A stretch of 64,000 bases of DNA from Streptomyces sp. Edi4 (GTDB lineage Bacteria > Actinomycetota > Actinomycetes > Streptomycetales > Streptomycetaceae): positions 744,001 to 808,000 of the forward strand of contig NZ_JBEJGY010000004.1 of the NCBI RefSeq assembly GCF_040253615.1, given 5' to 3'. The position numbers were made by a program, and so were the translations under genes. Position 1 is the stretch's first letter. Each line of letters starts with the position of its first letter. The notes below the pieces were generated by a model. It had not been told where the DNA came from. It saw nothing but the letters and a program-made list of their open reading frames with translations, and made no database searches. Below, in pieces: positions 1 through 64,000 of this stretch.

Positions 1-343
1 AGGGGAGGAAGGCCCGGGATTCGATGGTGATGCCCGCGTTCGCGCCGTCCCGGTAGGAGAGCGCGCCGTCCCGCTCGGCGCGGGCTGCGGAGCAGGGCCG
101 GGTGGACCGGGTGTCGAACCCGCTCATGTCCCCCACGGCGACGGTGATCGCCCCCACGCACAGGCACAGCACCGCCGCCTCACCGAAGCGGCCGGAGCGG
201 GTTCGCGCGTACGCCAACCTGCGGGTCGCGAGGAGGTGGAGGGCCTTGACGACGAGAAGGACGCAGGCGGCGAGGGACGAGAGGATGACGGCGGCGAAGA
301 TGACGGGCTCCCGCGGTGGCCCCGGCGACGCCCGGCCGGCGGG
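1..343 (-). CDS. Partial membrane protein, 3' end outside window
   Basis: A minus-strand reading frame with strong G/C third positions runs off the left edge. Near its N-terminus it encodes a hydrophobic helix (about 20 residues, VIFAAVILSSLAACVLLVV) followed by a basic stretch, a second apolar segment (AVLCLCVGAITVAV) and a polar tail beginning near an SGFDTRS motif. This looks like a small protein with one or two membrane segments and an extracytoplasmic domain. I could not find an ATG or GTG in frame before the first helix, so the start is unresolved; the right coordinate is only where coding signal becomes convincing. It lies just downstream of the 385-837 gene, on the same strand. I do not recognise the family. 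Confidence 0.5.
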
Positions 344-384
344 TCCGGTACCGGGGTCTGCGCCGGGTCGGTTCGGCCGCCAAC

Positions 385-837
385 CTACCGGGTGGGCCGC
401 CCGCGCCGCCCAACTCCGTCCGCCCGCACACGCGTTGACGCGTGGGCGTCCGGTGCAAAAGCGATGGCGAAGGGGCGGGAGGTGGCAAGGAGCCGGGCGC
501 CGCAGGACGCCTGGATCCAGTACGTCCCCCGGGGCACGTGCGGCACGGTCACGGTCGTACCGCCTCGGTGCGCGTCGACCTCGGCGGCCAACTGCGAGAC
601 GGTGCCGCGCCATTGGCACGCGGTGACCAGCTTGAGGCTGACGGAGGGATGCTCGTGTCCCGGAAAGCGCAGACGCCACAGGACGGGTCGCCGGGTGCCG
701 GGGACCCACGCGGCGGAGCCGGCGGGCGCGTACACGTCCAGGAACTCCGGCTCGGCCGAGGGGGCCCACTCGGGCACGTCGCCGGGGCTCGTCGCCGCCT
801 CCCAGGCCCGGTCCAGGTCATGACGCGCGGGTGCCAT
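385..837 (-). CDS. Hypothetical protein, 150 aa
   Basis: I do not recognise this protein. The start at 837 is chosen because AAAGGAG sits a few bases upstream on the minus strand; an in-frame ATG at 921 has no such site. The product has no evident signal peptide or membrane helix. Its middle contains a beta-rich segment with WRLRFPGHEHPSVSL and a VPRGTYWIQ motif, and the C-terminus is a basic Arg-rich tail. It follows the hemerythrin-like gene on the same strand after 62 bp, so the two may be co-transcribed. Function unknown. Confidence 0.6.
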   Translation of the reverse strand: MAPARHDLDRAWEAATSPGDVPEWAPSAEPEFLDVYAPAGSAAWVPGTRRPVLWRLRFPGHEHPSVSLKLVTACQWRGTVSQLAAEVDAHRGGTTVTVPHVPRGTYWIQASCGARLLATSRPFAIAFAPDAHASTRVRADGVGRRGRPTR

Positions 838-899
838 CCCGCTCCTTTCGCTCCGCTCGGCCCCCCGCGCCCGCCGGTCCTTCGGGGGCGGACGGGAAT

Positions 900-1382
900 T
901 CACGCGGCCACCGTGTCCCACTCACCGCGCCGGCTCGGGCGCTGCGGCCGCTGCGGCGCCCGTTCGGCGAGCATCGCCATCCACGCGCCGATCTCCCGCA
1001 GCTCCTTGCGTCCCACGACGCTCCTGACGTGCGGGAACCACGCGTCGTCCTCGGCGTCCATGTGCCGTTCCACCAGGTCCATCATGAGACGGGCCTTGGC
1101 GTCGAAGGCGATGTCCTCGGGGCGCATCTCATGCAGCTCCGCCGCGAGCACTTCGATGATGTGGTGCTCCTCGCGCAGGGTGAGGATGGTCCGCTCGGTC
1201 TCGGGAGCGAGGACGGACACCCGGGGGTACATGCCCTCGCACTCGATGTACGCGTACACCGCCTGCACCCGCACGAGCCGGCGGACCACGTCGGGGTCCT
1301 GGCAGGCGCGGTAGGAGCGGATCAGCCGCCTGATCTCCTTGTGGCCTTCCCGCAGCATCACGATCGCGTCAGTGGTGGGCAT
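900..1382 (-). CDS. Hemerythrin (HHE) domain protein
   Basis: The 160-residue product is a helical bundle with the His and carboxylate pattern of HHE cation-binding domains: GHKEIRRLI near residue 13, an EEHHIIEVL segment near residue 71, and HMDAEDDAWFPHV near residue 106 carrying the HxxxED ligand pattern. Members bind a non-haem di-iron centre and are linked to oxygen, NO or iron handling; the precise role here cannot be read from sequence. It is cytoplasmic, with no signal or membrane segment, and has a Pro/Arg tail. It is the first gene of the leftward run at the window start. Confidence 0.85.
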   Translation of the reverse strand: MPTTDAIVMLREGHKEIRRLIRSYRACQDPDVVRRLVRVQAVYAYIECEGMYPRVSVLAPETERTILTLREEHHIIEVLAAELHEMRPEDIAFDAKARLMMDLVERHMDAEDDAWFPHVRSVVGRKELREIGAWMAMLAERAPQRPQRPSRRGEWDTVAA

Positions 1383-1588
1383 GCACAGCTCCCCAGGGGC
1401 TCAGGACTCACTTCCGTACCAGCGCGATACCCGACAAACCGGGCAGTCACACGTATGGACGCCTTGCACTACATGGTGTCATCGGGTGGGCACGGTGTGT
1501 ACTCGTTCGGCCTGGCGCGGGCGGCCGCGTTCCGCTCCGGTGCCGCCGCCGGGTCCCGCCGGGAAGGCGACGACTAGAATCCCTTGCC

Positions 1589-1948
1589 ATGTCGAAGCCT
1601 GACGAACTGCTTGTTGACGTCGCCGCTCTGGTGGAGTCCGGGCACAGCAATCAGATGTCCTTGACCGTGGTCGCCGGTGGCGCCGTCCTCACGGGGCGGC
1701 TGGCCCCCGAAGCCGTCTGGCGCCAGCGCGTGTCGGAGGTGCTTGCGGACTCCGACACCCTCGGTGACTTCTCCGCCGTCTTCACCGGCCCCCCGAACCA
1801 GGAAGGACCGCCCCGGTATCTCCACTTCCACGTGGCGCGGATCCTCCAGGGACCGGTGGGGATCCCGGAGACGGGCGGGATGTACCGCGTGGCGATCGAG
1901 GACGTCAGTGCCTGGAGCATGGGGGACGTCAGCTACTTCGACCACTGA
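1589..1948 (+). CDS. Small conserved protein, GvpU-like
   Basis: A 119-residue protein without membrane segments. Its pattern is an N-terminal MSLTVVAGGAVLTGRLAPEA strand region, then FSAVFTG, and a C-terminal HFHVARILQGPVGIPETGG block followed by an acidic end. This resembles proteins annotated as gas-vesicle accessory protein GvpU in Streptomyces. No other gas-vesicle gene is in the window, so the name says little about function here. The start ATG follows an intergenic spacer, and a GC-rich hairpin follows the stop, so it looks like a single-gene transcript. Family assignment is from memory and moderate. Confidence 0.75.
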   Translation: MSKPDELLVDVAALVESGHSNQMSLTVVAGGAVLTGRLAPEAVWRQRVSEVLADSDTLGDFSAVFTGPPNQEGPPRYLHFHVARILQGPVGIPETGGMYRVAIEDVSAWSMGDVSYFDH

Positions 1949-1958
1949 GCGGTGACCG

Positions 1959-1985
1959 GCCGGGCGGGCCGCCCGCCCGCCCGGC
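1959..1985 (+). terminator. Hairpin terminator after the GvpU-like gene
   Basis: Ten-base perfect arms GCCGGGCGGG and CCCGCCCGGC with a 7-nt loop begin 11 bp after the stop codon at 1948. There is no U-tract, as is usual in Streptomyces. Confidence 0.6.
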
Positions 1986-2085
1986 TGTGCCCTCGCTCAC
2001 ACCCTCAAGCGGGGCACTTCACGGGCCCAACTCGTGGGTAATGTAGCCGTGTTGTGGTCCACAACTCCTACCCTCGGAGGACATC

Positions 2086-3276
2086 GTGTCCGGTTCCGTC
2101 ATCCTCGCTGGGGCCCGCACCCCCACCGGTCGCCTGCTCGGGGCTCTGAAGGACTTCTCCGGTGCTCAGCTCGGAGCCGTCGCGATCAAGGCGGCCCTGG
2201 AGCGCGCCGGGGTGGCACCCGAGCAGGTGGAGTACACGATCATGGGGCAGGTGCTGACGGCGGGCGCCGGCCAGATCCCGGCCCGCCAGGCCGCCGTGGG
2301 CGCCGGCATCCCGATGAGCGTCCCGGCGCTGACCGTCAACAAGGTGTGCCTCTCCGGGGTCGACTCCATCGCCCTGGCCGACCAGCTGATCAGGGCCGGC
2401 GAGTTCGACCTGGTGGTGGCGGGTGGCCAGGAGTCCATGTCGCAGGCGCCGCACGTGCTTCCCCACTCGCGCGCGGGCTTCAAGGCCGGCGACGTGCAGA
2501 TGATCGACCACATGATCCACGACGGCCTGTTCTGCCCGTTCGACCAGGTGGGCATGGGCGTCTCGACCGAGAAGTACAACAGCCGCTACCCCGGGGTGAC
2601 CCGCGAGAAGCAGGACGCCTTCGCCGCGGCCTCGCACCAGCGGGCCGCCGCGGCGGCCGCCGCGGGGCGCTTCGCCGAGGAAATGGCGCCCGTCACGGTC
2701 CCCCAGCGCAAGGGCGACCCCGTGGTGTGCGACGCCGACGAGGGGGTGCGCCCGGACACCACGACGGAGGTCCTGGCGAAGCTGCGCCCCGTCTACGCCG
2801 CCGACGGCACCATCACGGCGGGCACCGCCTCCCAGATCTCCGACGGCGCGGCCGCCGTGGTCGTGGCGAGCAGGGCCAAGGCCGAGGAGCTTGGTCTGCC
2901 CTGGATCGCCGAGATCGGCGCCCACGGCGTGGTGGCGGGGCCGGACGCGAGCCTGCACGAGCAGCCGTCGAACGCGATCAGGGCCGCGCTGGCCAAGGCC
3001 AAGCTGGAGGTGTCCGACCTGGACCTGGTGGAGATCAACGAGGCGTTCTCCGCCGTGGGCATCGTCTCCACCGAGCAGCTGGGCCTCAGCCCGGACATCG
3101 TCAACGTCGACGGCGGCGCCATCGCACTCGGCCACCCGATCGGCGCTTCCGGCGCCCGGCTCGTCGTGCACCTGGCGTACGAGCTGCGCCGGCGTGGCGG
3201 CGGCCTCGGCGCGGCGGCGCTCTGCGGTGGCGGCGGGCAGGGCGACGCCCTCCTGATCCGCGTGCCGTCCGCCTGA
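2086..3276 (+). CDS. Acetyl-CoA acetyltransferase (thiolase)
   Basis: A full-length 396-residue thiolase that catalyses thiolytic cleavage of 3-ketoacyl-CoA or the reverse condensation of two acetyl-CoA. The nucleophilic Cys is in VNKVCLSG (about residue 91). The His of the second active-site motif is in [16 protein letters not shown] (about 350), and the second Cys is in [10 protein letters not shown] (about 381). Starts at GTG 2086, 6 bp after a CGGAGGA ribosome-binding site. It is monocistronic, ending before a bidirectional terminator. It could support fatty-acid, acetoacetyl-CoA or mevalonate chemistry; nothing adjacent fixes the role. Confidence 0.93.
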
Positions 3277-3311
3277 CCCGCGACCGCTTGATCCGCGTGC
3301 CGTCCGCCTGA
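3254..3311 (+). repeat. 23-bp direct duplication at the thiolase 3' end
   Basis: The last 23 bases of the thiolase gene including its stop (3254-3276) recur exactly at 3289-3311, 35 bp downstream and outside the reading frame. The copy looks like a recent short duplication of the gene end; no function is evident. Confidence 0.85.
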
Positions 3312-3341
3312 CGGACGGGGCCTCGCGATCCCGACACACCG

Positions 3342-3382
3342 GAGCCCCCAACTCCCCTGATCCGTCAGGGAGTCGGGGGCTC
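3342..3382. terminator. Bidirectional terminator between convergent genes
   Basis: GAGCCCCC..ACTCCC pairs with GGGAGT..GGGGGCTC across a short loop, with one A/C mismatch and one bulge. It lies between the convergent thiolase and DHA2 transporter stops. Confidence 0.75.
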
Positions 3383-3411
3383 TCGGCGTCGCACTCCGCC
3401 CCACTCGACGG

Positions 3412-4884
3412 TTACGGGGCGGGCGTGGCCCCGCTGTCCTGCGAGGCCGGGGCCGGGGCCGGGGCCGCAGGCGCGGGCTTCGGCCTGAGCACGATGAGCA
3501 TCGTGCACACCACCGCCGCGCACAGGATGTTCACGGCCATCGCGGCGTCGTAGACGTGGTGGAAGGACGGGATTCCGCCGGGGGCCGAGCCCGACGCCAT
3601 GATCGAGGCGAACCCGGCGACGCCGACCGAACCGCCGACCTGGCGCACCGTCAGTGTCATGCCGAGCCCGCCGGCGAACTTGGCCGGCGGCACCGTCCCG
3701 GCCGCGAGCGAGGACAGACAGGTGATGGCGAGGCCGAGACCGCCACCGCCCAGGATCGACGCGGGGAGCCAGCCGCCCAGGAAGTTGGGGGTGGCGCCGA
3801 AGAGACTCGACGCCCAGATGGCGTTGCTGCCGGTGAAGGACAGGGCGCCGAGCACGGCCACCTTCACCTGGGTCGTGGGCCGGCTGAGCCGGCCGGCGGC
3901 CAGGGAGCCGGCCATCGAGGAGACGGCCCCGACGCTCAGGGCGCCGGCCGTCGTGAGGACCGACCAGTGCCAGATGTCGGCCGCGAACAGCGGAGCGGCC
4001 AGCATCCAGGCGAACATGGTCATGTTGAGCAGGCCGAGGCCGAGGTTTGCGGTGCGGAAGACGGGGCTGCGCCAGACCGACATCTCCAGGGCCGGCGCCG
4101 GATGGGCGCGCGAGCGCAGCACGGTCACGCCGACCAGCGCGAGGCCGACGAGGCCGAGCCCGATGGTGCGGGCGTCCGTCCAGCCCCAGGTGTCCCCCTC
4201 GGTGAGCGCGCTGACCACGCCGCCGATGCCGAGCGCGAGCGCGACGCTGCCCACCGCGTCCGGCAGCCGGTCGCCGGTCCCGCGCCAGCGCTGCTTCGGC
4301 AGCATCACCACGGCGGCGATCAGCATCGCGCCGCACAGCGGCAGGTTGATGTAGAACACCGAGCGCCAGCCGAATGCTCGCAGCAGCAGGCCGCCGGCGG
4401 CCGGTCCGATGACGGCGGAGAAGCCGGCCACCGCCGACCAGGTGCCGACGGCGCGGGCGATGCGTTCGCGCGGCGTCGTGGCGAGGATCAGGCCGAGGGC
4501 GGCCGGGATCATGCCGCCGGCCGCCGCGCCCTGGACGACGCGCGCCGCGATGAGCCACCAGATGGACGGGGCCACGGCGCAGACGAGGGAGGCGGCGGTG
4601 AAGGCGGCGAGGGACCAGATGAAGACGGTGCGCCGGCCCACGCTGTCGGCGATCCTTCCGGCGGGCGTGAGCACGGCCGCGAGCAGGATCGTATAGCCGC
4701 TGAGGACCCACGTCATGGTGTTGAGCGACGTGCTCGGGAAGTCGGCCAGGATGTCGGGGAAGGCGATGCTGATGATCGAGAGGTCGAGGAAGGCCATGAA
4801 GCTCGCGCCGCTGCACAGTGCCAGGACGCGGGCGGGGCTGACCTCCTGCGATGCGCGTATGGGCTCAGCCGGCTCGTCGGGCAT
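3412..4884 (-). CDS. DHA2-type MFS drug exporter, 14 TM
   Basis: A 490-residue proton-driven efflux pump of the DHA2 (14-helix) family. Family signs are the N-terminal FMAFLDLSIISIAFPDI (motif D1), GRIADSVGRRTVF (motif A loop 2-3), and the GFSAVIGPAAGG antiporter motif C in helix 5. The C-terminus is an Ala/Pro-rich cytoplasmic tail. The start at 4884 follows AGGGG; an upstream in-frame ATG at 5040 gives a polar, basic extension and is less likely. It is divergent from the giant NRPS-PKS gene across a 626-bp spacer and is a candidate exporter for that product, though this is inference from position. Confidence 0.88.
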   Translation of the reverse strand: MPDEPAEPIRASQEVSPARVLALCSGASFMAFLDLSIISIAFPDILADFPSTSLNTMTWVLSGYTILLAAVLTPAGRIADSVGRRTVFIWSLAAFTAASLVCAVAPSIWWLIAARVVQGAAAGGMIPAALGLILATTPRERIARAVGTWSAVAGFSAVIGPAAGGLLLRAFGWRSVFYINLPLCGAMLIAAVVMLPKQRWRGTGDRLPDAVGSVALALGIGGVVSALTEGDTWGWTDARTIGLGLVGLALVGVTVLRSRAHPAPALEMSVWRSPVFRTANLGLGLLNMTMFAWMLAAPLFAADIWHWSVLTTAGALSVGAVSSMAGSLAAGRLSRPTTQVKVAVLGALSFTGSNAIWASSLFGATPNFLGGWLPASILGGGGLGLAITCLSSLAAGTVPPAKFAGGLGMTLTVRQVGGSVGVAGFASIMASGSAPGGIPSFHHVYDAAMAVNILCAAVVCTMLIVLRPKPAPAAPAPAPASQDSGATPAP

Positions 4885-5510
4885 TGCGGTCCCCTCGGTT
4901 CGTGTGCGACGTCGAACTCGCCTGCGGTCCAACTCCGCGCGTGGGGAGGTTGGTTGCGGCGCAGCAGCCGAAGCAAGTGTGCCCGCGTCCTTGTCGGGGA
5001 CGGGCCGAATCATGTGACTGCCGCATGTGACGACCATCACTCGGCATTCACTCGAAGATCTTTCCCGCCATGCCTTGCGGTGGCTCTCTCAGCAGGCCAA
5101 TGATGGGTGGGCCCGGTGGACGACCGGACCGACGGCGGGGGCGTCGCCGCCCCCGCACACAGCAGCACACGCGGGCCGTCACCTCCACCGACGCACGCCC
5201 GCACTCACGCACCGCACGTTTCCGTGGCACCACACCGTTCGAGTACGACAGCACCAGCGCGATTTCGGCTACTCAGCAATTGGCGTACTGACATACCTGA
5301 CAGCGCGGACGACTCACACGCATACGACTGCTCGTGAGGCGGACGCCGCTCGATCTCGGGGGGATCGGCACGGGTGCACGGGGGGACCGACCTCGTGCGC
5401 TCGCTTGAATCCGGCACCTGGAGGCCCTGAACAGGGGCTGTTCCGGGCGCCGTTGCCCCCTGCCCCGGGACGGGCGGCGCGCACGCGCCGCGGGACATCA
5501 CGGGGGAGAC
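4885..5510. promoter_or_regulatory. Divergent control region of efflux and NRPS-PKS genes
   Basis: No convincing gene. The 8-mer CATGTGAC occurs twice as a direct repeat (5011-5018 and 5024-5031, 13-bp period), nearer the transporter. Base composition dips around 5200-5300. Just before the NRPS-PKS start, CGGCGCG/CGCGCCG forms a small hairpin (5475-5490), followed by a GGGGGAG ribosome-binding site. I cannot place -35/-10 boxes with confidence. Confidence 0.4.
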
Positions 5511-17764
<12,254 letters not shown>

Positions 17765-17768
<4 letters not shown>

Positions 17769-19108
17769 GCGAGGCGACCCAAGCGCCGGGTACGACGGCG
17801 GACGACGACGCCACCGTCACCGGCACCTACCAGAAGACCGGCACCTTCCTGCACTCCTCGGCCGCGACGCACGCCGAGCAGCTGTCCCCCGTCCTGGACA
17901 AGTACCAGGTGGACAAGGGGGAGTTGGAGCTCAGGCTGCCGCCGCACCGGACGCTGAACACGAGCTGCTTCGAACCCGAGCCGCACCCCACGCATGTCGT
18001 CGCGATGAACCTGGACGACGACCTCGCGGAGAACCTGGCACGCCAACTGCGCTGTCAGGCGGTGATCCAGGAGAGCTTCGCCGCCGCCTCGATCGGCAGC
18101 TACTTCCCCGTCTCCACCATGTTCGAGAACTGCGTCCTGTTCGTGCCGTCGGCGAAGCGGTTCTACGACCTGAACCAGGACATCGTCCACGAGCACTTCC
18201 CCGAGGTCGAGACGGCGGTGGTGAACGCCTTCATCGTGCCGGCCGAGAAGCGGCCGTACGGTACCCACGCGGCCAGCTCGATCGCCCTTCAGATCCCGTC
18301 CTTGGTGAAGAAGCAGCTCGGCTTCCCCACCGAGTACCGCAGCTTCCACACCGCGCTGACCCCCACCCCGCTCAGCCGGCAGCCCTTCGTGATCTTCGAG
18401 GAGGCGGAGCTGGAGGCACCCAACCTGCCCTACGTCTACGAGCGGATGCTGGAAGCCGGTCTGGAGGGCGAGGAGAAGGAAGCCGTCGACAAGGCCCTCT
18501 ATCTGTTCCTCGAAGGCAAGCTCTCCGAGCTCGACCTGCCCTCGGTGCGGGACTTCCTCATGGCGATGTACTGGGCCAAGACGTACGCCGACACGCCCTC
18601 GCCCGGCTACTACTGCGACAGCCGGGTGGGCGACGCCCTGGTCTTCGACAACTACCGGGCGCACGCGGACAGCACACTGCCACGGACCACCAAGGACCGG
18701 CTCACCATCGACCTGCGCTGTTTCAACAAGGTGCACTACCCCAAGGGCATGACCAGCGGTCTCGACTTCATCGTCGATCCCGATGAGCGCGCCCATCAGA
18801 TCCGGCGCAAGTGGGCCTCCATCGACTTCCTTCTCGCCACGCTCGGCTACGAGAGCGTCGACGAATTCCTGCGTCTGGTCTTCGGCGGGTCGCGGCACGC
18901 CTCGGATCTCGATCCGTTCGGCCTGATGACCGACCTCCAGTTCGGCATCTACAACAAGTCCGACTACCACCTCCTCGACCAGAACCTCGACGCCCACTAC
19001 GAGCGGGTCGAGGCCCTGTACGAGCGCATCGCCAAGGAGGGCGAGTACGTCCTGCCGGAGCGTGCGAGGCGGTGCCTGGCCGCGCTGAGCGAACAGCCCG
19101 GCGCCTGA
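17765..19108 (+). CDS. Putative Fe/2OG oxygenase-like protein of the NRPS-PKS locus
   Basis: A 447-residue soluble protein whose start overlaps the NRPS-PKS stop, so it is translationally coupled to it. I do not recognise a named family. The segment VGDALVFDNYRAHAD (H300 within it) followed by DRLTIDLR resembles the distal-His/Arg end of Fe(II)/2-oxoglutarate oxygenases. A proximal HxD is not obvious: the nearest candidate, SFHTAL near residue 196, lacks the Asp. The rest is mixed alpha/beta with a helical C-terminal third. It may oxidise the aldehyde/amine product or a PCP-bound intermediate; this is inference from context. Confidence 0.6.
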
Positions 19109-19195
19109 GCGAGAACGCCCGCGAGAGGCGTTTCCCACATCCCCCACCGACGTCCCCCACCACATTCCCCACCGACACCGATCGAGGAACGCGCC

Positions 19196-19990
19196 GTGAG
19201 CACGACCGAATCCGTGGACGACCTCATGGAGCGCTTTTACGCGGTCGTGAAGCTGCCCCACGACCCGTTCGCGAAGGCGTTCCTCGGCCGGTGCCGTTCG
19301 CGCACCATCAAGGTGGGCGGCCGGTTCTACAAGTACTTCCAGAGCGGCAGCGGCCCTGCCGTGCTGCTCGTCCACGGCCTGAACACCAATCTGGGCAGCA
19401 TGGTGACCCTCGCCGACGACCTCCTCGCGCAGGGCTACCGCGTGGTGCTCCTCGACGTGCCGCCGCACGGCGAAACACTCGGCACCACGGGCGATCCAGC
19501 CGAGATACGGTCCTTGCTGCGCGCCCTGTACGCCCAGCTGTCCGGTCTGCACGCGGTGGTCTGTCACTCCCTGGGAGGCCTGTGGGCCCTGACGGCGTGG
19601 CAGGCCGGCACGGGCGCCCGGGCCCTGGTGTCGGTCTCCGCCCCGGTCACCACCCGGTTCCTGGTCGAGAAGTTCGCCGAGATGAACGGCCTCGACGACG
19701 ACCGGAGCCGGGAACTGACCGGAGAGATCGAGCGGCGGCTCGGCCCGGCGGTGTGGCAGGAGTACTCGGCCCTCGAAGCGGCCCGGACGCTCGACGTGCC
19801 CGGGCTCGTCGTGCACGGCACGGCCGACGACTACGTGCCGCCGGACCACGCGCACCGGCTGCACGCGCACTGGCCGACTTCCACCCTCGAACTCCTCGAA
19901 GGGGCCGGCCACTTCGACATCATGGAGGCCCCCGAGCTCCGCGAGACCGTCCGCGCGTATCTGCGGAGCCTGGACGCGACTGGGCCCTGA
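19196..19990 (+). CDS. Alpha/beta hydrolase
   Basis: A 264-residue alpha/beta-hydrolase. LLVHGLNTNLGS is the oxyanion-hole region (about residue 57), CHSLGG carries the nucleophilic Ser (about 123), GTADDYVP holds the likely acid (about 207) and GAGHFD the catalytic His (about 237). Start GTG at 19196 follows GAGGAA. It sits 87 bp after the oxygenase-like gene in the same direction. In this context it could act as an editing hydrolase or process the N-formyl amide or an ester; no membrane or signal segment is seen. Confidence 0.85.
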   Translation: MSTTESVDDLMERFYAVVKLPHDPFAKAFLGRCRSRTIKVGGRFYKYFQSGSGPAVLLVHGLNTNLGSMVTLADDLLAQGYRVVLLDVPPHGETLGTTGDPAEIRSLLRALYAQLSGLHAVVCHSLGGLWALTAWQAGTGARALVSVSAPVTTRFLVEKFAEMNGLDDDRSRELTGEIERRLGPAVWQEYSALEAARTLDVPGLVVHGTADDYVPPDHAHRLHAHWPTSTLELLEGAGHFDIMEAPELRETVRAYLRSLDATGP

Positions 19991-20088
19991 GGGGCCGCTC
20001 TTGTGAGCGACACCGTCTTGACGCGCATCCGGCTCGCGGCACGAGTCTTGGCGCAAGCATCCGGAGAAAGAAAGTAAGGGGCGATCCA

Positions 20089-20892
20089 ATGGACACCGAC
20101 ACCACGGAGAAGCTGCGCCGGCTGGCCTTCACGCCGATGCGGACGCAGCCTCCGAACGCCACCCGGCCGATCCTGGAACAGGCCGCCAAGGAGATCGAGG
20201 TCGTCGACGGCGACAAGGTGGTCCACTACCTCTGGGGCGAGGGCGAGCGGCGGATCCTGCTGGTCCACGGCTGGGCCGGCAACGCAGGACATCTGACGGT
20301 GCTCGCGGACGCGCTGGCCCGGGCGGGCTGCGCGGTGGTCGTGGCCGATCTGCCCGGCCACGGCGAGTCGGAGGGGACGGAGTCCTCGGTCATCCATTTC
20401 GCGCGGGCCGTCGAGGCGGCCCATGAGCGGTTCGGCCCCTTCCACGCCGTCGTCGCCCACTCGATGGGCGCCGCCGCCACGACGTACGCCATGTCACGCG
20501 GCGTCGCGCTGGAGCAGGCGGTGTTCGTGAACCCCGTCAGCAGCTACACCAGTCTGTGGCGCCGCTCGGGAGAGGTGATGCGGGTGACGCCCGAGGCCAT
20601 CGGGCTGGTCCGTTCGCGCGCCGAGGACTGGCTGGGTGTCTCCTTCGAGGCCATCGAACCGGCGCTGGCGGCACGGGAGTTCACCAGCGGCCTGCTCGTG
20701 GTCCACGACGAGAACGATCCGGAGTCGCCGATCACCGACAGCGAGGCGCTGGTGGCGGCATGGGGCCGGGCGGAGCTGATGAGGGTGCGAGACCTCGGCC
20801 ACACCAAGGTGCTGCGCGACGAGGCCGTGGTGGGCCGGGTCGTCGGCTTCCTCACGGCGCGCGAAGCGGACGAGCAAGCGCCGCCCCGGTGA
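20089..20892 (+). CDS. Second alpha/beta hydrolase
   Basis: A 267-residue alpha/beta-hydrolase with LLVHGWAGNAGH (oxyanion region), AHSMGA (nucleophile elbow), HDENDPESP (acid) and DLGHTKVL (His). Start ATG at 20089 follows AAGGGG. It is related in fold to the preceding gene but not a close copy. Its stop overlaps the antiporter start (GTGA), so it is translationally coupled to the next gene. The role is likely hydrolysis of an ester, thioester or amide in the same pathway, by position only. Confidence 0.85.
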   Translation: MDTDTTEKLRRLAFTPMRTQPPNATRPILEQAAKEIEVVDGDKVVHYLWGEGERRILLVHGWAGNAGHLTVLADALARAGCAVVVADLPGHGESEGTESSVIHFARAVEAAHERFGPFHAVVAHSMGAAATTYAMSRGVALEQAVFVNPVSSYTSLWRRSGEVMRVTPEAIGLVRSRAEDWLGVSFEAIEPALAAREFTSGLLVVHDENDPESPITDSEALVAAWGRAELMRVRDLGHTKVLRDEAVVGRVVGFLTAREADEQAPPR

Positions 20893-22148
20893 CGCCCGCC
20901 GTGGCCGCGCACGCGACCGCCGCGCTCGGGGTCTTCCTGGCCGTGGGGTTCCTGGGGCGCGGCCTCGCCCGCCGGATCGAGCAGCCCGGTGTCGTCGGCG
21001 AGATCGCCTTCGGCATGCTGCTCGGTCCCGCGATCCTCGGCCTGGCCGGGCCGGGCGCGCGGTCCCTTCTGTTGCCGGACGACGTGCTGGCGCCGCTGCG
21101 CGACCTCGGCCACGCCGGTCTTGTGCTGTTCCTCGTGGGCGTGGCCCACGAACTGCGCCTGGACGCGGCCCGGTTGCGGGACCGGGCCATCGGCTGGACG
21201 GTGCTCGGCACCCTGGTGCCCTCACTCGTGGCGGGCGCGGCACTCGGCGGCTGGCTCGTCCGCTACGGGCCGCCCTCGTTGCGCGGCGCCGCGCCCGCCG
21301 GGGCCTTCGTGCTGCTCATCGCGATCTCCCTCGCGGTCTCCGCGGTGCCGGTGCTCGCCCGGATCCTCGCCGACCGGAACCTGACCACCACGCGCGCCGG
21401 GCGGCTCTCGCTCACGTCGGCCGCGCTCGTGGACGCCGTCGCCTGGCTGCTGCTCGCCGTGGTGGTCGCCGTCGCCACGCCCGGCTCGGGCGGTGTGGTG
21501 AGCGCGGTGGTGGTCCTGGTGGCCGGGACGCTCGCGGCCACCTGGGGCCGGCGACTGCTGAAGTCGGCCCGGGCCGAGCGGCTGTGTGCGCGGTGGCCCT
21601 GGGTGGTGGCGGTCGTCCTCGGCGCGGGGGTGCTCCAGGCGGCGGACGTGGCGGAGTCCGAAGGGCTCACCGCGATCTTCGGGGCGTTCGTGGTCGGGCT
21701 GATGATCCCGCCCACCTCGCCGCACTGGGACGCGCCGGTGCGCCGGGTCTCCACGCTCGGCCTGTGGCTGGTGCCGGTCTTCTTCATCGCCACCGGGCTG
21801 ACGATATGGAGGGCTTCGGGCGGCATACCGTGGCTGCTCGCGCTGGTGGCGACGGCGCTCGCGGTGCTCTCCAAGATCGGCGGCGGTTATGTGTCGGGCC
21901 GCCTGGGCGGTGAGGAGCGCGCCGAGGCACTTCGTGTCGGCGTCATGCTCAACACCCGGGGCCTGACCGAGATCGTCCTGCTTCAGGTCGGCTACAGCGC
22001 GGGGGTGCTCACCTCGGGCCTGTATCTGGCGCTCCTTGTGACGGCGGTCGTGACGACCTCGATGACCGGCCCGCTCCTGTCGCTGATCGACCGCCGCCGA
22101 AGGACGGCGCCGGCGCCCGCGAAGGACGAGCGGATCGCGGCGGGATGA
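20889..22148 (+). CDS. CPA2-type cation/proton antiporter
   Basis: A 419-residue integral membrane protein with about 12 hydrophobic segments in the Na+/H+ or K+/H+ exchanger (KefB/NapA-like) pattern. It has the early GEIAFGMLLGPAILG motif, a central VSAVPVLARIL unwound-helix motif, and late NTRGLTEIV. Start GTG overlaps the upstream stop by GTGA, tying it to the hydrolase operon. The C-terminus is short, with no RCK/TrkA nucleotide-binding domain. It could provide ion homeostasis or resistance related to the NRPS-PKS product; this is inference. Confidence 0.85.
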   Translation: MTPAVAAHATAALGVFLAVGFLGRGLARRIEQPGVVGEIAFGMLLGPAILGLAGPGARSLLLPDDVLAPLRDLGHAGLVLFLVGVAHELRLDAARLRDRAIGWTVLGTLVPSLVAGAALGGWLVRYGPPSLRGAAPAGAFVLLIAISLAVSAVPVLARILADRNLTTTRAGRLSLTSAALVDAVAWLLLAVVVAVATPGSGGVVSAVVVLVAGTLAATWGRRLLKSARAERLCARWPWVVAVVLGAGVLQAADVAESEGLTAIFGAFVVGLMIPPTSPHWDAPVRRVSTLGLWLVPVFFIATGLTIWRASGGIPWLLALVATALAVLSKIGGGYVSGRLGGEERAEALRVGVMLNTRGLTEIVLLQVGYSAGVLTSGLYLALLVTAVVTTSMTGPLLSLIDRRRRTAPAPAKDERIAAG

Positions 22149-22328
22149 GGGGCCCGGCCCCGGTGGCGGTCCGGGCCCGGCGGTTGCCCGGGCGGGTGAT
22201 CGCGTCCGGGGTGGGCCTGTTCATGAGGGGGCCTCGCCCGGACGGCATGGTCACCGATACGCTCTCCAGCGGAATGGGCGGGCAAGGGGTCCGCGTGGGC
22301 GATGGGCCCGGTTCCGCTGGGAGATGTC

Positions 22329-22718
22329 ATGGCTGTTGGTCGTGTGGTGCACTTCGACAGTGTGCGGGGTTTTGGATTCATCGCCCCTGAGGGCGGCGGG
22401 GACGATGTGTTCCTGCACGTGAACGACATGCAGGTGGCCGAGGAGCTGGTGCGGCCGGGCGTCGAGGTGGAGTTCGACGTCGAAACCGGGGAGCGGGGGC
22501 CGAAGGCCTCCTCCGTCCGTCTCGCTCCCGGGTCGCAGGACAAGCCGTCGGCGCCGTACGACGACTCCCTCTGCGATGTGCTCAGCGCGGACGAATTCCT
22601 GCGCGAGGTCACCGAGGTGCTGCTGTCGTCGGCGCCCTCGCTGACGGGCGAGCAGATCCTTCAGGCCCGGGCCGCGCTGGTCCAGTTCGCGAAGAAGCAC
22701 AGCTGGACGGAGGGCTGA
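22329..22718 (+). CDS. Cold-shock domain protein with C-terminal extension
   Basis: A 129-residue protein. The first 65 residues form a cold-shock OB fold with the RNA-binding motifs GFGFIAP (RNP1-like) and DVFLHV (RNP2-like), so it binds single-stranded nucleic acid. The remaining roughly 60 residues form an acidic helical extension not present in the classic 67-residue CspA. The start at 22329 follows GGGAGAT; an ATG 27 bp upstream is less well placed. Monocistronic by spacing. Such longer cold-shock proteins are common in Streptomyces. Confidence 0.88.
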   Translation: MAVGRVVHFDSVRGFGFIAPEGGGDDVFLHVNDMQVAEELVRPGVEVEFDVETGERGPKASSVRLAPGSQDKPSAPYDDSLCDVLSADEFLREVTEVLLSSAPSLTGEQILQARAALVQFAKKHSWTEG

Positions 22719-22909
22719 TCCACCGCGCGGCCCGCCCGGGGTCCGCGCCCGGCCCGGCCTCGGCCCGGGTCCGCCTTCGCCGCCCGCCGTCACGTACGAC
22801 GGCGACGGCCGGGCGGGTCCGGGCCGTTCGCGTGGGCAGCGATGAGTTTCGCGCGCGGGCACGGTCCCCCCTTGGAGTCACCGCCTCGCCGTGCACCTTG
22901 GAGGAACCC

Positions 22910-23605
22910 ATGACCGCCCAGGCACTGCCCCCCGTCGTCGACGCCGAGACCTGGCAGCGCCGGCTCGACGAACTCCGCGCGCGGGAGAAGCAGGCCACCC
23001 GGCAGCTCGACGCCGTCGCCGCCCGGCGCCGCCGGATGCCGATGGTCGAGATGCCCGGCTACACCCTGGAAGGCGAGGAGGGGCCGGTCGAGCTGGCCGA
23101 CGTCTTCGGGGACAAGTCCCAGCTGATCGTCTACCACCACATGTGGTTCCCCGGCGAGAAGTGGCAGTGTCCTGGCTGTACGGGATTCACCTCGCAGTTC
23201 ACCCGTCTCGGCTTCCTCGACGGCTACGACGCCCGCTTCGTCGTGGTCACGCAGGGCCCCATCGACGAAGCCCTCACGTACAAGCGGCGGGTCGGCAACC
23301 GGATGACCTGGTACTCCACGGCCAACAGCCCCTTCGGCGCGGCTGTCGGCGCGCCCGCGGGCGGCGGATTCGCGGTCAACGTGTTCCTGCGGGACGGCCG
23401 CAAGGTCTACCGCACCTGGCACACCGACGGCCGGGGCACCGAACAGCTTGGCCACACCTTCGGCCTCATCGACGTGCTGCCCTACGGCCGCCAGGAGCAG
23501 TGGCAGGACTCCCCCGAGGGCTGGCCCCAGTCACCCACCTACAGCCGGTGGGCGGGCTCCGAGGACATCGCCGCCCGCTACGGACCGGACGGCGGGACCG
23601 CCTGA
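22910..23605 (+). CDS. DUF899 thioredoxin-like family protein
   Basis: A 231-residue protein of the DUF899 (thioredoxin-fold) family. Family marks are LADVFGDKSQLIVYHHMWFP, a WQCPGCTGFT motif carrying the CxxC pair, and GWPQSPTYSRW near the end. The N-terminal helix is rich in Arg and Glu. The start at 22910 follows TTGGAGGA. The CxxC suggests a redox role but the physiological reaction is not known. It is followed by a strong terminator hairpin. Confidence 0.85.
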   Translation: MTAQALPPVVDAETWQRRLDELRAREKQATRQLDAVAARRRRMPMVEMPGYTLEGEEGPVELADVFGDKSQLIVYHHMWFPGEKWQCPGCTGFTSQFTRLGFLDGYDARFVVVTQGPIDEALTYKRRVGNRMTWYSTANSPFGAAVGAPAGGGFAVNVFLRDGRKVYRTWHTDGRGTEQLGHTFGLIDVLPYGRQEQWQDSPEGWPQSPTYSRWAGSEDIAARYGPDGGTA

Positions 23606-23616
23606 TCACTGCCGGG

Positions 23617-23664
23617 CCGGGGCCCGCCGGGCCACCCCGTACGGGTCAGCCCGGCGGGCCCCGG
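23617..23664 (+). terminator. Strong hairpin after the DUF899 gene
   Basis: Perfect 15-base arms CCGGGGCCCGCCGGG and CCCGGCGGGCCCCGG around an 18-nt loop, starting 11 bp after the stop. It separates this gene from the nitrate transporter gene. Confidence 0.8.
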
Positions 23665-23691
23665 CGGGTCGGGAGGCCTTGACTTGAGGAC

Positions 23692-24930
23692 GTGGACACC
23701 TCGAAGCCCTCCGCCGCCGCGTACCGGAATCTGGTGACGGCCACGGTCGGGTTCACGCTCACCTTCTGGGCGTGGGACCTGGTCGCTCCGCTGGCCGGTG
23801 ACTACAAGGACCGGCTGGGTCTCAGTTCGTTCCAGGAGTCGTTGCTCGTCGCGGTCCCGGTGCTCGTCGGGTCGCTGGGGCGGATTCCGGTGGGCGCGCT
23901 CACCGACCGCTACGGCGCCAGGCTGATGTTCCCGCTGATGTCCGCGCTGACCATCGTGCCCGTGCTCCTGTTGATCCCGGCGCGTGACAGCTACGGCCTG
24001 ATGCTGGTGGTCGGGTTCCTGCTGGGGCTCGGCGGCACGACCTTCGCCATCGGCATCCCCCTGGTCAACTCCTGGTTCCCGCCGCACAAAAGAGGCTTCG
24101 CGCTCGGCGTGTTCGGCATGGGCATGGGCGGCGTCGCGCTCTCCGGATACCTCACGCCCCGCATCGCGAAGCACGGCTATCACGTGCCGTTCCTCGTGGT
24201 GGCGATCGCCCTCGCCGGGTACGCCGTCCTCGCGGCGCTGCTGATCACCGACCACCCCGGCCGGCCCGTCCCCACGGCGACGCTGGGGGACCGGCTCGGG
24301 CGGGCGGGGCGGCTGCGGGTGACGTGGGAGCTGTCCGCGCTGTACGCGATCGGGTTCGGCGGGATCGTCGCGTTCGGCGTGTATCTGCCGACCTACCTCA
24401 AGAGCTGGTACGCCCTCCCGCCGACCGACGCGGGCACGAAGGCGGCCGGGTTCGCCCTGGCCACGGTCGTGTTCCGCCCGGTCGGCGGCTGGCTGTCGGA
24501 CCGGATCCACCCGGCCGTGGTCACCTCGGCCGCGCTCGGCACCGTGGCCCTGCTCGCGATCGTGCAGGCCTTCGACCCCCCGCTCCACCCCGGCGGCACC
24601 ACGGCTCTGCTGCTCATGGGCGCCAGTCTGGGAACGGCGAGCGGCAGCGTCTTCGCCCTCGTCTCGCAGGTGACACCGCAGCCACAGGTGGGCAGCGTCA
24701 CCGGCATCGTCGGGGCCACGGGCGGCCTCGGCGGCTTCGTGCCGCCGCTGGTGATGGGGGCGATCTACAGCGCCAAGGGCTCGTACTCGATCGGCTTCAT
24801 GCTCCTGTCCGACCTGGCGCTCGCGGGCTGCGTCTACGCCTACGCCCGCATGCGCACGAGCCGTCCCGACGAGCCGGGCCCCCGCGAAGGCCCGCTGGTC
24901 GAGGCGCACGGCCACACCCCCGCCGACTGA
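23692..24930 (+). CDS. NarK-type nitrate/nitrite MFS transporter
   Basis: A 412-residue, 12-helix MFS protein. The segment GSVTGIVGATGGLGGFVPPL matches the second nitrate-signature glycine-rich helix of the NNP (nitrate/nitrite porter) family, and GLGGTTFAIGIPLVNSWFP resembles the first. GRIPVGALTDRYGAR is motif A of the 2-3 loop. Expected role is uptake of nitrate or export of nitrite at the cytoplasmic membrane. Start GTG at 23692. No nitrate reductase genes lie nearby. Confidence 0.85.
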   Translation: MDTSKPSAAAYRNLVTATVGFTLTFWAWDLVAPLAGDYKDRLGLSSFQESLLVAVPVLVGSLGRIPVGALTDRYGARLMFPLMSALTIVPVLLLIPARDSYGLMLVVGFLLGLGGTTFAIGIPLVNSWFPPHKRGFALGVFGMGMGGVALSGYLTPRIAKHGYHVPFLVVAIALAGYAVLAALLITDHPGRPVPTATLGDRLGRAGRLRVTWELSALYAIGFGGIVAFGVYLPTYLKSWYALPPTDAGTKAAGFALATVVFRPVGGWLSDRIHPAVVTSAALGTVALLAIVQAFDPPLHPGGTTALLLMGASLGTASGSVFALVSQVTPQPQVGSVTGIVGATGGLGGFVPPLVMGAIYSAKGSYSIGFMLLSDLALAGCVYAYARMRTSRPDEPGPREGPLVEAHGHTPAD

Positions 24931-24934
24931 CGTC

Positions 24935-24970
24935 CGGGCCCGCCTCACCCGGCGCGGCCACGCGGGCCCG
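24935..24970. terminator. Terminator between convergent narK-like and helD genes
   Basis: Nine-base perfect arms CGGGCCCGC and GCGGGCCCG with an 18-nt loop fill the short space between two convergent stops. Confidence 0.65.
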
Positions 24971-24975
24971 CATGC

Positions 24976-27033
24976 TCAGTCGAGCTCTCCCAACTGCGCG
25001 GGCAGCGGCCTGCTGTGGACGATCTCGAGACCCGAGACCGCGCGCGTCAGGACCACGTACAGCCGGTGCAGACCGCGTTCCTCGGACACCGCGATCGCGG
25101 CCGGCTCCACGGCCACGACGTGGTCGTACTCCAGCCCCTTGGCCAGCGTCGCGGGCAGCAGCGTGACCCGCGCCCCGGCCGAAGCGTCGAGGCCCGCCGC
25201 CGCGACGGCCTCCCTCAGGGCGGGCACCTCGTGGTCGGCCGCGATGACACCCACCGAGCCCTCCCGGTCCAGCGCCGCCCGCACCGCGTCCACGACGGCC
25301 GCCGCCAGCTCCTGCGGCCCCACCCGCCGATGCCCCAACCGGCCGTCCCGGCGCAGGGACCGGCCCGCCGGTACGTCCACGTCGAGGGCGGGGAGCAGCC
25401 GGTTGGCCAGCTCCACGATCGCGGCCGGCACGCGAAATCCCGTCGTCAGCGGGACCACGGCGGCGTCCGGCTTGCCCAGGTGGGCCAGCTGCCCGGGCCA
25501 GTCGCGCGCCGCCCAGGCGGTGGTGCCCTGGGCCAGATCGCCGAGCACGGTGAGCGAGCCGAACGCCGCGCGGCGCGCGATCGCCCGGCACTGCATCGGC
25601 GACAGGTCCTGCGCCTCGTCCACGACGATGTGCCCGTACTGCTCCGGGTGCTCGATGAGACCCGACACCTCATCCAGCAGGACCAGATCGGCCGCCGACC
25701 ACTTCGCGGACTTCCACGACCTCGGCGGCTTCGCCCACAGCAGCGCCTTCTGCTCGACGGGATCGAGCAGCCCGCCGGCGGCCGCGGCCAGGGCGTCGGG
25801 GTCGGTGAACAGGTGGGCCAGCACCTCCTCGGGCTTCACCCGGGGCCACACCGTGTCCACGTACTCCGTCACCGGACGAGCCCGGGTGATCTTCTGGAGC
25901 CAGGTGTTGTTCATGGGCCCGGACCGCCGCTCCGCCTGGAGCTGGATGGCCCGGACGGCGCGGCTGCGCACCCGCTCGCGCCCGACGGCGTAGGGCGGCG
26001 CCTCGGCCCGTACCGCATCGACGATCGCGGCGAGCTCGTGTCGCGGCACCCGCCAGGTGCTCGAACCCTCGCGCAGGGCAAGGGAGTTGACCGGTGGCGC
26101 GATCCGCCCGTACAAGGCGCGCCGGAGCACGTGCGCCATGCGTACGTCGTGTTTGACGAGCGCCGCGCGCCCCTCGTCGACCGCGCGCACCTCACGGCCG
26201 CGCGTCTCGCGGACGATCTCGTCCTCCACGGTGGACTGGCGGATGTCGTTCTCGCCGAGCGCGGGCAGGACTTCGCAGACGTAGCCGAGGAAGGTGCGGT
26301 TGGGGCCGAGCACCAGCAGGCCCCGGCGCTGGACGCGCTCGGGGTAGGTGTAGAGGAGGTAGGCCGCGCGGTGCAGGCCGACGGCGGTCTTGCCGGTGCC
26401 CGGGGCGCCCTGCACACATACGGACCTGGCAAGTTCGCACCGTACGAGGTCGTCCTGGTCGGGCTGGATGGTCGCCGCGATGTCGCGCATGGGGCCGACG
26501 CGGGGGCGCTCGATCTCGCCGGTGAGGATCGCGCCGGGCCCGCCCGCCTCCCCCGCCTTCAGGTGCTCGTCCTCCAGGCTTGTCAGGTCCTCGGCGGCGC
26601 CTCGGCTCCCCTGCGCCCAGCCGAAGCGGCGGCGGACCGCGACGCCCTGGGGGTCGCGGGCGCCGGCCTGGTAGAAGCGGCGCGACACGGGGGCGCGCCA
26701 GTCGACGACGAGGGGCGGGGCCGAGGGGTGTTCGCTGATGCGGCGCCGGCCGATGTGGTAGCTCTGGCCGGCGTGACCGGCGTCGGCCGACGCGTCGAAG
26801 TCGAGCCGCCCGAAGAACAGCGGTCCCTGCGGCATCTCCGCCAACTCCTTGGCCCAGCTGCGGAGTTGATACCCGAGGACTTCGGCGTCGGCGCCGGACG
26901 CGAAGGCGTTCTCGCCGATCACGACCCGGTGCCCGGCGCCCTCGGTCATGGCGGCGAGGGCCGCTCGGCAGGTGGTGTGGTGGGCCCGCTCCTGGTCGAG
27001 TTCCCGATCGAGTTCCCGGTCGAGTGACGTCAT
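24976..27033 (-). CDS. helD: HelD-like RNA polymerase-recycling ATPase
   Basis: A 685-residue UvrD/Rep-like superfamily 1 ATPase. The acidic/helical N-terminal region precedes the ATPase core, as in HelD factors that bind stalled RNA polymerase. Walker A is GAPGTGKT (about 209-216) with LHRAAYLLYTYP after it, Walker B is IVVDEAQDLSP (about 475), and later motifs include TTGFRVP and LAKGLEYDHVV. Some actinobacterial HelD proteins (HelR) give rifamycin tolerance; I see no rifamycin-associated 19-bp palindrome upstream, so that link is unsupported here. Upstream DNA is AT-rich (around 27055-27080), suitable for a promoter. Confidence 0.85.
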   Translation of the reverse strand: MTSLDRELDRELDQERAHHTTCRAALAAMTEGAGHRVVIGENAFASGADAEVLGYQLRSWAKELAEMPQGPLFFGRLDFDASADAGHAGQSYHIGRRRISEHPSAPPLVVDWRAPVSRRFYQAGARDPQGVAVRRRFGWAQGSRGAAEDLTSLEDEHLKAGEAGGPGAILTGEIERPRVGPMRDIAATIQPDQDDLVRCELARSVCVQGAPGTGKTAVGLHRAAYLLYTYPERVQRRGLLVLGPNRTFLGYVCEVLPALGENDIRQSTVEDEIVRETRGREVRAVDEGRAALVKHDVRMAHVLRRALYGRIAPPVNSLALREGSSTWRVPRHELAAIVDAVRAEAPPYAVGRERVRSRAVRAIQLQAERRSGPMNNTWLQKITRARPVTEYVDTVWPRVKPEEVLAHLFTDPDALAAAAGGLLDPVEQKALLWAKPPRSWKSAKWSAADLVLLDEVSGLIEHPEQYGHIVVDEAQDLSPMQCRAIARRAAFGSLTVLGDLAQGTTAWAARDWPGQLAHLGKPDAAVVPLTTGFRVPAAIVELANRLLPALDVDVPAGRSLRRDGRLGHRRVGPQELAAAVVDAVRAALDREGSVGVIAADHEVPALREAVAAAGLDASAGARVTLLPATLAKGLEYDHVVAVEPAAIAVSEERGLHRLYVVLTRAVSGLEIVHSRPLPAQLGELD

Positions 27034-27156
27034 ACCCGCAGACTACAGCAACTCAGTCACATATTTAACCCGGTAACGATCAGCGGGCCGCGCCGCAGCC
27101 GGTGCCCGGCAGCCGGCCCCGGGAACTGCCGCCGGCCCCGCCCCGCGCGGACCGGC

Positions 27157-27792
27157 TCAGCGGCGCGGCTCGCCGTACTGGGCGACAAGACCCTCCCTCA
27201 GCTGCGCGAACGCCCGGTCCGCCGCGTCGGCCGCCTGGGGGTACAGCGCGTCGGCGCTCTCGCCCGCCGCGATCCGGCTCCAGTTCTCCATCGCGAGGAT
27301 CCGCTGGACCGCGGCGATCTGGCCGGCCGCGAGACGCGCGCCGAGCCCGTCGCCCAGTTCGGCGGCCAGCGCCCGCTCCGACCGGTCCTGGTAGCCGTAC
27401 AGGCGGGCCACCAGGCTCGGGGTGCCGTACAGCAGGCCGTGGTAGGCGAGCACATGCGGGTTGTCGCTCAGGCCGGTCACCGGGTCGCGGCGCTCGAGAC
27501 CCCGGCGGAAGTGGGCGTGCAGGGCGCCGAGCGGCGCGAGCCCTTCGGCGCGGCCGGCCGCCACCACGCGCGCCGCCTCGTCCTCGTGGTCCGCGAACCG
27601 GTACAGGACCAGGTCCTCCTTGGCCGGGAAGTACCGGAACAGGGTCGGCTTGGAGATCCCGGCGGCCGCCGCGATCTCCGCGACCGACACCCCGTCGAAG
27701 CCCCGCTCGAGGAACAGCGCGACCGCCGTGTCCGACACGGACTGGTACGTCTGCTGCCTCTTGCGCTCCCGCAAACCCATCTCACCGCTCAT
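27157..27792 (-). CDS. TetR/AcrR-family regulator
   Basis: A 211-residue TetR-type repressor. The N-terminal helix-turn-helix is typical: VALFLERGFDGVSVAEIAAAAGISKPTLFRYFPAKEDL around residues 23-65. The C-terminal ligand domain is helical with no family clue. A second ATG 12 bp inside is an alternative start. It is divergent from no adjacent gene: the toxin gene lies upstream on the same strand, helD downstream. Its target cannot be assigned from position. Confidence 0.9.
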   Translation of the reverse strand: MSGEMGLRERKRQQTYQSVSDTAVALFLERGFDGVSVAEIAAAAGISKPTLFRYFPAKEDLVLYRFADHEDEAARVVAAGRAEGLAPLGALHAHFRRGLERRDPVTGLSDNPHVLAYHGLLYGTPSLVARLYGYQDRSERALAAELGDGLGARLAAGQIAAVQRILAMENWSRIAAGESADALYPQAADAADRAFAQLREGLVAQYGEPRR

Positions 27793-27814
27793 GGCAGGAG
27801 CGTACGTCGGGTGG

Positions 27815-28189
27815 TCAGATGCGCCAGGCGCGGATGCGCTCGGCGGCCTGGTACACGCTGACCTTGCCTTCCTGGATGTCGCGTACGAGGTCGACCATGG
27901 CTCCGTACGGCGGGTCGATGCCCTCGCCCGACGCGTACATGTACGCGGCCGTGACCTGGCAGGCGTACAGGCTGTTGCGGTGCGGCAGCGGCTGGAGGCG
28001 CACCAGGGTGTGCAGCAGCGCCGCCGCGCGCCAGGAGGGCTCGGGGTCGGCGGTGGCGGGGCGCGGGATGCGGGTCCTGTGGCGGGCGACGGCGGCGACG
28101 AGCGCGGAGTAGTCGGCGACGCTCACGTCTTCGGGGACGGCCTGCTCCTGCACGTCGAGCAGCCAGGGGACGTCGATGTAGAGAGCCAT
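27815..28189 (-). CDS. Fic/DOC-family toxin of a TA pair
   Basis: A 124-residue Fic-fold protein. The Fic motif position reads LPHRNSLYA instead of HPFxxGN(G/K)R, so key catalytic residues of AMP-transferase Fic proteins are absent or shifted; this degenerate form is usual for the short Streptomyces family. The N-terminus YIDVPWLLDVQEQ and the C-terminus VDLVRDIQEGKVSVYQAAERIRAW are family-typical. Its ATG overlaps the TGA of the small upstream gene (TGATG), the arrangement of an antitoxin-toxin operon. Confidence 0.8.
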   Translation of the reverse strand: MALYIDVPWLLDVQEQAVPEDVSVADYSALVAAVARHRTRIPRPATADPEPSWRAAALLHTLVRLQPLPHRNSLYACQVTAAYMYASGEGIDPPYGAMVDLVRDIQEGKVSVYQAAERIRAWRI

Positions 28190-28428
28190 CAGGCGGCATC
28201 CGCCCCCTGGTCGCGGGCGGCGGGTGGTGCCTCGTCGGGAAACGCCTCGTCGAACTCGGCGCGCTGGCGCTCACCCCAGGACAGCGCGTAGCGGACGAAC
28301 TGGATGCGCTGCTGTTCACGCAGCGGCAGATCGTGGACGTACTGCTTGAGGGACTTGCCCTCGGCGGCCGCGGCGGCACGCACCGCTTCCAGTTCCTCTT
28401 CGGTGAAGGTGATGTTCAAAGACGGCAT
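28189..28428 (-). CDS. Antitoxin of the Fic-type TA pair
   Basis: A 79-residue protein beginning with a short strand, LNITFTEEELEAVRAAAAAEG, that fits a ribbon-helix-helix-like DNA-binding fold, followed by an acidic C-terminus suited to toxin neutralisation. I chose the start at 28428; a longer frame from 28503 would run through the likely promoter/operator. It overlaps the toxin start by one base. The paired 8-mers just upstream may be its autoregulatory operator. Confidence 0.8.
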   Translation of the reverse strand: MPSLNITFTEEELEAVRAAAAAEGKSLKQYVHDLPLREQQRIQFVRYALSWGERQRAEFDEAFPDEAPPAARDQGADAA

Positions 28429-28436
28429 GAAAGCGA

Positions 28437-28455
28437 TGGTACCTAGTTGGTACCT
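28437..28455 (-). promoter_or_regulatory. Candidate TA operator, tandem TGGTACCT
   Basis: TGGTACCT occurs at 28437-28444 and 28448-28455, an 11-bp period (one helical turn). Each contains the palindrome GGTACC, and the pair sits 9 bp upstream of the antitoxin ATG. That fits an RHH autoregulator site. Confidence 0.5.
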
Positions 28456-28565
28456 GCTCGGCCATCGCGGCGTTGCGTGAAGAACTTTCCGCCGCGCTGT
28501 CACATCTGTCGCCGGCGCGGTGTCAGGGCAGGGAAGGCAACACGAACAGCACTGAGGAGAAGGCC

Positions 28566-29078
28566 ATGACCACGCGAACGCACTCGATCACCACCGGGAC
28601 CCCGATGGCCCCGCGCATGTCCGACGACCCCGCGCTGCTGGTGCCCGAGCTGGCGGAGGTGTCGGCGGCGCTGTTCAAGGTCACCGGCAACGGCTCGGTG
28701 CCCCGCACCACGATCAGCCTGGTCCAGCTGCGGGCCGGGCAGATCGTCGCCAGCACCTATCTGGCCGTTCTGCACACGGGCTTCCTGCGCAAGGCCGGGG
28801 AGTCGGACGAGCGGATCACCTCGGTGGCGACCTGGCAGGACTCGCCGTACTTCACCGGCGCGGAGCGGGCCGCCCTCGCGCTGGTGGAGGCCGTGCTCCA
28901 GCCGGCCGGGGAGGGCGAGCGCGTCACGGACGCGCTGTACGCCGAGGCCGCCCGCCACTACGAGCCCAAGGCGCTCGCCACGTTGATGTTCGCGATCGGT
29001 CAGGTCAACTTCTTCATTCCGGTGGCGCTCATCGCCAAGCCGGTACCGGGGCGGCCCTTCAACGCCCCCTGGAACTGA
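28566..29078 (+). CDS. Carboxymuconolactone decarboxylase-fold (AhpD-like) protein lacking CxxC
   Basis: A 170-residue protein with the AhpD/CMD helical fold: SLVQLRAGQIVASTYLAVLHTGFLRKAGESDERI, then WQDSPYFTGAERAALALVEA, and a C-terminal NFFIPVALIAKPVPG. In peroxidase-active AhpD relatives the first helix pair carries CxxCxxxH; here the positions read S-T-Y-L with only the His kept, so the disulphide peroxidase chemistry is unlikely. The start at 28566 follows GAGGAGAAGG. Divergent from the TA operon across about 135 bp. Confidence 0.8.
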   Translation: MTTRTHSITTGTPMAPRMSDDPALLVPELAEVSAALFKVTGNGSVPRTTISLVQLRAGQIVASTYLAVLHTGFLRKAGESDERITSVATWQDSPYFTGAERAALALVEAVLQPAGEGERVTDALYAEAARHYEPKALATLMFAIGQVNFFIPVALIAKPVPGRPFNAPWN

Positions 29079-29094
29079 CCCCCGACATGCGCTC

Positions 29095-29122
29095 CCGTCC
29101 GGGCCGCGACCGGCCCGGACGG
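29095..29122 (+). terminator. Hairpin terminator after the AhpD-like gene
   Basis: Perfect 11-base arms CCGTCCGGGCC and GGCCCGGACGG with a 6-nt loop, 16 bp after the stop. Confidence 0.7.
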
Positions 29123-29615
29123 ACCGGCGCGCCCCCGCGCGCCCCGGTGACGACTGTTCGCCCTGCCCGCCCCGCACTACCGTTGCGGACGTGGATCTCT
29201 TCTCCCGTCCCGGGAGTGGCCACAGTGCGCCAAGTACGCGGCGACGGGGGCGTCTTGGACCCCGCGCGCTCCCGGGGTCCGACACGGGCGGGCGCCGGAG
29301 GGGCCGGGACGGCGCTCATGGTAGGGACCCGGCGGGCGCGGGGAGACTCAATTCCCCTGGCCCGTGCGGATTTTCGCGACAGAACAGAGAAGAATGTCGA
29401 CGCGATCGGCCGTCGATCTTTTCCTCGCCGTCGAAACGTCGCGGGAAAAGGGAGAATCCAAGCCATCGCGCGGTGGCGTGAATTGTTCCTCTCCGCCGCG
29501 AGTCGCGGGCGGCGCACTGTTCACTGGTGAATGACCAAAGCCTCCCGGACCGTGCGAGCCCGTGGCCCGGGCCTTGACGGCGGCCGTGCCGGGAAGATCG
29601 GGGAACGGATTTGTC
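29123..29615 (+). promoter_or_regulatory. Long leader region before the amino-acid hydroxylase operon
   Basis: No gene is supported. GC content is clearly lower from about 29345 to 29530 than in flanking coding DNA, which suggests promoter and 5'-UTR sequence. Around 29419-29452, CTTTTCC-TCGC and GCGGGAAAAG can pair with a bulge around CGTCGAAACG, a possible leader structure. Confidence 0.35.
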
Positions 29616-30479
29616 ATGATCGAAGAAAGCGCACGCACCGACAGCGTCGTCGGCGCCCTGGAGCACCACCTTGTCCACGAGGTCCCCCCTCTGCGCCTGC
29701 AACGGGCCCGGCCCGCCTTCCTCACCCAGGGCTTCGTGAAGGCGGGTTTTCTGGCGCCGCACGACGTCAAGAAACTCGTCGCCGAGGAGACGGAGGCCCT
29801 GATCGGCGGGCACGCGGTGCGGCGGGACGGGAGGTTCGCCGAGACCGGTGGCACACCCCGGCGGATGCACAACGTGCGCCGCGCCGAGATCGCCGAGCAC
29901 GGCCGGATCCTGCCCGGCGTGTACCGCTCCGCCGGCCTCAGGGAAGCGCTGTCCGTCATCGCGGGCGAGGAAGTCCTCGAATGCCCTTACGCTCCCGAGC
30001 AATTCGTCATTACCGAACTCACCCGGTCCGGCGACACCCACGGCTGGCATTGGGACGACTACAGCTTCGCCCTCGTCTGGGTGATCGACTGCCCACCGCT
30101 GGAACAGGGCGGTTTCATTCAGTGCGTACCGCGCACGGAGTGGGACAAGGAAAATCCGCAACTGCACCGCAGCTTCGTGTCACGGCCCATTCATTCGGCC
30201 GAACTCCGCCCCGGCGACCTGTATTTCCTGCGCTCCGACACGACCCTGCACCGCGTGTACCCGGTCACCGGCGGCAGGCGGCTCATTGTGAACATGGGGT
30301 ACGCCGCGCGCCGTGATCTGGTCAAGCCCCTGTCCCACGAGACCATGGACGCCCTGTGGGCGGATCCGGAGCAGACCCGGGACACGCCCTCCCCCGGAAC
30401 CGGACAGGAGAGTTCCCAGTGGCGGCGAACGTCCTGCGGCGGCACATCGGAGTCCCCGGGCTCGTCGTCCACTATCTGA
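29616..30479 (+). CDS. BesD-family Fe(II)/2OG amino-acid oxygenase (HxD, hydroxylase type)
   Basis: A 287-residue non-haem iron enzyme. H142-G-W-H145-W-D147-D148 supplies the proximal His and Asp, and H212 in LHRVYP the distal His, with R222 or R233 a candidate for 2-oxoglutarate binding. The pattern matches the lysine halogenase BesD as I recall its numbering (R74, E120, H134, H137, G139, D140, H204): with an offset of 8, R82, E128, H142, H145, D147, D148 and H212 all line up. The halogenase Gly is Asp here, so chloride cannot take that site and hydroxylation of a free cationic amino acid is expected. The permease gene start lies within its last 61 bases, so the operon is tightly coupled. 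Confidence 0.85.
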   Translation: MIEESARTDSVVGALEHHLVHEVPPLRLQRARPAFLTQGFVKAGFLAPHDVKKLVAEETEALIGGHAVRRDGRFAETGGTPRRMHNVRRAEIAEHGRILPGVYRSAGLREALSVIAGEEVLECPYAPEQFVITELTRSGDTHGWHWDDYSFALVWVIDCPPLEQGGFIQCVPRTEWDKENPQLHRSFVSRPIHSAELRPGDLYFLRSDTTLHRVYPVTGGRRLIVNMGYAARRDLVKPLSHETMDALWADPEQTRDTPSPGTGQESSQWRRTSCGGTSESPGSSSTI

Positions 30480-31852
30480 CCTCCGTCCTTGGCGTGGGGC
30501 TCCTGGTCATCCCGGTCCTCGCGTGGACCACGGCGGGACCCCTGTCGCTGCTGGCCTGGGCCATCCTGATCGTTTACAGCTATCCGTTCGCGCTCGTCTT
30601 CGCCAAGCTGTCGACGTTGCACCCCACGAGCAAGGGGATCGCGCGGTTCGTCGAGGTCGCCTTCGGCCGACGGGCGGGCCGCGTCGCCGCGCTCTATCTG
30701 TTGATGACGCTGCTCGCGGCCAACCCGGTCCTCGGCCTGATCGCGGGACGCTACCTCCTGGCCGCGCTCGCGCCGGGCGCCTCCAACCGGGCCTCGCTGG
30801 CGGCCGGCGCGGCGGTCATCCTCGCCTGCGTCGCGCTGAACCTGCTCGGCGTCAAGGTCAGCGGGCGGGTCCAGCTCGCCGTGCTGGTCCTCGTCACGGG
30901 GCTGCTGTGCGCCGTCATCGTCCTGGCGCTGCCCCGGGGCAGCACGGCGCATCTCACCCCCCTCGCGCCGCACGGCTGGTCCGCCCTCGGCGACTGCCTG
31001 CTGATCTGCTTCTTCGGCTTCATCGGGTGGGAGAACGCGGCGCCCATCGCGGAGGAGGTGCGCGACCCCGCCCGCACCTTTCCCCGCGGCATCCTGTACG
31101 CCGTCTGCGCGGTGGGGGTCCTCTACTTCGCCATGGCCCTCACCGTGGCTCTCACCCTGCCCGACGACCGCGGCGGATCGGGTCAACTCGCTGGATTCAC
31201 CGAGCTGTTGAAGGCCGCCACGGGCGCCGGCCACGCCACCGCCGGGTATCTGGTGGCGGCCGTCCTGCTGGTGCTCACCACGAACGCCTGGTGTTTCGGT
31301 ACGTCGCGGGTCGTCTTCGCGCTGGCCCGCGAAGGCATCGTCCCGCGCGCTCTGAGCCGGATCTCGCCCCGCACCGGCGCCCCGACCCGTGCCGTGCTCG
31401 CCCTGGTGCCGGGCTACAGCCTCACCCTCGGCCTCCTGGTGGCCACCGACTCCAACGAGTCGGTGCTCATCAAGGCGTCCTCCGCCGCCTACCTCCTGGT
31501 CTTCCTCCTCGCCTTCCTCTCCGCCGTGCGGCTCGTGCGGACCGGGCCGATGCGCTGGACGAACTACCTGGTCACGACCGTGACGGTGCTGATGCTGCCC
31601 TTCATCGGCGTCAGCGTGGGATACGCGGCCGCCATGTTCGCCGCCGCGGCGCTCATCGAGTCGTGGCGCTCCAGGAAGGGGCGGGCGCAGCGGGAACGGG
31701 CCGGTGGGGAGCCGGGCGGGCCGGACCGGGCCGGCCCGGAGCGCGAGCGGCCTCGCCCGGCCACCGCGCCCGGCCCTGGCAGCGCGAGCACCCCCGCACA
31801 CGACCCCGACCGCACCACGCCACACCACCACCATCCGCGGCACGACCCATGA
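30419..31852 (+). CDS. APC-family amino-acid permease
   Basis: A 477-residue membrane protein with about 12 helices of the amino acid-polyamine-organocation type. The helix-1 motif is GLVVHYLTSVLGVGLLVIPVLAW, and a FFGFIGWENAAPIAEEVRDPARTFP segment is typical of the 6-7 region. The C-terminus is a long Pro/Arg/His-rich hydrophilic tail. Start GTG at 30419 follows AGGAG, inside the end of the hydroxylase gene. Likely imports the hydroxylase substrate or exports the pathway product; direction cannot be read from sequence. Confidence 0.87.
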   Translation: MAANVLRRHIGVPGLVVHYLTSVLGVGLLVIPVLAWTTAGPLSLLAWAILIVYSYPFALVFAKLSTLHPTSKGIARFVEVAFGRRAGRVAALYLLMTLLAANPVLGLIAGRYLLAALAPGASNRASLAAGAAVILACVALNLLGVKVSGRVQLAVLVLVTGLLCAVIVLALPRGSTAHLTPLAPHGWSALGDCLLICFFGFIGWENAAPIAEEVRDPARTFPRGILYAVCAVGVLYFAMALTVALTLPDDRGGSGQLAGFTELLKAATGAGHATAGYLVAAVLLVLTTNAWCFGTSRVVFALAREGIVPRALSRISPRTGAPTRAVLALVPGYSLTLGLLVATDSNESVLIKASSAAYLLVFLLAFLSAVRLVRTGPMRWTNYLVTTVTVLMLPFIGVSVGYAAAMFAAAALIESWRSRKGRAQRERAGGEPGGPDRAGPERERPRPATAPGPGSASTPAHDPDRTTPHHHHPRHDP

Positions 31853-31865
31853 GAGAGGTGACGCC

Positions 31866-32852
31866 GTGTTCGGCCGCCACATATTGGGAATGACCGACTT
31901 CTCCGCCGCCGAGCTGCACGACCTGCTCGCCCTCGCCGAACGCATGAAGCGCGGCGAGGACACCCATCCCTACCTCACCGGAACCGACGTCGGGCTCCTC
32001 TTCCACGTCCCGTCCACCAGGACCCGGGTCTCCTTCCAGGTGGCCGCCGCCCAACTGGGCGGACGCAGCTACACCTACGGCCCCGACGAACTGCGCCTGG
32101 CCAACAACGAGACCGTCGAGGACACCGCCGGAGTCCTCAGCCGCTATCTGAGCGCCCTGGTGGTGCGCTGGTACGACATGGCCGACTACGGCGCGGGGCA
32201 CCGCAGGCTGCGCACCATGACCGAGCACGCTTCCATCCCGGTCATCAACGCCCTGGACGACGAGGAGCACCCCTGCCAGGTGCTCGCCGATCTGCTGACG
32301 CTGCGCGAGCGGTTCGGCGCGCAGCTGCCCGAGCGCCGGGTCGTCTACACCTGGGCCTACTCCTCGCGCCAGAAGACCCCCGGCGTCCTGCACTCCTCGC
32401 TGCTCGCCGCCGCGCTGCTCGGCCACCACGTCACGTTCGCCCATCCGCCCGGCTTCGACCTCGACGAGCGGTACGTCAAGGAGGCCCACGAGCTGGCCGC
32501 CGCCTCCGGGGCACGGCTGGACTTCTGCGACGACATGGAGGAGGCCGTGCGGGGCGCGGACGCCGTGTACGTACAGAGCTGGAAGTCGCTCCAGCTGACC
32601 GGCCAGGCCGAGTGGCAGGCCAGGACCAGGCTCGCCGACCGCTGGCGGGTCACCGAGCCGCTGATGGCCCTGGCCGCGCCCGGGGCCCCGTTCCTCGACT
32701 GCATGCCGAGCAATCGCGGCGAGGAGATGGACGCCGAGGTCAAGGACGGGCCGCGCTCGCTGATCCTGGAGCAGGCCGAGAACCGCCTGCACGCGCAGAA
32801 GGCGCTGCTCGCCCTGGTGCTCGGCGCCACGGCCGAAGGGAGCGCGCGGTGA
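31866..32852 (+). CDS. Atypical ornithine/aspartate-family carbamoyltransferase
   Basis: A 328-residue member of the ornithine/aspartate transcarbamoylase superfamily, which transfers a carbamoyl group from carbamoyl phosphate to an amine. S50-T-R-T-R54 is the carbamoyl-phosphate loop and H135-P-C-Q138 the second phosphate-site motif. The usual ornithine loop DxxxSMG is missing: the region reads YVQSWKSLQL. The HCLP motif is replaced by DCMPSNRGEE. A non-standard amine acceptor is therefore likely. Start GTG at 31866 follows GAGAGG, and its stop overlaps the SDR start. Context suggests the acceptor is the hydroxylated amino acid made by the first gene. Confidence 0.83.
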   Translation: MFGRHILGMTDFSAAELHDLLALAERMKRGEDTHPYLTGTDVGLLFHVPSTRTRVSFQVAAAQLGGRSYTYGPDELRLANNETVEDTAGVLSRYLSALVVRWYDMADYGAGHRRLRTMTEHASIPVINALDDEEHPCQVLADLLTLRERFGAQLPERRVVYTWAYSSRQKTPGVLHSSLLAAALLGHHVTFAHPPGFDLDERYVKEAHELAAASGARLDFCDDMEEAVRGADAVYVQSWKSLQLTGQAEWQARTRLADRWRVTEPLMALAAPGAPFLDCMPSNRGEEMDAEVKDGPRSLILEQAENRLHAQKALLALVLGATAEGSAR

Positions 32853-33631
32853 ACGGGGCGCGGGAAGGGGCGGGTTCGGAGGCCGACCGTGTCGTGCTCG
32901 TCACCGGCGGCGCCGGCGGCATCGGCGCCGCCGTCTGCCGGCGCCTCGCCGACCACCGCACCGCGCTGGCGGTGGCCGACCGTGAGGTGGAGGCCGCTCG
33001 CGAGGTCGCCCTGGAGGTGCGGATGGCCGGCGGCAGGGCCGAGCCGTTCGGCTGCGATCTGTCACGGCCCAAGGACGTCGAGGTGCTGCTCGACTCCGTC
33101 GTCGGGCGCTTCGGCGCGCTGCACGGCCTGTGCACGGTGGCGGGCAGCATCCGACGCGGCGACGTCACGGAACTGACGCCCGCCGACTGGCGCGCCACCT
33201 TCCAGGACAACCTGGACTCGGTCTTCCTGACCTGCCGGGCCGCGATTCCTCATCTGACGCGGGCGGGCGGGGGCGCCATCGTCACCATCGCCTCCGGCTG
33301 GGGTCTGCGCGCGGGCCGCAGGGCGGCCGCCTACTGCGCGGCGAAGGCGGGGGTGGTGATGCTGACACAGGCCATGGCGCTCGACCACGCGCCGGCCGGC
33401 ATCCGCGCCAACTGTGTGGCGCCGGGAGATGTGCGCACCCCCATGCTGGAACGCGAGGCGCGTCAACTGGGCCGTCCTGTCGGCGAGTTCTACGCGGAGG
33501 CGGCCGACCGGCCGCTGGGACGCATCGGGGAGCCGAGCGAGATAGCCGACGCGGTGAGCTACCTCCTCGGGGATGAGGCCTCCTTCGTCACGGGCGCGGT
33601 CTTGACCGTGGACGGCGGCGGAACGCTGTAG
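32849..33631 (+). CDS. SDR-family NAD(P)-dependent oxidoreductase
   Basis: A 260-residue classical short-chain dehydrogenase. TGGAGGIGAAV (about residue 17) binds the cofactor, D in DRE near residue 41 suggests NAD(H) preference, and the catalytic set is S in IASGWG with Y-C-A-A-K. The C-terminus SFVTGAVLTVDGGGTL is family-typical. GTGA overlap couples it to the carbamoyltransferase. It is the last gene of the four-gene operon and could oxidise the hydroxyl put in by the BesD-like enzyme. Confidence 0.87.
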   Translation: MNGAREGAGSEADRVVLVTGGAGGIGAAVCRRLADHRTALAVADREVEAAREVALEVRMAGGRAEPFGCDLSRPKDVEVLLDSVVGRFGALHGLCTVAGSIRRGDVTELTPADWRATFQDNLDSVFLTCRAAIPHLTRAGGGAIVTIASGWGLRAGRRAAAYCAAKAGVVMLTQAMALDHAPAGIRANCVAPGDVRTPMLEREARQLGRPVGEFYAEAADRPLGRIGEPSEIADAVSYLLGDEASFVTGAVLTVDGGGTL

Positions 33632-33654
33632 CCGACCGGAGGGGCCACACCCGG

Positions 33655-33686
33655 GCGCGGGCCGCGTGAGCGGCGCGGGCCCGCGC
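33655..33686 (+). terminator. Operon-end hairpin
   Basis: GCGCGGGCC and GGCCCGCGC form 9-base perfect arms, with a second small hairpin CCGC/GCGG inside the loop, 23 bp after the SDR stop. Confidence 0.6.
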
Positions 33687-34026
33687 TCGAGTGGAGTGTG
33701 CCGTGCCCGGGCCGCCCGCGCCGACGCGAGCCGGCCACACCGGGGAGGGGAAGCCTGACGTGGCCGGACCCGCAGGGCAAGCGTGCACCCGCATGCCCTT
33801 GCCGCCAAGGCGTGTTGACGACACCGGGTAAGAAAAATCCTTCGCTTCGGGACGCCCGTGAGGCAGAGTGGAGGGTGCGGCCGTTGTGACTACGCGGAGC
33901 CATCGCCTCCCTCCGGAGCGCATGCCCCAACGGACATGCCCTCATGATCATTCGCGTAAGTTACTAGTCCGTAAGCTTGGCCGACGGGTCATGGCGGCCC
34001 AGTGGAGCGGCTGCGAGGCTCCCCGT
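33687..34026. other. Intergenic spacer, no gene seen
   Basis: About 340 bp between the amino-acid operon and the membrane-fusion gene. An AT-richer stretch (about 33945-33975, GCGTAAGTTACTAGTCCGTA) may hold the promoter of the downstream gene. No coding frame with convincing codon use. Confidence 0.35.
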
Positions 34027-35370
34027 ATGAAGGTCCTTCCACGGCTGAGCAAAGCCGTCCTGTTGAACTCGGCGCTCGGTGCAGTGCTCATCGCGGCCGT
34101 GGGTGGCGCCTACGCGGTGGTGGACAGCGGCAGCGGTTCCGCCCCCTCCCGCACGGACACCCGGACCGCCGCCGTCTCCACGGGAAAGGTGCAGGCAACC
34201 GTCGCCGGGGCCGGGCTGCTGACATCGCCCAGTGACGCCGGGGTCAACTTCACCACCGGCGGCCAGCTGACCAAGGTCGAGGTCAAGCCGGGTGACAAGG
34301 TCACCAAGGGCCAGGAGCTCGCGCGGGTGGACGACAAGGCGGCCCGCCTCGTGCTCGCGCAGTCCAAGACGTCGCTGGCCGCGGCCAAGGCGTACCTCGA
34401 CAAGGTCGCCCAGGGCCAGCCCGCGAGTCCGCCGCCGAGCGGCAACCCGACGGCCGGCACGACCCACCCCGCGGACCCCTCGCCCAAGCCGAGCCCGTCG
34501 GCCGGCCTCCCCACCCCGTCCCCCTCCGCGTCCACCAAGAGCGCGACGCCGTCGCCCGGCGAGTCCACCCCGGGCACCCTGTCCGGCGTGGCCTTCGTCC
34601 AGAAGGTCTCGCGCGCCGTTCCCGTCGCGGCTCCGTCCGTCGATCCCACCCAGCTCCTCCAGGCCCAGACGCAGGTGGCTCAGGCGCAGAGCGCCGTGGA
34701 GACCGCGCAGCGCACCCTGGACGGGACGATCCTGACCGCGCCGGTCGACGGCACGGTCGCCTCGGTGGGCGCGTCGGTCGGCCAGACGGTGACCGGGACG
34801 ACGTACACGGCCGGAACGGGCGCGGTCCCGGGCACGGCGCCCGCGCCCGGGCCGACGGGCAACCCTGCCCCTGGCGGCGCCCCGGCCGCGCCGAGCGGCT
34901 TCATCGTCCTGACCAACCCGACCGGCATGCAGGTCAGGGCGAACGTCTCGGAGACCGACGCACTGCGTCTCAAGCCGGGCCAGGCCGCCACCGTCACCCT
35001 GACCGCGCAGTCCACGACCACGCTCAACGCGAAGGTGCTCTCGGTCGGCACGCTCGCGGTCAACGGCGGGGCCCCGGCGGGCGCCGCGCAGTACCCCGTC
35101 ACGCTCGACATCATGGGCCCGACCAAGGATCTGCACACCGGGCAGGGCGTCACCGTCCAGATCGTCGCGGGCGAGGCGTCCGACGCGCTGTTCGTGCCGA
35201 CGGCGGCGCTCAGCGGCAGCGGCCCCAAGCGCACCGTGACGGTGGTCGGACCGGACGGCTCGGCGCACCCCACGCAGGTCACGGTGGGCGTCGAATCGGA
35301 CACCAACACCCAGATCACCGGCGGCCTGACGCAGGGTCAGCGCGTGCGGATCACCACCGTCGCGCCGTGA
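34027..35370 (+). CDS. Membrane-fusion (HlyD/MacA-like) adaptor protein
   Basis: A 447-residue protein with one N-terminal membrane segment (LLNSALGAVLIAAVGGAYAVV) and an extracytoplasmic body. The split lipoyl-like domain is visible as GQLTKVEVKPGDKVTKGQELARVDD (about residue 80) and APVDGTVASVGASVGQTV (about 240). Between these lie a low-complexity Pro/Ser/Thr linker where a coiled-coil hairpin would be and a short LLQAQTQVAQAQSAVETAQRTL helix. Beta-barrel segments follow. Such proteins partner MacB-type ABC transporters, but no ABC genes adjoin it. Start at 34027 chosen over a longer frame because of the immediate basic-plus-hydrophobic start. Confidence 0.82.
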   Translation: MKVLPRLSKAVLLNSALGAVLIAAVGGAYAVVDSGSGSAPSRTDTRTAAVSTGKVQATVAGAGLLTSPSDAGVNFTTGGQLTKVEVKPGDKVTKGQELARVDDKAARLVLAQSKTSLAAAKAYLDKVAQGQPASPPPSGNPTAGTTHPADPSPKPSPSAGLPTPSPSASTKSATPSPGESTPGTLSGVAFVQKVSRAVPVAAPSVDPTQLLQAQTQVAQAQSAVETAQRTLDGTILTAPVDGTVASVGASVGQTVTGTTYTAGTGAVPGTAPAPGPTGNPAPGGAPAAPSGFIVLTNPTGMQVRANVSETDALRLKPGQAATVTLTAQSTTTLNAKVLSVGTLAVNGGAPAGAAQYPVTLDIMGPTKDLHTGQGVTVQIVAGEASDALFVPTAALSGSGPKRTVTVVGPDGSAHPTQVTVGVESDTNTQITGGLTQGQRVRITTVAP

Positions 35371-35443
35371 GGCGAGGGCGGCCCGCCGCGTCATGACCCA
35401 CCCACACACGGACCCCGCACGGGGACGAGGGAGTACCGAAGAC

Positions 35444-35824
35444 ATGGTCCGAGACCGTGACCCGTTCACGAAGGCCGAAGGCCAGGACCCCCGGCCGCCC
35501 GTGCCGACGACGACCGAGGAGCCGGTCACCGGCACGACCCCCGTGCCGCCGGTTCGGGAAGCGGCGCCCGAGGGCCCCGACACCACGACCGTGCTGCCCG
35601 CGGCGGGACCGGCGTCGGCCCGTACGGCAGAGGTGCCCCGGGCGGCAGGCGTACCCCAGGCGGCCGAGGTGTCCGCGGCGCCCGGCACGGCGGAGAGTCC
35701 CAAGGGCTCCGGCGCCTCGCGCCGGCTCGAAGTCCCGTGGCTGACGCTGCTCCTGGCCGTGGCCATCGTGGCGACGCTCGCCTTCATCGCGGGCGTCCTG
35801 GTGGAGCGCCACCAGCTCTCGTAG
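35444..35824 (+). CDS. Small protein with one C-terminal membrane helix
   Basis: I do not recognise it. The first two thirds are disordered and Pro/Ala/Thr/Glu-rich. The end is a single hydrophobic helix (LTLLLAVAIVATLAFIAGVLV) with a short tail, as in tail-anchored proteins. The start at 35444 has GAGGGAG about 10 bp upstream; an in-frame ATG at 35393 is possible but has a weaker site. It follows the adaptor gene by about 70 bp and is probably co-transcribed with it. Confidence 0.65.
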   Translation: MVRDRDPFTKAEGQDPRPPVPTTTEEPVTGTTPVPPVREAAPEGPDTTTVLPAAGPASARTAEVPRAAGVPQAAEVSAAPGTAESPKGSGASRRLEVPWLTLLLAVAIVATLAFIAGVLVERHQLS

Positions 35825-35860
35825 GCGTACCGACGTCGCCGCACGCACCCGCCCAGGACA

Positions 35861-35882
35861 GGCCCCCGGTCGCCCGGGGGCC
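35861..35882. terminator. Terminator between convergent genes
   Basis: GGCCCCCGG and CCGGGGGCC, 9-base perfect arms with a 4-nt loop, lie between the tail-anchored protein gene and nadE. Confidence 0.7.
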
Positions 35883-35888
35883 CAACGG

Positions 35889-36719
35889 TCAGGGAGCGAT
35901 GGGCAGTTGGCGCTTGTGCTCGGTCAGGCGGTAGCGGCCGACGATGATCTCGAAGACCCGCCGGTCCACCGGCTTGCCCTCAAGGAAGTCGTCGATGTCG
36001 TCGTAGGTGACGCCCAGCGCGTCCTCGTCCGACTTGCCCGGCGCGAGCGTTTCCAGGTCGGCGGTCGGCACCTTCCACACCAGCTCGGTGGGGGCGCCCA
36101 GGGCGTCGGCGACGGCGCGGACCCGGCGCTTGGTCAGGCCGGTCAGGGGGACGAGGTCGGCGGCGCCGTCACCGAACTTGGTGAAGAAGCCCGAGACCGC
36201 CTCGGCCGCGTGGTCGGTGCCGACCACCAGGCCGTTGTGCGCGCCGGCCACCGCGTACTGGGCGACCATGCGCTGACGGGCCTTTATGTTGCCGAGCACG
36301 AAGTCCTGGTGGCCCTCGTCCCGGAACGCCACGTCGGCGCTCAGCGCGGCCTGGAGCGCGGCGTCGCTCGCCGGCTTCACATCCACCGTCAGTACGTGGT
36401 CGGCCCGGATGAAGGAGAGCGCGACCTGCGCGTCGTGCTCGTCCGCCTGGACCCCGTAGGGCAGCCGCATCGCGTAGAAGCGCGCCTCGTGTCCGGCGGC
36501 CCTGGCGCGCTCGACGGCCAGCTGGCACAGCCGGCCCGCGGTGGTGGAGTCGACTCCGCCGCTGATGCCGAGGACCAGCGCCCGCAGACCGGTGGAGGTC
36601 AGCCGTTCGGCGAGGAAGGCCACCCTGCGCTCGATCTCCCGCTCGGCATCGAAGGCCGAGGCGACCTGGAGATCCCGCGCGATCTCCTGTTGCAGGGCGA
36701 TGGACGCCGTCTCGCTCAC
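35889..36719 (-). CDS. nadE: Ammonia-dependent NAD+ synthetase
   Basis: A 276-residue NH3-dependent NAD synthetase, which converts deamido-NAD to NAD+ with ATP. The ATP pyrophosphatase P-loop [12 protein letters not shown] (about residue 55) is present. Other family blocks are [45 protein letters not shown] and [10 protein letters not shown]. There is no N-terminal glutaminase domain, so it uses ammonia. Start GTG at 36719 follows AAGGAG. Immediately upstream are four 14-bp tandem repeats that lie in the likely leader. Confidence 0.94.
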
Positions 36720-36736
36720 GTCTGCTCCTTGTTCCG

Positions 36737-36792
36737 GTTCTTGAGGTGGTGTTCTTGAGGTGGTGTTCTTGAGGTGATGTTCCTGACGTGAT
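36737..36792 (-). repeat. Four 14-bp tandem repeats in the nadE leader
   Basis: Units at 36737-36750, 36751-36764, 36765-36778 and 36779-36792. The first two are identical (GTTCTTGAGGTGGT); the third differs by one base and the fourth by three. The array ends 17 bp upstream of the nadE start codon. Confidence 0.85.
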
Positions 36793-36872
36793 GTCCCGCC
36801 CACCCTAACCAAGGCCCGCACCGGCAGCTCGGGCGCGGATGCGTGGACGCACTCCCCCGCCCGCGCACGCGT

Positions 36873-37454
36873 TCACCGCTCGGCGCCGGCACCGGCTCCC
36901 GCACCGGCCCTGCGCCGCAGGACGGCCGCGATCCGCCGGCACCAGTCACGGTGTTCCCGCTCGAAGGCCAGACCGCGCAGACACGTGAGGTACGGTCCGA
37001 TCCGTTCGCCGCGCAGCAGGAATTCCTCCTCGTCGCTCTCGCCCCTCAACTGCCGCAGCAGCGCGTCCAGCAGCTCGATCCTGGCGTCGGCCGCCAGGGC
37101 CCGCTCCTCCAGCTGGCCGATCACCGCCGTGGTGCCGACGCGGTCCGCGCTGTGGACCTTGACGAGCAGGTCGTCGCGGATGAACGAGGGTTTGGCCGGG
37201 GCCGCGGCGAACGTCTCCAGTTCGGCGCGGCCGGCGTCGGTGACCCGGAAGACGCGTTTGTTGGGGCGGGTCTCCTGGACCACCTGCCGCCCGGCCACCA
37301 GGCCGTCCTTCTCCAGTCTCGCGAGCTCCGCGTAGAGCTGCTGGGGCAGGGCGTGCCAGAAGTTCGCCACGCCGATGTCGAACGCCTTGGCCAGCTGGTA
37401 GCCGCTGTACTCGCCGTCGAGCAGCGCGGCAAGGACCGCGTGTCGCAGAGCCAT
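36873..37454 (-). CDS. PadR-family transcriptional regulator
   Basis: A 193-residue PadR repressor. The N-terminal winged helix reads LRHAVLAALLDGEYSGYQLAK then PQQLYAELARLEKDGLV with the wing RVFRVTDAGRAEL. The C-terminal dimerisation helices follow. Start at 37454 selected since MALRHAVL is the canonical beginning; a frame 51 bp longer overlaps the operator. Divergent from the SnoaL-like gene, with a palindromic operator between them, so it probably represses itself and that gene. Confidence 0.9.
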   Translation of the reverse strand: MALRHAVLAALLDGEYSGYQLAKAFDIGVANFWHALPQQLYAELARLEKDGLVAGRQVVQETRPNKRVFRVTDAGRAELETFAAAPAKPSFIRDDLLVKVHSADRVGTTAVIGQLEERALAADARIELLDALLRQLRGESDEEEFLLRGERIGPYLTCLRGLAFEREHRDWCRRIAAVLRRRAGAGAGAGAER

Positions 37455-37495
37455 CCTCGTAACCCCTTCCCTTTTGCCTGCTCCCGCGGGCATCC

Positions 37496-37529
37496 TACTC
37501 AACAATCTGACTAGTCACATTGTTGAGTA
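37496..37529. promoter_or_regulatory. PadR operator candidate
   Basis: TACTCAACAAT (37496-37506) is perfectly inverted as ATTGTTGAGTA (37519-37529). A separate 10-bp palindrome TGACTAGTCA (37508-37517) sits between the arms. It lies in the divergent spacer, 12 bp before the SnoaL-like start and 41 bp from the PadR start, ideal for dual repression. Confidence 0.8.
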
Positions 37530-37541
37530 TCAGGAGGAGCC

Positions 37542-37973
37542 ATGGAGACTGCCGAGCGATTCCGCGCCGCCGTGGAGAAGCGTGATCTGGCCGCCCTGGA
37601 GGTCCTGTTCACCGAGGACATCCGCCTCTACAGCCCGGTGAAGTTCACGCCCTTCGAGGGCAAGGACATGGTGCTGGGGCTCTTCGGAGTACTGGCACGC
37701 ACCTTCGAGGACCTGCGCTACATCGGACACTTCGAGGGCGCGGCCGAGACCGGCGCCAGTGGCGAGGAGGCCCCGGCGGTGATCCTTCCGTTCCGGGCCG
37801 TGGTGGAGGGCCGCCAGATCCACGGGATCGACCTGCTGCACTTCGACGCGGACGGGCTCATCAAGGAGTTCACGGTGATGGTGCGTCCGCAGTCCGCCGT
37901 GCTGACCCTCGGCCGCGCGGTCATGGCGGGTCTTGTCGCCGACGGACTCGTGCCCGCGCCCCCCGCGCCCTAG
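37542..37973 (+). CDS. SnoaL/NTF2-like fold protein
   Basis: A 143-residue protein with the cone-shaped NTF2-like pattern: N-terminal helix AERFRAAVEKRDLAALEVLF, then TEDIRLYSPVKFTPFEGKDMV, and strands ending in HFDADGLIKEFTVMVRP. Such proteins can be isomerases, hydrolases or binding proteins; no catalytic residue can be assigned with confidence. It starts 12 bp after the palindromic operator and is likely the PadR target, a ligand-inducible arrangement. Confidence 0.82.
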   Translation: METAERFRAAVEKRDLAALEVLFTEDIRLYSPVKFTPFEGKDMVLGLFGVLARTFEDLRYIGHFEGAAETGASGEEAPAVILPFRAVVEGRQIHGIDLLHFDADGLIKEFTVMVRPQSAVLTLGRAVMAGLVADGLVPAPPAP

Positions 37974-38063
37974 GAGCGGCGCTCAAGATGCCGGGGCCGG
38001 GGAGCTGTACGAGGGTGGGTACGCGGTCAGGCTGCTGACTGTCCGGATCGAGGAGCCCACACG

Positions 38064-38666
38064 ATGGAACCTAGACACGGCCCGAGCGACGGGGGCCCGG
38101 GACCGGGCCCGGTGACCGACCCTGGTGTGACCGAGTCACAGGTGACCCTGCGGGTGAACGAGACCACCCACCGGGTCGAACTGGACCATCGCCTCACCCT
38201 CCTGGAGTGCCTGCGCGAGAATCTGGCCCTGACCCGCTCGAACCACGGCTGCGACGACGGCCGGTGCGGCTCGTGCACCGTGCTGCTCGACGGCCGCCGC
38301 GTGAGCAGTTGTCTGCTGTTGGCCGTCGCGCAGGAGGGGCGCGAGATCATCACGATCGAAGGCCTCGCGGTGGCGCCCGGCGCGGAGGAGGACCACCACC
38401 CCCTCAGACGGCCCTCCCTCGAACGGGAGGCCGTCCGGTGCGGCTACTGCGCGCCGGGCCAGTCGTCCGCGGCCGCCGGCACGCCCGCCGACACGGCGGC
38501 GGGCCAGTCCGCCGTCGTCAGCGAACTGGACCTGCCGGCCGACCCGGCCCGGCTGACCGCCGTCGAGATCATGGAACAGCTCAGCGGAAACCTCTGCCGC
38601 TGCGGTGCCTACCCGGGCGCGGCCGAGGTCCTTGAGGACACGGCCCCGCGCGAGGTGACGCGATGA
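38064..38666 (+). CDS. paoA: 2Fe-2S subunit of a PaoABC-type molybdenum hydroxylase
   Basis: A 200-residue small subunit of the xanthine dehydrogenase family. The plant-type cluster motif is GCDDGRCGSCTVLL with a distal SSCLLL (about residues 62-87). The second cluster motif is CGYCAPGQ paired with NLCRCGAYPG (about 125-185). It would carry electrons from the molybdenum site to FAD. Unlike E. coli PaoA there is no Tat signal, so it is expected in the cytoplasm. Its stop overlaps the FAD-subunit start. The gene for the catalytic subunit is absent downstream. Confidence 0.88.
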   Translation: MEPRHGPSDGGPGPGPVTDPGVTESQVTLRVNETTHRVELDHRLTLLECLRENLALTRSNHGCDDGRCGSCTVLLDGRRVSSCLLLAVAQEGREIITIEGLAVAPGAEEDHHPLRRPSLEREAVRCGYCAPGQSSAAAGTPADTAAGQSAVVSELDLPADPARLTAVEIMEQLSGNLCRCGAYPGAAEVLEDTAPREVTR

Positions 38667-39667
38667 AGCCGGTCGCCTATGTGTGTCCCAGCACCGTGGC
38701 GGAGGCCGCCGCCGCCCACGGCGGGCGTCCCGAGGCGCGGTATCTGGGCGGCGGCACCAACCTCGTCGACCTGATGCGTCGCGGCGTCGAGCGCCCGGAC
38801 GTCCTCATCGACATCACCCGGCTGGACCTCGACCGGATCGAGGAGTTGCCGGACGGCTCGATACGCGTGGGGGCGACGGCACGCAACAGTGACCTCGCCG
38901 CCCATCCCGCCGTCCGCGAGCGCTACCCCGTCCTGACCCAGGCGCTGCTCAGCGGCGCTTCGGGACAGCTGCGCAACATGGCCACCACGGCGGGAAATCT
39001 CCTCCAGCGCACCCGGTGCGGCTACTTCCAGGACCTGTCGAGGCCCTGCAACAAGCGGGTGCCGGGCAGCGGCTGCGGAGCGATCGAGGGCGTCAACCGC
39101 GATCACGCGGTCTTCGGCCATTCGCCCCACTGCGTGGCCACCCACGCCTCCGACCTGGCCGTGGCGTTCGCCGCCCTGGACGCGGTGGTCGAGCTGGCGT
39201 GCGCGACGGGCGTACGCGGCGTCCCGGTGTCGGAGTTCCTGCGGCTGCCGCAGGACAGACCCGAGCAGGACACCGTACTCAGGCCCGGCGAGCTCATCAC
39301 GGGCGTCCTGCTCCCGCCCCTGCCGCCCGGCGCCCGCTCCCGCTACCGCAAGGCCCGGGACCGGGCGGGCCACACGTTCGCGCTGACCTCGGTGGCGGTC
39401 GTGGTCCATCTGGAGCGGGACGTGGTGGACCATGTCGCCGTCGCGTTCGGCGGGCTCGCCCACCGGCCGTGGCGCGCCCGGCGCATGGAGGCCGCGCTCA
39501 TCGGCGCCGCGCCGACTCCCGAGACGGTCGCGCGGGCGGTGGAGGCCGAGCTGGCCGACGCCGTCCCCCTGCGGCACAACGCCTACAAGATCGAGCTCGC
39601 CCGGGGCATGGCCCGTGAGGTGCTGGGCTCACTGACTGCCCGCACGGGGCGCCGGGGCTCCCGCTGA
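38663..39667 (+). CDS. paoB: FAD subunit of a PaoABC-type molybdenum hydroxylase
   Basis: A 334-residue FAD-binding subunit. RYLGGGTNLVDLMRRGV (about residue 26) and SGASGQLRNMATTAGNLLQRTRC (about 96) are FAD-contact blocks. The insertion CGYFQDLSRPCNKRVPGSGC supplies the extra cysteines that ligate a 4Fe-4S cluster in the PaoB subgroup. It overlaps the PaoA-like gene by ATGA. Normally the large MoCo subunit PaoC follows; here a small DUF5133 gene follows instead. The first 25 codons after the stop read ADVRGTARLLGS before a stop, perhaps a remnant, but this is weak. Confidence 0.87.
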   Translation: MKPVAYVCPSTVAEAAAAHGGRPEARYLGGGTNLVDLMRRGVERPDVLIDITRLDLDRIEELPDGSIRVGATARNSDLAAHPAVRERYPVLTQALLSGASGQLRNMATTAGNLLQRTRCGYFQDLSRPCNKRVPGSGCGAIEGVNRDHAVFGHSPHCVATHASDLAVAFAALDAVVELACATGVRGVPVSEFLRLPQDRPEQDTVLRPGELITGVLLPPLPPGARSRYRKARDRAGHTFALTSVAVVVHLERDVVDHVAVAFGGLAHRPWRARRMEAALIGAAPTPETVARAVEAELADAVPLRHNAYKIELARGMAREVLGSLTARTGRRGSR

Positions 39668-39829
39668 GGGGAGCGCCGACGTCAGGGGCACCGCGCGGCT
39701 GCTCGGCTCCGGCGGCACCGGCCCGCACACCTGTTTCCCCGACTGATTTCCGGTGGATACGTGTGGGGTGAAAGAAGCGGGGCACCAGAGGAAACACATC
39801 GTGACCATGTCGACTGGAGGTTTCCCCTC

Positions 39830-40078
39830 ATGCTGATGGCGCATCCGGCAGTGCTCCGCGATCTGCTCGACGAGTACGAAGCCCTCCTGGTGCTGAACGC
39901 GGCCGACGGCAGCGAGGCCACCCGACAGCGACTGGACGATGTGTCCTACACGCTGTGTGTGTCGACCGGCACGCGGGACATCGACGCCGCCGTGGTCGCC
40001 GCCCGGCACCGGCTGCCCGGCGCCCGCACCTTCGACGACTCGGTGCTGAGCACCGAGGGCGCGGTGCTCACCGCCTGA
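39830..40078 (+). CDS. DUF5133 domain protein
   Basis: An 82-residue protein typical of Streptomyces DUF5133: N-terminal MLMAHPAVLRDLLDEYE and central DDVSYTLCVSTGTRDIDAAVVAARHRLPG. Function unknown; paralogues are often near specialised-metabolism loci. The start follows CTGGAGG. The frame extends upstream to 39761 but the shorter start has the ribosome-binding site. Confidence 0.88.
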   Translation: MLMAHPAVLRDLLDEYEALLVLNAADGSEATRQRLDDVSYTLCVSTGTRDIDAAVVAARHRLPGARTFDDSVLSTEGAVLTA

Positions 40079-40219
40079 CACGCCCCTTCCTCTCGCGCGG
40101 GGGCCGAAGCTCCCCCGACCGCTTCGGCCCCCGCGCGCTCGCCCCATTCGGCCTCGGCCACGCCGCTCGGCGCGCCGGCCGGCGCTCCACTGGTGGCTCC
40201 CCGGACCCGGGCCTACGGT

Positions 40220-40249
40220 TGAACAGTGGACGTCTGAACAGTGGACGTC
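40220..40249 (+). repeat. Perfect 15-bp tandem repeat before a DHA2 pump gene
   Basis: TGAACAGTGGACGTC occurs twice head-to-tail (40220-40234, 40235-40249). The second copy is followed by GTCCAC at 40253-40258, inverted to its GTGGAC. It ends 37 bp upstream of the pump start, so it may be a duplicated operator. Confidence 0.75.
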
Positions 40250-40286
40250 CCAGTCCACGGCCCCTCGTACGAGGGCAGGGTCCACC

Positions 40287-41837
40287 ATGACGAGTCCGCA
40301 GCCGGCACCCACGACCGAGTCCGCGGCCCCCGGCAGACGGGAAGGCGGCGGCAAGGGGATCGCGCTCCTCGTCATCGCCTCGTGCCAGTTGATGGTGGTG
40401 CTGGACGTCACCATCGTGAACATCGCGCTCCCGCACATCCAGAGCGCGCTGCACTTCTCCACCACCGGTCTCGCCTGGGTGGTGAGCGCCTACACCCTCA
40501 CCTTCGGCGGCCTGCTCCTGCTCGGCGGCCGCACCGGTGACATCCTCGGCCGGCGCCGGGTCTTCATGTGTGGCGTGCTCCTCTTCGCACTCGCCTCACT
40601 GCTCGGCGGACTGTCGGGCAGTTCCGGGCAGTTGCTCGCGGCGCGCGCCGTGCAGGGTGTGGGCGGCGCCATCGCCTCGCCGACCGCGCTCGCGCTGATC
40701 ACCACGACGTTCACCGAGGGCCTTGAGCGCAACCGTGCCTTCGGTGTCTTCGCGGCGGTCTCCGCCGGCGGCGGCGCCATCGGACTGCTCGCCGGCGGTG
40801 TCCTGGTCGAATGGCTCGACTGGCGGTGGGTGCTGTTCGTGAACGTGCCCATCGCCGCCCTCATCCTGGTCGCCACCCCCCGGCACATCAAGGAGTCCGA
40901 GCGGCATGCGGGCCACTTCGATCTCGCCGGCGCCCTCACCTCCACGCTCGGCATGGTGGCGCTGGTCTACGGCTTCATCCGGGCCGCCCAGGAAGGCTGG
41001 CGTGACCCGTTCACGCTGGGGTCGTTCGCGGCGGCGGTCGTCCTGCTCGGGTCGTTCGTCCTGGTGGAGCGCCGCTCGCAGCAGCCCATCACACCGCTGC
41101 ACATGTTCGCCGACCGCAACCGGGCGGGCACCTACGGCATCATGCTGAGTCTCGCCGCCTCGATCTTCGGCATGTTCTTCTTCCTCACCCTGTTCGTGCA
41201 GAACGTGCTCGGATTCTCCCCGCTGCGGGCCGGCCTCGCCTTCCTGCCGGTCAGCGCGATCATCGCGGTGGGCGCGGGCCTGGCCTCCCAACTGCTGCCG
41301 AGGTACGGCCCGAAGCCCTTCATGGTGACGGGCGCGCTGCTCGCCGCGGCGGGGCTTGCCTGGCTCACCCGGACCGACGTCCACTCCTCGTACGCGGGCA
41401 GCATCCTCGGCCCGCTCCTCGTCTTCGGACTCGGCATGGGTCTGAACTTCGTCTCGCTGACCCTGATGGCCGTCTCCGGTGTGCCCCCGCACGAGGCGGG
41501 CGCGGCCTCCGGGATGCTCAACGCGACCCAGCAGGTGGGCGGTTCACTCGGCCTGTCCATTCTGGTGACGGTCTTCGGCACCGCGAGCCGGAACGAGGCG
41601 TCCGATCAGATTCCCCGCTTCCTCGGCCAGGCGGACCCGGCTCAGCGGCTCATGTTCCGGCGCACCGGCGCCCTGCCCCGGCCCTGGAGCGACCAGGTGC
41701 TCACCTCGGGCGTCTCCACCGCGTTCGTCGTGGCGACGGTCTTCGCCCTGGTGGCGGGCCTGATCGCGGTGTTCGCCATCCAGGTGCGCCCCTCCGACCT
41801 CGAACGCCTCCAGGGCGCACGGCCGACCGCCCCCTGA
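40287..41837 (+). CDS. DHA2-type MFS efflux pump, 14 TM
   Basis: A 516-residue exporter. MVVLDVTIVNIALPHIQ is motif D1, GGRTGDILGRRRVF motif A, and GGAIGLLAGGVLVEWLDWRW motif C. Fourteen hydrophobic segments fit the QacA/EmrB-like group that exports drugs or metabolites with proton exchange. No TetR or MarR gene is adjacent. The upstream tandem repeat may be its control site. Confidence 0.9.
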   Translation: MTSPQPAPTTESAAPGRREGGGKGIALLVIASCQLMVVLDVTIVNIALPHIQSALHFSTTGLAWVVSAYTLTFGGLLLLGGRTGDILGRRRVFMCGVLLFALASLLGGLSGSSGQLLAARAVQGVGGAIASPTALALITTTFTEGLERNRAFGVFAAVSAGGGAIGLLAGGVLVEWLDWRWVLFVNVPIAALILVATPRHIKESERHAGHFDLAGALTSTLGMVALVYGFIRAAQEGWRDPFTLGSFAAAVVLLGSFVLVERRSQQPITPLHMFADRNRAGTYGIMLSLAASIFGMFFFLTLFVQNVLGFSPLRAGLAFLPVSAIIAVGAGLASQLLPRYGPKPFMVTGALLAAAGLAWLTRTDVHSSYAGSILGPLLVFGLGMGLNFVSLTLMAVSGVPPHEAGAASGMLNATQQVGGSLGLSILVTVFGTASRNEASDQIPRFLGQADPAQRLMFRRTGALPRPWSDQVLTSGVSTAFVVATVFALVAGLIAVFAIQVRPSDLERLQGARPTAP

Positions 41838-42076
41838 AAGGCCCCAGGTGGCCCGCCGCTCCAGGGCCACGCCTGGCCGGGCGCCACCCTGACCGGCCAG
41901 GTCCGTGGCACGCTCGGCCCCGGCCCGCTGACGATGACCCGCCACCCTCGCGGCAGGTCCGGTGGGGGCTGAGGGGAACCACCTCCGCCCTCGCGCCGTC
42001 TTCCGGCGCGTGATCACCGCGAGCAGTGGCGACATGAGGAACCCGGGCCGCCGGCTCCGGGGGGTGGAGGCTTTCC

Positions 42077-43531
42077 GTGCGGGGACCCAAGAGCGCTGAC
42101 CGGCCGATGGCCGGTCAGCCGCAGGACGCCTTCGGGCACACGATGACGTTCGCGGCGTTCTCGCGGGCGCCGAACCGGCGACGTACGGAAGCCTGGCTGC
42201 TGTGCGGTGTCGTCGTGATCACGCTCGGCGGCTACGCGTGCACGGGACTGTCGATGCAGGACCGGCTGCCCGCCGGGTTCACCGGATTCGCGCTCGGCAT
42301 CGTGCTGCTCACCGCGGTCGCCCACCTCGCCGTGCGGCGCTGGGCGGCGCGGGCCGATCCGCTGCTGCTGCCGCTGGCCCTGCTGCTCACCGGGCTCGGC
42401 CTGGTCCTCATGCACCGCCTGGACATCACCTACATCGCCGAACCGCGGCTGCGCATCGCCCCGGCGGGCAACGGCCAGCTGGTGTGGACGGCCATCGGTG
42501 TGGCCGCGTGTGTGGGGCTGCTCCTCGTGCTGCGCGACCACCGATGGCTCCAGCGGTACCTCTACCTGATGATGGCCGTGGCGCTGGTGCTCCTGATGGC
42601 TCCCGCGTTCTCCAGCGCGGACCAGTTCGGCGCCAAGCGGTGGATCATGCTGGGGCCGCTGTCCATACAGCCGGGCGAATTCGTGAAGATCATGATCGCC
42701 GTGTTCTTCGCCGGCTACCTCACCATGAGCCGCGACGCGCTCGCCCTGTCCGGCCGCCGCGTCCTCGGCGTGCGGCTGCCGCCGGGCCGCCAGCTCGGGC
42801 CGATCGCCACGATCTGGATGCTCAGTCTCCTGGTGCTGATCTTCGAACGCGACCTCGGCACCTCACTGATCTTCTTCGGGCTCTTTGTGATCATGCTGTA
42901 CATGGCCACGGAACGCATCAGTTGGGTGGTGTGCGGCCTGCTGATGGCGGTGGTCGGCGCCATGGTGGTCGGCTCCCTCGAACCCCATGTCCACGGCCGG
43001 GTGGTGGCGTGGCAGCACCCCATGGACGCCTTCACCCAGGCCGGTCGCGCCGCCGGCCAGTCCCAGCAGCTGGGCCAGGCCCTGTTCAGCTTCGGCAGCG
43101 GAGGCATCGCCGGAACCGGCCTCGGCCAGGGCCACCCGGAGCTCGTGGGCTTCGCCGGCAACAGCGACTTCATCCTGACCACCGTCGGCGAGGAGCTGGG
43201 GCTTGCCGGGGTGATGGCGGTCCTGCTCCTGTACGCCCTGCTGGCGCAGCGCGGTTTCCACATCGCACTGCTGGCCCGAGACCCCTTCGGCAAACTGCTC
43301 GCCGCGGGCCTTGCGGGCGCCCTGGTCCTCCAGGTGTTCGTCGTCACCGGCGGCGTCACCGGTCTGATCCCGCTGACCGGCAAGGCGCTGCCGTTCCTGG
43401 CCAAGGGCGGTTCCTCCATGGTGGCCAACTGGCTGATGGTCGCCCTTCTCATCCGTATCAGCGACACCGCGCAGCGACGACACGAGCCGGTGGCGCCCCA
43501 ACACGGCCTCGCGTCAAGCGTGTTCCCCTGA
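42077..43531 (+). CDS. FtsW/RodA/SpoVE (SEDS) family protein
   Basis: A 484-residue membrane protein with about 10-12 helices of the SEDS family, which polymerises peptidoglycan from lipid II. Family blocks: FGAKRWIMLGPLSIQPGEFVKIMIAVFFAGYL (about residues 178-210), LSLLVLIFERDLGTSLIFF, and the C-terminal GIPLTGKALPF-like GLIPLTGKALPFLAKGGSSM. Start GTG 42077 has GGAGG upstream. There is no partner class-B PBP next to it, unlike the sporulation or elongation SEDS loci, so it is an orphan copy. A perfect CTGACCGGCC hairpin (42096-42118) lies in its first codons. Confidence 0.88.
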   Translation: MRGPKSADRPMAGQPQDAFGHTMTFAAFSRAPNRRRTEAWLLCGVVVITLGGYACTGLSMQDRLPAGFTGFALGIVLLTAVAHLAVRRWAARADPLLLPLALLLTGLGLVLMHRLDITYIAEPRLRIAPAGNGQLVWTAIGVAACVGLLLVLRDHRWLQRYLYLMMAVALVLLMAPAFSSADQFGAKRWIMLGPLSIQPGEFVKIMIAVFFAGYLTMSRDALALSGRRVLGVRLPPGRQLGPIATIWMLSLLVLIFERDLGTSLIFFGLFVIMLYMATERISWVVCGLLMAVVGAMVVGSLEPHVHGRVVAWQHPMDAFTQAGRAAGQSQQLGQALFSFGSGGIAGTGLGQGHPELVGFAGNSDFILTTVGEELGLAGVMAVLLLYALLAQRGFHIALLARDPFGKLLAAGLAGALVLQVFVVTGGVTGLIPLTGKALPFLAKGGSSMVANWLMVALLIRISDTAQRRHEPVAPQHGLASSVFP

Positions 43532-43555
43532 GCCACGGGCGCCGCAGGTGGGCCC

Positions 43556-43580
43556 GGTTCCGCCCGCTGCGGGCGGAACC
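43556..43580 (+). terminator. Hairpin terminator after the SEDS gene
   Basis: GGTTCCGCCCGC and GCGGGCGGAACC form a perfect inverted repeat with a minimal loop, 25 bp after the stop. Confidence 0.7.
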
Positions 43581-43647
43581 GTGAGGTGTCCATGCCGCGT
43601 CCACCCCTGTGGCCACGACATACATCACCTTCAGGAGGAGCCACACC

Positions 43648-44298
43648 ATGGTCCACCCGGGCAGCAACGTCCCCCCTGCCCCGCGCCGAGGAGGACGGAA
43701 GATCCTCCCCCGCCTGATCATTCTCGCGGTGATCCTGGGCGTCGGCTTCGCCGCGTCCCAGCTCTTCCGGCACGGCTCGTCCTCCTCCTCATCCTCCTCG
43801 AGCTCCTCGCACAAGAGCGGGGAGTGGAAGGTGGGCGACTGCGGCGGTCCCGACCCCGATGACAGACCGAACGGCTACACGGCGTTCGACTGCGGTGCCT
43901 CGGGGGCCACGTTCACGGCGCTCGACGTCCAGGCCGCCAGTTTCATGCCCGACGCCATCCAGTGCCCGGCCGGCACGGACCTCATCATTCAGGTGAGCAT
44001 CAGCTACGGCTCCAAGAAGAGCTCGGGCGGCGGCATTCCCAGCAAGACGGTCTGCGGACGCAACCTCTCCTCCAGCCACCCCGGCGATCCCGGGGCCGGC
44101 GGCGGCCAGTTGGTCAAGGACGACTGTGTGACCTCCACGGCCAAGGAGGTGCCCTGCGCGTCCTCGGGCTCCGGCGCGTACAAGGTGCTCGCCCTCGTCA
44201 AGGAGACGTCGCAGTGCCCGTCGGGCACCACCGAGCCCATGCGCCTGACCATGGCCATCGGACGCCCCTACGACGTGATCTGCGCCGCGAAGCAGTAA
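43648..44298 (+). CDS. Membrane-anchored Cys-rich surface protein, LppU-like
   Basis: A 216-residue protein: short basic N-terminus, one membrane helix (ILPRLIILAVILGVGFAASQLF), a poly-Ser linker, then an extracellular domain with paired cysteines (VGDCGG, AFDCGASG, IQCPAG, TVCGRN, DDCVTS, VPCASS, SQCPSG, VICAAK). The layout resembles the LppU/SCO3897 family of actinobacteria, though that is from memory. It starts after CAGGAGGAG. No enzymatic motif. Confidence 0.78.
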   Translation: MVHPGSNVPPAPRRGGRKILPRLIILAVILGVGFAASQLFRHGSSSSSSSSSSSHKSGEWKVGDCGGPDPDDRPNGYTAFDCGASGATFTALDVQAASFMPDAIQCPAGTDLIIQVSISYGSKKSSGGGIPSKTVCGRNLSSSHPGDPGAGGGQLVKDDCVTSTAKEVPCASSGSGAYKVLALVKETSQCPSGTTEPMRLTMAIGRPYDVICAAKQ

Positions 44299-44341
44299 AT
44301 CCCCCGGTCTGACGGCGGGCCCAACTCCTCTGCTGGTGAGG

Positions 44342-45541
44342 CTACTTCAGCCGCACGTGCAACGAGAGCAGGCCGCGGTGGCGGGGGTTGGCCTGCCACC
44401 GCGCCTCGCGCTCCTCGCTCGGGCGCAGGGCCGGATAGCGGGTCAGGATCTGAGTGAAGGCGATCTCCGCCTGGAGCCGGGCGAGCGGGGCACCGAGGCA
44501 GTGGTGGATCCCGTGGCCGAACGCCAGGTGCCTGGCCGCCTCCTCGCGGCGGATGTCGAACCGGTCGGGATCGGGAAAGACACCTGGGTCCCGGTTCGCG
44601 CCGAGCAGTGCTATCTGGACGAACTCGCCCTGCGCCACAGTCTCTTCGGCCACCTCCACGGGTTCGGTGGCGTAACGGAGCGAGGCGAGGCCCGAGGGGG
44701 ACTCGTACCGCAGGATCTCCTCCACCGCGCCGGGCATGAGCGTCATGTCCCGCTGGAGCGCGGCGAGTTGGCCGGGGTGGCTGAGCAGGGTGTGGACGCC
44801 GTTGGCGATCAGGTTGACCGTCGTCTGGTGTCCGGCGATGAACAGGAGGAAGGCCATCGAGGTGAGTTCGTCCTCGCTCAGCGAGTCCTCGCCGCCGTCG
44901 CCGGCCCCGAGCAGCGCCGACAGCAGGCCGTTGTCGGGCCGCTCTCGTTTGAGGGCGATGAGCGCGCGCAGGTAACCGAGCATGGACTCGGCGGTGAACA
45001 CCGACACCTCGCCATCCCCTTGGCCTCCGTCGAGGCTGTTGCCCCGCACCTGAAGCAGCTCGTGGTCGGCGTCACTGGCGCCGAAGAGGGCGAACATGAC
45101 GGCCACCGGCAGGGGCAGGGCGAACTCGCTGATCAGCTCGGCCTCCTCCCGCCCCTCCCACGCGTCCAGGAGATCCGACACATGGCCCTCGATCATCGGG
45201 CGCAGGGCCGCCGTGCGACGCGCCGTGAACACCTGCTGGACGATCCTGCGCAGCCGGGTGTGGTGCGGCGGATCGGAGTTGAGCATGTGCGTGAACAGCG
45301 CGCCGCCGGGGCCCCGGGTGAGCCCGATGTGGCGTCCGAACCGCTCCGCCGCGCCGTCCTTGGAAAGTCTCGGGTCGGCGAGCAGCGCTCTGGCCTGCGC
45401 GTAGGAGGTCACGACCCATCCCTCGACGGCGGCCAGCCCCGGATAGCGGGCCCTGCGCGCCCCGCCCTCCTCGCGCCAGCGCCGGTAGGTGGCATGGGGG
45501 CCATCGAAGAACGAGTCGTCCAGGATCTCCAGGTCAGACAT
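44342..45541 (-). CDS. Cytochrome P450 (second P450 of the RiPP locus)
   Basis: A 399-residue bacterial class I P450. The I-helix reads LLFIAGHQTTVN (AGxxT oxygen-activation motif), EEILRYE gives ExxR, and FGHGIHHCLGAPLAR is the haem-thiolate loop with the Cys. All core features of a working monooxygenase are intact. Its start overlaps the end of the first P450 gene by 8 bp, so the two are translationally coupled. No ferredoxin or reductase gene adjoins it. It may add an oxidation or crosslink beyond those made by the first P450. Confidence 0.9.
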   Translation of the reverse strand: MSDLEILDDSFFDGPHATYRRWREEGGARRARYPGLAAVEGWVVTSYAQARALLADPRLSKDGAAERFGRHIGLTRGPGGALFTHMLNSDPPHHTRLRRIVQQVFTARRTAALRPMIEGHVSDLLDAWEGREEAELISEFALPLPVAVMFALFGASDADHELLQVRGNSLDGGQGDGEVSVFTAESMLGYLRALIALKRERPDNGLLSALLGAGDGGEDSLSEDELTSMAFLLFIAGHQTTVNLIANGVHTLLSHPGQLAALQRDMTLMPGAVEEILRYESPSGLASLRYATEPVEVAEETVAQGEFVQIALLGANRDPGVFPDPDRFDIRREEAARHLAFGHGIHHCLGAPLARLQAEIAFTQILTRYPALRPSEEREARWQANPRHRGLLSLHVRLK

Positions 45542-46604
45542 GACGCACCTTGTTCCGGTGGCCGACGTGGACGGTCTTGACCCCCAGGAGCCCCACCAGC
45601 GGTACGTCGGCGGTGCGTTGGCCCGGGGCGACGACGAGACCGGTCCGCCGGATGTGGTCCAGGAGGAGTTCGGCGAGCGGCATGACCATGTGGCGCCCCC
45701 AGCACCGTTCGGACATGTGCCCGAACGGCAGATAGCCAGGGGTGTCGTCCGGGTCGAGTCCGCCCCAGCGCTCGGGCCGGAACTCGTGCGGCGCGTCCCA
45801 CAGGGCGGGGTCGCGGTGGCTGAGGAGCGGCAGCATGAGGAGGTCGTCGCCGTGCCCTATGCGGGCGTCGATCGCGGGGTATTCGGGCGACCTGTTGCGC
45901 AGCAGGTTCCACGACGGCGGCAGCAGACGCATCGCCTCGTGCAGGATGGCGCTGTTGGAGACGTCGTCGTCGAACGGCGAGCCGAGCCACAGGGCGTTGG
46001 CGACGAGGGTGGAGACGGTGAAACAGACGGGGGCGGCCGCGCGGCGGTAGATGCCCATCGCGTAGCGCCGGTCGTGGTAACTGCCCGCCTCGGCGAACAA
46101 GTTGGCCAGGTGGGTCAGCCGGGGTCCCGGCGCGGGGCGCAGGGGCAGGGCCGCTCCGGCCACGATGGTGGTCCAGGTGAGCCGGGGGTCGATCTCCAGG
46201 GTGCGCGACATCAGCACGCGCAGCCGGAGCGGGTCGTCGCGCAGCACCAGGTCGCGCAGGAACCGGTGCCCGGTGATCGGCCAGGGCCCCGACAGATCGG
46301 TCCGCTCCGGCAGGGGGTCGGGTTGTTCCAGGGCGGCGCGGACGTCCTTGCCGATCGTCCGCATCACCGACGAGGCCTCGGTCTTGGTGATCGACCGGCC
46401 GTGCAACGGCTTGAAGGTGGGCCGTTCGGTCTCCGTCGCCCGCCGCGCACTCAGAATGCGGTCGGAGAGTTCCGCGCCCGCTATGCCGATGGTGTCGGGT
46501 TCAAGGCGGACGAGGTCCTTACCGAGGTGGTCGTCCAACAAGGCTTGCAGACGAGGAGCGAAAACCGTGGTGCGGTTACGGTTGCGCGTTATGACGGATG
46601 GCAT
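45534..46604 (-). CDS. Short atypical cytochrome P450, candidate atropopeptide crosslinking enzyme
   Basis: A 356-residue P450-like protein, shorter than the usual 400. The C-terminal half is clear: HEAMRLLP gives ExxR (about residues 223-226), EFRPERW is the PERF-like motif, and FGHMSERCWG supplies the haem Cys (about 301). The I-helix region reads APVCFTVSTLVAN without the usual acid-Thr pair, so it may be specialised for radical crosslinking. Start at 46604 follows GGAG. It lies 100 bp after the precursor-peptide gene, the gene order of atropopeptide loci in which a single P450 builds the crosslinks between Trp and Tyr residues. Confidence 0.85.
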   Translation of the reverse strand: MPSVITRNRNRTTVFAPRLQALLDDHLGKDLVRLEPDTIGIAGAELSDRILSARRATETERPTFKPLHGRSITKTEASSVMRTIGKDVRAALEQPDPLPERTDLSGPWPITGHRFLRDLVLRDDPLRLRVLMSRTLEIDPRLTWTTIVAGAALPLRPAPGPRLTHLANLFAEAGSYHDRRYAMGIYRRAAAPVCFTVSTLVANALWLGSPFDDDVSNSAILHEAMRLLPPSWNLLRNRSPEYPAIDARIGHGDDLLMLPLLSHRDPALWDAPHEFRPERWGGLDPDDTPGYLPFGHMSERCWGRHMVMPLAELLLDHIRRTGLVVAPGQRTADVPLVGLLGVKTVHVGHRNKVRHV

Positions 46605-46633
46605 ACGGAGAGCTCCGAAAAATGAAATGCGGA

Positions 46634-46688
46634 GGGCCCGCACACGCGGCTGACCGAAATTCAGTCGGCCTGCGTTGTGTGCGGGCCC
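46634..46688 (-). terminator. Hairpin between precursor and P450 genes, likely attenuator
   Basis: Perfect 12-base arms (GGGCCCGCACAC at 46634-46645 and GTGTGCGGGCCC at 46677-46688) enclose a 31-nt loop. It starts 16 bp after the precursor stop and ends 29 bp before the P450 start. Partial termination or 3'-end protection would keep precursor mRNA above enzyme mRNA. Confidence 0.75.
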
Positions 46689-46704
46689 AGGATTGGCCTT
46701 CGGC

Positions 46705-46812
46705 TTAGTACCAGAAGTACCAGGCGGCCTGCTTCAGGCTCGGCTCGCTCTTCTTGAGCTGCGGCAGGCTGATCGGACCACGGGCACGCAGGGCAGCAAT
46801 CATCTTCGCCAT
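46705..46812 (-). CDS. Atropopeptide (tryptorubin-type) RiPP precursor peptide
   Basis: A 35-residue peptide, start at 46812 with GAGGAAG 7 bp upstream. The leader is basic and begins MAKMIAALRARGP, continues ISLPQLKKSEPSLKQA, and the C-terminus is the aromatic core AWYFWY directly before TAA. Tryptorubin A, the founder of the atropopeptide family, is the crosslinked hexapeptide AWYIWY; only the fourth residue differs (Phe for Ile). Two P450 genes follow on the same strand. A longer frame to 47004 exists but has no ribosome-binding site and an unrelated N-terminal sequence. Confidence rests on core identity plus P450 context. Confidence 0.92.
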   Translation of the reverse strand: MAKMIAALRARGPISLPQLKKSEPSLKQAAWYFWY

Positions 46813-47123
46813 GTCAGTCACTTCCTCTCGTGAATTAATCGGCTGTGAACTGCACGGCCGACTCACGCCGATTCGCACATCCGCTGGATGCCGAATGATC
46901 GTCGCCGACCGATGAGGGGAAGTGAAGCGGCAGCCACAAGCGTTGTCAATGCTTCCGGTTTTCTTTGCGGGAGCGACCATTCGTTCACCGGGACGCCCCC
47001 GCAAACATTCATTCCGGCCCGGCGGAAAAGCGTGCCCGAACGGACATCGGCGCTTGCCCGTGCATACCTTTCCCTTTCCGCGTCGGCCCTGCTAATAAAG
47101 ATTCCACCCGTTTTCGCACGGGC
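46813..47123 (-). promoter_or_regulatory. Promoter region of the RiPP operon
   Basis: A 311-bp spacer, visibly less GC-rich than its surroundings, separates the condensation-fold gene from the precursor. On the minus strand a consensus TTGACA (46949-46944) is followed 17 bp later by TTCACT (46926-46921), a weak -10. That would give a leader of about 100 nt. No other gene is supported in it. Confidence 0.45.
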
Positions 47124-48599
47124 TCACAGCGACAGCTGGGACGCCTCGCTGCTCAGCCTCGGCGCGGGAAGCGCGTGCTGCCCGCGCGACCACGCGGGCG
47201 CCGGCGCGAGCGCACCGCCCCGGGCGACCGAGGTGATGAGCTCCCGCAACTGCTCCACGTAGCGGTGGATGTTCTTGTGGGCGATCGCGGTGTCCGGATA
47301 GCGGATGGCCAGTTGCAGCCCGCCGTGCAGCCGCGTGAACCACGCGCACACCTGGTCCCCGTAGGACACCCGCAGCATGGCGTACGCCCGCTGCTCGGCC
47401 CACTGCCGAGATCCCGGGATGTCCCGCGCGTCGACGAACGAGACGATCGAGTAGAGATCGGGGGAGGTGGGGCGGAAGTCCGAGCCGAGCAGACGCAGCA
47501 CGCGGGCGATCGGCAGGTGCGCCAGGGACTTGTTGGCGCGCAGCGCGGCCCGCACCATCGTCAGCGCGTCGTCGAAGCCCAGCGCCCCGGCGACCGGGAT
47601 CTCGATCGGCGCCCCGCCGACGTACCACCCCACCGAGTCCGCCCAGCGCGACTTGGCCCGGGTGTGCAGCGGGACCACGGTGCGGTAGACCGGGTCGCCG
47701 CCGATGTCGTGGACGATGAGGCTGGTGGCCGCCAGGACCCCGATCTGCCCGCCGCCGTAGGGCCGGCAGTACGCGGAGAACGCGGCGGCGTCGGCGTCGT
47801 CCACCAGCATCTCGTACAGCAGCTTCTGTTCGGGCAGCCGCCCGCCCGGTTCGAGGCCGAGGTCCACCGGGAAGGCGGGCAGCCGGCCGTCGCAGCGGGC
47901 GATGAACTCCCGCCAGCGCGCCACGATGGCGTGGGTGTCGTCGACCTGGTCCGCGCTGGCCCGCTCGATCTCGCAGAAGTCGACATAGCTGCCGACGGGG
48001 GCCACCTCCTGGGCACGCTCCTGGGCGCCCGCCGCGTAGAGCTCGGAGATCTCGGCGGGGATGCGCTGGAGCGAGTACGCGTCGACGTTGCTGTGGTCGA
48101 ACGCCATGTACACGCTGGCGCAGTCGTCCCTGATCACCGCCGTATACAGGAAGTTGGGCCAGCGCAGCGCGTCCGCCACGACGTCGAAGCGGTGCTGGAG
48201 GTGGAGGCTCAGTTCCTGGGCGTCGGGGAAGTCGCCCACCGTCTCCCGGCGCAGCGCCACCGCGTCGGAGGCCGCGGTGAAGCGGCGCATGTCGTCACCG
48301 ACCCAGCGGAAACCGCTGCGCAGCGTCTCGTGGCGCAGGGTCCAGGTGCGCAGCGCCGCTTCGAGCCGGTCGAGGTCGACGGGCCCGGGGACGTCGAACG
48401 CGGCGCCCAGCCACGTGGGCACGAAAAGTCCGTCCTCCCGCACCGAACGGGCCGTGCGGATGTGTGACTCCTGCACGTAGGCGGGGGGGCGGGAGTCGTC
48501 GGGCTGGCTGGTCGCGGCCTCGACCATGACCGGGTCCAGGGTCCATTCCACCAGCCGCCCGGGACGGACCTCGCAGCCGTGAATGTCGGTAATTCGCAC
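47124..48599 (-). CDS. Stand-alone condensation-domain-fold protein
   Basis: A 491-residue protein of the CoA-dependent acyltransferase/NRPS condensation fold. The catalytic motif position reads DHSNVDAYS (compare HHxxxDG): the second His and the Asp are kept, while the first His is Asp and the Gly is Ala. Other fold marks are TLRHETLRSGF near residue 95 and SVGWYVGGAPIEIPV near 350. No adenylation or carrier domain is attached. GTG start at 48599 follows GGAAG. It could acylate the peptide N-terminus, use a tRNA or carrier donor, or belong to a separate locus; same strand and position upstream of the precursor are the only link. Confidence 0.82.
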   Translation of the reverse strand: MRITDIHGCEVRPGRLVEWTLDPVMVEAATSQPDDSRPPAYVQESHIRTARSVREDGLFVPTWLGAAFDVPGPVDLDRLEAALRTWTLRHETLRSGFRWVGDDMRRFTAASDAVALRRETVGDFPDAQELSLHLQHRFDVVADALRWPNFLYTAVIRDDCASVYMAFDHSNVDAYSLQRIPAEISELYAAGAQERAQEVAPVGSYVDFCEIERASADQVDDTHAIVARWREFIARCDGRLPAFPVDLGLEPGGRLPEQKLLYEMLVDDADAAAFSAYCRPYGGGQIGVLAATSLIVHDIGGDPVYRTVVPLHTRAKSRWADSVGWYVGGAPIEIPVAGALGFDDALTMVRAALRANKSLAHLPIARVLRLLGSDFRPTSPDLYSIVSFVDARDIPGSRQWAEQRAYAMLRVSYGDQVCAWFTRLHGGLQLAIRYPDTAIAHKNIHRYVEQLRELITSVARGGALAPAPAWSRGQHALPAPRLSSEASQLSL

Positions 48600-49012
48600 G
48601 GGAGTCTTCCATTCACACGCTGTCGGGGAACACGAACGAGCTGCGGGCCTCACGGGGCCGGCTCCGACCGGGGACACGCGGCTGAACGCCCACGTCCAGC
48701 GGCCGCCGTCCGAGTGCGCGGTCCCCAACGCCCGGGGAAGGGGCTTCCGTTCGGGGTGCCAGGGGGCCGAGGGCGGCATCCGCACACCTCAGCTCAGGAA
48801 ATACGGTCATGCGGTGACCAACGCGCCAAGAGCGCTCTCAGGCACGCGGGACCACCCCAACGAGTCGTGTCCGTCGGGGCATACGTCATCGCGCCCGGCG
48901 CGCGACCCGGCGCGCGCGCCCGCTCAGCGCCGCGCGCGGACAACACCCGGCGCCCCGGCGCGGGGGCGGGCCGGGGCGCGGAAAGCACCGGGTGGGGGCG
49001 GTCGCGTCAGCC
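48600..49012. other. Intergenic region, GC-rich palindromic stretch
   Basis: No gene with supporting codon use. 48806-48820 holds GGTCA-TGCGG-TGACC, an inverted pair that could be an operator for the condensation-fold gene. 48894-48980 is dense in GCGC/CGCG palindromes of unknown role. Confidence 0.35.
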
Positions 49013-49426
49013 TCAGCCGATCCGCGGCATCGGCTTCAGCACCGCGAGGAACACGGGTGCGGGCGCGGGCGCCGACGCGGGCGCGGTCACCGGCCTGGAC
49101 TGCCCCGGCGCGTCCTTGCCCAGGGCGGAGAACTCCTTCGCCATCCGTGCCGCGTCGGCCTTCGCCTCGGTGGCCTCGGCCTTCGCCTCCGCGACATCGG
49201 CGGCCGCGTCCTTCTTCTCGCGGGCGACCAGCTCGTCGATGTCCCCCAGCACCCGCGCGAGCCAAGTCCTGACGGAGTCGTCACCGGCCTTGGGGTCCAG
49301 CGCGCCGGGGACTTCCGAGGGGGCCTGCACGGCGGGCGGGCGCGGGGCGGCATGAGCGGGCGCGGCCGTTCCCGTGGCGAGAGCGCCACACAGAACGATC
49401 GCGGCAGCGGTGGCACATCGGCGCAT
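49013..49426 (-). CDS. Secreted Ala-rich helical protein
   Basis: A 137-residue protein with a Sec signal peptide (basic start, hydrophobic AAAIVLCGALATGTA, cleavage after AHA). The mature part has a Lys/Glu/Ala coiled-coil segment (VAREKKDAAADVAEAKAEATEAKADAARM in shorter repeats of EAK/DA) and a Pro/Ala-rich end. Start at 49426 follows GAAGAGGAG. No known family; probably a cell-envelope or secreted structural protein. Confidence 0.75.
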   Translation of the reverse strand: MRRCATAAAIVLCGALATGTAAPAHAAPRPPAVQAPSEVPGALDPKAGDDSVRTWLARVLGDIDELVAREKKDAAADVAEAKAEATEAKADAARMAKEFSALGKDAPGQSRPVTAPASAPAPAPVFLAVLKPMPRIG

Positions 49427-49598
49427 GAAGCGCTCCTCTTCAGGTTGACGGGATCCTCGGTCACCCCCACTCTTGATCCACTGTTCGTCACCGCCGTCCG
49501 GAGGGCCACCCGGCCTCGCCGAACGAGTGAGGTCCGCGCCCGCCGCCGCGAACGGGGCCGCTCGCCACTCCACCGGCGTAATCGTGGAGGATCGGACC

Positions 49599-50093
49599 AT
49601 GGGTGAACTTGTGGAGCGGGTCGACGAACAGGACCGCGTCATCGGCGTGGTCGAGCGGAGCCGGGCCGTGCGCGAGGGGTGGCTGTACCGCATGGCCATG
49701 GTGGCGTGCCGCGACGCGGAGGGCCGCTACCTGGTGCACCGGCGCCCCGACACCGGCTCGCGGTTCCCGGGCCAGTACAGCTGGCTGGTGGCGGGCGCCG
49801 TGCACGTGGCCGAGTCCTACGAGGCCGCGGCGCGCCGGGAACTGCACGAGGAGCTGGGCATCGAGGCGGAGGTGCGCCCGCTGTTCAGGTTCCTGTGCCA
49901 GGGCGAGCTCAGTCCCTACTGGTTCGCGGTGTACGAAGCGCTGGTGGAGGAGGGCGACGTCGCCCCCGATCCGACCGAGGTCGCCTGGCACGGGTGGCTG
50001 ACCGGCGACGAACTGCGCGCGTCCATGGCGGCCTTGCCGTACGTCTCGGACAGCAGGGACGCCTACGGCCGCTACCTCTCCCTCACCGGCTGA
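49599..50093 (+). CDS. Nudix hydrolase
   Basis: A 164-residue Nudix enzyme. The 23-residue box is complete: G at GAVHVAE, then REL and EELGI (about residues 68-90). The N-terminus with DEQDRVIGVVERSRAVREG and later FRFLCQGELSPYWFAVYE resembles the YfcD/isopentenyl-diphosphate-isomerase-like group. Substrate is unknown (nucleotide or diphosphate). Start at 49599 follows TGGAGGA. Monocistronic, divergent from the secreted helical protein. Confidence 0.9.
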   Translation: MGELVERVDEQDRVIGVVERSRAVREGWLYRMAMVACRDAEGRYLVHRRPDTGSRFPGQYSWLVAGAVHVAESYEAAARRELHEELGIEAEVRPLFRFLCQGELSPYWFAVYEALVEEGDVAPDPTEVAWHGWLTGDELRASMAALPYVSDSRDAYGRYLSLTG

Positions 50094-50106
50094 GCGACGC
50101 GGAGCG

Positions 50107-50394
50107 TCAGGAGCGGCCCACCCGGCCTGCCAGCGCGTGGCCGATCAGCAGGTAGACGACCGCGGGCAGACCGTAGTTGACCACCGTGCGCCACGTGTCG
50201 GACTGGATGTGGAACATGTCCCGCGACCAGCCCGAGAGCCAGTCGGCGGCGTTGCGGACCCACGACACGACGTCGTTGGCCGTGTTGGCGTCGACGAGGA
50301 AGAAGGCGATCCAGAGGATCAGTATCAGGGCCGTGATGTCCGCGATGACCAGGATGGCGGTCGCCGCGGGGTTTGCGCCATAGCGTCTCGGCAT
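50107..50394 (-). CDS. Small membrane protein, two helices
   Basis: A 95-residue protein with one strong helix (TAILVIADITALILILWIAFFLV) and a second at the C-terminus (VVYLLIGHALAG), joined by a polar Trp-rich loop. A common hypothetical of streptomycetes; function unknown. Start follows AGGAG. Confidence 0.78.
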   Translation of the reverse strand: MPRRYGANPAATAILVIADITALILILWIAFFLVDANTANDVVSWVRNAADWLSGWSRDMFHIQSDTWRTVVNYGLPAVVYLLIGHALAGRVGRS

Positions 50395-50546
50395 GTTTCA
50401 ACTCCTCGGTGGCGTGCGGTGGTTGTGGTGATAGGGGCCCCGTTCCGTTCGAGGCCACGCGTCGCCGTGCTGTGCCGCGAGCCGGCACGGCACAGCACGG
50501 CGGGGTACCCGGCGGACGCCGTGCGCTGCCCGGTGCGCGCCGGGCG

Positions 50547-51245
50547 TCAGAAGCCGAGCAGGCGCTCGGCGAGCCGTCGGTATTCGCGCAGGGCCATGCG
50601 CAGGTCCTCGGTGGCCGCCCCGCCGGAGGCGTCCTGCCACTGGGCGCGCAGGGTTCCACGCCGTTCGCCAAGATGCTCGATGATCTGCTCCGCGAGCGAG
50701 TCGACCGCCGAGGCGGCCTCCTCCACGGCCGCACGCGGCTCGTCCACGAACGCGCCGACCGCCTGCTGGAGCCGGTGCTGGAGCTTGTCCCGTTCACCCG
50801 GCCGCAACACCTCGTCCTCCCGGGTGACGGCGCCGGGCGCGGACTCGTACCCGGCCGCCTCCCGCTCGGGCGCCGTCCGGCCCGGGGCCGCCTCCTCACG
50901 GAGGTCCTGACCCGCGGCGGGCTCCTTACGCAGACCCTGCCCGGCGGCACCCTCTCGGACGTCCCGGCCGACGGGGGGCGACGCGGTCACCGGTCCCTGG
51001 GCGGCGCCACGGTCGTCGGCCGGCCACCCGGGCGCGGGCTCCTCCGGTACTCCTGCCCCCAGCGTGCCGGACGGACCCGCCACGGCCGGGCCCGCGGCCC
51101 TCGGGTCACCGCCGGCCGCCGGCGGCTCGGACACGCGCTGGTCGAATCCGGCCTGCCCGGTCAGGGGCCGCTCGGGTATGGGCCCGGCGGGCGCGGACCG
51201 GTCCGACGCGGGACGCTCGGGTACGGGCTGATCGGCGTGAGTCAT
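50547..51245 (-). CDS. Hypothetical protein with disordered N-terminus and helical C-domain
   Basis: A 232-residue protein. The first 140 residues are low-complexity Pro/Ala/Gly/Glu. The last 90 are helical (RDKLQHRLQQAVGAFVDEPRAAVEEAA, then EDLRMALREYRRLAERLL). The helical part resembles that of its neighbour (FVDxP..AVxxA...LRxA), and its start overlaps that gene's stop by 4 bp. Probably a paralogous pair acting together; function unknown. Confidence 0.75.
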   Translation of the reverse strand: MTHADQPVPERPASDRSAPAGPIPERPLTGQAGFDQRVSEPPAAGGDPRAAGPAVAGPSGTLGAGVPEEPAPGWPADDRGAAQGPVTASPPVGRDVREGAAGQGLRKEPAAGQDLREEAAPGRTAPEREAAGYESAPGAVTREDEVLRPGERDKLQHRLQQAVGAFVDEPRAAVEEAASAVDSLAEQIIEHLGERRGTLRAQWQDASGGAATEDLRMALREYRRLAERLLGF

Positions 51246-51877
51246 GATTCGCTCCCTCGGGCGATGTCACGGTGTCGCATTCCCTCCGGGGACGCGTGCC
51301 GGCCGCTTCGCGACGTCAGCCCCCCGGCCTTGTTCCCACGGCGCTCCCCGGCGAGTACGGCGAAGAACTCATGGGCCCCTACGAGGGCTTCGCGCAGCTC
51401 TTCCGTACTGCGGCGGCGCCCATCGGCGTTGTGGGCCGCGCCCTGGATCCTGCGGTAGCTGTCGAGGTGGTCGGGGTGGTGCACCGAGAGCGCCGCGAAG
51501 CGCTCCTCCGACGAGCCGTCCGGAAAGCCCCGCTCCTGGGCGAGCCGGCCGAGCAGCGCCTCCGCGTCGGCGACCGCCCGCGCGGGCGAGTCAACGAACT
51601 CCTCCTGGATCCTGGCCCATTCGGCGGCGTACCGGGCGCGGTCCGCGGCCGACGGCGGCTCGACCTTGAGCCCGCCGTACCGGCGGACCCGCTCGTCGAG
51701 GTCCTTCTCCGCGGCCTTGACGTCGCCGTGGTGCTGGGCGACGGTCCGCTCGTACTCGGGCCCGAACCGGCGGCGCAGTCCGCCACCGCCCCGGCGTGCG
51801 CGGAGCACACCGATGACCACCGCCGCGACAACGATCACCACGACCGCTATCAGGATGATGACGACACCACTGGACAT
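51242..51877 (-). CDS. Membrane-anchored hypothetical protein
   Basis: A 211-residue protein. An N-terminal helix (VVIILIAVVVIVVAAVVIGVL) anchors it, followed by a helical cytoplasmic domain: FGPEYERTVAQHHGDVKAAEKDLDERVRR, then EEFVDSPARAVADAEALLGRL and STEELREALVGAHEFFAVL. The second half matches the C-domain of the coupled downstream gene. The start at 51877 was chosen because MSSGVVIIL begins the anchor directly. Function unknown; a common streptomycete pair. Confidence 0.82.
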   Translation of the reverse strand: MSSGVVIILIAVVVIVVAAVVIGVLRARRGGGGLRRRFGPEYERTVAQHHGDVKAAEKDLDERVRRYGGLKVEPPSAADRARYAAEWARIQEEFVDSPARAVADAEALLGRLAQERGFPDGSSEERFAALSVHHPDHLDSYRRIQGAAHNADGRRRSTEELREALVGAHEFFAVLAGERRGNKAGGLTSRSGRHASPEGMRHRDIARGSES

Positions 51878-52178
51878 GGCCTGCCTTCCCGTCGGTGAAC
51901 GGCCCCCGCTCCAGGGGGTCTCCCTACGTGTGGGCGCTGCGCGGCCGAATAAACCCCGGATAAGGCAGGGGACTTCGGGCAGGTGCGGCCAACTTCCCTG
52001 CGGGGCCGTCCCGGACACCCCGCACGGCCCCCCTGCCGGGTCCGGACCGGGTGATCAACCTACGTACCGGTAACACGTGATCCGCCCGCCCCCTCACCCC
52101 AACGGGTCACGCGACTTTCGCCGGACGGCAACCCCAGTGAGGCTTTCCATAAGCATTCCCCACAAACTGGAGGAAATC

Positions 52179-52418
52179 GTGCGTATCCGTTCCGCACTCG
52201 CCGCAACGTTCCTGGCTGCCACCGCTGTGATGGGCGCCGCGGGCGCCGCGTCCGCCGCCGACCCGGATCCGATCGGCGTCACCGGCAACTCCCCCGGCGT
52301 GCTGTCCGGTGACAACATCCAGATCCCCGTCGACGTCGACCTCCCCATCTGCGGCAACACCATCGACATCATCGGGCTGCTCAACCCGGACAGCGGCAAC
52401 ACCTGCAAGACCAACTGA
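52179..52418 (+). CDS. Short chaplin
   Basis: A 79-residue secreted chaplin: signal peptide (SALAATFLAATAVMGAAGAASA) then one chaplin domain with GNSPGVLSGDNIQIPVDV, two Cys in PICGNTIDIIGLLNPDSGNTC. Chaplins assemble into amyloid-like films on aerial hyphae and lower surface tension. It has no second domain and no LPxTG sorting signal, so it belongs to the short group (like ChpD-H). GTG start at 52179 follows GGAGGAA. Confidence 0.93.
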   Translation: MRIRSALAATFLAATAVMGAAGAASAADPDPIGVTGNSPGVLSGDNIQIPVDVDLPICGNTIDIIGLLNPDSGNTCKTN

Positions 52419-52539
52419 CCGGTCCGACCGCGTCGCTCCGCCCCGGAACCGCATGCCCGGTTCCGGGGCACAGTCGCGCCCCGGCCGCACGGCGCGCACA
52501 CGTTGACCTCAAGCGTGGTCGAGGTCGTACGTTCCTCGT

Positions 52540-54423
52540 ATGAGTATGGAAGCCACCGCGTGGACACAGCTCCACAACGTCATGAACGCGCAGCAGGACA
52601 AGCGCCCCTTCAACCGGGCCACCCTGCGCCGCATCGCCGCGTTCGCCCGCCCGCACCGGCGGCGCATCGTCTACTTCCTGGTCGTGAGCGTCGCCACGGC
52701 CCTGCTCGCGGTGGCCACTCCGCTGCTCGCGGGACGGGTGGTCGACGCGATCGTCGGCGGGAAACAGAGCGGGACCGTCACCCGCCTCGCCCTGCTCATC
52801 GCCGTGATCGCCGTGGCCGAGGCGGCGCTCGGCATCGTGAGCCGGTGGCTCTCCTCCACCCTGGGTGAGGGTCTGATCCTCGGCCTGCGCACCGCCGTCT
52901 TCGACCATGTACAGCGGATGCCGGTGGCGTTCTTCACGCGGACCCGCACCGGCGCGCTGGTCAGCCGTCTGAACAACGACGTGATCGGCGCCCAGCGGGC
53001 GTTCAGCAACACCTTGTCGGGTGTGGTCAGCAATCTGGTCACGCTGCTGCTCACGCTGGCCGTGATGCTCGGCATCTCCTGGCAGATCACCCTCCTCGCG
53101 CTGGTGCTGCTGCCGGTGTTCGTGCTGCCCGCGCGGCGCATGGGCACGCGGATGGCGCGGCTGCAACGGGAGGCAGCGGAGCACAACGCCGCGATGGGCA
53201 CCCGGATGACCGAGCGGTTCTCGGCGCCGGGCGCGACCTTGATCAAGCTGTTCGGGCGCCCGGCCGACGAGTCCGCCGAATTCGCCGCGCGGGCGCGCCG
53301 GGTGCGCGACATCGGGGTCCGCACGGCGATGGCTCAGTCCGCGTTCATCACCGCCCTCACCCTCGTCTCGGCCCTCGCTCTCGCCCTGGTGTACGGGCTC
53401 GGCGGCTACTACGCGCTGCGCGGCACCCTCGAAGCGGGCTCCGTCGTCTCCCTCGCCCTCCTCCTGACCCGGCTCTACGCGCCGCTCACCTCGCTGGCCG
53501 GCGCGCGCGTGGAGGTGATGAGCGCGCTGGTCAGCTTCGAGCGGGTCTTCGAGGTGCTGGACCTGAAACCGCTCATCGCCGAGAAGCCGGGCGCGCGGGC
53601 GGTTCCCCCGGGGCCGGCGTCCGTGGAGTTCCACGAGGTGCGCTTCGGTTACCCGTCGGCCGACAAGGTCTCGCTCGCCTCGCTCGAAGAGGTCTCGAGC
53701 CTGGACACCCGGGGCGGCACCGAGGTGCTGCACGGCGTCTCCTTCCGGGCCGAGCCGGGACAGATGGTGGCCTTGGTCGGCTCGTCGGGCGCGGGCAAGT
53801 CGACGGTGGCCCAGCTCCTGCCGAGGCTGTACGACGCCGACGCGGGCACGGTGCGGCTGGGCGGCATCGACGTACGGGACCTGACCGCCGACTCCATCCG
53901 GGACACGATCGGCATGGTGACCCAGGACGGCCACCTCTTCCACGAATCGGTCCGCGCCAACCTGCTGCTCGCCCGGCCCGACGCGGCCGAGGACGACCTG
54001 TGGGACGCGCTGCGCCGCGCCCGTCTCGACGGCCTGGTCGCCTCCCTGCCCGACGGACTCGACACCGTGGTCGGTGAGCGCGGCTACCGGCTCTCGGGCG
54101 GTGAACGCCAGCGGCTCACCATCGCGCGTCTGCTCCTGGCCCGCCAGCGCGTCGTCATCCTCGACGAGGCCACGGCCCACCTCGACAACACATCCGAAGC
54201 GGCCGTCCAGGAAGCGCTCGGCGAGGCCCTTGAAGGGCGCACGGCGGTGGTCATCGCGCACCGGCTCTCCACGGTGCGCTCCGCCGATCTCATCCTGGTC
54301 GTCGAGGACGGCCGGATCGTGGAGCGCGGCACGCACGGCTCACTGCTCGAACTGGGCGGCCGCTACCAGGAGTTGTACCGCACCCAGTTCGAACGTCCCG
54401 GCGGCGCGCCCGCGCTCGGCTGA
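52540..54423 (+). CDS. ABC exporter, fused TM and ATPase domains
   Basis: A 627-residue half-transporter. Six helices (about residues 40-330) precede the ATPase: Walker A GSSGAGKST (about 415), Q-loop TQDGHLF, signature LSGGERQRL, Walker B VVILDEATAHLD, H-loop AHRLST. It should work as a homodimer exporting lipids, peptides or drugs. ATG at 52540 or 52546 are alternative starts. A TetR gene follows convergently and may be unrelated. Confidence 0.92.
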   Translation: MSMEATAWTQLHNVMNAQQDKRPFNRATLRRIAAFARPHRRRIVYFLVVSVATALLAVATPLLAGRVVDAIVGGKQSGTVTRLALLIAVIAVAEAALGIVSRWLSSTLGEGLILGLRTAVFDHVQRMPVAFFTRTRTGALVSRLNNDVIGAQRAFSNTLSGVVSNLVTLLLTLAVMLGISWQITLLALVLLPVFVLPARRMGTRMARLQREAAEHNAAMGTRMTERFSAPGATLIKLFGRPADESAEFAARARRVRDIGVRTAMAQSAFITALTLVSALALALVYGLGGYYALRGTLEAGSVVSLALLLTRLYAPLTSLAGARVEVMSALVSFERVFEVLDLKPLIAEKPGARAVPPGPASVEFHEVRFGYPSADKVSLASLEEVSSLDTRGGTEVLHGVSFRAEPGQMVALVGSSGAGKSTVAQLLPRLYDADAGTVRLGGIDVRDLTADSIRDTIGMVTQDGHLFHESVRANLLLARPDAAEDDLWDALRRARLDGLVASLPDGLDTVVGERGYRLSGGERQRLTIARLLLARQRVVILDEATAHLDNTSEAAVQEALGEALEGRTAVVIAHRLSTVRSADLILVVEDGRIVERGTHGSLLELGGRYQELYRTQFERPGGAPALG

Positions 54424-54471
54424 GCGTGCGGCGCCCGGCCCGGGCCCGGCACATCCCCCGGGCCTCGCGGG

Positions 54472-55086
54472 TCAGCCGTGCCCGTCCCCGTCCCCGAGCA
54501 GCCGGTCGACGTCGGTGACGGCGCCCAGCGCCCCGCGCAGGGCGCCCACCGACATGGCGTGCAGCTCGGCCCGGGTGAACGGCTCGCCGTCCAGCCACTC
54601 CACGCACAGCGCGCGCACGAAGACCAGCCAGCTCGTCAGCGTGGCGAACACCGCCTTCCTCGCGGCGCCCTCAAGACCGGTGGCGTCGAGTACGCGCCGG
54701 CTCAGCTCGGCGAGTTCGTCGTTGATGATCGCCTGGATCACCGGGTCGCCCGCGAGCACCCTGTTCGCGGCCAGCACCGTGTTCCTGTTCGCGGCGAAGT
54801 AGTCGAAGTGCAGATCGAGCCCGGCGGACAGCTGCTCCACGAGGGAGCCCGCCGGGTCGATCCGGGTTTTGGCCAGGAGCCGGTCCGATGCCTCCTGGAA
54901 GATCGCGGCGAACAGGGCGGTCTTGTTGGGGAAGTACCGGTAGAGCAACGCCCGGGAGATACCGGCCTGTTCGGCGACGTCCTCCATCCGGACGTCCGGG
55001 TAGGGGCCGGCCGCGAACAGGCGGGCTCCGACGTCGAGCAGCTGTCTGCGACGCTCATCGGGGTTCATCCTGCGGCGCGCGGTCAC
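54472..55086 (-). CDS. TetR-family regulator
   Basis: A 204-residue TetR repressor with HTH residues RRRQLLDVGARLFAAGPY through EDVAEQAGISRALLYRYFPNKTALFA. The effector domain is helical with a FDYFAANRNTVLAANRVLAG block. GTG start at 55086; an ATG six codons in is possible. It is divergent from the small membrane-protein gene with inverted repeats in the spacer, so it likely represses that gene and itself. Confidence 0.9.
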   Translation of the reverse strand: MTARRRMNPDERRRQLLDVGARLFAAGPYPDVRMEDVAEQAGISRALLYRYFPNKTALFAAIFQEASDRLLAKTRIDPAGSLVEQLSAGLDLHFDYFAANRNTVLAANRVLAGDPVIQAIINDELAELSRRVLDATGLEGAARKAVFATLTSWLVFVRALCVEWLDGEPFTRAELHAMSVGALRGALGAVTDVDRLLGDGDGHG

Positions 55087-55100
55087 CGGCCCCAGATTAC

Positions 55101-55160
55101 TTGACGTGTGTCTACTGGCGAACTTATCGTCGCCTTAGTAGACACTTGCCTACTAAGGCG
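55101..55160 (+). promoter_or_regulatory. Promoter and TetR operators of divergent pair
   Basis: TTGACG (55101-55106) and TATCGT (55125-55130) with 18-bp spacing make a sigma70-like promoter for the rightward gene. CGCCTTAGTAG (55131-55141) inverts as CTACTAAGGCG (55150-55160), an 11-bp arm operator just downstream. GTGTCTAC and GTAGACAC (55108-55115, 55138-55145) form a second, overlapping inverted pair. Confidence 0.7.
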
Positions 55161-55174
55161 GAAGGAGACCGCAC

Positions 55175-55612
55175 ATGGCCAGGCTCCTGAAGTGGCTCTC
55201 CTGGGCGATGGGCATCGCCGATGTGGCGATCGGCGCCACCCATCTGATGTTCGGCATGCGCACGGTGCCCGGAGCCGGCTCTCCCGGCCCCACCGTGGAC
55301 AGCCTCGTGCGCTTCTTCGCCGCGATCTTCCTCGGGTACGGACTGGCGTGGATCTGGGTGGCACGGCAGTCGCCGGTCTCCTCGAAGGCCGTACGCCTGC
55401 TCGCCGGTGTCTTCTTTCTCGGCGGCGCGAGCAGGCTGGTGTCCTGGGCGGCCCTGGGGCGCCCCGACTGGTTCCAGCTCGTCCTGATGGGCATCGAACT
55501 GGGCCTGCCGCCGCTCTATTTCTGGCTGGCGCCCGCCGACGAGCGGGCCGCCGCCGCCCGCCTGCGCAAGGCGGAGGCGGCGGCTCGCACCGTCACCGGC
55601 TCCACGCCGTAA
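55175..55612 (+). CDS. DUF4345-like small membrane protein
   Basis: A 145-residue protein with four helices (LLKWLSWAMGIADVAIGATHLMF, SLVRFFAAIFLGYGLAWIW, RLLAGVFFLGGASRLVSWA, LVLMGIELGLPPLYFWLA). The pattern fits DUF4345. Its promoter lies under the TetR operators. Function unknown. Confidence 0.8.
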   Translation: MARLLKWLSWAMGIADVAIGATHLMFGMRTVPGAGSPGPTVDSLVRFFAAIFLGYGLAWIWVARQSPVSSKAVRLLAGVFFLGGASRLVSWAALGRPDWFQLVLMGIELGLPPLYFWLAPADERAAAARLRKAEAAARTVTGSTP

Positions 55613-55817
55613 CAGGCGGCCCGCGCCGCCTGCGCCACCGAAGACGTGCCGCAAATCCACCCGATTCCGTACGCGAGTGAAAGGTGGACGATCGCAAGGG
55701 AACGGATCACGCCCGATCGCGGTCTACTTCGGTGCGCACCGCGAGGCGGTGCACCTGGACGACGCCCCCGGGGCGCCGCGTCCAGGACGACCTTTTGCAG
55801 AGAGTGTTCTGGATCCC

Positions 55818-56930
55818 ATGGGGCTGACAAGTACCACCGCTCTGGCAACGGCCGTGCTCGCCACGGTCCTGCTGTCCCTCCTGGTCGTATGGCAGTGGCC
55901 ACGGCTGGCGGGGCGCGGATGGCGGCCGGTGCTCGGCCGGGTGGGCATGATGTGCGCGGTCCAGTTGCTGCTCTTCTCCTCCGTGGGTCTCGCGGCCAAC
56001 AAGACGTTCCTCTTCTACGGCTCGTGGGCGGACCTGTTCGGCCGGCAGGACGGCGTGGGGGTCCTCGACGCGAAGGCGACCGCGAGCCCGGGGATAACGG
56101 TCGCCGGAAAGCAGAAGGTCGATGTGCCGGGCGCCGGGAAGCCGAGCATAGGCGGCGAGGTGCAGAAGGTCTCGGTGCAGGGAGAGCGCTCCCGCATCGT
56201 CACCCCTGCCTACGTCTATCTGCCGCCGGAGTACTTCCAGAAGGGCTACGAGCACACCTCGTTCCCGGCGACCGTGGTGCTGACCGGTTTTCCCGGCACC
56301 GCCGAGAACCTGATCAAGGGGCTGCACTACCCGAAGACGGCGTGGACCCTGTCCAAGCAGAAGAAGTCGCAGCCCATGATCCTGGTGATGATGCGGCCGA
56401 CCGTCGCACCGCCGCGCAACACCCAGTGCGTCGACATCCCTGGCGGCCCCCAGACGGAGACGTTCTTCGCCGACGACCTGCGCAAGGCGATCTCCGGTAC
56501 GTACCGCGTCGGCACCAAGGCCCGCAACTGGGGCTTCATCGGGGACTCGACGGGCGGCTACTGCGCCCTGAAGATCGCACTGGAGCACCCGGAGGCGTAC
56601 GCGGCCGGTGTCGGCCTCTCCGCCGACTACAAGCCGGACGTGGACATGCAGTCCGGTGACCTCTTCCACGGCAACAAGCGCGAGGAGAATCGTTCCGACC
56701 TCCTGTGGGCGCTCGACCACCTGCCGCAGGGCAACTCCTCCTTCCTGCTCACCACATCGCACCAGGGCGAGGGCAATTTCCGCGAGACGCAGAAGTTCAT
56801 CGCTAAGGTCAAGCACCCCGCGCACGTCTCCTCGATCACGCTCGCGTCCGGCGGCCACAACTTCAACACGTGGCTGCGGGAGATCCCGCCGTCGCTGCAA
56901 TGGCTGAGCGACCGCCTCGCCGCCGACTAG
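55818..56930 (+). CDS. Membrane-anchored esterase D/mycolyltransferase-like hydrolase
   Basis: A 370-residue protein with two to three N-terminal helices (first 60 residues) and an extracellular alpha/beta-hydrolase domain. GDSTGGYCALKIA carries the nucleophile (about 240), SADYKPD and GGHNFNTW carry the rest of the triad (about 268, 350). YVYLPPEYFQKGYEHTSFPATVV matches the putative-esterase (antigen 85-like) family. Start at 55818 chosen for the hydrophobic N-terminus; the ribosome-binding site is weak. Confidence 0.83.
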   Translation: MGLTSTTALATAVLATVLLSLLVVWQWPRLAGRGWRPVLGRVGMMCAVQLLLFSSVGLAANKTFLFYGSWADLFGRQDGVGVLDAKATASPGITVAGKQKVDVPGAGKPSIGGEVQKVSVQGERSRIVTPAYVYLPPEYFQKGYEHTSFPATVVLTGFPGTAENLIKGLHYPKTAWTLSKQKKSQPMILVMMRPTVAPPRNTQCVDIPGGPQTETFFADDLRKAISGTYRVGTKARNWGFIGDSTGGYCALKIALEHPEAYAAGVGLSADYKPDVDMQSGDLFHGNKREENRSDLLWALDHLPQGNSSFLLTTSHQGEGNFRETQKFIAKVKHPAHVSSITLASGGHNFNTWLREIPPSLQWLSDRLAAD

Positions 56931-56962
56931 CGACCGGGGAGAACACCGTTCCGAGCACCCCA

Positions 56963-57008
56963 GGGGCCGGGCGGCGAGCGGCTTTCACGCCGCTCACCGC
57001 CCGGCCCC
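56963..57008. terminator. Strong terminator between convergent genes
   Basis: Twenty-base arms (56963-56982 and 56989-57008) with one mismatch and a 6-nt TTTCAC loop, between the esterase and cyclophilin stops. Confidence 0.8.
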
Positions 57009-57067
57009 GTGCGTGGTGCGCGCGGGCGTCCGCCACGCACCGGGCCGCACCACGCACGGGGCCCCGA

Positions 57068-57724
57068 TCACATCTTCTTGATCTGGACGCGCTTGATGTT
57101 CACCGGCAGCGTGGGGTAGCCGTCGCCGGGCCCGTTCTGGTCGTCCTCGCCGCCTGCCGCGATCTTTTGCAGCACGTCGAGCCCCGCCGTGACCTTGCCG
57201 AACGGGGTGTAGGCGGGCGAGAGCTTGGTGTCCTTCCAGACGAAGAAGAACTGGCTGCCATTGGTGTTGGGTCCTGCGTTGGCCATCGCCACCGTCCCGG
57301 CCGGATAGGTGGCCCCGGTCAGGTTCTCGTCCGGGAAGGAGTAGCCGGGCCCGCCGCTGCCCGTGCCGGTCGGGTCGCCGCACTGAAGGACGTACAGGCG
57401 CGCGGTGGTGAGCCGGTGGCAGTGCGTGCCGTCGAAGTAGTGCCGCTGGGCGAGGAAGCGGAAGGAGTTGGTGGTGCACGGCGCCTTGTCGGTGAGCGCC
57501 TTGAAGGTGATGGCGCCCTGGCTGGTGCGCAAGGTGGCGCTGAACGGCCTGGCCGCCTTGACCGGATCGAAGTCCGGTATCCCCTTGTAGTTGTCGGCGG
57601 GGACGGCCGGAGTGTAGGCGCAGGCGGCCGCCGGCGCGGGAGCGGCGGCCGCGCCGGCCTGCGTGGCCGTGGCGAGCGGGATCAGGACGACAGCGGCGAG
57701 CAACGCGCCTCTTCTACCGAGCAT
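57068..57724 (-). CDS. Secreted cyclophilin-type peptidyl-prolyl isomerase
   Basis: A 218-residue cyclophilin with a signal peptide (first 25-30 residues, LLAAVVLIPLATATQAGAAAA). Core: TNSFRFLAQRHYFDGTHCHRL (catalytic Arg near residue 89), LQCGDPTGTGSGGPGYSFPDE, MANAGPNTNGSQFFF, YTPFGKV. Probably folds exported proteins. Compared with cytoplasmic PpiA it has one N-terminal segment extra, AACAYTPAVPADNY, typical of the secreted streptomycete form. Confidence 0.92.
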   Translation of the reverse strand: MLGRRGALLAAVVLIPLATATQAGAAAAPAPAAACAYTPAVPADNYKGIPDFDPVKAARPFSATLRTSQGAITFKALTDKAPCTTNSFRFLAQRHYFDGTHCHRLTTARLYVLQCGDPTGTGSGGPGYSFPDENLTGATYPAGTVAMANAGPNTNGSQFFFVWKDTKLSPAYTPFGKVTAGLDVLQKIAAGGEDDQNGPGDGYPTLPVNIKRVQIKKM

Positions 57725-57914
57725 GTGACGGCATCCTTCCGAAGCAAGGGTGGTGACAGGGCCGCATCATTCCCTGCCGGGACGGCGCGCGCCTCACGAA
57801 AGGCACATCAACTGCCCCGCGCCGAAAGGAAGTTCCTCGATCCGGGTGGAACGGATCGGTGCGATCGGCTGTCTTACAGGGCGTACATCCCAAAGGGAAT
57901 GAAAGGGGAACAGC

Positions 57915-58307
57915 GTGTACGTATCTGGCATGCGCCGCGTTGCCGTCGCGGGCGCCGTGGCAGCCCTCGCCGGCTCGGGAATCCTGCTCGGCGCCGGCGG
58001 CGCGTCGGCGGCACCGAAGGACTCCGCACCCTCCGTCCGGCAGGCGCCCGCACCGGCACCGGCACCGGCCGCCGAACCCAAGGGCCGGGTCGTCGCCAAC
58101 GGCGGCCTATGGGTCCACCAGGAAGCGAACACCACCTCCAAGCGGATCACCCTGCTGCCCAACGGCACAGTCACCGCGCTCCAGTGCAAGAGGACCGGCC
58201 AGAACGTGGACGGCAACAAGCTCTGGTACCGGCTCGGAGCGGCCAGGGCCGGCTGGGTCGCCGCACGCTATGTGCAGAACCTGGCGCCCGTTCCGTACTG
58301 CAAGTGA
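57915..58307 (+). CDS. Secreted SH3-domain protein
   Basis: A 130-residue protein with a signal peptide (AVAGAVAALAGSGILLGAGGASA), a Pro/Ala spacer and a bacterial SH3 domain (GLWVHQEANTTSKRITLLPNGTVTALQCKR ... LWYRLGAARAGWVAARYVQNL). Two Cys are likely disulphide-bonded. Such domains bind cell-wall peptides. Start GTG at 57915 with AAAGGGG upstream. Confidence 0.87.
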   Translation: MYVSGMRRVAVAGAVAALAGSGILLGAGGASAAPKDSAPSVRQAPAPAPAPAAEPKGRVVANGGLWVHQEANTTSKRITLLPNGTVTALQCKRTGQNVDGNKLWYRLGAARAGWVAARYVQNLAPVPYCK

Positions 58308-58576
58308 GCCCGTCCGAGGCCTCAACCGGGCGCAACAGCCGCCTGACCAGCGGGCGTTGAGGCCCGGTCTGGCCGTTCCACACCGTCGGCCGGTGGCGAC
58401 GGCACCCCGTGCGGGGCGTCGTCGCCACCGGCCGCGCCGTCGCGCCGTCCTCTCTTGTTTCCCTCAAGTTTCCCCCCGGTGCCCGCACCGGCGAATACTC
58501 GCCAGTAGTGTGTGGCCGCGCGCCGCGCCCGAAGGCCGCGCGCCATCGACTGTCAGCACCAGCAGGGGGATTGCAG

Positions 58577-60304
58577 ATGCGCGGGATGAGCCGCCGTCAG
58601 TTCGTCACGCGGATGTCCGCGGCGGCCGCGGGAGCCGCGTTGTGGTCGGCGACCGCGCAGGACCGGGCCATGGCCGTCACCGCCGCGCGTGCGGTGCGCA
58701 CCGGCGGCACGACCCTGGAGCAGGCCGCGGCGCCCGTGGGCACCGGGGCGTACAAGCGCCTGGTGGCGGGGCCCGGCTGGCCGCTGGTGGTCCGGGGCGA
58801 GCTGGCGGGCGCCGTGACCGGGCGCGACGACCGCCGCACCGGGCTCGCCTCCTTCGTTCAGTTCACCGATCTGCACCTGGCCGACACCGAGTCGCCGGTG
58901 CGCTTCGAGTACTTGGCGCAGTACAACGACAGCGCCTACCGCCCGCAGGAAGCGCTCACGGTGCGCGGCGCGTCCTCCCTGGTCGAGCGCGTCAACGCGG
59001 TACGCCAAGGGCCGTACACCGGACTGCCCTTCAGCACGGTGATGGCCACCGGCGACAACACCGACAACCACGAACTCATCGAACTCGACTGGTACTTGAC
59101 GGTCATGAGCGGCGGCCGCGTCACCCCGAGCAGCGGTGACGCCACCCGGTACGAGGGTGTGCAGAATTCCGGCAGCGCCTCCTACTGGAACCCCGAGCTG
59201 TCCTTCCAGGACACCTACAAGGCCAAGGGGCTCCCCCAGATCCCCGGTTTCCTGACGGGCGCCACCCGTCCCTTCGACGCGCCGGGGCTCGACATGCCCT
59301 GGTACACGACCGTCGGCAACCACGACGACAGCATCGAGGGCAGCCTGCCCGACCTCGGCCTCCTGAACGATCTGTACACCGGCGACCGGAAGATCGAGGG
59401 CTGCGACGACGCCACCGCGGCGAAGCTCGCCTACGCCCTGCGCCACGACCCGGCCCAGGCGGCGCTCCTGCTCGGCAAGCTGCTCGGCAACGGCGGCGCG
59501 ATACGCAAGGTGACCCCCGACGAGCGCCGCCGGCCCTTCAGCCCGGCCGAGTTCGCCAAGGCGCACCTGAACCCGGCGTACGCCGGAGCCGGGCCGGTCG
59601 GCCACGGTTTCACCTCCGACGCCGCGAGCAGCGGCCACCTGTACTACACCTTCCCGCTCGCCGAGGGGGTGCTCGGCATCAGCCTGGACACCACCAACAG
59701 GGCCGGTTTCGCGGACGGTTCGCTCGGCACCGCTCAGCTCAACTGGCTCGAATCGGTCCTCAAGTCCCACAGCGGCCACTGGTACGACAGCGACGGGCAC
59801 GTGGTGCGCGGCGGGTCGGGCGACTCGCTCATCGTGCTGTTCAGCCACCACACCAGCACCACGATGGGCAACCTGCTGCCGGACCCGTACCACCCGTTCG
59901 AGGGGCGTCACGACGGCAACGCCCTGGTCTCGCTGCTCCAGCGCTACCCGAACGTGGTGGCCTGGGTGAACGGACACACCCACGAGAACCGGATCACCCC
60001 GCACGGCCACGCGGTCCCCGAGCGCGCCTTCTGGGAGATCAACACCGCGTCGCATGTCGACTTTCCCCAGCATGCCCGGATCATCGAGATCGCGGACAAC
60101 GGCGACGGCACGCTCTCCTTGTTCACGACCCTCATCGAGTCCGCCGCGCCCTACACGACGGATTTCGCCGACACCTCCGACCGCGGACTCGCCGCGCTGT
60201 ACCGCGAGTTGGCGTACAACGATCCCTATGCGACCCCGGCCGCCCGGCTCGGCGCCTCCATCGACCACAACACCGAGCTCCTGCTGGCGCGCCCCGGCAA
60301 GTGA
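58577..60304 (+). CDS. Tat-exported metallophosphoesterase
   Basis: A 575-residue calcineurin-like phosphoesterase. The twin-arginine signal SRRQFVTRM and following apolar stretch direct Tat export. Metal-ligand motifs: DLHLAD (about 97), GDNTDNHE (about 160), GNHDDS (about 250), HHTS and NGHTHENR (about 420-470). It matches the actinobacterial TIGR03767 family as I recall. Substrate unknown, perhaps an extracellular phosphodiester. The start at 58577 follows GCAGGGGG. Confidence 0.9.
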   Translation: MRGMSRRQFVTRMSAAAAGAALWSATAQDRAMAVTAARAVRTGGTTLEQAAAPVGTGAYKRLVAGPGWPLVVRGELAGAVTGRDDRRTGLASFVQFTDLHLADTESPVRFEYLAQYNDSAYRPQEALTVRGASSLVERVNAVRQGPYTGLPFSTVMATGDNTDNHELIELDWYLTVMSGGRVTPSSGDATRYEGVQNSGSASYWNPELSFQDTYKAKGLPQIPGFLTGATRPFDAPGLDMPWYTTVGNHDDSIEGSLPDLGLLNDLYTGDRKIEGCDDATAAKLAYALRHDPAQAALLLGKLLGNGGAIRKVTPDERRRPFSPAEFAKAHLNPAYAGAGPVGHGFTSDAASSGHLYYTFPLAEGVLGISLDTTNRAGFADGSLGTAQLNWLESVLKSHSGHWYDSDGHVVRGGSGDSLIVLFSHHTSTTMGNLLPDPYHPFEGRHDGNALVSLLQRYPNVVAWVNGHTHENRITPHGHAVPERAFWEINTASHVDFPQHARIIEIADNGDGTLSLFTTLIESAAPYTTDFADTSDRGLAALYRELAYNDPYATPAARLGASIDHNTELLLARPGK

Positions 60305-60449
60305 GCCACGGCCCCACCGGGCCCACGGCCCACCCGCCCGCCCGTGTCGGTGGGGTGTCGGCGGCTGTCGGTCCGGTGTCGGCGGGGGCTGGCACCTTCC
60401 AAGGGGTCAGGCCGGGTGTCCACCCGGCCGTCGGTGAAGGGGACCCCTC

Positions 60450-61985
60450 ATGCATGACGTAGTGATCGTGGGCGCAGGCCCGGTCGGACTGTTCCTCGCC
60501 TGCGAACTCGGCCTCGCGGGCTGTTCCGTCCTGGTCCTGGAGCGGGAGCCCCAGGGCCGTTCCCCGCTCAAGGCGAAGCCGCTCGGGCTGCGGGGTCTGT
60601 CCGCCGCGTCGGTCGAGGGGTTCTACCGCCGCGGAATGCTGGACGACCTGGTGGCGGCCTCCGGTACGCACGAGGTCTTCGGCCCCGTCGCAGGACCGGG
60701 CGCCTCCCCCGGCGCCGACACCCCCGGGGCCCCGCGCGCCGGGGGCCATTTCGCGGGCATGCTGCTCGACCCGGCGAAGGTCGATGTCACCGCCCTGCCG
60801 TTCTGGCTGCCGAGCCCGGCGCCGCTGCGCATGCCGACCGACCTCGAAGCGGTCGAGACCCTGCTGGCCGAGCGGGCCGCCCGGCTCGGTGTGGAGGTCC
60901 GGTACGGCGTCGCGGTGTCCGGCCTCACCCAGGACGACGAGGGTGTGGTGGCCCGGGCCGGCGAGGACGAGTACGCGGCGCGCTGGCTGGTCGGCTGCGA
61001 CGGCGGGCGCAGCACGGTGCGCGGTCTCGCCGGCTTCGAATTCACCGGCACCGGGCCGCAGTTGACGGGATACGTCCTCGAGGGCACGATCGCCGGTCCC
61101 GAGGAGCTGAGCTTCGGGTTCGTCCCCACCCCCCGGGGCATGTACCTGCGGCTGGGGCAGGGATACATCGCCATGATGGACTTCGACGGCGGCGCGTTCG
61201 ACCGCTCGCGGCCGCCGACCAGGGACCATCTCCAGGAGGTCCTTCGCCGCATATCGGGCACCGACGCGACCTTGAGCGACGTCCGCCTCGCCTCCAGTTT
61301 CACCGATCGCTCGATGCAGGTGCCGAGCTACCGGCGCGGGCGCGTCCTGCTGGCGGGGGACGCCGCCCACATCCACTCCCCGCTCGGCGGGCAGGGACTC
61401 AACCTCGGCATCGGCGACGCCATGAACCTCGGGTGGAAGCTCGCGGCGACCGTGCGCAAGGACGCGCCGGATGGGCTGCTGGACACGTACAGCGCTGAGC
61501 GCCATCCGGTCGGGGCGGCCGTGCTCGACTGGTCGCGCGCCCAGGTGGCGGTCATGCAGCCCGGCCCGATCGGCCAGGCACTCAAGGGCGTGGTGCGCGA
61601 CCTCATCGGGACCGGCGACGGCACCGCCTATGTGTTCACGCGGCTTTCGGGGACGTGGGTCCGCTACGACCTCGGCGACGAACACCCGCTGGCGGGGCGC
61701 AGCGTCCCGGACTTCCGCCTCAAGGACGGCAGGCACATCGGCGACCTGTTGCGGGACGGACGCGCGGTCGCGCTCGACTTCAGCACCGAGCACCGTCTGA
61801 GCGGTTCGGCCAAGGACCGCGAGGGCCGGATCCGGTACGTGGCGGGCCCGGTTGACGACGACCTCGGCCTCGGCGCCGTCCTTGTCCGGCCCGACGGCGT
61901 GGTCGCCTGGGCGGGCGAGCGCGTCCCGGACCCCGTCGCGTTCGAGCGCGCGGCCGACCGCTGGCTCGGCGGCCCGGAACTCTGA
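60450..61985 (+). CDS. FAD-dependent aromatic hydroxylase-like monooxygenase
   Basis: A 511-residue group A flavin monooxygenase. DVVIVGAGPVGLFLACEL is the FAD dinucleotide fold, VGCDGGRSTVR the DG motif and LLAGDAAHIHSPLGGQGLNLGIGDAMNLGWKLAA the GD motif region. A C-terminal thioredoxin-like domain is present. Relatives oxidise phenols, polyketides or rifamycin-type antibiotics (Rox). The substrate is not fixed by context; flanking genes are unrelated secreted enzymes. Confidence 0.9.
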   Translation: MHDVVIVGAGPVGLFLACELGLAGCSVLVLEREPQGRSPLKAKPLGLRGLSAASVEGFYRRGMLDDLVAASGTHEVFGPVAGPGASPGADTPGAPRAGGHFAGMLLDPAKVDVTALPFWLPSPAPLRMPTDLEAVETLLAERAARLGVEVRYGVAVSGLTQDDEGVVARAGEDEYAARWLVGCDGGRSTVRGLAGFEFTGTGPQLTGYVLEGTIAGPEELSFGFVPTPRGMYLRLGQGYIAMMDFDGGAFDRSRPPTRDHLQEVLRRISGTDATLSDVRLASSFTDRSMQVPSYRRGRVLLAGDAAHIHSPLGGQGLNLGIGDAMNLGWKLAATVRKDAPDGLLDTYSAERHPVGAAVLDWSRAQVAVMQPGPIGQALKGVVRDLIGTGDGTAYVFTRLSGTWVRYDLGDEHPLAGRSVPDFRLKDGRHIGDLLRDGRAVALDFSTEHRLSGSAKDREGRIRYVAGPVDDDLGLGAVLVRPDGVVAWAGERVPDPVAFERAADRWLGGPEL

Positions 61986-62465
61986 TGCCGTTCCCCAACA
62001 CACGTAATGTGTATGGGAGTTGACGCTCCGCCCGGCGTGGTGCGGATTCCGTACGTCGGCGTCCAGAATCCATCTGTACAGGGCCCCCGGGCGCTGCGAG
62101 GGTAAGGACGTACCGGACGGGGGCCCTCCTGAACGCCTGGGCGGGACCGCCCGATCCATCCGCACGGCACGCACCACCACATACTCCCGGTGGGCAGGCG
62201 CATCCGGCAGGGCGACCGCGGGAGTTCCAGGCCGGCCTCGCCGCCACCGGGGAGGCGCCCGGCGAGGGGGTACGGCCGCCCCCTGGTACTCCCCCCATCA
62301 GGGAGCCGCCCCTCGCCGGGTCCGCTGCCGTACGCCCCTCACGTGAGCGGTCTGCGCCGGGGCGGTCTACGCGCCGGGGCGCGCGCGGGGGTTCGGGAAA
62401 TCCGAACCCCCCGCGCGGGGGGCTCCACGATGGTGTGGAGGCGGCCGCTGAGCCAGCCTTGACTC
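61986..62465. other. Intergenic region with three inverted repeats
   Basis: No gene is supported. Hairpins: AGGGCCCCCG/CGGGGGCCCT (62080-62089, 62118-62127); CCCGGCGAGGGG/CCCCTCGCCGGG (62258-62269, 62309-62320); and GCGCGGGGGTTCGG pairing with CCGAACCCCCCGCGC with one bulge (about 62383-62416). They may end transcription or form a small structured RNA. Confidence 0.5.
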
Positions 62466-63713
62466 ATGACCAGTTCACTCTCCCGCAAGGCATTCCTGTC
62501 CGCCGTCGCACTGACCGCCGCCGCGTGCCTGGGCTGCGTCGCTCCGGCTGTCAGTGGGGCCCCGTCGTCGGCGCGGGCGCGGGTGACACTGCCCGCGCCA
62601 ACGGGACCGTATCCGGTCGGCACGACAGCACTGCACCTCACCGATGACAGCCGCCCCGACCCGTGGGTGGGCTCGCGTCCCCACCGGGAGCTGATGGTGA
62701 GTGTCCGCTACCCCGCACGTAATGTCGCCGGCCATTCAAGGGCGCCGCAGATGTCGCCGGGCGAGGCGGCCGGGTTCGACGCGCTGAACAATCTCACGGA
62801 CATACCGAAGGGCCGGGTCGACTGGGCGGTCACGCGAAGCCATGCGTTTGAGGGGGCGCCGATCGCGGCGCACGGCGCACACGGTTTCCCCGTGGTGCTG
62901 TACTCGCCAGGCGCCGCGGATCCACGGAGCCTGGGCACGACCCTGTGCGACGATCTCGCGTCACGGGGTTATGTGGTGGTGATGATCGACCACACCTACG
63001 ACGCGACGGCGGTCGAGTTCCCGGGCGGGCGCGTGGAGAAGTCCGTGCTGCCGCGGGAGTTCGACAAGGCGGCCAACGGCGGCGACGAGCAGGTCACCGC
63101 GCTGTTGAAGAAGACCATGGCGGTGCGCGTGGCGGACACGCGGTTCGTACTGGACCAGCTGGGGCAGCTGCCCGGTCAGCTGCGCGGGGCGCTCGACCTC
63201 GCCACCGTGGGGATGTTCGGGCAGTCCGCAGGCGGGTTCACGGCCGCGCAGAGCCTGCACGACGACCGGCGCATCAAGGCGGCGGCCGACCTGGACGGTG
63301 TCCTTGGTTACACCCAGCGCGACGACGACCCGGCGAACCCGTCCTCGGTCGGAGTGGACGGCGTCGACCGGCCCCTGCTGCTGATGGGCAAGGAGGGGGA
63401 CAATCACCACACGGTCGCGTCCTGGGACGCGGCGTGGCGGCACAGCAGCGGGTGGCTGAGGGACCTGACTCTCACCGGCGCCGAGCATGCGAGCTATACC
63501 GACCTCCAGTCCGAAATACCGCAGCTGGCCGTCCCGTTGGGGCTTTCCGGGAAGACCGTCGCCGCCAACATGGGCACCGTTGAGCCGGGGCATTCGGTGG
63601 CCGCGCAGGAGGCATATGTGTCGGCCTTCTTCGACCGCTGGCTGAGGGGCCGGGACCGCCCTCTGCTCGACGGTCCCTCCGAGCGCTTCCCGCAGGTGCG
63701 GTTCGTGAAGTGA
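62466..63713 (+). CDS. Secreted alpha/beta hydrolase, PAF-acetylhydrolase-like
   Basis: A 415-residue exported enzyme. The signal peptide is SRKAFLSAVALTAAACLGCVAPAVS. Nucleophile elbow is GQSAGG (about residue 255), the acid is likely D in KEGDNHH or LDGVLG, and the His is in GAEHASY. ELMVSVRYPA and FPVVLYSPGAAD are typical of the PAF acetylhydrolase/chlorophyllase-like group. It may be a lipase or esterase. Cleavage could be lipidated (ACLGC) but the lipobox is imperfect. Confidence 0.87.
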   Translation: MTSSLSRKAFLSAVALTAAACLGCVAPAVSGAPSSARARVTLPAPTGPYPVGTTALHLTDDSRPDPWVGSRPHRELMVSVRYPARNVAGHSRAPQMSPGEAAGFDALNNLTDIPKGRVDWAVTRSHAFEGAPIAAHGAHGFPVVLYSPGAADPRSLGTTLCDDLASRGYVVVMIDHTYDATAVEFPGGRVEKSVLPREFDKAANGGDEQVTALLKKTMAVRVADTRFVLDQLGQLPGQLRGALDLATVGMFGQSAGGFTAAQSLHDDRRIKAAADLDGVLGYTQRDDDPANPSSVGVDGVDRPLLLMGKEGDNHHTVASWDAAWRHSSGWLRDLTLTGAEHASYTDLQSEIPQLAVPLGLSGKTVAANMGTVEPGHSVAAQEAYVSAFFDRWLRGRDRPLLDGPSERFPQVRFVK

Positions 63714-64000
63714 CCAGAGGCGCGGGGCCTGGGGGCGAGCGCAATTCGGATGCGGACCGGCCGCCCGCCGCAGTACCGTGGTGGGCATGAAGGTCATCAT
63801 CTGTATCGGCGCCTCGACCGCGCGAGCGACCAGCTCGCCGGTTGCCGCCGCCTGACCTCACCCCCCTCCCCCGGCGACCGGAAACGGCCCGTCGGTGGAT
63901 GGTCGGATTCTCCTTGTGGATCCCTGTCACGCATCCTGTGGATCCCTGTCACGCATCCCCTGCCGCGGTGCCGCTCCCGGCCGCCCCGCACCAAAGGATC
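63714..64000. other. Right-end spacer
   Basis: I see no gene with adequate support to the window edge. A 22-codon frame at 63787 has no family and is not called. A 22-bp tandem duplication lies at 63915-63958. Confidence 0.4.
63915..63958. repeat. Perfect 22-bp tandem duplication
   Basis: The unit begins TGTGGATCCCTGTCACGC and is present exactly twice (63915-63936, 63937-63958). Confidence 0.85.

Follow-up and report, generated by a model that had tools for sequence, protein, structure and literature searches.

A putative laurentirubin-type atropopeptide cassette with an AWYFWY core in Streptomyces sp. Edi4

Introduction

A very short gene ending in codons for AWYFWY and followed by two P450 genes raises the question of which peptide this part of the Streptomyces sp. 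Edi4 genome might encode, and what a second P450 would contribute to it. We analysed a stretch of 64,000 nucleotides (the window), in which the three genes lie on the minus strand in the order precursor, 100-base gap with a strong hairpin, P450-1 and P450-2 (Table 1). This confirms the gene layout given by the original prediction, including the 35-codon precursor frame, MAKMIAALRARGPISLPQLKKSEPSLKQAAWYFWY, which ends in AWYFWY-TAA; GAGAGGAAG sits 8 bases 5' of its ATG. We consider it probable that positions 44342-46812 form a laurentirubin-type cassette, in which P450-1 would build a bicycle, P450-2 would add a Trp5-Tyr6 ether, and the leader and probably Ala would be trimmed. Among small ribosomal peptides, the products of two-P450 atropopeptide clusters include some of the most densely cross-linked, and this compact three-gene locus offers a Phe4 test of core tolerance for both P450s.

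Table 1. Features of the cassette and its surroundings in the window
Feature	Position	Strand	Description
Precursor gene	46812-46705	minus	35 aa; open reading frame and sequence, profile match, same architecture in relatives
Leader			residues 1-29, PSLK motif at 24-27
Core			AWYFWY, residues 30-35
Hairpin in the precursor to P450-1 gap	46634-46688	minus	perfect 12-bp arms GGGCCCGCACAC / GTGTGCGGGCCC; function putative
P450-1	46604-45534	minus	356 aa from ATG; heme Cys301, ExxR 223-226
P450-2	45541-44342	minus	399 aa; CYP107-like, LauB2-type
Condensation-domain protein (PF00668)	47124-48785	minus	553 aa; just 5' of the precursor

The precursor and the atropopeptide family

Atropopeptides are defined by a P450 of the class encoded beside a precursor, a leader motif of the KSLK type and Trp at core position 2, with RSLK, ESLK, KSRK, KPLK and PSLK accepted besides KSLK (PMC11450843). 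P450-1 belongs among 108 family rows, the core has Trp at its second position, and the leader carries PSLK; as this is one of the accepted forms, the motif does not place the leader outside the definition. PSLK ends two residues before the core, as does KSLK in relatives. The motif occupies residues 17-20 in PMC11450843 against 24-27 here, so the present leader is longer. In the available text, PSLK does not occur in PMC12352619 or PMC13417212, nor does the string WYF in PMC12352619. In biarylitides, according to the abstract of PMC13417212, a gene of 18 bases encodes a precursor of five residues; the present precursor, with 35 residues and a leader, does not resemble it. The NCBIfam profile NF038372 (tryptorubin family precursor) aligned with residues 21-35 at 24.3 bits (E 2.8e-05), below its curated cut-off of 33 bits, the match spanning only model positions 12-26 of 26.

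A scan of genome contigs retrieved 86 P450-1 relatives, of which 80 loci were kept (54-91% identical), and a precursor was found in the DNA 5' of P450-1 in 78 of them. One of the two loci that at first lacked a precursor (L008; related loci carry L numbers) has MAKKIREAIFGARSFKRVAWYHWY about 120-195 bases 5' of P450-1. Its motif, RSFK, is not on the list mandated in the second round of CoreFinder (PMC11450843), so this precursor would escape a finder restricted to the list. Overall, 108 of 110 non-redundant loci, window included, have a small frame with a six-residue Trp2 core just 5' of a related P450. This, together with the NF038372 match, argues that the precursor-P450 set is beyond chance, and membership of the locus in the atropopeptide family is, on sequence grounds, secure. 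The sequence checks proposed with the original prediction of an atropopeptide RiPP locus thus bore it out, precursor and P450-1 both having relatives in the family. Atropopeptides are already described, and the locus is likely a close cousin of laurentirubin.

The family is common, since a P450-1 relative at E <= 1e-60 turned up in 47 of the 392 genomes of a genus sample, the present genome among them. In a plasmid collection 16 records were matched, none across more than 80% of the query. In L135, from the same genus, a P450-1 relative 37-39% identical has no recognised precursor within 1.5 kb and possibly represents another RiPP family.

The weight that the original prediction gave to novelty was too great. 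AWYFWY is neither a rare nor a new core: counting the window, 24 of 108 rows have it (20 of 102 once rows sampled through P450-2 are set aside). One of them is Streptomyces sp. MMG1121 (L078); PMC11450843 names its cluster, and the strain was unavailable to that study. A literature search for AWYFWY or WYFWY returned no atropopeptide paper by title.

The first P450

P450-1 is short and atypical, as had been predicted. An alternative start, GTG at 46643, would lengthen it to 369 aa. It matched Pfam PF00067 at 44.0 bits (cut-off 22.8), with only residues 219-317 recognised, and the PDB sequence matches, among those listed, likewise cover the C-terminal part only (about residues 219-330). Its best NCBIfam match, at 57 bits (cut-off 525), was ApyO, another RiPP P450. 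An AlphaFold2 model built from 51 sequences had a mean pLDDT of 86.7, with a poor heme loop (residues 295-297 below pLDDT 50). In a fold search with this model, the 50 PDB matches listed were all P450s, with TM scores by query length of 0.44-0.58 and an rmsd of at least 7. Cys301, E223 and R226 are invariant across the 108 aligned rows. These partial Pfam and PDB matches and loose fold matches, combined with the invariant residues, indicate a true but divergent short P450, whose place in the atropopeptide P450 family is secure. It is the single such P450 in this genome, seven further matches being 27-34% identical and restricted to the C-terminal part (from about residue 218).

A quick tree built from 108 P450-1 rows groups the window with L001-L007, L009, L042, L090, L091 and L138, a clade of 13 with PSLK leaders (SH-aLRT 100). 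An intact P450-2 is present in 11 of the 13 members; in L090 and L091 it was not found within the flank of about 1.5 kb. Against L001-L006, dN/dS is low for both P450s, at 0.11-0.15 for P450-1 and 0.19-0.26 for P450-2.

The second P450 and the extent of the cassette

The start of P450-2 overlaps the end of P450-1 by 8 bases. P450-2 matched PF00067 at 106.6 bits (cut-off 22.8), and its nearest PDB relatives include TamI, PikC and EryF. It is 61% identical to Streptomyces laurentii P0069, and P450-1 is 71% identical to S. laurentii P0201; each of these lies on a contig of 23510 bases, as would be expected of the lau cluster pair, judged by equal contig size. The likeness to LauB2 is suggested by this identity of about 61% and by position. 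Relatives of P450-2 at E <= 1e-120 were found in 13 of 394 genomes of the family (own included). All 13 lie directly 3' of a P450-1, and a precursor was recognised in 12; at the 13th locus (L140), both P450s were matched in pieces only and the short flank showed no recognisable precursor. Close P450-2 relatives therefore look devoted to the atropopeptide pathway. P450-2 places the locus in a two-P450, laurentirubin-like subtype, a point absent from the original prediction. According to PMC11450843, lau is, with two cited exceptions, the sole characterised cluster with an extra P450 that modifies the peptide further.

L140 itself is apparently a decayed copy. In L070 and L071 (Kutzneria and Nocardia), a P450-2-like gene is encoded 5' of P450-1 on the other strand; its identity is 58% and 52% in two pieces in the former and 41% in the latter.

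The order precursor, P450-1, P450-2 is kept amid other neighbours in L007, L009, L042 and L078, and we therefore regard these three genes as the unit. The condensation-domain gene was rejected as a cluster member, since only L001-L005 have a relative close to the cassette. Its distance varies there, so that it is probably a syntenic neighbour; with tblastn, a relative was found in none of L006-L080 (about 5 kb per side for most).

Among known systems, the tryptorubin A cluster shares the precursor architecture and P450 family with the locus, with only one P450 as against two here. The core of tryptorubin A is AWYIWY, with Ile4 where the window core has Phe4. Streptomyces sp. CB01201 (L001), Streptomyces sp. 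WM6378 (L002) and S. xanthochromogenes JCM 4612 (L005) have the same core and a PSLK leader, with P450-1 90-91% and P450-2 80-81% identical to those of the window; the leaders of L001 and L005 are shorter, and in all three the common upstream neighbour gene is farther from the cassette. MMG1121 has the same core and three-gene order (P450-1 72%, P450-2 62%), whereas its leader has KSLK instead of PSLK and it belongs to another clade of the P450-1 tree. The lau cluster of S. laurentii (LauA, LauB1, LauB2; laurentirubin B) likewise combines a precursor, an atropopeptide P450 and a second P450 (PMC11450843). Its core is (A)WYIWY rather than AWYFWY, and the product here is predicted.

The proposed product

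We propose that P450-1 cross-links the AWYFWY core into a tryptorubin-like bicycle, with the PSLK segment of the leader acting as docking anchor, and that P450-2 then likely adds the Trp5-Tyr6 aryl ether. Host peptidases, encoded elsewhere, would remove the leader and probably the N-terminal Ala. This scheme, including which bonds form and in what order, the anchor and the trimming, is modelled on what has been published for the lau, sva and tryptorubin systems. In PMC11450843, tryptorubin B was obtained from LauA plus LauB1, and LauB2 was credited with the Trp-Tyr aryl ether found in laurentirubin B. In the same study, three bonds go with a loss of 4 H in varsorubin B1, and four with 6 H in laurentirubin B.

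The predicted product is thus a Phe4 analogue of laurentirubin. The expected [M+H]+ after P450-1 alone is 860.3402 (WYFWY minus 4 H) or 931.3774 (AWYFWY minus 4 H), and after both P450s 858.3246 (WYFWY minus 6 H) or 929.3617 (AWYFWY minus 6 H); the scheme reproduces the published 824.3402 of laurentirubin B. One P450 can yield different bridge patterns on one core, as in the varsorubins (PMC11450843), and the lau core has Ile4 where this one has Phe4, so the bonds could differ. The Phe4 core is common to other strains, and the bond pattern suggested here is carried over from the published clusters.

Phe4 and alternative roles for the second P450

A different fourth modification by P450-2, such as a bond to Phe4, another C-C or C-N bond or a hydroxylation, in place of the ether, would agree with the presence of the hydroxylating P450s PikC and EryF among its nearest solved relatives. 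It would also agree with the co-occurrence of Phe4 and P450-2. Among 102 rows sampled through P450-1, 16 have both, 4 have Phe4 only, 5 have P450-2 only and 77 have neither (Fisher p 4e-11, odds ratio 62), a count that leaves out six rows drawn through P450-2 and scores L070 and L071, with their opposite-strand gene, as lacking P450-2. However, a tree-aware test found only five pairs that are independent and lie on well supported branches (sign test, median p 0.5) and seven in the reverse direction (median p also 0.5). Joint selection of Phe4 with P450-2 is accordingly not supported, independent pairs giving no significance in either direction, and the link, which may be mere shared descent given so few pairs, is treated as such for now. 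P450-2 also accompanies Ile4 or Val4 cores (L007, L009, L011, L012, L032, L144 and L148), and in the lau precedent, with its Ile4 core, the modification is the ether (PMC11450843). We regard a modification other than the ether as unlikely.

The 24 AWYFWY rows comprise 20 with an intact P450-2, two with a partial one (L023, L111) and two in whose stretches none was found (L033, L091). Phe4 is therefore nearly confined to branches that have, or once had, the second P450. In L023 and L111, the partial gene lies 3' of P450-1 behind an AWYFWY precursor (96 and 139 aa aligned), and the second P450 has apparently been lost. Such loci, in which the AWYFWY precursor is kept beside a fragment, a partial gene or no trace of P450-2, would be consistent with P450-1 alone working in the cluster and P450-2 being a passenger or active elsewhere. 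The overlap of P450-2 with the end of P450-1, its low dN/dS and the consistent placement of its close relatives beside P450-1 make this improbable. Least probable is that the locus is silent or does not function, or that an AWYFWY frame stands by chance next to unrelated P450s; this would suit the NF038372 score below cut-off and a locus known here from sequence alone, but not the recurrence of the precursor-P450 arrangement across the non-redundant loci or a core that is unchanged, at DNA level too, in the six closest loci at a P450-1 dS of 0.38-0.53.

The hairpin between precursor and P450-1

Attenuating hairpins often follow RiPP precursor genes. For each locus the search began at the precursor stop and ended 30 bases beyond the estimated start of P450-1; stretches of 30-260 bases were available for 106 of 108 loci (L077 and L090 fell outside the set). 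A perfect inverted repeat of at least 9 was present in 71 of these 106 loci, which are related and do not count as 106 independent cases. Dinucleotide shuffling, done 20 times per locus, gave such a repeat in 9.7% of cases, and 424 coding slices contained one in 9.2%. Set against equal-length slices 5' of the precursor, the figures were 70 of 105 for the gap and 8 of 105 for the slices. The 70 stems sort into 20 groups that have no 8-mer in common, so hairpins recur with different sequences.

Across 12 of the 13 members of the PSLK clade, which give 11 distinct rows, pairing holds in 96.2% of stem cells. Two of the 12 pairs are altered on both sides, which was matched by 39 of 500 shuffles, and there are three such cells (5 of 500). 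The covariation score of 0.088 was matched by 29 of 500 shuffles, a control slid by +2 gave 0.091, and with further pair types the figure was 198 of 500; as some controls come close, the covariation signal is modest.

A classical terminator was rejected, with a T-run following the stem in only 13 of 70 loci and a pattern scan finding one terminator-like site against 1.2 expected. Rfam returned no family at threshold for this hairpin. With so few T-runs, an effect on RNA processing or stability is an option alongside partial termination. The hairpin may set enzyme dosage, keeping P450 expression below that of the precursor, and this is the least certain step of the proposed pathway. The main text of PMC11450843 is silent on hairpin, terminator, stem-loop, intergenic and inverted repeat. 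In that study, adding a ribosome site before svaB raised the yield about 100-fold, which would fit low native P450 expression, and the gap hairpin would offer a testable reason for this gain.

More tentatively, and with more doubt than belief, we suggest that atropopeptide clusters share a hidden switch, a strong gap hairpin, rebuilt from unrelated sequence in different clades, that throttles the P450 (many precursors, few enzymes), and that Phe4 co-evolved with the second P450 for a more rigid laurentirubin-like product. The hairpin and the pairing of Phe4 with P450-2 are the parts that deserve a bench test. At positions 46606-46617 (minus strand), of which the second half is not conserved in all close relatives, the sequence CGGAGCTCTCCG at the ribosome site of P450-1 could fold on itself.
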